Positions 1 to 21,683 of a stretch of DNA of 21,683 nucleotides are shown here, piece after piece. Below the pieces are notes generated by a model. It was not told the origin of the DNA, searched no databases, and worked only from the letters and a program-made list of their open reading frames with translations. Source of the stretch: an uncultured Collinsella sp. (lineage in GTDB: Bacteria; Actinomycetota; Coriobacteriia; Coriobacteriales; Coriobacteriaceae); assembly GCA_900556515.1 (NCBI GenBank), contig USPH01000001.1, positions 1 through 21,683 of the forward strand. Direction: 5' to 3'. How positions within the stretch are numbered: position 1 is the first letter of the stretch; every line of letters starts with the position of its first letter. Both the position numbers and the translations under genes were made by a program.

Positions 1-16
1 TGTGTATAAGAGACAG
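1..16. other. Tn5/Nextera mosaic-end adapter remnant
   Basis: The first 16 bases, TGTGTATAAGAGACAG, are the last 16 bases of the 19-bp Tn5 mosaic end used in Nextera tagmentation libraries. The coding sequence of the neighbouring Pip gene is open right up to this junction and then stops having meaning. This is therefore best read as untrimmed adapter at a contig end and not as a biological transposon end. Confidence 0.93.
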
Positions 17-1619
17 GAATCGTGTAGAACGGCGCCATGGCCGAACCGTAGTTGCGGATCGGGTAGACCGGCTTGCGATCGAGCGCAACGGGGCCGGAAA
101 GCGACACGGCCAGCCCCTCGGGATCATTGCCGATCATCGTCTTGATCGTCGCCAGGTCGCCCGACATCAGGGCGCTGTCGAGCTCGTCCTTGAAGGCACT
201 GATCTTTTCCGACGCCTCACCCAGCTGATCGGAAGCCTTGTTGACCAGCTTTGCGGCCTTGGAGAGGCCCTTCGCCAGCGAGCCGGATGCGTCGGTCAGA
301 CCGTCTACGGCACCATCAAGGTCGCCCGAAATGCCGTCGAGCGAGTCCAGGATGCCCGAAACCGTCTTCTTGAGCTCCTTGGCCTTGACCGAGAACGTGG
401 AATCGTAGTCGGACTTGGCACCCGAGATGCCCGCCTTGGCATCGGCGATGGCCTGGTCGACCTCGGCACGCGTGTTGTTGGCCTCTGCCATGCTGTCAGA
501 AAGGGACTTTGCGGTCGCCGTCAGATCCTTAGCGTTGTTGCGGTACTCCGCTGCGATCCTGCCGAGCGACGTCGCGACGGACTTAAGGCCGTCTTTCAGC
601 TTTTCGTCACTCACTTGGTCAGCAAAGCTGCGGAGCTGGTCGGCCGTGGCATCGATATCGTCGGCACGGGTGTTGAGCGCCGCCGCGGCTTCGTTGAGCT
701 GGGACACCGTAAGGTCGACATGCTGGTTCGCCGCATCGAATGCCTTCGAAAGCTCGGCGGACACGTTGTCGAACGAGCCCGTGCTTCCGTCAATTGCGGC
801 GTTGATGGCGTCGTTAGCGGCCTTCAGCGCTTCCTTGGACTCGCTCATGCCGCTCTTGGCGTGCTCCATCAGCTGCTTGGTCGACTCATCGACCGTACCC
901 GTCTGCTGGAGCATACTGCCCGCCGACGTCAGCGAATCGGACGTAGAGCTCAAAATGCCCGCGAGCGAGGTCGCGCTGGCCTGAACGTCCTGCAGGTCCT
1001 CGACCGAATCGCCGAGCGTCGAGGACAGGTTGGCGATAAAGTTGCCGACCTGGTCGGTGCTCATGTAGTCGAGCAGGCTAGACACCGTCTTAAGGCCGAT
1101 GGTCGTGATGGTCTTGGTAAAGGTCTCGTTGACCTGGCTCTGAACGGCGCTCGAACCCTTCTCGGTCACGATCTGGGCGATGGCGTTGGCCTTCTGGTTC
1201 TCATAGAACTCGATATCGGCGTGCTTCACGTCGGTCGAGAAGAGCGTCATCATGTCGGCGCTAAACGTCTTGGGAATCACGACGGCAGCATAGTACGCGC
1301 CCGACTTGACGCCCTCGATAGCCTTGTCGCGATCGTTGAGCACGACCCAATCGAAGTTCTCGTTGCCGCGCAGGGTGGCGGTCACGTTTTCGCCCACGTT
1401 AATCTCGACGGGAATCAGGTCGCTCTCGTAGCCCTCGTCGGTATTGACCACGGCAATCTTAAGATTGCCGGTGTTGCCGTACGGATCCCAACTGCCGGCA
1501 ATGTTAAACCACGCATACAGGCATGGCACGACAATAAGGCCCATCACGACAATCATGCCGATCACGGAGCGAGACACGTTTTGGACATCGCGTTTAAACA
1601 GATGCAGGATGTTCTTCAT
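17..1619 (-). CDS. YhgE/Pip domain membrane protein, C-terminus cut by contig end
   Basis: Partial gene of about 534 codons with no stop codon in the window. The N-terminus begins MKNILHLFKRDV, followed by a hydrophobic helix and the YAWFNIAGSWDPYGNT motif typical of the YhgE/Pip N-terminal domain (phage infection protein family, related to ABC-2 type membrane proteins). A long Ala/Ser/Asp/Lys-rich, coiled-coil-like extracytoplasmic region follows. The frame ends at APFYTIP, which matches the place in the downstream-coordinate paralog just before its C-terminal membrane helices, so all of those helices are missing. The ATG sits directly after the TAA of the preceding gene, and AAAGGAGGTGAGG just upstream is a strong ribosome binding site lying inside that gene's end, so the pair is very likely translationally coupled. 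Family members are membrane exporters or phage-receptor-like proteins; the substrate is unknown. Confidence 0.9.
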
Positions 1620-4436
1620 TTATGCCTCACCTCCTTTGGAGTGCTTGCCGAGCGGAGCGGTTTCCCCGTCATCTGCAACCGCGTTGTCGATGCCCTCGAA
1701 TTTATGGTGCGAGCCGATATGCGGCAAACGGTCCGTGGGCTGGTCGCCGCCCTTGGCGCCACGCTCACTGGCGTTGAGGCCGAACATGCGACGGGCGGCA
1801 GGAATGGCTGCCGTGTGCTCGCGCATCTCGCGGCGCAGGTCCTCGTCCGAAAGCGCCGAGATACGCATCTGGGTATTGAGGCTCGCACGGATGTACTCGA
1901 TGTTGATGAGCCAGCCGCAGATGGCGATAACCGAAATGATCCAGATGACGAGCAGGATGATCTTGCCGTTATTGTCGATATCGAGCACCGTCGACAGCAC
2001 AAAGAGCAGGACCTGCACGCCTACCACGGCGGCGAAACCGCCCTTGATGTAGTACGGGTAGCGATGCTCAAACGCCACGGCATGATCGAGCAGCTCGCGA
2101 CGGTATGAATCGGAATCGAGCATGACGCGCATAGCGGTGCGCAGCGAATAGCGCTGGCGCGGCAGATCGTTGGACTCGCAAATCATCAGACCCGTCGTGG
2201 CAAGTTGCTTATCGAATAGCAGGTTGAGGTTGAGCAGCAGCGGACGCAGTTGCAGGCCAATGAAGAGCGCGACGATCAGGAACACGCCCAGGATGCACAG
2301 GTTAAACAGGTAGTTGAACGAGTACATGCCGCCGACCGTCTCGCGCAGCAGATTAATGCCGTAGGTAAAGGGCAGCAGCGGATGCAGCCACTGGAAGAAG
2401 CCAGGCATCATCTCGATGGGGTACATGCCCGACGAACCCGGAATCTGCACGATGACGAGGATGACGCCGATAGCCTTTCCGATGTGCTTAAAGGTGGTGG
2501 ACAGCGCATAGATGATGTTGACGTATGTGAACGAGATAGCGATACCGCCCAGCACAAAGAGTAGCGGGTTGACGCACTGCACGCCAATCACCAGGTCGCC
2601 CACCGTGACGATAATGGCCTGGAACGCGCCCAGAATTACCAGCAGCAGCCAACGGCCAAAGTAGCCCTGGCGCGCCGTAAAGGCACCGATGCCCTCGCGG
2701 TCGACCTCGAGCTTGTAAATAGCGATGAGCACGTAGCCGCCCACCCAAAGTGCCAGGTTGGTATAGAAGGGGGCAATGCCCGAGCCAAAGCTCTTGACCG
2801 GGTAAATCGACTTGGAGGTCAGCTCGACCGGAGATGCCATAAAGTCGGCAACGTCATCGACGTCGACGCCCATCAGCTCCGCCAAATCGCCCAAGGACTC
2901 CGAGGTCTGCAGCGCCGCGATGTCGTTAGCGGCGGTTGCGAGCTTGTCCTGGACCTTGGCAAGCGAGGTGTCGGTCTGGGCCAAGGTGGTCTTGGCCTGG
3001 CCGAGCGTGGCGTCAAGCTGCGAAAGCGTGCCGCGCGCACTTGCAATGGTAGGCGTGAGGCCCGATACGATACCCGTCAGGTCGCCCGAGACGGCGGCAA
3101 AGGAATCGAGTGCACTCGAGGCCTTCGGCAGCGCGTTTTGGCCCAAGTCCGTCTGGGCTTGGCCAAGGTTGTTCGCACCGGTCTGAATTGCGTTATTGAT
3201 AGCGTCGCTGGCGCCCGAGACAGCCGCGGCGTCATTCGCCATGGCGCTCGACTGCGCGGACAGGCCATCCTTGATGCTCTGCAGCTTCTCATTCTGCTCG
3301 CGGAGCGTATCGATGGTCGACACGATAAGCGCATCAACGTCCTCGGAGCCCGTCGATGTATCGTTGGCAAGGATCTGGAGATGTCCAATGACAGCGGTGT
3401 TGTGATCGATCGTAGCCTGGAGAGACTCGAGCGAATTGTCGATGCGGGTGGTCGTAGACGTGACCGTGCCCGTCAGCTTACCGATGGCGGCGTTCGCGGA
3501 AGCCGATGTCTTGGTGAGCGCAAGGCTACCCTCCGAGAGTGCCTTGGAAAGCGAAGTGATGGAATTGCCCGCCGTGGAACGAGCTTCGCCCAGCAGGTCA
3601 TTGCCCTGGGAGATCGCCTGCGTCAGCGACGGCGCCTGGCCCTGCAGGCCGGCGAGCGCTGCATCAGCCGAGGCGATGGCACCGCTCGTCTCATCGATGG
3701 CGGCATTCATATCGCCAATCGAATCGCGCACCTCGCCCAAAGTGTCGGATGCTTCGGACACCGAACTTGCCAGCGAATCCTGAGTCTGGGTCGCCTTGTT
3801 CTTAAGATCGACGCCTGCATCCTTGGCGATACCCGCCACGGTCTCGCCCACCGTAGAGACAAACTCCGAGTTGATCTGCTCCTCGATGGTGTTCGCACCG
3901 GTGTCGGTGACCTTGGGCGCAATGGCGCTCTTCTTCTCATTGACGTAGTACGTGAGCTTGGGCTGATGGTAGTTGCCGTCGAGCATCGAGACCAGGTTAT
4001 CCGAGAAATTCTTGGGGATCACGATCGCCGCATAGTACTCACCGCTCTCAACGCCCTCTTTAGCATCGGCGGCCGAGTTGACGAAAGTCCAGCCCAGCTG
4101 GTCGTTCTCCTTGAGCTGATCGACGACTTTGTCGCCCGCGTTGAGCTCGCCCACCAGGTCGTTTTGAGTGCCCTGGTCGTTATTGGCGATGGCAATCTTG
4201 ATGCCCTGGGTGTTTCCATACGGATCCCAGTTGGCCACGATGTTGTACCAGGCATACAGCGAGGGAATAACGCACACGCCAAGGGTGACCACCAAGGCGA
4301 CGGGGTTCACAAGCAGTCGCTTAATGTCGCGCTTAAAAATCGCAAAGGAGACCTTTGCATCGGATAGTTTGCTGCCGAGACTCACGCTTGGACCATCCAT
4401 CCTGTCGTTGAATCGAATCGTACTATCGATAACCAT
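1620..4436 (-). CDS. YhgE/Pip domain membrane protein
   Basis: Long membrane protein of 938 residues from the ATG at 4436. The N-terminal part has FKRDIKRLLVNP, a membrane helix, and SLYAWYNIVANWDPYGNT, the hallmark of YhgE/Pip proteins. The middle (roughly residues 200-520) is a long low-complexity coiled-coil-like region rich in Ala, Ser, Asp and Gln. The C-terminal third has at least five hydrophobic helices of the ABC-2 type, starting after APFYTNLALWVGGYV, then two further helices and a charged cytoplasmic tail. The family is tied to phage adsorption in Lactococcus and to envelope export elsewhere; a transported substrate cannot be named here. Start choice is uncertain: TTG at 4469, ATG at 4436 and ATG at 4400 are all in frame and none has a clear ribosome binding site. 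It is followed without a gap by a paralog, suggesting that the two proteins may work as a heteromer. Confidence 0.9.
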   Translation of the reverse strand: MVIDSTIRFNDRMDGPSVSLGSKLSDAKVSFAIFKRDIKRLLVNPVALVVTLGVCVIPSLYAWYNIVANWDPYGNTQGIKIAIANNDQGTQNDLVGELNAGDKVVDQLKENDQLGWTFVNSAADAKEGVESGEYYAAIVIPKNFSDNLVSMLDGNYHQPKLTYYVNEKKSAIAPKVTDTGANTIEEQINSEFVSTVGETVAGIAKDAGVDLKNKATQTQDSLASSVSEASDTLGEVRDSIGDMNAAIDETSGAIASADAALAGLQGQAPSLTQAISQGNDLLGEARSTAGNSITSLSKALSEGSLALTKTSASANAAIGKLTGTVTSTTTRIDNSLESLQATIDHNTAVIGHLQILANDTSTGSEDVDALIVSTIDTLREQNEKLQSIKDGLSAQSSAMANDAAAVSGASDAINNAIQTGANNLGQAQTDLGQNALPKASSALDSFAAVSGDLTGIVSGLTPTIASARGTLSQLDATLGQAKTTLAQTDTSLAKVQDKLATAANDIAALQTSESLGDLAELMGVDVDDVADFMASPVELTSKSIYPVKSFGSGIAPFYTNLALWVGGYVLIAIYKLEVDREGIGAFTARQGYFGRWLLLVILGAFQAIIVTVGDLVIGVQCVNPLLFVLGGIAISFTYVNIIYALSTTFKHIGKAIGVILVIVQIPGSSGMYPIEMMPGFFQWLHPLLPFTYGINLLRETVGGMYSFNYLFNLCILGVFLIVALFIGLQLRPLLLNLNLLFDKQLATTGLMICESNDLPRQRYSLRTAMRVMLDSDSYRRELLDHAVAFEHRYPYYIKGGFAAVVGVQVLLFVLSTVLDIDNNGKIILLVIWIISVIAICGWLINIEYIRASLNTQMRISALSDEDLRREMREHTAAIPAARRMFGLNASERGAKGGDQPTDRLPHIGSHHKFEGIDNAVADDGETAPLGKHSKGGEA

Positions 4437-4492
4437 TGTACGTAGGCGCTTTAGTGCCTCGCGGCACAATGGTGCTGAGTTTTGCGGGTAGC

Positions 4493-4528
4493 AATATACT
4501 ACGAAGATGAGTTAACGTACAGATGTAC
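4493..4528 (-). promoter_or_regulatory. Candidate promoter and operator of the Pip gene pair
   Basis: On the minus strand a TATATT hexamer (4493-4498) lies 57 bases before the ATG at 4436 and could be a -10 element. No good -35 is visible. Just upstream is the palindrome GTACAGATGTAC (4517-4528), with 5-bp arms around a 2-bp centre, at a position where a repressor could act. Both readings are pattern-based guesses. Confidence 0.3.
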
Positions 4529-4575
4529 AGTATCCTAAATTTCAGCAGGTCACAAAACCACAACCCGCACAAATA

Positions 4576-4604
4576 AATGATCCCTTGGGGACGGAGGGAT
4601 CATT
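4576..4604. repeat. Perfect 10-bp-arm hairpin (dispersed-repeat-like)
   Basis: AATGATCCCT at 4576-4585 and AGGGATCATT at 4595-4604 are perfect inverted copies around a 9-base loop (TGGGGACGG). The element lies between htpG and the Pip gene. It could help end htpG transcripts, but the sequence after it on the minus strand is only weakly T-rich. The tidy palindrome with a G-rich loop looks like a repetitive extragenic element. Confidence 0.6.
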
Positions 4605-4612
4605 CAAAAGGA

Positions 4613-4682
4613 AACGAGAGTGGAAAATCTCCCACTTCAAGCCCGCATTCGAGCCAAAAGTGGGAGATTATCCACTCTCGTT
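4613..4682. repeat. Long 25-bp-arm inverted repeat downstream of htpG
   Basis: Positions 4613-4637 and 4658-4682 are inverted copies matching at 24 of 25 positions, with a 20-base loop between them. The arms contain GAGAGTGG and CTCCCACTT blocks. It begins about 30 bases past the htpG stop codon and is followed on the minus strand by a second hairpin (4576-4604). It may act as a transcript-end stabiliser or a terminator without a T-tract. Its size and near-perfect symmetry fit a REP-like or MITE-like dispersed element better. Confidence 0.7.
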
Positions 4683-4712
4683 CTAATCTAGCTACGGTGC
4701 CGTATCCCCGAA

Positions 4713-6737
4713 CTACATCAAGTTGCAGACAGCCGCCGCGAAGGCCACGGGGTCCTCGGGGAGGATGCCCTCGACCAGCAGGGCCTGATCGTAGAGCAAG
4801 CCGGAGTACTGCTTGATCTTGTCGGCGTCGCCTGCCTTCTGGGCAGCGACAAGCTTGTCAAAGACCGGGTGCTTGGCGTTGAGTTCGAGCACGCGCTGGC
4901 TCTTGGGCATGCCGTCGGGCGCGCCCTCGGGTCCCTTCTGGAGCACCTTCTCCATCTCGAGCGAAAGTGGGCCCTCGGTGGTGATACAAGCGGGGGCATC
5001 GGTCAGGCGCGCGGAGACGGCGACTTTCTCGACCTTGTCACCGAGCGCCTCCTTCATAGCGCTAAAGAGGTCCTCGTTCTCCTTGGTGGCGTCCTCGGCC
5101 TCCTTCTTCTCGTCCTCGGTCGCCAGGTCAAGATCACCGGTCGCAACGTTCTTGAGCTCTAGATGACGATCCTCGACCTCGGGCTCGGCACCGTCGGCCA
5201 CAGCCTTCTCGGCAGCCTCGCGGGCAGCATCGTCCTCGTAGATCTTGGGCATATCGGCGGCAACGTACTCACGCATAGCCTGGAACGTGAACTCATCCAC
5301 ATCCTGCGTCAGCAGCAGCACGTCATAGCCGCGGTCGAGCACGCCCTTTACCACGGGCATCTTGGCCAAGCGCTCACGCGAGTCGCCGGCGGCGTAGTAG
5401 ATGGCCTTCTGATCCTCAGGCATGCCCTTGGCATACTCGGCCAGGGTAATCATCTTCTGTTCCTTGGCAGACCAGAACAGCAACAGGTCGGCGAGCTCAT
5501 CGGCCTTCATGCCATAGCTCGAGTAGATGCCGTACTTAAGGCCGCGGCCAAAGTTCTCAAAGAACTTCTCGTAGGCCTCGCGGTCGTTGTCGCGCATATC
5601 CTCAAGGTCGGCGGTAATCTTCTTTTCCACACGCTTGGCGATGGCCTTGAGCTGACGGTTCTGCTGCAGCGTCTCGCGCGAGATGTTGAGCGACACGTCG
5701 GCGGAATCCACGACGCCGCGGACAAAGTTGTAGTAGTCGGGCAGCAGGTCGTCGCACTTCTCCATAATCAGGACGTTGGAGCTGTAGAGCGACAGGCCCT
5801 TCTCGTAATCTTTGCTGTACAGATCGAACGGCGCGCGACCTGGCACAAACAGCAGTGCGTCGTACTCGAGCGTACCCTCGGCGTGGAAGCTGATGGTGCG
5901 CGCCGGATCGTCAAAGTCGTGGAACGTGGACTTGTAGAACTCGTCGTAGTCCTTCTGCTCGACATCGGAGCTGCGCTTTTTCCAGATCGGCGTCATGGAG
6001 TTGACGGTCTCAAGCTCCTGGTAGTCCTCGTACTCGGGCTTGTAATCGTCGCCGGCGTCCTCGGGCTTGGGTTTCTGGCGGCTCTTGGACACCATCATCT
6101 GAATCGGGTAGCGCACATAGTTGCTGTACTGCTGAATCAGGCTCTTGAGGCCCCACTCGGTCAGGAAGCGATCGTAGGTCTCGGCCTCGCCGTCGGCGTC
6201 GAGCTTCTCGTTCTCGCGCAGCGTCAGGATGACATCGGTACCGTGCTCGGCGCGCTCGCCGTCCTCGATGGTGTAGCCCTCAAGACCGTCGGATTCCCAC
6301 ACATGGGCGACATCCTCGCCGTAGGCGCGGCTGACGACCTTCACATGGCTGGCGACCATAAAAGCCGAGTAGAAGCCCACGCCAAACTGGCCGATGATGT
6401 CGACATCCGAACCCTGCTGCTCGGCGTTCTCGGTCTTAAACTCCTCGGAGCCGGAATGAGCGATAGTGCCTAGGTTGCGCTCGAGCTCCTCGGCGGTCAT
6501 GCCAATGCCGTTATCCGAGATGGTAATGGTGCGGGCGTCTTTATCAAAGGAGACGCGAATGGCCAGGTCGCCCTGGTCGATCTTGACGCTCGGGTCCTGC
6601 AGACTCTTAAAGTTGAGCTTGTCGACGGCGTCGCTCGCGTTAGAGATAAGCTCGCGCAGGAAGATTTCCTTATTGGTGTAGATGGAGTTGATCATGAGGT
6701 CGAGCAGTTTTTTGCTCTCGGTCTTAAATTGACGCAT
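4713..6737 (-). CDS. htpG: Molecular chaperone HtpG (Hsp90 family)
   Basis: Encodes bacterial Hsp90, a cytosolic dimeric ATP-dependent chaperone that remodels client proteins with the DnaK system. At 674 residues it is somewhat longer than the E. coli protein (624), the extra length lying mainly in an acidic Glu/Lys/Asp-rich stretch around residues 510-560. The N-terminal GHKL ATPase is clear: FKTESKKLLDLMINSIY, then ELISNASDA with the Mg-binding Asn33, DNGIGM with the adenine-contacting Asp75, and GQFGVGFYSAFMVA near residues 116-129 forming the lid and Gly-rich loop. The middle domain includes FDLYSKDYEKGLSLY and the catalytic-loop region SLNISRETLQQNRQLK. The ATG at 6737 follows AAAGGA at a good spacing. 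It stands alone, flanked by a hairpin-containing leader upstream and two inverted repeats downstream. No CIRCE or HAIR heat-shock operator was seen. Confidence 0.98.
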   Translation of the reverse strand: MRQFKTESKKLLDLMINSIYTNKEIFLRELISNASDAVDKLNFKSLQDPSVKIDQGDLAIRVSFDKDARTITISDNGIGMTAEELERNLGTIAHSGSEEFKTENAEQQGSDVDIIGQFGVGFYSAFMVASHVKVVSRAYGEDVAHVWESDGLEGYTIEDGERAEHGTDVILTLRENEKLDADGEAETYDRFLTEWGLKSLIQQYSNYVRYPIQMMVSKSRQKPKPEDAGDDYKPEYEDYQELETVNSMTPIWKKRSSDVEQKDYDEFYKSTFHDFDDPARTISFHAEGTLEYDALLFVPGRAPFDLYSKDYEKGLSLYSSNVLIMEKCDDLLPDYYNFVRGVVDSADVSLNISRETLQQNRQLKAIAKRVEKKITADLEDMRDNDREAYEKFFENFGRGLKYGIYSSYGMKADELADLLLFWSAKEQKMITLAEYAKGMPEDQKAIYYAAGDSRERLAKMPVVKGVLDRGYDVLLLTQDVDEFTFQAMREYVAADMPKIYEDDAAREAAEKAVADGAEPEVEDRHLELKNVATGDLDLATEDEKKEAEDATKENEDLFSAMKEALGDKVEKVAVSARLTDAPACITTEGPLSLEMEKVLQKGPEGAPDGMPKSQRVLELNAKHPVFDKLVAAQKAGDADKIKQYSGLLYDQALLVEGILPEDPVAFAAAVCNLM

Positions 6738-6767
6738 GTGCAGTCCTTTCGCGCTACCCCCGTCCGC

Positions 6768-6793
6768 AAAAAACGGCCCGGTCGCCCGAGCCG
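6768..6793 (-). terminator. Terminator-like hairpin in the htpG leader
   Basis: On the minus strand CGGCTCGG and CCGGGCCG form an 8-bp stem (one G-U pair) closed by a GCGA tetraloop and followed directly by six T. This is a textbook intrinsic terminator, ending 30 bases before the htpG start codon. It may end transcripts from the upstream GNAT gene. However, the only visible promoter-like sequence for htpG lies upstream of it, so it could instead be an attenuator in the htpG leader. Confidence 0.75.
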
Positions 6794-6822
6794 AATCGCA
6801 GACCTGCTATGTTCAGACTTAG

Positions 6823-6885
6823 ATTTTATAACCCATTAGCGCGCATATATACATACGGAATCGAAAAACTGTATGTCTAAGCGCT
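6823..6885 (-). promoter_or_regulatory. Candidate htpG promoter and upstream inverted repeat
   Basis: TATAAAAT on the minus strand (6823-6830) is a plausible -10 box, about 85 bases before the htpG ATG; no strong -35 is visible. Just upstream, ACATAC (6851-6856) and GTATGT (6871-6876) are inverted around a 14-base AT-rich spacer, with a second outer pair AGCGC/GCGCT (6838-6842, 6881-6885). This could be a regulator site. If the promoter is real, the transcript would carry the terminator-like hairpin at 6768-6793. Confidence 0.35.
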
Positions 6886-6902
6886 CCGATGCGCCAATTG
6901 CC

Positions 6903-6949
6903 AAGGAGCGTCCCCAACTGCCGGCAGAAAAGGAACGTCCCTATCTGCC
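6903..6949. repeat. Two imperfect direct repeats overlapping the GNAT stop codon
   Basis: AAGGAGCGTCCCCAACTGCC (6903-6922) and AAGGAACGTCCCTATCTGCC (6930-6949) match at 17 of 20 positions, 27 bases apart. The second copy contains the stop codon of the acetyltransferase gene, so its last residues are written in the repeat. Between the copies is the short palindrome CTGCCGGCAG. Confidence 0.65.
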
Positions 6950-7441
6950 ATCTACGCGCTTGGCCATCCAGACATGGGGCTGGCCCTCGTCTTCGTAATC
7001 TACCGGGGCGATTTGCGTGTAGCCCGCCTTTGCATAGAGCGGCAACACGTATTCCTGCGCATGCAGCTTAATAAGCTTAGCGCCGGCATCGCGTGCACAC
7101 GAAGCACTGGCCTCGACGATCGCACTCGCCAGTCCGCGACGACGCATAGCCGGCAGCACGGCGACGCGCCCCATAATGTAGATCTCCCCCGCCGCAACGC
7201 CTTCGTCCATGTCGCATGCCGGCAACACCGGGGCCTCTGCGTCAGCCACGCGCTCAAGCTCTTCGGGAAACACGCGCGAGCAACCGGCAAGCTCGCCGTC
7301 TGCATAGAGCGTCACATGAATGCAGTTCGGATCCTCGTCGATAGCGTCGAACTCATTCTCGTAGCCCTGCTCGTCCATAAAAACGACGCGGCGCACCAAC
7401 GCCGCGTCATCAAAACATCCCGTCTTAAGTTGAATATCCAT
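6941..7441 (-). CDS. GNAT family N-acetyltransferase (ElaA-like)
   Basis: Small cytosolic acetyl-CoA-dependent acetyltransferase of 166 residues. The acetyl-CoA-binding core is IMGRVAVLPAMRRRGLASAI (about residues 89-108), including the R-x-x-G-x-A pyrophosphate loop. It is followed by the LIKLHAQEYVLPLYAKAGY helix-strand and the ending DYEDEGQPHVWMAKR. That ending, with its acidic pair before G-x-PH, is characteristic of the ElaA subgroup. The acceptor substrate is unknown. The ATG at 7441 is chosen because AAAGGG sits 6 bases upstream; an in-frame TTG at 7459 overlaps that binding site and is unlikely. It lies 39 bases after the phosphatase gene and may be read through from the capsule-regulation operon. 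Its stop codon lies in a repeated sequence. Confidence 0.9.
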   Translation of the reverse strand: MDIQLKTGCFDDAALVRRVVFMDEQGYENEFDAIDEDPNCIHVTLYADGELAGCSRVFPEELERVADAEAPVLPACDMDEGVAAGEIYIMGRVAVLPAMRRRGLASAIVEASASCARDAGAKLIKLHAQEYVLPLYAKAGYTQIAPVDYEDEGQPHVWMAKRVDGR

Positions 7442-7480
7442 GGCTGCCCTTTCATTCAATGCGAACGTTAGGGACAGATA

Positions 7481-8131
7481 TTAGCGAAAATGAGCTCCGC
7501 GCACGCTAAACTTCGCGCGAGCCTTCGCCAGGCAGTCGTAATGACCCACGTTATGGGCATCGCTCGCGATGAAGCTGTACAGGTTCTGATCGAACAGGCG
7601 CTGTGCCGGCTTTTTCTCGCGACCAAAGCGACCGCCGGCAATAAAGTCCGCCGAAGCCTGCAGCTTGCAGCCCATATCGACCAGACGCTCCGCCACGCTT
7701 ACATCCTTTTGAACCGCACGATAGCGCTCAGGATGAGCGATGATCACCTGGTAGCCACGACACTGCAAATCGTAAATCGTGTTCTCGTACTCTCTAAACG
7801 CATACGCATCGGCATGCGTCGAAAGCTCGAGCAGAAACTCGTTGGTCCCATCGAAATGCAAGTGCTCCGCGGCATCGATACCAAGCTCAACGAGCTTTCG
7901 ATGGTTGACCTCGAAGCCCATCTGGAGCGGAAAACCGTCAGCGTTATCACGCAGCAGCTCAAAGGCATCCCACATCTTGTCGTAATCAAAATAGGGATCA
8001 CGGCAGTGAGGAGTGCAAACGATTCTGGTTACACCGGCCCGCTTGGCAGCCTCGAGCATCGCCAAGCTCTCATCGAGATCGGCGGCGCCGTCGTCTACAC
8101 CCGGCAAGATATGGCAATGAATGTCACGCAT
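7481..8131 (-). CDS. CpsB/CapC/YwqE-type PHP tyrosine-protein phosphatase
   Basis: Manganese-dependent protein-tyrosine phosphatase of the PHP superfamily (216 residues), which reverses autophosphorylation of the partner tyrosine kinase in capsule or exopolysaccharide control. Metal-site motifs are all present: DIHCHILPGVDDG at the N-terminus (His5, His7, Asp13), TPHC (His42), GFEV (Glu74), AHPERY (His133) and SDAH near the C-terminus (Asp191, His193). Length is a little shorter than the usual 240-255 residues, the C-terminal tail being brief. It is the last gene of a three-gene unit, 17 bases after the kinase. Function as a phosphatase follows from family and neighbours; a role outside polysaccharide control is possible because no biosynthesis genes are nearby. 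Confidence 0.93.
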   Translation of the reverse strand: MRDIHCHILPGVDDGAADLDESLAMLEAAKRAGVTRIVCTPHCRDPYFDYDKMWDAFELLRDNADGFPLQMGFEVNHRKLVELGIDAAEHLHFDGTNEFLLELSTHADAYAFREYENTIYDLQCRGYQVIIAHPERYRAVQKDVSVAERLVDMGCKLQASADFIAGGRFGREKKPAQRLFDQNLYSFIASDAHNVGHYDCLAKARAKFSVRGAHFR

Positions 8132-8148
8132 AGGTCAGCCTTAATCAA

Positions 8149-8886
8149 CTAAACGTTTGCTCGGTTGGTGAAGATGCCCTTTTTGGAAGTCCCCTGAACG
8201 TCGGAGCCCTTCTTAACCTTCTTACCGTCCTTGGTGTAGTAGGAGTAGTAGTACTCGCTGGTCTCGGTCTCGCAGTAGTTCATGACGGTACCGATGAGCT
8301 TGACCTTCTCGGACTTCTTAAGCTGGCCGATAGCGTTGAGCGCCTCCTCGCGCTTGGTGAAGTCCTCGCGCACCACGAACAGCGTACCGTCGGTCAGGCT
8401 GGCAATCTCGGCAGCATCGATGAAGGTGCCGACCGGGGGAGCATCAAAGATGACGTACTGGAACTTGGCAGACAGTGCCTTTACCAGCTTGGCAAAGCGG
8501 TGAGAGACGATGATGTCGGCAGGATTGGGAATATGCGGCTCGGCATCGAGGAAGTAGAAGTTCTTCTGACCCGTCTCGACAATCGCCTGGTCAATAGAAA
8601 CCTGCTCGGAAAGGACTGCATAGAGTCCGCCGCGTGAGCGGACGCCGAGCATATCGGCAAGGGACCTGCGACGCATATCAGCCTCGACCAGCAGGACGCT
8701 CTTGCCGCTGGTGGCGATAGCCTGGGCAAGGTTGATGGAAACCGTAGACTTGCCCTCGTTGGGAATCGAGGACGTAACGGTGATGGTGCGAATGGGGTCG
8801 TCCACGCTCGCAAAGCGGATGTTGGCCAGAAGGGTCTTGGCGGCATTCTGTACAACGAGCTTATCGGTGTTCTTTGCCTTAGCCAT
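8149..8886 (-). CDS. CpsD/CapB family bacterial tyrosine kinase
   Basis: Cytoplasmic BY-kinase of 245 residues that autophosphorylates on C-terminal tyrosines when activated by its membrane partner. Walker A is SSIPNEGKST (residues 39-48), the BY-kinase-specific Walker A' is VLLVEADMRR (64-73) and Walker B is VIFDAPP (145-151). The C-terminal tyrosine cluster EYYYSYY (residues 211-217) has five tyrosines, followed by a lysine-rich tail. The kinase and the membrane activator are separate proteins, as in Firmicutes and Actinomycetota. The ATG lies 2 bases after the stop of the chain-length protein, with AAGGTGG inside that gene's end as ribosome binding site, so translation is likely coupled. 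Expected role: phosphorylation-dependent control of polysaccharide export or polymer length. Confidence 0.95.
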   Translation of the reverse strand: MAKAKNTDKLVVQNAAKTLLANIRFASVDDPIRTITVTSSIPNEGKSTVSINLAQAIATSGKSVLLVEADMRRRSLADMLGVRSRGGLYAVLSEQVSIDQAIVETGQKNFYFLDAEPHIPNPADIIVSHRFAKLVKALSAKFQYVIFDAPPVGTFIDAAEIASLTDGTLFVVREDFTKREEALNAIGQLKKSEKVKLIGTVMNYCETETSEYYYSYYTKDGKKVKKGSDVQGTSKKGIFTNRANV

Positions 8887-8888
8887 GC

Positions 8889-9545
8889 CTATTTACCACC
8901 TTTCATAGCCGGAATTCGGCCAACAACGGGAATGCCCAGGAGCTCTTCCGCCTCTTCGGCACCGCGGATGCGGGTATTGAGCATGTCTGCCAAAACGACA
9001 TAGGCGACTGCGATAAAGATACCGGCGAGGAACGCGACGGCAATATACAGCGTGCGCTTGGGGCCGCTGGGGGCTTCGGGGGTCTTAGCCTCGTCGATAA
9101 CGTTGATGCTCTGGGCAGCGCCGACGTTCTGAGCGACCGTACTCACCGAGCTAGCTATGGCCTTTGCGACCTCAGCCGTCTCCTTGGCATCGGTGCCGGT
9201 AACCGAAAGCGTAATGACACGCGTGGTGGTCTCGGAGGAAACAGACACCTTGTAGTCATCCAGATCGGTGAGGCCCAGTTCCTTGGCGGCGCCGCTCTTA
9301 ACGCTATCGCTATCCAGCAGCGTGGCGATATCGTTGGAAAGCATCTGGCTCGCCGAGAGATCGTTGTAGCTCATCTGGCCGCTATCGTCGGTCTTGGCGA
9401 GAATGTACATGCTCGTCGTCGCGGTATAGGTGTTGTCCATCGCGGCGAAGGACACGATGCCCATGGCGATCGCGCAGACCACCGGAAGGGTGATGACCAG
9501 CTTGAGGTGCTTCTTCAGCAGCTGGAACAGTTCGAGAAGGGTCAT
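8889..9545 (-). CDS. Wzz/CpsC/YveK-type polysaccharide chain-length regulator
   Basis: Membrane activator of the downstream kinase (218 residues). It has the usual two-helix layout: helix one at about residues 15-34 (LKLVITLPVVCAIAMGIV), an extracytoplasmic domain, a proline-containing TPEAPSGPKR motif before the second helix, and helix two at about 166-187. The short cytoplasmic C-terminal tail (DMLNTRIRGAEEAEELLGI onwards) is the part that activates CpsD-type kinases. Spacing of GAAAGG before the ATG is acceptable. It is the first gene of the three-gene unit, with a 195-bp intergenic region upstream. Confidence 0.93.
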   Translation of the reverse strand: MTLLELFQLLKKHLKLVITLPVVCAIAMGIVSFAAMDNTYTATTSMYILAKTDDSGQMSYNDLSASQMLSNDIATLLDSDSVKSGAAKELGLTDLDDYKVSVSSETTTRVITLSVTGTDAKETAEVAKAIASSVSTVAQNVGAAQSINVIDEAKTPEAPSGPKRTLYIAVAFLAGIFIAVAYVVLADMLNTRIRGAEEAEELLGIPVVGRIPAMKGGK

Positions 9546-9637
9546 GCAGCTTGCCTTTCATTTCCCCAGTTCGGATTGACAAAACTGTCCGTATGTTATC
9601 GCATCTTTTTACCGAGACCAAACTCTATACATAAGAA

Positions 9638-9651
9638 ACAGGCTCTCCTGT
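9638..9651 (-). promoter_or_regulatory. Candidate operator/promoter region of the capsule-regulation unit
   Basis: ACAGGCTCTCCTGT is an inverted repeat with 5-bp arms, 92 bases before the chain-length gene. On the minus strand it overlaps a TTTACA hexamer that could be a -35, with TATAGA about 19 bases downstream as a weak -10. The promoter match is poor and only the palindrome is a firm observation. Confidence 0.3.
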
Positions 9652-9686
9652 AAAAATGTCGGAAGCAATCGTAAAATTGCACAACA

Positions 9687-9715
9687 ACGCCGCACCCGAA
9701 AGTCAAATGCGGCGT
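9687..9715 (-). terminator. Intrinsic-type hairpin after the PhoR-like kinase
   Basis: ACGCCGCA (9687-9694) and TGCGGCGT (9708-9715) form a perfect 8-bp stem with a 13-base loop, 26 bases past the kinase stop codon. On the minus strand it is followed by TGTTGTG and then a T-rich stretch, so the T-tract is imperfect. It separates the two-component operon from the capsule-regulation unit. Confidence 0.6.
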
Positions 9716-9740
9716 CTACATCAATACCTATGTTGTATCG

Positions 9741-11165
9741 CTATGCGAATGGCTCGTCCTGCTGTATGGGAAACGTCACCGTAATGGTGGTTCCCACGCC
9801 CAACTCGCTCGACAGATCGAGCGTGGCGTGATGATACAGGGCCGCATGCTTGACAATGGCAAGCCCCAGACCGGTTCCGCCGCGCGCCTTGGACCTACTC
9901 TTGTCCACGCGATAGAACCGCTCAAATACCTTGCCCTGTTCTTCAGGCGCGATACCGATTCCCGTGTCGGCGACCGCAAGGAACGGATGGCCTTCGTCGT
10001 TGGTGCCGCACTGCAGCGTAACCGTACCGCCGGGTCGATTGTAGCGGATGGCGTTGCTTGCCAGATTATAGATGAGCTCGTCAATCAAGCGCGACACGCC
10101 CTCGATGACCACAGGCTTGGTCTCATGACTTATCGTCACATTCGCCTGACGGGCGACCTGTTCAAGACGCTGCTCAACCGCGTAGATGGCACGCGAGAGC
10201 TCAATAGGCTCCGTGGACCCAATGGGCACCGCCTCGCCCTCAGTTGCACGCTCGGCCTCGTCCAAGTTAGACAGCGTAAGGATGTCGTTGACAAGCGCTG
10301 CTAAGCGGCCCGCCTCACGATAGATGCGACCGCCAAAGTTGCGCAGGTCGTCCTCGCCCTCGACCATGCCATTTGCGATGAGCTCGGCATAGCCCGAAAT
10401 CGCCGTAAGCGGCGTCTTGAGCTCATGGGTGATATTCGCCGTGAACTCGCGGCGCATACGATCGTTGTCCGCCAGCACCGCCATTTGGCGCTTGAGTTCC
10501 TGGCGCTGCGACTCGATACGCTCAAGCATGGGGACCATCTCGGCATAGGCGTGCTCATAGCTACGGCGTGGGTGGTCCAAATCCACCTCTTGCAACGGCG
10601 CGATGATGGCACGGGACTCGCGGCGCGCCATAAAAAACGAGAGTACCGCGCCCGCTGCTGCGATAAGCAGCATCGGCGCCACCATCGACAGCAAAATCGA
10701 TGCAACGCCAGGCTGGGCCTGCGCCAAGCGGACAACCTGGCCGTTATCAAGGGCGACGGCGCGATACAGCATAATCTCGTCGAGCGTAGAGCTTGCGCGC
10801 TCCGCGGAACCCGAACCATTCTCAAAGGCCTCGATGACCTCGGGGCGATCGCCATGGTTGGGCAGTGTGGAAGGCGACGCCTCGTTGTCGTAGGCAACCG
10901 ATCCATCCTTGTTAATCAGCGTGATGCGCAAGTCCTCGCGATCGAGACTACGCAAGAACGGGATGGGCTCCTGCTGTTCGTCGAGAGCGGCAGCAATGAG
11001 CTCGGTTTCCTGCGCCAGATTGGCACTCGTGGCATCCGCCAAGGTGTTTTGCACAAAGAACGCACCCAGCACCGTAAACGCCACGATAACCGCCATGGCG
11101 CAGACAAAGATCGTCACAAAAACGCGGTGCGACAGCGTATGTTTTCCCTGGGGGGCGAAGACCAC
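9741..11165 (-). CDS. PhoR-like sensor histidine kinase
   Basis: Membrane histidine kinase of 474 residues, partner of the response regulator 3 bases upstream. Helix one is at about residues 14-38 and helix two at about 157-180, enclosing a ~120-residue extracytoplasmic sensor; a linker follows without an obvious PAS domain. The phosphoacceptor is His247 in FTANITHELKTPLTAISGYAE. The catalytic domain shows an N box (DELIYNLASNAIRYN), G1 (DTGIGI), F box (FERFYRVDKSRS) and G2 (GGTGLGLAIVKHA). The start is GTG at 11165, with GGAGGAG at the end of the regulator gene as its binding site, indicating coupled translation. Assignment to phosphate sensing rests on the pstB gene two genes upstream and on overall similarity to PhoR; the signal itself is not provable from sequence. 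Confidence 0.93.
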   Translation of the reverse strand: MVFAPQGKHTLSHRVFVTIFVCAMAVIVAFTVLGAFFVQNTLADATSANLAQETELIAAALDEQQEPIPFLRSLDREDLRITLINKDGSVAYDNEASPSTLPNHGDRPEVIEAFENGSGSAERASSTLDEIMLYRAVALDNGQVVRLAQAQPGVASILLSMVAPMLLIAAAGAVLSFFMARRESRAIIAPLQEVDLDHPRRSYEHAYAEMVPMLERIESQRQELKRQMAVLADNDRMRREFTANITHELKTPLTAISGYAELIANGMVEGEDDLRNFGGRIYREAGRLAALVNDILTLSNLDEAERATEGEAVPIGSTEPIELSRAIYAVEQRLEQVARQANVTISHETKPVVIEGVSRLIDELIYNLASNAIRYNRPGGTVTLQCGTNDEGHPFLAVADTGIGIAPEEQGKVFERFYRVDKSRSKARGGTGLGLAIVKHAALYHHATLDLSSELGVGTTITVTFPIQQDEPFA

Positions 11166-11168
11166 GGG

Positions 11169-11897
11169 TTACTCCTCCGATGCGGTGGCCGCGGTGTCGT
11201 CACCTTCGGCACCATCACCGGCAGAAGGCTCGGCCAAGCGGTAGCCCACGCCGCGCACGGTCTCGATGGCGCTGGCATGCTCGCCCAGTTTTTGGCGAAG
11301 CGTCTGCACGTGCACGTCAACGGTGCGCGAACCGCCGTCGAAGTCCCAACCCCATACGCTCTGCAGCAACGACTCGCGGGTAAAAACCACGCCGGGCTTG
11401 CGCATGAGGTACTCGAGCAGGTCGAACTCGCGCAGGGTGAGCTTAAGCGGCTCGCCGGCAACGGTCACCTCGCGATGGCTGGGCGAGAGCACGATGTCGC
11501 CCACGCTGAGCACATCGCTCGCCTGCTTGACCATGCCGCCGCGACGCAGCAGTGCGCGGCAGCGGCTGGCGAGCTCCATGAGCGAGAAGGGTTTAGTCAG
11601 GTAATCGTCGGCACCGCCATCGAGCGCCATCACCTTGTCGAGCTCGGTGTCCTTGGCAGTAAGCATCATGATGGGCACCGTCGCCGTCAGGCGGTCGGCG
11701 CGCAGGCGACGCATAATCGCCAAACCATCGGTATCGGGCAGCATGATGTCGAGCAGGACAGCATCGGGTACCCGTCGCGCCACGGCGGCCTTAAACTCGC
11801 CGTCGCACGAAAAGCCCTCGGCCTCGATTCCCTGCTTGCGCAGCGCATAGACCGTCAAATCCCTGATGTTGTCATCGTCCTCGACGTAATAGATCAT
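11169..11897 (-). CDS. PhoB-like OmpR-family response regulator
   Basis: Two-domain DNA-binding regulator of 242 residues. The receiver domain has the acidic pocket EDDD (residues 6-9), phosphoacceptor Asp50 in LLDIMLP, Thr80 in MLTAK and Lys102 in LTKPF. The C-terminal OmpR/PhoB winged helix (about residues 130-228) includes LTLREFDLLEYLM and the recognition helix region SRTVDVHVQTLRQKLG, ending VRGVGYRL. The ATG at 11897 follows AAAGGGG at 7 bases; an upstream in-frame start at 11921 has no such site. It lies between pstB and its kinase, so a role in phosphate-starvation control is the most likely reading, though other envelope signals are possible. Confidence 0.93.
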   Translation of the reverse strand: MIYYVEDDDNIRDLTVYALRKQGIEAEGFSCDGEFKAAVARRVPDAVLLDIMLPDTDGLAIMRRLRADRLTATVPIMMLTAKDTELDKVMALDGGADDYLTKPFSLMELASRCRALLRRGGMVKQASDVLSVGDIVLSPSHREVTVAGEPLKLTLREFDLLEYLMRKPGVVFTRESLLQSVWGWDFDGGSRTVDVHVQTLRQKLGEHASAIETVRGVGYRLAEPSAGDGAEGDDTAATASEE

Positions 11898-11937
11898 GTT
11901 GAACCCCTTTGCGGCCGGCATGACCGCATCTTAACCC

Positions 11938-11951
11938 TAAAGGTACCTTTA
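11938..11951. promoter_or_regulatory. 14-bp perfect palindrome between pstB and the PhoB-like gene
   Basis: TAAAGGTACCTTTA is a perfect palindrome 41 bases before the regulator's start codon, in a 64-bp gap. It could be an autoregulatory operator. It has no loop, so it is a poor terminator candidate. Confidence 0.4.
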
Positions 11952-11961
11952 CTAGATGGTA

Positions 11962-12837
11962 TCAGCCAAAACGTCCCGTCAAATAATCCGCCGTGCGCGG
12001 ATCGGTCGGATTTTTAAAGAGCTGCGCGGTGGGCGCGTGCTCCACCAACTCACCCAGCAAGAAAAACGCGACCGAATCGGAAATACGCGCGGCCTGCTGC
12101 ATGTTGTGCGTCACGACCACGAGCGTGCATGTCTCCTTGAGCTCGCAGGCCAGCTGCTCAACCACCAGCGTCGACACAGGGTCGAGTGCCGAGGTCGGCT
12201 CGTCCATCAGCAGAATGTCGGGCTGCACGGCAAGCGCGCGGGCGATGCACAGGCGCTGCTGCTGTCCACCCGAAAGACCCAGGCCCGACTCTTTGAGCTT
12301 GTCCTTGACCTCGTCCCACAGGGCAGCGCGACGCAGGGAGTCCTCGACCAGCTCATCGAGCACGACGCGGTCACGCACTCCCATGCCGCGAGGACCGTAC
12401 GCGACGTTGTCGTAGATGCTCATGGGAAACGGGTTGGGGCGCTGAAACACCATGCCCACGCGCTGGCGAAGGCGGCAGATGTCGTAATCGCCCAGGATAT
12501 CTTGACCATCGAGCGCAATCTTGCCCTCGATGCGGCAATCCTTGATGCCGTCGTTCATGCGGTTAAAGCAGCGCAGCAACGTTGACTTTCCGCAGCCCGA
12601 AGGCCCGATGAACGAGGTGATCTGCTTGTCGCGGATCTTGATATTCACGTCCTTGAGCGCATGATGGTCGCCATAGAACAGGTCGAGGCCCTCGACGTCG
12701 ATGCGCGTCGGCGAGGCGGCAAGATCCTCTGCCGTGGGGCGAGTCGCATCCCCAACCTCGCGCTCGTGCGCGGCCTCAGCCTGCGCCTCCATGAGCTCCT
12801 CAAGCTCTGTAGGCTCCATCGCCGCAGCAGCCGTCAT
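11962..12837 (-). CDS. pstB: Phosphate ABC transporter ATP-binding protein PstB
   Basis: ATPase subunit of the high-affinity phosphate importer PstSCAB, acting at the inner face of the membrane. Motifs: Walker [10 protein letters not shown] (residues 78-86), Q-loop Gln132 in [20 protein letters not shown] (a PstB hallmark), signature LSGGQQQR (188-195), Walker B ILLMDEP (208-214) and H-loop His244. The first ~43 residues are an acidic, Glu/Ala-rich extension not found in typical ~255-residue PstB proteins. The ATG at 12837 is preferred because GGAGGT lies 7 bases upstream; the in-frame ATG at 12852 overlaps that binding site. No pstS, pstC, pstA or phoU is present in the window; the gene is followed by a PhoB/PhoR-like pair. 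Confidence 0.96.
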
Positions 12838-12852
12838 ACCGCATACCTCCAT

Positions 12853-12929
12853 ATCGATATCAATTCAGCAGTATCGATAGTAGGAATCGTGGCTCATACG
12901 CACGTGAGCACATTGTCAAGTGTTTGTAA
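12853..12929 (-). promoter_or_regulatory. pstB upstream region: candidate promoter, direct repeat and inverted repeat
   Basis: On the minus strand a perfect -35 hexamer TTGACA (12914-12919) is present, but the best -10 (TATGAG) is at a short 15-base spacing. TTACAA (12924-12929) precedes TTGACA by 10 bases, giving a TTnACA-type direct repeat that resembles PhoP/PhoB boxes of Gram-positive bacteria. Closer to the gene, ATCGATA (12853-12859) and TATCGAT (12872-12878) form a perfect inverted repeat with a 12-base spacer. These are sequence patterns only. Confidence 0.4.
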
Positions 12930-12940
12930 GGGCACGCTGG

Positions 12941-14179
12941 CTATGCGGCGGGCAGCTCGATGGTGAATATCGTGTGTTCGGGCGTCGATTCACATGCAAC
13001 GGTACCGCCGTGTGCCGTGATGATCTCCTTGGCAATAGCAAGGCCCAGACCGGCACCACCGCGATTGGTCGCACGCGCCGCATCCAGGCGATAGAACTTC
13101 TCAAAGATCACCTTGAGCTTAGCCGCAGGGATGGGATCGCCCTGATTAATAAAGCGCACGCGCACGCCGCCGTCGTCTTGGCGCCTGGCCTCAATCGTGA
13201 TAGTCGAGCCCTCATAGCTATAGGCGACGGCGTTTTTCATGATGTTGTTGAACACGCGGGCCATCTTGTCGCCATCCACGAGCACCGTCAGGTCCTCGCG
13301 AATATCAACTTGGGCTTCCTTATGCTGCTCGTTGAGGATGGGATAGAACTCGTCAGCCACCTGAGCCAGCAGCAACCCCAGATCAACATAGCCGCGCGTG
13401 AGCACGATATCGTGGAAGTCAAAGCGCGTGATATCGAAGAACTCTTCGATGAGCACATCGAGCCGGTGCGCCTTGTCGAGAGCCACGCCCGTAAAGTGCG
13501 CACGTTGCTCAACCGGCAGCTCAGGAGCCTCTTGCAGCAGCGAAAGATAGCCCACCACACTGGCAAGCGGGGTGCGTAGGTCATGTGCCAAGTACGTGAC
13601 CAGATCGTCCTTGCGATGCGACTCGTCACGCAGAGCTTGCTGCACCTTGCGCTCACGGTCACGCACGCGGTTAAGGGCGCCCTCGACCTCCAAGAAGTCG
13701 CCGTCGATGTTGTCCCAGGTGTCGGGGTGATCGATCAGGCGATCTTGAATACGAGCGGCCAGCACACAATCGGCATGCTGCTCGCCCTGCTCGTAGCCCT
13801 GGTAGTACAGGGTGCGGCCGCACAAGAACAGCACACACACGGCAAGCGCCAGCACAAAGCCAAGCATGTTGAATACAAAGCCGGCATCGAACAGCACCGG
13901 CCCTTCGATGCCGCCGAGCGCCATGGCGCCAATCGCCAACGTCATGGCCCACGCGGCGCCGCCAATCACCACGCAGCGGCACACGATCTCAAATCGATCG
14001 ATCAGCAAAAAGCCGACAAGCAGCACCGCCAAGATTCCGACGATGTTGTCGATGCCAATCAGCAGCAGGCTCAGCAAAAAGAGCAGCACCGTTGCAAGCG
14101 CGCGGTTGTCGACGACCAACCTCACGTATTCAAAGAGCCGATCGGGCACCTCGAACGCTTGCCTATCGTCTTTTGTCAT
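12941..14179 (-). CDS. VanS-like sensor histidine kinase
   Basis: Membrane histidine kinase of 412 residues paired with the VanR-like regulator 26 bases upstream. The N-terminal 120 residues hold about four hydrophobic helices (roughly 28-60, 68-90, 99-120) with little extracytoplasmic sequence. His199 is the phosphoacceptor in DLVTYLAHDLRTPLASVVGY, nearly the VanS signature. The catalytic domain has NNIMKNAVAYSYEGS, FEKFYRLDAARATNRGGAGLGLAIAKEI, and a divergent G1 box (NQGDPIP) that is also usual in VanS-type kinases. The ATG at 14179 follows GAGG; the open frame continues upstream only by running into the regulator. The helix-rich sensor suggests detection of a membrane-embedded signal. No vancomycin-resistance genes are nearby. 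Confidence 0.93.
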   Translation of the reverse strand: MTKDDRQAFEVPDRLFEYVRLVVDNRALATVLLFLLSLLLIGIDNIVGILAVLLVGFLLIDRFEIVCRCVVIGGAAWAMTLAIGAMALGGIEGPVLFDAGFVFNMLGFVLALAVCVLFLCGRTLYYQGYEQGEQHADCVLAARIQDRLIDHPDTWDNIDGDFLEVEGALNRVRDRERKVQQALRDESHRKDDLVTYLAHDLRTPLASVVGYLSLLQEAPELPVEQRAHFTGVALDKAHRLDVLIEEFFDITRFDFHDIVLTRGYVDLGLLLAQVADEFYPILNEQHKEAQVDIREDLTVLVDGDKMARVFNNIMKNAVAYSYEGSTITIEARRQDDGGVRVRFINQGDPIPAAKLKVIFEKFYRLDAARATNRGGAGLGLAIAKEIITAHGGTVACESTPEHTIFTIELPAA

Positions 14180-14205
14180 ATCAAGATCCTCACAAGCGAA
14201 AAGCG

Positions 14206-14901
14206 TTATTCGATGATGTAGCCGACGCCCCAGACGTTTTTGATAAAGCGTGGCTTTTGTGCGTCGTCGCCGATCTTTTCGCGCAAGTGGCGAATATGCA
14301 CCATCACCGTATTGTTGGAGCCGGGCATAAAGTCCTCGTTCCACACCGCGCGGAACAGGTCCTCCACGGCCACCACGCTGCCGCGATGCTCGACCAGATA
14401 CAGCAAGATTGAATACTCGGTGGGCGTGAGGCGAACCGGTGAACCGTCCACTGTCACGGAACGAGCATCGCGGTTGATCTCCAAGCCGTCGAGCTGAATG
14501 GTCGGCGACTCAGCCGCCTGTGCACGGCTACCGTAGCTGGTGTAGCGGCGAAGCTGAGCGTGCACGCGCGCGATGAGCTCCAGCGGACGGAACGGCTTAA
14601 CCACGTAATCGTCCGCGCCAAGCGAAAGGCCCCCGATCTTGTCTTGCTGGGCATCGCGCGCCGTCAGCATGATCACGGGATAGGTATGGCTGGAACGGAT
14701 CGTACGCAGCAGCTCAAACCCATCGATATCGGGCAGCATGACATCAAGCAGCGCCAGATCGAACTCCTGCTCCAAAATCGCCTTGGCAGCATCGGCCCCG
14801 CTATAGGCAATCTGGACATCAAAGCCCTCTTTTGTAAGGTAGATGCCAACCAAGTCGGCGATGGCCTTCTCGTCATCAACTACCAAAATGCGCTCGTTCA
14901 T
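14206..14901 (-). CDS. VanR-like OmpR-family response regulator
   Basis: Response regulator of 231 residues. Receiver residues: acidic pocket VVDDE (Asp9, Asp10), phosphoacceptor Asp53 in LLDVMLP, Thr in MLTARD, and Lys in VVKPFRPLELIARVHAQLRRY, a stretch very like VanR of enterococci. The C-terminal winged helix has RLTPTEYSILLYLVEHRG, NTVMVHIRHLREKIGD and the ending VWGVGYIIE. The ATG at 14901 follows AGGAG at 7 bases. It is transcribed away from a D-alanyl-D-alanine carboxypeptidase on the other strand, which suggests that it may control that gene through the inverted repeat between them. This is inference from context; VanR-like regulators are also widespread as general envelope regulators. 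Confidence 0.94.
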   Translation of the reverse strand: MNERILVVDDEKAIADLVGIYLTKEGFDVQIAYSGADAAKAILEQEFDLALLDVMLPDIDGFELLRTIRSSHTYPVIMLTARDAQQDKIGGLSLGADDYVVKPFRPLELIARVHAQLRRYTSYGSRAQAAESPTIQLDGLEINRDARSVTVDGSPVRLTPTEYSILLYLVEHRGSVVAVEDLFRAVWNEDFMPGSNNTVMVHIRHLREKIGDDAQKPRFIKNVWGVGYIIE

Positions 14902-14921
14902 GCGTGCTCCTCTCGCGCTCC

Positions 14922-15059
14922 ATTATGCCTGAGGCGACGCACGCCACACACAACAAGCGTGGGTGATTAAGTCGGCCTTAAGCACCCTTGTGCCCGTTCG
15001 GGTGCGGATGTGGACCAAGCGCGCACGCGATGATCGCCGACGCCGGCAAACGATATACT
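14922..15059. promoter_or_regulatory. Divergent regulatory region between VanR-like gene and carboxypeptidase
   Basis: CATAAT on the minus strand (14922-14927) is a good -10 for the regulator gene, with no strong -35. TATACT on the plus strand (15054-15059) is a good -10 for the carboxypeptidase, also with a poor -35. Between them GGGTGATTAAG (14961-14971) and CTTAAGCACCC (14977-14987) form an 11-bp inverted repeat with one mismatch and a 5-base centre. It is well placed to be an operator acting on one or both promoters. Confidence 0.45.
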
Positions 15060-15098
15060 CTAGTTTCAGAAGAGACCATCCCGTCGAAAGCGAAATCT

Positions 15099-16439
15099 GT
15101 GAAGTCCCTCACCTCTTTTGCAAAGCGCTCAGCCCAGCTTGCCGCCGGCTTTGTCTGCGCTATCGCCCTTGCCGCTGGCGCGCCCACCGTCGCCGGCGCC
15201 CAAGTGCTCACGACCGACAATGTTTGCGGCAAAACCGCCGATGCGCGCGGCATCACGGCCGAAAACCTGCCCGATATCGATGCGACCAATGCCCTCGTCA
15301 TGGGCAAAGACGGCACCGTCTACTATGGGCGCGGCGCCGATGAGCAGGTCAAGATTGCCTCGATCACCAAGGTCATGACCGCAATCCTAACCGTCGAGAA
15401 TTGCAAGATGGACGAGAAGGTCACGGTGAGCAACGCCGCAGCCACCGTGGGTAATTCGACCGCCGGCTTGCTCGAAGGCGACGAGCTTACCGTGGAGCAG
15501 GCACTGCGCGGCCTGATGATTCCCTCGGGCAACGACGCCGCCATCGTGCTCGCCGAATATGTGGGCAAGAAGATCGACCCTAAGACCAAAGACGCCGAGG
15601 CCACATTTGTGAAGGCCATGAACGAGCGCGCTAAGAAGCTCGGCTGCACCGGTACGCTTTTTGAAAACCCGCATGGTCTGGACTTTGATGAGTGGGCTGG
15701 CGATATGCACTCAACCGCACACGACGTAGCGCTGATGATGCAGGAGGCCATGAAAAACGACACGATCCGCGAGGTCGTAGCGAGCGAGGATTCCTTGATC
15801 GAGGTCACGGGCGCCGACGGCACCGACCATTCGCATTCCATGGACACGCATAACTATTTGCTGGGCCAAGATGGCAACATCGGTGGCAAGACCGGCACCA
15901 CCGACGATGCAGGCTATTGCTTTACGAGCGCCTACAACCGCGACGGCGACGAGATCTACACCGTCGTTTTGAACTCCACCACCACCGACCAGCGCTTTAC
16001 CGATACCGCCACCCTTGCCAACTGGTACTACGACCACAAGGTGACGGTCGCAATCGCCAACACGCAAGAAAAGACCGCCAACGGCAACCCGCTTATGGCG
16101 CGCATTAGTCAAACCGACTGGACGGATAAGACAATCGACGCCACGCTCGCCGATCCCACGGCGCAAGCGACCGTGTTTTCTCTTGCCGGCGAGGTGACCG
16201 AAAAGGTTAGCTACGACGATCTTTCGGGCACGGTGCATATGGGCGACAAGGTAGGCAGCGTTACACTCAGGCAGGATGGCACCAAGATTGCCGTCGTGGA
16301 TTTGGTTGCCGACGAGGAAGGCTCGGGGCCGAATCCCATTGAATGGCTGCTCGTGAAGCTCGATCGCTTGGGCCGCCGCATCGACAACCGCCCACTTGCG
16401 GCAGAGAGCGAGACCGTCGCCAAGGCTCCTGAGGTGTAG
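15099..16439 (+). CDS. D-alanyl-D-alanine carboxypeptidase (peptidase S11, PBP5-like)
   Basis: Secreted serine carboxypeptidase that trims the terminal D-Ala from peptidoglycan stem peptides, limiting cross-linking. The three catalytic motifs are present: SITK (Ser88-Lys91), SGN (143-145) and KTG (264-266, in GGKTGTT). The chosen start is GTG at 15099 because it gives a classical signal peptide (MKSLTSFAKR, then a hydrophobic core, cleavage after VAGA near residue 34), with GAAAG 8 bases upstream; in-frame starts at 14988 and 15030 would spoil it. The C-terminal ~120 residues look like a PBP5-type beta domain, followed by a short amphipathic stretch (PIEWLLVKLDRLGRRI) that could attach it to the membrane; there is no clear transmembrane anchor. 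It is the only plus-strand protein gene in the window, divergent from a VanRS-like pair. Confidence 0.95.
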   Translation: MKSLTSFAKRSAQLAAGFVCAIALAAGAPTVAGAQVLTTDNVCGKTADARGITAENLPDIDATNALVMGKDGTVYYGRGADEQVKIASITKVMTAILTVENCKMDEKVTVSNAAATVGNSTAGLLEGDELTVEQALRGLMIPSGNDAAIVLAEYVGKKIDPKTKDAEATFVKAMNERAKKLGCTGTLFENPHGLDFDEWAGDMHSTAHDVALMMQEAMKNDTIREVVASEDSLIEVTGADGTDHSHSMDTHNYLLGQDGNIGGKTGTTDDAGYCFTSAYNRDGDEIYTVVLNSTTTDQRFTDTATLANWYYDHKVTVAIANTQEKTANGNPLMARISQTDWTDKTIDATLADPTAQATVFSLAGEVTEKVSYDDLSGTVHMGDKVGSVTLRQDGTKIAVVDLVADEEGSGPNPIEWLLVKLDRLGRRIDNRPLAAESETVAKAPEV

Positions 16440-16467
16440 AGCGCAAGAATAATCAGCCCACTGAAAG

Positions 16468-16496
16468 GAGGCGTCCGAAAGGATGCCTCTTTTTTT
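16468..16496 (+). terminator. Intrinsic terminator of the carboxypeptidase gene
   Basis: GAGGCGTCC (16468-16476) and GGATGCCTC (16481-16489) form a 9-bp stem with one G-U pair, closed by a GAAA tetraloop and followed by T residues at 16490-16496. It lies 28 bases past the stop codon. Confidence 0.92.
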
Positions 16497-16498
16497 GA

Positions 16499-16588
16499 GG
16501 GTTCGAATCCCCAGCTAACGTGGTTCAACTAAAAAAGGGCCCCAAATGGGACCCTTCTTTCAAGTCATACTGGCGGAGAGCTGGGGAT
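16499..16588. repeat. tRNA-Ser 3'-end/terminator cassette, copy 1 (truncated)
   Basis: A 90-bp unit that repeats the 3' flank of the real tRNA-Ser gene. It starts with T-arm sequence in plus orientation (GGGTTCGAATCCCCAGC, 16499-16515), then the terminator copy (16531-16554), then the last 18 bases of the tRNA in minus orientation including CCA (16571-16588). At 16589 the match to the tRNA breaks off inside the T-loop. The 9-bp ends ATCCCCAGC/GCTGGGGAT are inverted. Confidence 0.85.
16531..16554 (-). terminator. Duplicated tRNA-Ser terminator, orphan copy
   Basis: On the minus strand GGGTCCC and GGGGCCC form a 7-bp stem with loop ATTT, followed by TTTTTT. It is nearly identical to the terminator at 16722-16745, differing in the loop. 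No complete gene feeds into it: only a tRNA 3'-end fragment lies upstream. Confidence 0.8.
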
Positions 16589-16688
16589 GTCCGGGCATGC
16601 TACGCATGCCCTCCGGCTTCAAAGCCTGGCGGCTTTTCGCCCACGGGCTACAAACGCTTTCGCGTTTGCTTAACGCCCGTGCCCTCTC
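16589..16688. repeat. Structured GC-rich spacer element at the tRNA-Ser locus
   Basis: A 100-bp stretch between the two tRNA 3'-end cassettes. It contains ordered hairpins: GGGCATGC-TAC-GCATGCCC; GGCTT-CA-AAGCC; and a nested pair in which CACGGGC and GCCCGTG enclose CAAACGC-TTTC-GCGTTTG. It has no open frame of note. The same order of hairpins with a different sequence occurs at 21024-21126 in the tRNA-Arg locus. Confidence 0.7.
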
Positions 16689-16787
16689 GGGTTCGAATCC
16701 CCAGCGCCCTTTCTCGATAATAAAAAAGGGCCCCCGATGGGACCCTTCTGTAAAGTTAAACTGGCGGAGAGCTGGGGATTCGAACCC
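16689..16787. repeat. tRNA-Ser 3'-end/terminator cassette, copy 2 (attached to the intact tRNA)
   Basis: Second copy of the cassette, joined to the intact tRNA gene. GGGTTCGAATCCCCAGC (16689-16705) is a perfect 17-bp inverted copy of the T-arm and acceptor sequence of the tRNA itself (16771-16787). The two ends enclose the terminator. The unit repeats 16499-16588 with a 190-bp period. Confidence 0.85.
16722..16745 (-). terminator. Intrinsic terminator of tRNA-Ser(GCT)
   Basis: On the minus strand GGGTCCC and GGGGCCC pair over 7 bp (one G-U) with loop ATCG, followed by TTTTTT. It lies 17 bases past the CCA end of the tRNA. Confidence 0.9.
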
Positions 16788-16852
16788 CAGATGCCCTTTT
16801 GGGGCATACTCGCTTAGCAGGCGAGCACCTTCGGCCTCTCGGTCAGCTCTCC
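16762..16852 (-). tRNA. tRNA-Ser(GCT)
   Basis: Complete class II tRNA of 91 bases including an encoded CCA. The acceptor stem GGAGAGC pairs with GCTCTCC, discriminator G. The anticodon arm is CTCGC-CTGCTAA-GCGAG, giving anticodon GCT, which reads AGC/AGU serine codons. The long variable arm pairs ATGCCC with GGGCAT, as expected for tRNA-Ser, and the T-arm is TGGGG-TTCGAAT-CCCCA. A promoter and a terminator flank it. Its 3' end is duplicated in the adjacent cassettes. Confidence 0.97.
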
Positions 16853-16866
16853 GTAACAGCCGTTCT

Positions 16867-16895
16867 ATAGTAACCAAACAGCCAAGGATGGGCAA
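16867..16895 (-). promoter_or_regulatory. Promoter of tRNA-Ser
   Basis: On the minus strand TTGCCC (16890-16895) and TACTAT (16867-16872) are separated by 17 bases, and the -10 lies 14 bases before the tRNA 5' end. Both hexamers are 4/6 matches to the sigma-70-type consensus. Confidence 0.6.
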
Positions 16896-16946
16896 GGGGG
16901 AATTTTGGAGCGATTCCGATTTGCCAGTAGACGTCTCAGCCAATCA

Positions 16947-17084
16947 TCTCAATTTGTAACAGTTACAGGCCGAATCTTCGTCCAGATGTTACAGATTTAG
17001 ACAAACAGTCAGCGCCATCCGCAAATGTCTCAATCTGAAACACCTGCATGCCGTAATCCCCTCTAGATGTTACAGATTGAGACA
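16947..17084. repeat. Four-copy alternating inverted repeat (two tandem hairpins)
   Basis: A ~17-bp motif close to TGTTACAGATTGAGACA occurs four times with alternating orientation: reverse at 16947-16961, forward at 16987-17003, reverse at 17026-17042, forward at 17068-17084. The second pair is inverted at 16 of 17 positions, the first pair at about 12 of 15. So there are two hairpins in tandem, about 80 bp apart. They lie after the ATPase gene and before the tRNA-Ser promoter. No open frame is present. This may be a dispersed palindromic element. Confidence 0.75.
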
Positions 17085-17132
17085 AAGATGCGGGGGCAAC
17101 CACAGCGGCGGCGTCGATGCCTCCAGTCTTTA

Positions 17133-18215
17133 TTAGTCCGCTCGAATGGTCTCCAACAGATAATCGCGCATGTACGGAATTGCAAACGAAACACAGCCGT
17201 AGCCGGCAGGCTCAATCAGTCCCGTATCGATCAGACGTTTGCGATACGACCCGACTTTATTCGCCGGCAATCCCATCTTTTTGGCAATATCACCGTTCGT
17301 AATCTCGCCGCCTTCGCATTGCGCCATCGCCGCGAGATATTGAAACTGCCGCTCCGACACCCTGCGCAGCGCGGGGGCAATCACCATGGCATTGAAACTA
17401 TCAAGAGCCGCCTGGACACCCTTGCGAGCCGCCTCTTCACTCACGCTCTCCGACCCGCTGCGCGCAGCAACCTGCCAAGCGTAATATCCGACCAACTGGA
17501 CCATAAAGGGATAGCCTGCCGAAGCCTTTGTTAAAAGCTCAGCAACGCCTTCGTCGAGTTCCTTGCCCGCACGCCTCATCGTATCCTCAAACGATCCGCC
17601 GACTTCAAAATCTGAAAGCCGCGTGAGCTCGATATGCTTCGCCCTCTGAAGGAACGTCAACGTATCATCCACCACCACGCCATCCACCGAGGTTGGCAAA
17701 CCAGCGAATGCAAAGGCGACATTCGCCCCTTGGCGAATCAAGAGCTGCATTTCATTACCCAGCTCGCGCATTTCCTCAGTTGAGGCGTCCTGAATCTCAT
17801 CGAGTGTGATGAGCAAACCACCTCGCTTCGCGGCATCGTACATCGCCTCCCCCAGATGAGAGGCTGACTTCGACAGCTCTACGGAGCCAAGGCTGACTCC
17901 TAAAATCGATGGGGAAATCGACATTGATGCAAGACGAACATTTCGCTGCAGAGCCTCGAGAATTCTGTCACAAAAACCGGCATTTGAGGCGACGTCGACA
18001 ACCTCGAATCCTTTTTTGCGCGCAAGATCGCCCAATGCGTTGAGGAGCACCGTTTTACCCGTGCCTCGGACACCCGAGATGCGCATGAGTCGATCGGGGG
18101 CACCAGGGCCATTCTCAAGAGCTTCGGCAAAGTCATCCAAAACAGCGTCGCGTCCGATAAGCTCAGGTGGATTCATGCCCGCTGTTGGCTTAAAGGGATT
18201 AATAGCTTTTGACAT
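17133..18215 (-). CDS. Orc1/Cdc6-like AAA+ ATPase with C-terminal winged helix
   Basis: Cytosolic ATP-binding protein of 360 residues. It opens with NPPELIGRDAVLDDFAEALE, a lead-in typical of AAA_16/Orc1-type ATPases. Walker A is GVRGTGKT (48-55), Walker B is LLITLDEIQDA (134-144), and a sensor-like strand is VAFAFAGLPTS (166-176). The C-terminal domain (about 285-345) is winged-helix-like: RQFQYLAAMAQ, ITNGDIAKKMGLPANKVGSYRKRLIDTGLI, then a beta wing. The ATG at 18215 follows GAGGAGG; the frame extends to 18260 but that part lies in the repeat array and has no binding site. The function is not known. Proteins of this type in bacteria are often lone genes, some mobile-element-linked, and may bind DNA or act as stress or defence switches. 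The repeats at its 5' end make DNA-binding autoregulation attractive. Confidence 0.9.
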   Translation of the reverse strand: MSKAINPFKPTAGMNPPELIGRDAVLDDFAEALENGPGAPDRLMRISGVRGTGKTVLLNALGDLARKKGFEVVDVASNAGFCDRILEALQRNVRLASMSISPSILGVSLGSVELSKSASHLGEAMYDAAKRGGLLITLDEIQDASTEEMRELGNEMQLLIRQGANVAFAFAGLPTSVDGVVVDDTLTFLQRAKHIELTRLSDFEVGGSFEDTMRRAGKELDEGVAELLTKASAGYPFMVQLVGYYAWQVAARSGSESVSEEAARKGVQAALDSFNAMVIAPALRRVSERQFQYLAAMAQCEGGEITNGDIAKKMGLPANKVGSYRKRLIDTGLIEPAGYGCVSFAIPYMRDYLLETIRAD

Positions 18216-18231
18216 TCGACCTCCTCTGCCA

Positions 18232-18287
18232 GTTTTAACAACTTTAACAAAGTTTAGCAACTTTAGCAGAGTTTAACAGTTTTAGCA
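18232..18287. repeat. Six abutting 9-10 bp iteron-like repeats upstream of the AAA+ ATPase
   Basis: On the plus strand the copies are GTTTTAACA, ACTTTAACA, AAGTTTAGCA, ACTTTAGCA, GAGTTTAACA and GTTTTAGCA, with no gaps, sharing the core TTTA(A/G)CA. The array ends 16 bases before the ATPase ATG, so it covers the 5' leader and probably the promoter. Such arrays resemble iterons bound by replication or regulatory proteins. The rest of the gap to 18376 shows nothing else clear. Confidence 0.75.
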
Positions 18288-18376
18288 GGCTCGGAGGCTT
18301 TATGCCTTACCGATTCTGTCGGGTCCTCCCGCCCGCGCCGATACAAATAGCGCGGTGCGGCCCCTCTATATCGCCC

Positions 18377-20818
18377 CTACCCCAGCGAGCGGTTGAGGGA
18401 GCCGAGCTCATCATTGCCCATGGTGCGCCACATTTGGAAGATGCAACCGCGCGCCAGGAAAAAGAAGCCGTTGTCGACCAGTTGCACAGCGGCATCTGCC
18501 AGCTGATTCGTCACGGCGGACACTGGCGGCAGCTCAAGTCCAGCCTTGCGGATGGTCTCGACCGCCTCCTCGAACGTCGGAGGCTCGCTGACGCCCATCT
18601 CGTTCATAAGGCCCTGCATTTCTTCCAGCGCGCTGCTGCCCGACTCCTCGCCGCGCGGCACCAGACGGTAACAAGCCAGCGCCAGGTCGAGCTGATCGCA
18701 ATTCCAATAGGCAAACGCCAAGCGATAGAACAGGTAGCCAATTGCAGAACGATCGCTGGCAATACGTAGGCCGTGGCGCGCCACCTCGATAATCTCGTCA
18801 AAGCGCTCCAGACGCGCAAGCACGTTGATGAGCGCAAAGTGCGATTGCATGGACGAGCGCGCCAGATCGTAAAGATGGCGCACCTCGGGCAGCGCTCGTT
18901 CAAAGTCCTCTTGCTCGGCATAAAAGCTGCAGATCTCGTGCTGGGCAAAGTACAGCGCATCGGGCGCACGAAGGATTCGCACAGAGCGGTCTTCTTCCAA
19001 CACCGGTAGCACCATGCGCACCAGCTGGTTATCGCAAAACTGCGTTTGAACCGGACCTGTCGCCAAAAGCTCGGCGACAGTGCACTTAGCCTCCAACTCC
19101 TCGACAAGACGGGAAAAGCCTTCAAAAGCACCTGTACGGTCGACTTTTACCTGCTCGCGCAATTCAACAACACGGGCCACGTATGGGTCGTCGTCCTCTT
19201 CCATGACCTCCAACTCGTCAGCCGTATCGGCAAGTAGCAGATCGCGCAGCGCCGGCGGCAGCGTGCGATGGTCATCACGCGGACGAGTATGAACCTCCGC
19301 AGGCTCAATCGTCTCCGGAGCGGTTGACTCATACGCCTCAAGCACACGCTTGCACGGCATATCGTCCATGTCCATGCTCTCAAGATCCTTGGCGACAGAC
19401 ACGCAATCGGCCAGATAGGCCGCGCGCCCAAAGAAATACGTTGTGACAACGCGCTCGCCCTGCTCACTGTCGGGAGCAGCAATCTGCACACAGCAGCGCG
19501 TAATGCAGGTGCCCGCGGCAAAACACGCTGCCGCAAGCGTGAGTGCCACGCGCGCATCGTGCTCCGCGGCCCAGATCGCGCGCGTGTCCTCGTCCAGCTC
19601 GCGCCAGGCGTCATCCTGAGCGTCGTATTCACGTTGCGGCATGGCATCAACGACAGACTGCCCAAACCGAACGAGCATAATCCCCTCGGCAACGTTTGCC
19701 CGATAGGTATAGTCGAGCCGCGTGACCACGTTGAGCGCCTCAACGATTCGCGCAAAACGGGTGCGCACGTCCCACTCGCCGCCCGGCTGGCAAGCCACCG
19801 TACCCGGCTTGCCCCACGGGTTATCGCTCGAAGCCGTATCGAGCAGTCGGGGAACATCGTTGGTCGTCTTGGCGATATGCCACGCATCAAAGAGCGCGCA
19901 GCCCTCAAGGCTCGGCGAGGATGCCGCAGGGACCAATCCGGCCCCGATGCGCTCAAGGATGCCGGAGAGGCGGTTGAGACGGCACTCGATGGCAAGCAGC
20001 ATGTCAATCTCGTCCTGGTCCAACAGGCTACGATCAAAATTGAGATAGAAAATCTTTGAGCGATCAATGCGAGCCAGGCTCATCTCGGACTTGGCAGCGA
20101 TGGTGCGCAGGCGGGGCAAGTCAATTTCGCTCATAAGGGCGGCGGCATAGCGCTCGATACCGCTCGGATTCTCGGCATGGTCAACGCGGTAGAGCAGCGT
20201 CTCGATAGCATCGGGGAGCGGTGCCGTGTTAAAGCCCAAAAACACCTCGACCGGCTCGGGCAACTTTACGAGCTTGATCTTGTCGACAACGTTTTGCATA
20301 CCCTCGTCGAGTCCGCCGGCGTCCGCCGTGTTCACAATAGCGCTTTCGGAGTTGGCAAATATCACGTAGCGCAAGAACATCGAGGCCATGAACTCGCCGT
20401 AAGGAAGGGCGCGAGTCGAATTCCATGTCTCGTGGTCGGACTGCTCGCGCATGGGGCCTTCGGGAGAGCCGGCAGTTTGCGCACACGCGCGCATTGCACC
20501 GTTGGCTTCCCTTACCATAATCTCACCAATACTGGAATCCGACTCGTCAAGGACCAGTTCCATGTCGGGATCGTTGGGCAGCGGAGCCTCGCTGACGGGG
20601 CGGTCCACCTTGTACACCTCACCCGAAACGCTTACGTAGCCCAAAAGCGACACATGACTTTTGCCAACGAACTCGACGACATAACAAGATTCATGCTGAT
20701 CCTCGCCAAAGAGTTTCCAGACCACGCCATATGAGCGTCCCGCAGGCTGCTCGGGCATCGCCGGAAAGCGCTTCTTGGGATCGAGAAACCTGAGCTTGTA
20801 TGTCGGACGCTCTGCCAC
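18377..20818 (-). CDS. Hypothetical protein with TPR-like C-terminal helical repeats
   Basis: Large cytosolic protein of 813 residues that I do not recognise as a named family. No signal peptide is present. The first ~100 residues look beta-rich (YKLRFLDPKKRF, YVVEFVGKSHVSLLGYVSVSGEVY). The middle is acidic and mixed, with a Cys-containing stretch (AAACFAAGTCITRCC) around residue 440. From about residue 615 to 735 there are helix pairs of TPR type, such as YFAQHEICSFYAEQEDFERALPEVRHLYDLA cut into two helices, then ALINVLARLERFDEIIEVARHGL and YRLAFAYWNCDQLDLALACYRLV. TPR regions mediate protein contacts. The start is GTG at 20818 after AGGGTG. It lies 161 bp upstream of the AAA+ ATPase on the same strand, but the repeat array between them suggests separate control. 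Confidence 0.85.
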   Translation of the reverse strand: MAERPTYKLRFLDPKKRFPAMPEQPAGRSYGVVWKLFGEDQHESCYVVEFVGKSHVSLLGYVSVSGEVYKVDRPVSEAPLPNDPDMELVLDESDSSIGEIMVREANGAMRACAQTAGSPEGPMREQSDHETWNSTRALPYGEFMASMFLRYVIFANSESAIVNTADAGGLDEGMQNVVDKIKLVKLPEPVEVFLGFNTAPLPDAIETLLYRVDHAENPSGIERYAAALMSEIDLPRLRTIAAKSEMSLARIDRSKIFYLNFDRSLLDQDEIDMLLAIECRLNRLSGILERIGAGLVPAASSPSLEGCALFDAWHIAKTTNDVPRLLDTASSDNPWGKPGTVACQPGGEWDVRTRFARIVEALNVVTRLDYTYRANVAEGIMLVRFGQSVVDAMPQREYDAQDDAWRELDEDTRAIWAAEHDARVALTLAAACFAAGTCITRCCVQIAAPDSEQGERVVTTYFFGRAAYLADCVSVAKDLESMDMDDMPCKRVLEAYESTAPETIEPAEVHTRPRDDHRTLPPALRDLLLADTADELEVMEEDDDPYVARVVELREQVKVDRTGAFEGFSRLVEELEAKCTVAELLATGPVQTQFCDNQLVRMVLPVLEEDRSVRILRAPDALYFAQHEICSFYAEQEDFERALPEVRHLYDLARSSMQSHFALINVLARLERFDEIIEVARHGLRIASDRSAIGYLFYRLAFAYWNCDQLDLALACYRLVPRGEESGSSALEEMQGLMNEMGVSEPPTFEEAVETIRKAGLELPPVSAVTNQLADAAVQLVDNGFFFLARGCIFQMWRTMGNDELGSLNRSLG

Positions 20819-20856
20819 GAAATATCACCCTGATCGGTCGCTTGAAGAAGGAGTGG

Positions 20857-20873
20857 TCGCGAATAAGTCGCGA
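20857..20873. promoter_or_regulatory. TCGCGA direct/inverted repeat upstream of the TPR-like gene
   Basis: TCGCGA-ATAAG-TCGCGA: two copies of a perfect 6-bp palindrome 11 bases apart, 39 bases before the GTG start. It could be an operator. No convincing promoter hexamers were found in 20819-20926, which otherwise shows nothing clear. Confidence 0.3.
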
Positions 20874-20926
20874 CATCTACTCGGAATCTTACACGAGTCG
20901 ATAAGAAATCGTCCGCTTCACGCCCG

Positions 20927-21023
20927 CGCCTCGACCGAGGTTCGAATCCATGCAGTGCTTACGTAAAAGAAAAGCCCCCGTTGCCGGGAGCTTTAATCTC
21001 AAATGGTGCGGCGTATAGGATTC
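20927..21023. repeat. tRNA-Arg 3'-end/terminator cassette, copy 1 (truncated)
   Basis: Starts with GCGCCTCGACCGAGG and the T-loop-like GGTTCGAATCC in plus orientation (20939-20949), then a terminator (20965-20992), then the last 20 bases of tRNA-Arg in minus orientation including CCA (21004-21023). The tRNA match stops at GGATTC inside the T-loop and is replaced by the spacer at 21024. This is the same architecture as the tRNA-Ser cassette at 16499-16588. Confidence 0.85.
20965..20992 (-). terminator. Orphan tRNA-Arg-type terminator, copy 1
   Basis: On the minus strand AGCTCCCG and CGGGGGCT form an 8-bp stem with a GCAA tetraloop, followed by TTTCTTTT. Only a tRNA 3' fragment lies upstream of it. 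Confidence 0.8.
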
Positions 21024-21126
21024 CGCGCATCCGCTGCGCGGATCCGCACCGGCTTCGCCCGCCTGCCGGCGTGCTCGCCCGCTCGCTAAAAACGCCCCGC
21101 GTTTTCTTGGCGCTCGCGCCTCGACC
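21024..21126. repeat. Structured GC-rich spacer element at the tRNA-Arg locus
   Basis: 103 bp between cassette copies 1 and 2. Ordered hairpins: ATCCGC-TGC-GCGGAT, CCGGC(11 bases)GCCGG, AAAACGC-CCC-GCGTTTT, GGCGC-TC-GCGCC. It shares short blocks (CCGGCTTC, AAACGC...GCGTTT) and hairpin order with 16589-16688, with paired changes in the third hairpin. No coding capacity is visible. Confidence 0.7.
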
Positions 21127-21218
21127 GAGGTTCGAATCCATGCAGCGGCGACATAAAAGAAAAGCCCCCGTTGCCGGAGGCTTCAAGTTCAATTGGTGCG
21201 GCGTATAGGATTCGAACC
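21112..21218. repeat. tRNA-Arg 3'-end/terminator cassette, copy 2 (attached to intact tRNA)
   Basis: Repeats copy 1: GCTCGCGCCTCGACCGAGG, GGTTCGAATCC (21129-21139), terminator (21155-21182), then the intact tRNA-Arg, whose T-arm GGATTCGAACC (21208-21218) is the inverted match to the left end. Confidence 0.85.
21155..21182 (-). terminator. Terminator of tRNA-Arg copy 1
   Basis: On the minus strand AGCCTCCG and CGGGGGCT form an 8-bp stem (one G-U) with a GCAA tetraloop, followed by TTTCTTTT, 11 bases after the CCA end. Confidence 0.9.
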
Positions 21219-21270
21219 TATGACGTTCTGATTCGTAGTCAGACCCTCTATCCAGCTGAGGTAACGCCGC
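21194..21270 (-). tRNA. tRNA-Arg(ACG), first copy
   Basis: 77 bases including CCA. The acceptor stem GCGGCGT pairs with ACGCCGC, discriminator A. The anticodon arm is TCTGA-CTACGAA-TCAGA with anticodon ACG; the wobble A is normally deaminated to inosine by TadA to read CGU/CGC/CGA. The T-arm is ATAGG-TTCGAAT-CCTAT. It is identical to the copy at 21429-21505. Confidence 0.97.
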
Positions 21271-21282
21271 GACTTGTTGATT

Positions 21283-21311
21283 ATTATGCACATGGACTGA
21301 ATAAAGGTCAA
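21283..21311 (-). promoter_or_regulatory. Promoter of tRNA-Arg copy 1
   Basis: On the minus strand TTGACC (21306-21311) and CATAAT (21283-21288) are 17 bases apart, each a 5/6 match, and the -10 lies 12 bases before the tRNA 5' end. The same two hexamers at the same spacing precede the second copy. Confidence 0.9.
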
Positions 21312-21390
21312 GCGTTTTTCAAAAAAAGTTATTGAATTTGATTTTTACTCATTTTGACCACTTGATGCGATCTTCGACGCATCGCGATAT

Positions 21391-21416
21391 AAGAAAAGCC
21401 TCCGTTACCGGAGGCT
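21391..21416 (-). terminator. Terminator of tRNA-Arg copy 2
   Basis: On the minus strand AGCCTCCG and CGGAGGCT form a perfect 8-bp stem with loop GTAA, followed by TTTCTT. This copy has no inverted T-arm fragment on its left side, unlike the other three. The AT-rich gap 21312-21390 shows nothing else clear. Confidence 0.88.
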
Positions 21417-21428
21417 TTAAAATTCAAT

Positions 21429-21505
21429 TGGTGCGGCGTATAGGATTCGAACCTATGACGTTCTGATTCGTAGTCAGACCCTCTATCCAGCTGAGGTAAC
21501 GCCGC
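21429..21505 (-). tRNA. tRNA-Arg(ACG), second copy
   Basis: 77 bases including CCA, identical over its whole length to the copy at 21194-21270, with anticodon ACG. It has its own promoter and terminator, so the two genes are separate transcription units in tandem on the minus strand. Confidence 0.97.
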
Positions 21506-21517
21506 AACGCACGGATT

Positions 21518-21546
21518 ATTATGCACGTGACCCCTCGATGGGTCAA
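21518..21546 (-). promoter_or_regulatory. Promoter of tRNA-Arg copy 2
   Basis: On the minus strand TTGACC (21541-21546) and CATAAT (21518-21523) are 17 bases apart, the same hexamers as in copy 1, though the spacer sequence differs. The -10 is 12 bases before the tRNA. Confidence 0.9.
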
Positions 21547-21629
21547 GCGACAATTTGGAAAAATTTTACGAAGTGATGATTAAGATGCTCGCGCCTCGAC
21601 CGAGGTTCGAATCCGTGCGGTGCCGGCGT

Positions 21630-21657
21630 AAAAGAAAAGCCCCCGTTGCCGGAGGCT
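21630..21657 (-). terminator. tRNA-Arg-type terminator in the last cassette
   Basis: On the minus strand AGCCTCCG and CGGGGGCT form an 8-bp stem with a GCAA loop, followed by TTTCTTTT. It is identical to the copy at 21155-21182. Confidence 0.85.
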
Positions 21658-21668
21658 TCAAGTTCAAT

Positions 21669-21683
21669 TGGTGCGGCGTATAG
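21669..21683 (-). tRNA. Partial tRNA-Arg 3' end (window edge)
   Basis: Fifteen bases identical to the CCA end and acceptor 3' strand of the two complete tRNA-Arg genes. It may be a third tRNA-Arg(ACG) or a truncated fragment like that at 21004-21023. Confidence 0.5.

Follow-up and report, generated by a model that had tools for sequence, protein, structure and literature searches.

What are the two ~100-bp hairpin-rich spacers that lie between tRNA fragments in this 21,683-nt stretch of DNA from an uncultured Collinsella sp. (the window, by which we mean the whole stretch analyzed)? A first-pass annotation had noted that they share an order of hairpins while differing in sequence, and had proposed selection on structure, acting either on an RNA or on a folded single-stranded DNA of the kind moved by REP/IS200-type transposition. 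Judging from covariance model searches, both belong to a large, apparently undescribed family of units in Collinsella and some related gut bacteria.

Units behind two tRNA genes and their relatives

Both hairpin strings are present in the sequence where that annotation placed them, and the C-G to A-T change in the last stem is indeed paired. The first (16589–16688) reads, on the plus strand, GGGCATGC-TAC-GCATGCCC, a GGCTTC/GGCTTT stem, CAAACGC-TTTC-GCGTTTG (enclosed by an outer stem, CACGGGC/GCCCGTG), and CCC-TCTC-GGG. The second (21024–21126) has ATCCGC-TGC-GCGGAT, a weaker CCGGC stem, and AAAACGC-CCC-GCGTTTT.

Each string is part of a longer array on the minus strand. The anchor gene of the first array is tRNA-Ser(GCT) (16762–16852, minus strand; ARAGORN and Rfam RF00005), behind which lie, all on the same strand, a proximal spacer X with a terminator-like hairpin (16706–16761; from sequence and cross-genome comparison); invT, an inverted T-arm core that reads GGG-TTCGAAT-CCCCAGC on the plus strand (16689–16705); Y, the ~100-bp hairpin string (16589–16688), whose predicted best fold is that of the tRNA-sense (minus) strand; and an 18-nt repeat of the tRNA-Ser 3′ tail that spans tRNA position 59 through CCA (16571–16588). 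A distal spacer X′ with a terminator-like hairpin (16510–16570; repeat family D5) and a distal invT core (16499–16509) that adjoins the host gene's terminator complete the array. The second array, also on the minus strand, is anchored on tRNA-Arg(ACG) (21194–21270; ARAGORN), followed by its proximal spacer X (21139–21193; from sequence), invT (GGTTCGAATCC on the plus strand; 21127–21138), Y (21023–21126; covariance model match), and a second tRNA-Arg 3′ tail copy (21005–21022; 20-nt identity). The two Y copies score 106.9 bits (16579–16704) and 120.3 bits (21013–21143), values that are high partly because both full window copies are among the 12 seed sequences on which the covariance model was built. 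The earlier count of two copies stands for full ones, but the window also holds a truncated third, with invT and the start of Y only, at the distal end of the tRNA-Arg array (20847–20953, minus strand; 23.3 bits), and a further tRNA-Arg unit (invT at 21604–21613, spacer, and tail; family D1) that is cut by the right window edge (21600–21683, minus strand). The second tRNA-Arg(ACG) of the tandem (21429–21505, minus strand; ARAGORN, covariance model) has no full unit behind it.

The general unit is ~190 bp long (185–190 bp), contains no genes, and lies directly 3′ of a tRNA gene, in the order tRNA tail, spacer, invT, Y, and then usually a repeat of the local tRNA tail, which, where found, begins in the T-loop or at its edge (position 54–61). 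The covariance model detected further copies, with their stems kept, in 57 of 296 genomes of the class and in 54 of 98 relatives; 32 of 43 congeners carry 8–18 copies each. Placement between tRNA fragments, as first proposed, is supported by the 75 matches at 53 loci and in the window: 70 have a same-strand tRNA or tmRNA gene within 700 bp upstream, and first units mostly lie 38–74 bp behind it. These anchor genes are of 22 kinds (21 tRNA kinds and tmRNA). Orientation relative to replication shows only a weak trend (43 of 66 copies on the G-rich strand, by GC skew). Searches of viral contigs with two patterns, of phages with the Ser spacer alone, and of plasmids with the Arg spacer alone found no copies. 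The suspicion that no named family fits was borne out: neither Y matched Rfam 15 at E ≤ 1, the matches in the region being tRNAs and low-scoring ones that include plastid families antisense to tRNAs, and a literature search returned no description of such units and no named family. Termination was ruled out as the unit's purpose; some spacers (L217, L222) have no visible terminator.

Conservation of the fold and its loops

Two-sided changes occur in 19 of the 26 pairs (75 matches, 72 distinct rows), a number reached in none of 500 shuffles and compared with 2–11 in slid controls, which supports the proposed selection on structure. The seed alignment (12 sequences) gives 12 of 26 pairs (0 of 500 shuffles). 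For folding, the 75 matches were reduced to 64 by removing those that score <34 or lie too near a contig end, and then to 46 by similarity. The mean fold z of this set is −4.0, with 37 matches below −2 and nine above it, and the tRNA strand gives the better fold in 44.

The hairpin loops have a marked composition. C(GNA)G, C(GNRA)G, or C(GNYA)G account for 90 of 161 loops, compared with 2.8% in shuffles and one of 159 on the other strand. None of 20 terminator-like hairpins from the same loci has such a loop, and the GNRA loops found in three of them are closed by A-T. Among the 90 G..A loops, 39 are GNRA and 51 are GNA or GNYA. GNRA loops are stable in RNA as well. In DNA, extraordinary stability has been described for GNA and GNNA loops with a G-C closing pair (PMC4686876). 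The loop types favor folded single-stranded DNA over RNA.

Sense-strand folding, covariation, the fixed distance behind tRNA genes, and the 39 GNRA loops would nevertheless also suit a functional RNA, with Y made by tRNA read-through and its structured transcript serving, for example, in termination or in the processing of tRNA 3′ ends. We consider this unlikely, since 51 of the 90 G..A loops are not GNRA, a terminator-like hairpin lies ahead of Y in both window units and in many others, Y has no Rfam match, unit number varies, and units are missing at the same tRNA in closely related species.

Local tails, T-loops, and empty sites

The invT loop was compared with the T-loop of the local tRNA in 55 of the 75 matches, the remainder being 18 with no same-strand tRNA within 80 bp and two (L162 and L155) left unparsed by the script, each of which has an invT loop one base off its local T-loop. 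Identity was found in 45 of the 55 (permuted mean 12.4, maximum 23 in 10,000), and the two loops are unlike in the other 10. In 41 of the 55 the tail is copied over at least 10 nt; 14 have no copy, three of these being cut by contig ends. Twelve of the 41 copies run the 18 nt from position 59 to CCA. At the Y/tail junction, part of the 7-nt overlap required for a canonical T-loop crossover is missing in 34 of the 41 copies (tail start at 56, 57, or 59), and a plain tyrosine-integrase reaction at that junction therefore fits poorly.

Comparison of tRNA-Phe loci (30 fetched, 12 of them with no readable tail) gave filled sites in 12 species and empty sites in six. Subtracting one 186-bp unit from the Phe sites of G011, G008, and G004 yields the natural empty site of G041 in 170 of 170 positions; the other nine filled sites agree with their best empty site at 135–166 of 170, gap-free. 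From these alignments, a unit that is present in some species and absent to the base in others is likely to be mobile DNA.

In one genome (G097), near-identical spacer-invT-Y segments lie behind the Thr, Gly, tmRNA, Ser(CGA), and Ser(TGA) genes, each with its own tail beside it, a pattern that speaks for spread between tRNA genes; three of these five units are cut by contig ends. As exceptions, the tmRNA unit has a mismatched invT, and the distal tail at Ser(CGA) resembles that of another serine tRNA. A copy belonging to Ser(GGA) is separated from its tRNA. Identical copies at different tRNAs may also reflect gene conversion instead of jumps.

Direct repeats flank these insertions. Those of the Phe insert are uninterrupted and measure 62–66 nt in nine of the 12 species, three having shorter ones of 24, 27, and 45 nt; the single Gln copy in G033 has a 63/63 repeat, and in G097 ~22 nt of the local tail are repeated at Thr and also at Gly (the latter read across two contigs). 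Such repeats would be expected if a transposase placed a ~123-bp linker-invT-Y segment behind either CCA or the tRNA terminator and the filling of staggered cuts then doubled ~20 to ~65 bp beginning at the T-loop. Target-site duplication of this kind seems to us no more probable than a functional RNA: repeat length is inconsistent between sites, ranging over ~9–88 nt; in G097, the tail distal to the Ser(CGA) unit does not match that gene; no terminal inverted repeats were seen by eye; and there is no candidate enzyme. MITEs are likewise gene-less and multicopy and show exact presence and absence, but the direct repeats of the units are tRNA-derived and variable in length, and the terminal inverted repeats are again those not seen by eye.

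Among 22 loci at the tRNA-Ser site, eight filled (nine with the window) and seven empty ones were compared. In another six the sequence retrieved did not include a tail, and four of them (all but G011 and G036) were read later. The site in G037, counted by the script as if empty, holds a unit and is cut by a contig end. At this site Y is 98.7% identical (36 pairs, nine genomes), the neighboring CDS 90.6%, and the spacers 78%–81%, which speaks for spread between species. The spacers are shuffled from one species to another. A 1.3-kb insert at tRNA-Ser was considered as a gene-bearing cassette and dropped; it holds a TM2-like frame, called by eye, together with a decayed unit, and is treated as an old insertion.

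Shuffled spacers are also what one might expect of ancient repeats that were inherited vertically, with homologous recombination, tail-repeat slippage, and gene conversion as the only sources of change. Collinsella copies are mostly 70%–85% alike across tRNA kinds and 90%–100% alike within one kind, as such descent would have it, and slippage is favored by flanking direct repeats and hairpins. However, this explanation does not account for 22 gene kinds with matching tails and loops, nor for the lone copies that score highly in distant families (G310, 104 bits; G302, 88 bits), and we judge it somewhat less probable than either alternative above.

Candidate enzymes and a proposed mechanism

The units carry no recombinase and, at 185–190 bp, are too short to encode one. 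Nor did Pfam identify a recombinase or transposase among 39 recurrent neighboring ORF groups (53 loci and the window), of which 24 matched other families and 15 nothing. The only integrase seen near a copy (L120) is part of a different element, whose right end is upstream of the array. At least 11 congeners have a listed integrase ORF that contains an internal TAG; it was dropped as a candidate because the frames in four congeners show a shortened remnant behind a small regulator.

The first-pass annotation had also suggested looking for a tyrosine or HUH nuclease common to carriers. Tyrosine recombinases were found in all 42 congeners searched. The HUH part was not supported, and neither was REP/IS200-type mobility: PF01797 (Y1 transposase) has no match at E 1e-5 in G033, which carries 13 copies, and none in G002, G006, and G026, with one, three, and five copies, respectively, while one match occurs in G015, a genome with no copy found. 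RVT_1 was detected in 12 of 58 genomes and in eight of 35 congeners searched, 33 of which carry units. Neither Y1 transposases nor reverse transcriptases follow the distribution of the units, and tRNA-primed reverse transcription was rejected, reverse transcriptases being rare in carriers. REP/RAYT and IS200/IS605-derived palindromes resemble the units as short-hairpin, non-autonomous repeats, but the units are tRNA-anchored (70 of 75) rather than scattered between genes, copy the target tail, and occur in some carriers with no Y1 match. Although GNA-loop hairpins and the 12 of 41 tails that start at position 59, which with 18 nt to CCA resemble retroviral primer sites, speak for a REP-like element moved by a HUH (Y1) transposase or for a tRNA-primed retroelement, the distribution of both enzymes makes this very improbable.

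The reading we prefer, to which we give an even chance, is that the units are gene-less, non-autonomous mobile elements that are anchored at tRNA and tmRNA genes and whose recombination, predicted to involve a folded single strand, depends on an enzyme encoded elsewhere. The tRNA-sense strand would be exposed as single-stranded DNA and fold; invT would pair with the half T-arm after Y, rebuilding a double-stranded T-arm half-site; and a tyrosine recombinase, possibly a resident XerC/D-like one or one from a prophage or integrative element, would join this half-site to the T-arm of a same-kind tRNA gene. The tRNA would retain a working 3′ end because the adjoining segment carries the right tail. 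Unit loss or doubling by slippage or homologous recombination between the direct tail repeats might then give rise to arrays and empty sites. A 186-bp double-stranded circle would be very tight, which counts against the proposed mechanism.

In tDNA islands, as the Islander definition describes them, the tRNA 3′ end is restored and the displaced 3′ fragment lies at the far end (PMC4383910). The units likewise have a restored tRNA and a tail copy (41 of 55), with exact empty sites for three of the 12 filled Phe sites, but they differ in having no gene or integrase, in their inverted T-arm core and conserved fold, and in their 22 kinds of anchor gene; an identical crossover overlap at both att junctions is also lacking (34 of 41). 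Integron attC sites are described as having one strand that folds into a structured object (PMC2727003). The likeness to integron cassettes rests on arrays of short direct units and on a fold of one strand that is predicted to be conserved more than sequence; the units differ in having no gene and in being anchored at a tRNA gene, not at attI. It is possible, though on balance doubtful, that they represent a new class of mobile DNA, in which minimal, gene-less cassettes rebuild a tRNA T-arm site as a folded single strand and any tRNA or tmRNA gene docks a cassette array, an integron-like arrangement with tRNA genes as attI and a resident recombinase acting on folded single-stranded DNA.

If the units are instead a host RNA, they would constitute a new class of tRNA-linked RNA, and either reading is directly testable in cultured Collinsella strains. 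If they are mobile, few integrating elements known to us would be as small, and much of the tRNA set would serve them as landing sites, without being destroyed, in a genus common in the human gut. The units would then offer a natural system for recombinase handling of folded single-stranded DNA outside integrons, and would bear on why T-arms suit integration and on how tail fragments blur the annotation of tRNA flanks.

Units behind tRNA and tmRNA genes

Read on the tRNA strand (minus), the tRNA-Ser(GCT) locus of the window runs from the tRNA through a spacer with a terminator-like hairpin to an inverted copy of the T-arm core (invT; GGGGATTCGAACCC) and then to Y, a hairpin string of ~100 bp. 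After Y, the 3′-terminal 18 nt of the tRNA (positions 59-76) recur; another spacer follows, and then another invT, which adjoins the host gene's terminator. The tRNA-Arg locus has the identical order of parts. The two spacers that the first-pass annotation singled out for their shared hairpin order (16589-16688 and 21024-21126) proved to be the Y segments of these two loci. Elsewhere in the window, a pair of 77-bp direct repeats, diverged from each other and containing palindromic TCTCAAT..ATGTTACAGATT-like motifs, adjoins an ATPase-like gene (16947-17104), and a 25-bp inverted repeat, 96% complementary, 3′ of an htpG-like gene (4613-4682) is probably a terminator.

The seven-base invT loop equals the T-loop of the adjoining tRNA in 45 of 55 cases (12.4 expected by permutation); in two cases that the script left unparsed, it is one base off the local T-loop. 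A copy of the local tail of at least 10 nt lies 3′ of Y in 41 of the 55, starting at tRNA position 59 (12), 57 (12), 56 (10), 54 (5), 55 (1), or 61 (1). Among the 14 without one, contig ends cut three, and at locus L126 the tail looks like that of another serine tRNA.

Of 98 relatives, 37 and 35 proved to have copies when BLAST was run with one window spacer or the other. A covariance model built from 12 copies at different tRNAs, both window copies included, has matches in 54 of the 98 (E 1e-4) and in 57 of 296 genomes of the class (E 1e-6), with strong but isolated copies in distant families; 32 of 43 congeners carry 8-18 copies each, and three carry none. Named records with the core pattern belong to Collinsella, Slackia, and other Coriobacteriia. 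A match in a rumen spirochaete genome belongs to another repeat, which is dispersed, multi-hairpin, and 85-95 bp long, with 39 matches in that genome (L254:3690-3785; L303-L322) and no tRNA gene near the first copy. Its hairpin AAAACGC-GAA-GCGTTT-GTAGCGAG recurs in Y, through either homology or convergence.

In the window and 53 loci of six genomes, 70 of 75 model matches have a same-strand tRNA or tmRNA gene within 700 bp upstream (21 tRNA kinds and tmRNA), with first units mostly 38-74 bp from it; outside this set, copies also occur at tRNA-Arg(TCT), Arg(CCG), and Cys. The five exceptions are at L120, where an integrated element stands between the copy and its tRNA, L124 (a contig end), L157, L132, and one of those at L130. 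The L120 element (4100-5330) has a 376-aa tyrosine integrase, and its right end falls within the tRNA-Ser tail, directly upstream of a unit. It is a tRNA island of the ordinary kind that uses the same end of the tRNA.

In genome G097 (88% complete, with contigs that break inside units), near-identical spacer-invT-Y sequences follow the Thr, Gly, tmRNA, Ser(CGA), and Ser(TGA) genes, each beside its own tail. The repeated tail is that of the local tRNA at Thr and, when two contigs are read together, at Gly; at Ser(CGA) it is not. Either units have moved recently from one tRNA kind to another, or gene conversion has been strong. At three loci of this genome (L125, L124, and L130), a second repeated sequence (CAGCTTGCCCTTTTT..GCCTGACTGCGTTGCTG) starts directly after the CCA of the tRNA tail.

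Covariation and strand preference

The stems of the unit covary. In an alignment of 72 distinct copies, 93.9% of the cells are paired, and both sides have changed in 19 of 26 pairs. The covariation score reaches 0.337; shuffles give 0.152, and slid controls do not exceed 0.063. This alignment was fitted to the covariance model, and the seed alignment agrees with it. One tmRNA copy has an entirely different central stem, which still pairs.

The predicted fold is more stable on the tRNA strand than on the complement in 44 of 46 copies (mean z, -4.0; above -2 in nine). Of 161 loops, 90 have the form C(GNA)G or C(GNNA)G (87 of 172 under DNA folding parameters); the share is 2.8% in shuffled sequences, and the complementary strand has 1 of 159. 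A functional RNA is the main nonmobile rival explanation; GNRA is the RNA-favoured subset of these loops, and 51 of the 90 are non-GNRA. Among 20 terminator-like hairpins of the same loci, none has a C(GNA)G or C(GNNA)G loop, and three have a GNRA loop with an A-T closing pair. In DNA, GNA and GNNA loops on G-C stems are reported to form extraordinarily stable mini-hairpins (PMC4686876).

Filled and empty sites

For tRNA-Phe, 18 of 30 fetched orthologous loci were readable, 12 filled and six empty. Removing one 186-bp unit from the sites of G011, G008, and G004 yields the natural empty site of G041 at all 170 bases; the other nine filled sites match their best empty site without gaps at 135-166 of 170, since their flanks differ. 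The unit comprises ~123 bp of new sequence and ~63 bp that repeat the target between the T-loop and a point just beyond the terminator, and this repeat is unbroken over 62-66 nt in nine of the 12 sites. Several Collinsella have tandem hairpin repeats (CGGAAA..TGCGTCCC ... GGGATGCG..TTTCCG) 3′ of the tRNA-Phe terminator (L329 and L327).

At the tRNA-Ser site, identity across 36 pairs of nine genomes is 98.7% in Y, 90.6% in the adjoining CDS, and 78-81% in the spacers. In seven of the nine, the spacers within a single array are just 66-82% identical to each other, and the proximal spacer is 92-100% identical to another genome's. Empty tRNA-Ser sites retain an invT and may therefore be scars that a unit left when it was lost. 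In G004, G012, G010, and G031 (L212-L215), an insert of ~1.3 kb between tRNA-Ser and a carboxypeptidase gene holds a decayed invT/Y start along with a TM2-like reading frame, which is interrupted in G010 and G031; an intact tRNA-Ser site is likewise absent from the fetched stretch of G011 and G036.

Candidate enzymes and proposed mechanism

The presence of neither Y1 transposases nor reverse transcriptases follows the units. Of 39 ORF groups recurring near arrays, 24 match other Pfam families, 15 match nothing, and none has a Pfam match to a recombinase or transposase. Tyrosine recombinases are present in all 42 congeners searched, which permits the recombinase idea and is no proof of it. Loci L208, L209, L210, and L216 carry a shortened tyrosine-recombinase remnant with one in-frame TAG, 3′ of a small HTH gene; it is listed for at least 11 Collinsella genomes, and the four read are nearly identical.

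tDNA islands are recognized by a restored tRNA together with a displaced tail. The units share this pattern but, unlike such islands, hold no gene. The T-loop overlap at the Y/tail junction is incomplete, whereas invT keeps the T-loop in 45 of 55 cases. The predicted fold places invT in a stem with the half T-arm that follows Y. Of all the stems, this one is the least certain, because in the alignment consensus part of invT is paired with Y. The main DNA rival is insertion with target duplication. The sequences themselves establish the covariation, the tail copies, and the exact empty sites. Given the gene-less unit, the incomplete Y/tail overlap, and the predicted T-arm half-site, our preferred mechanism is recombination of folded single-stranded DNA: We infer that the strand would fold in the cell, that pairing of invT with the half T-arm would rebuild a T-arm half-site, and that an enzyme acting in trans would recombine this intermediate. 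Units would also be gained and lost by a second route, slippage from one tail repeat to another.
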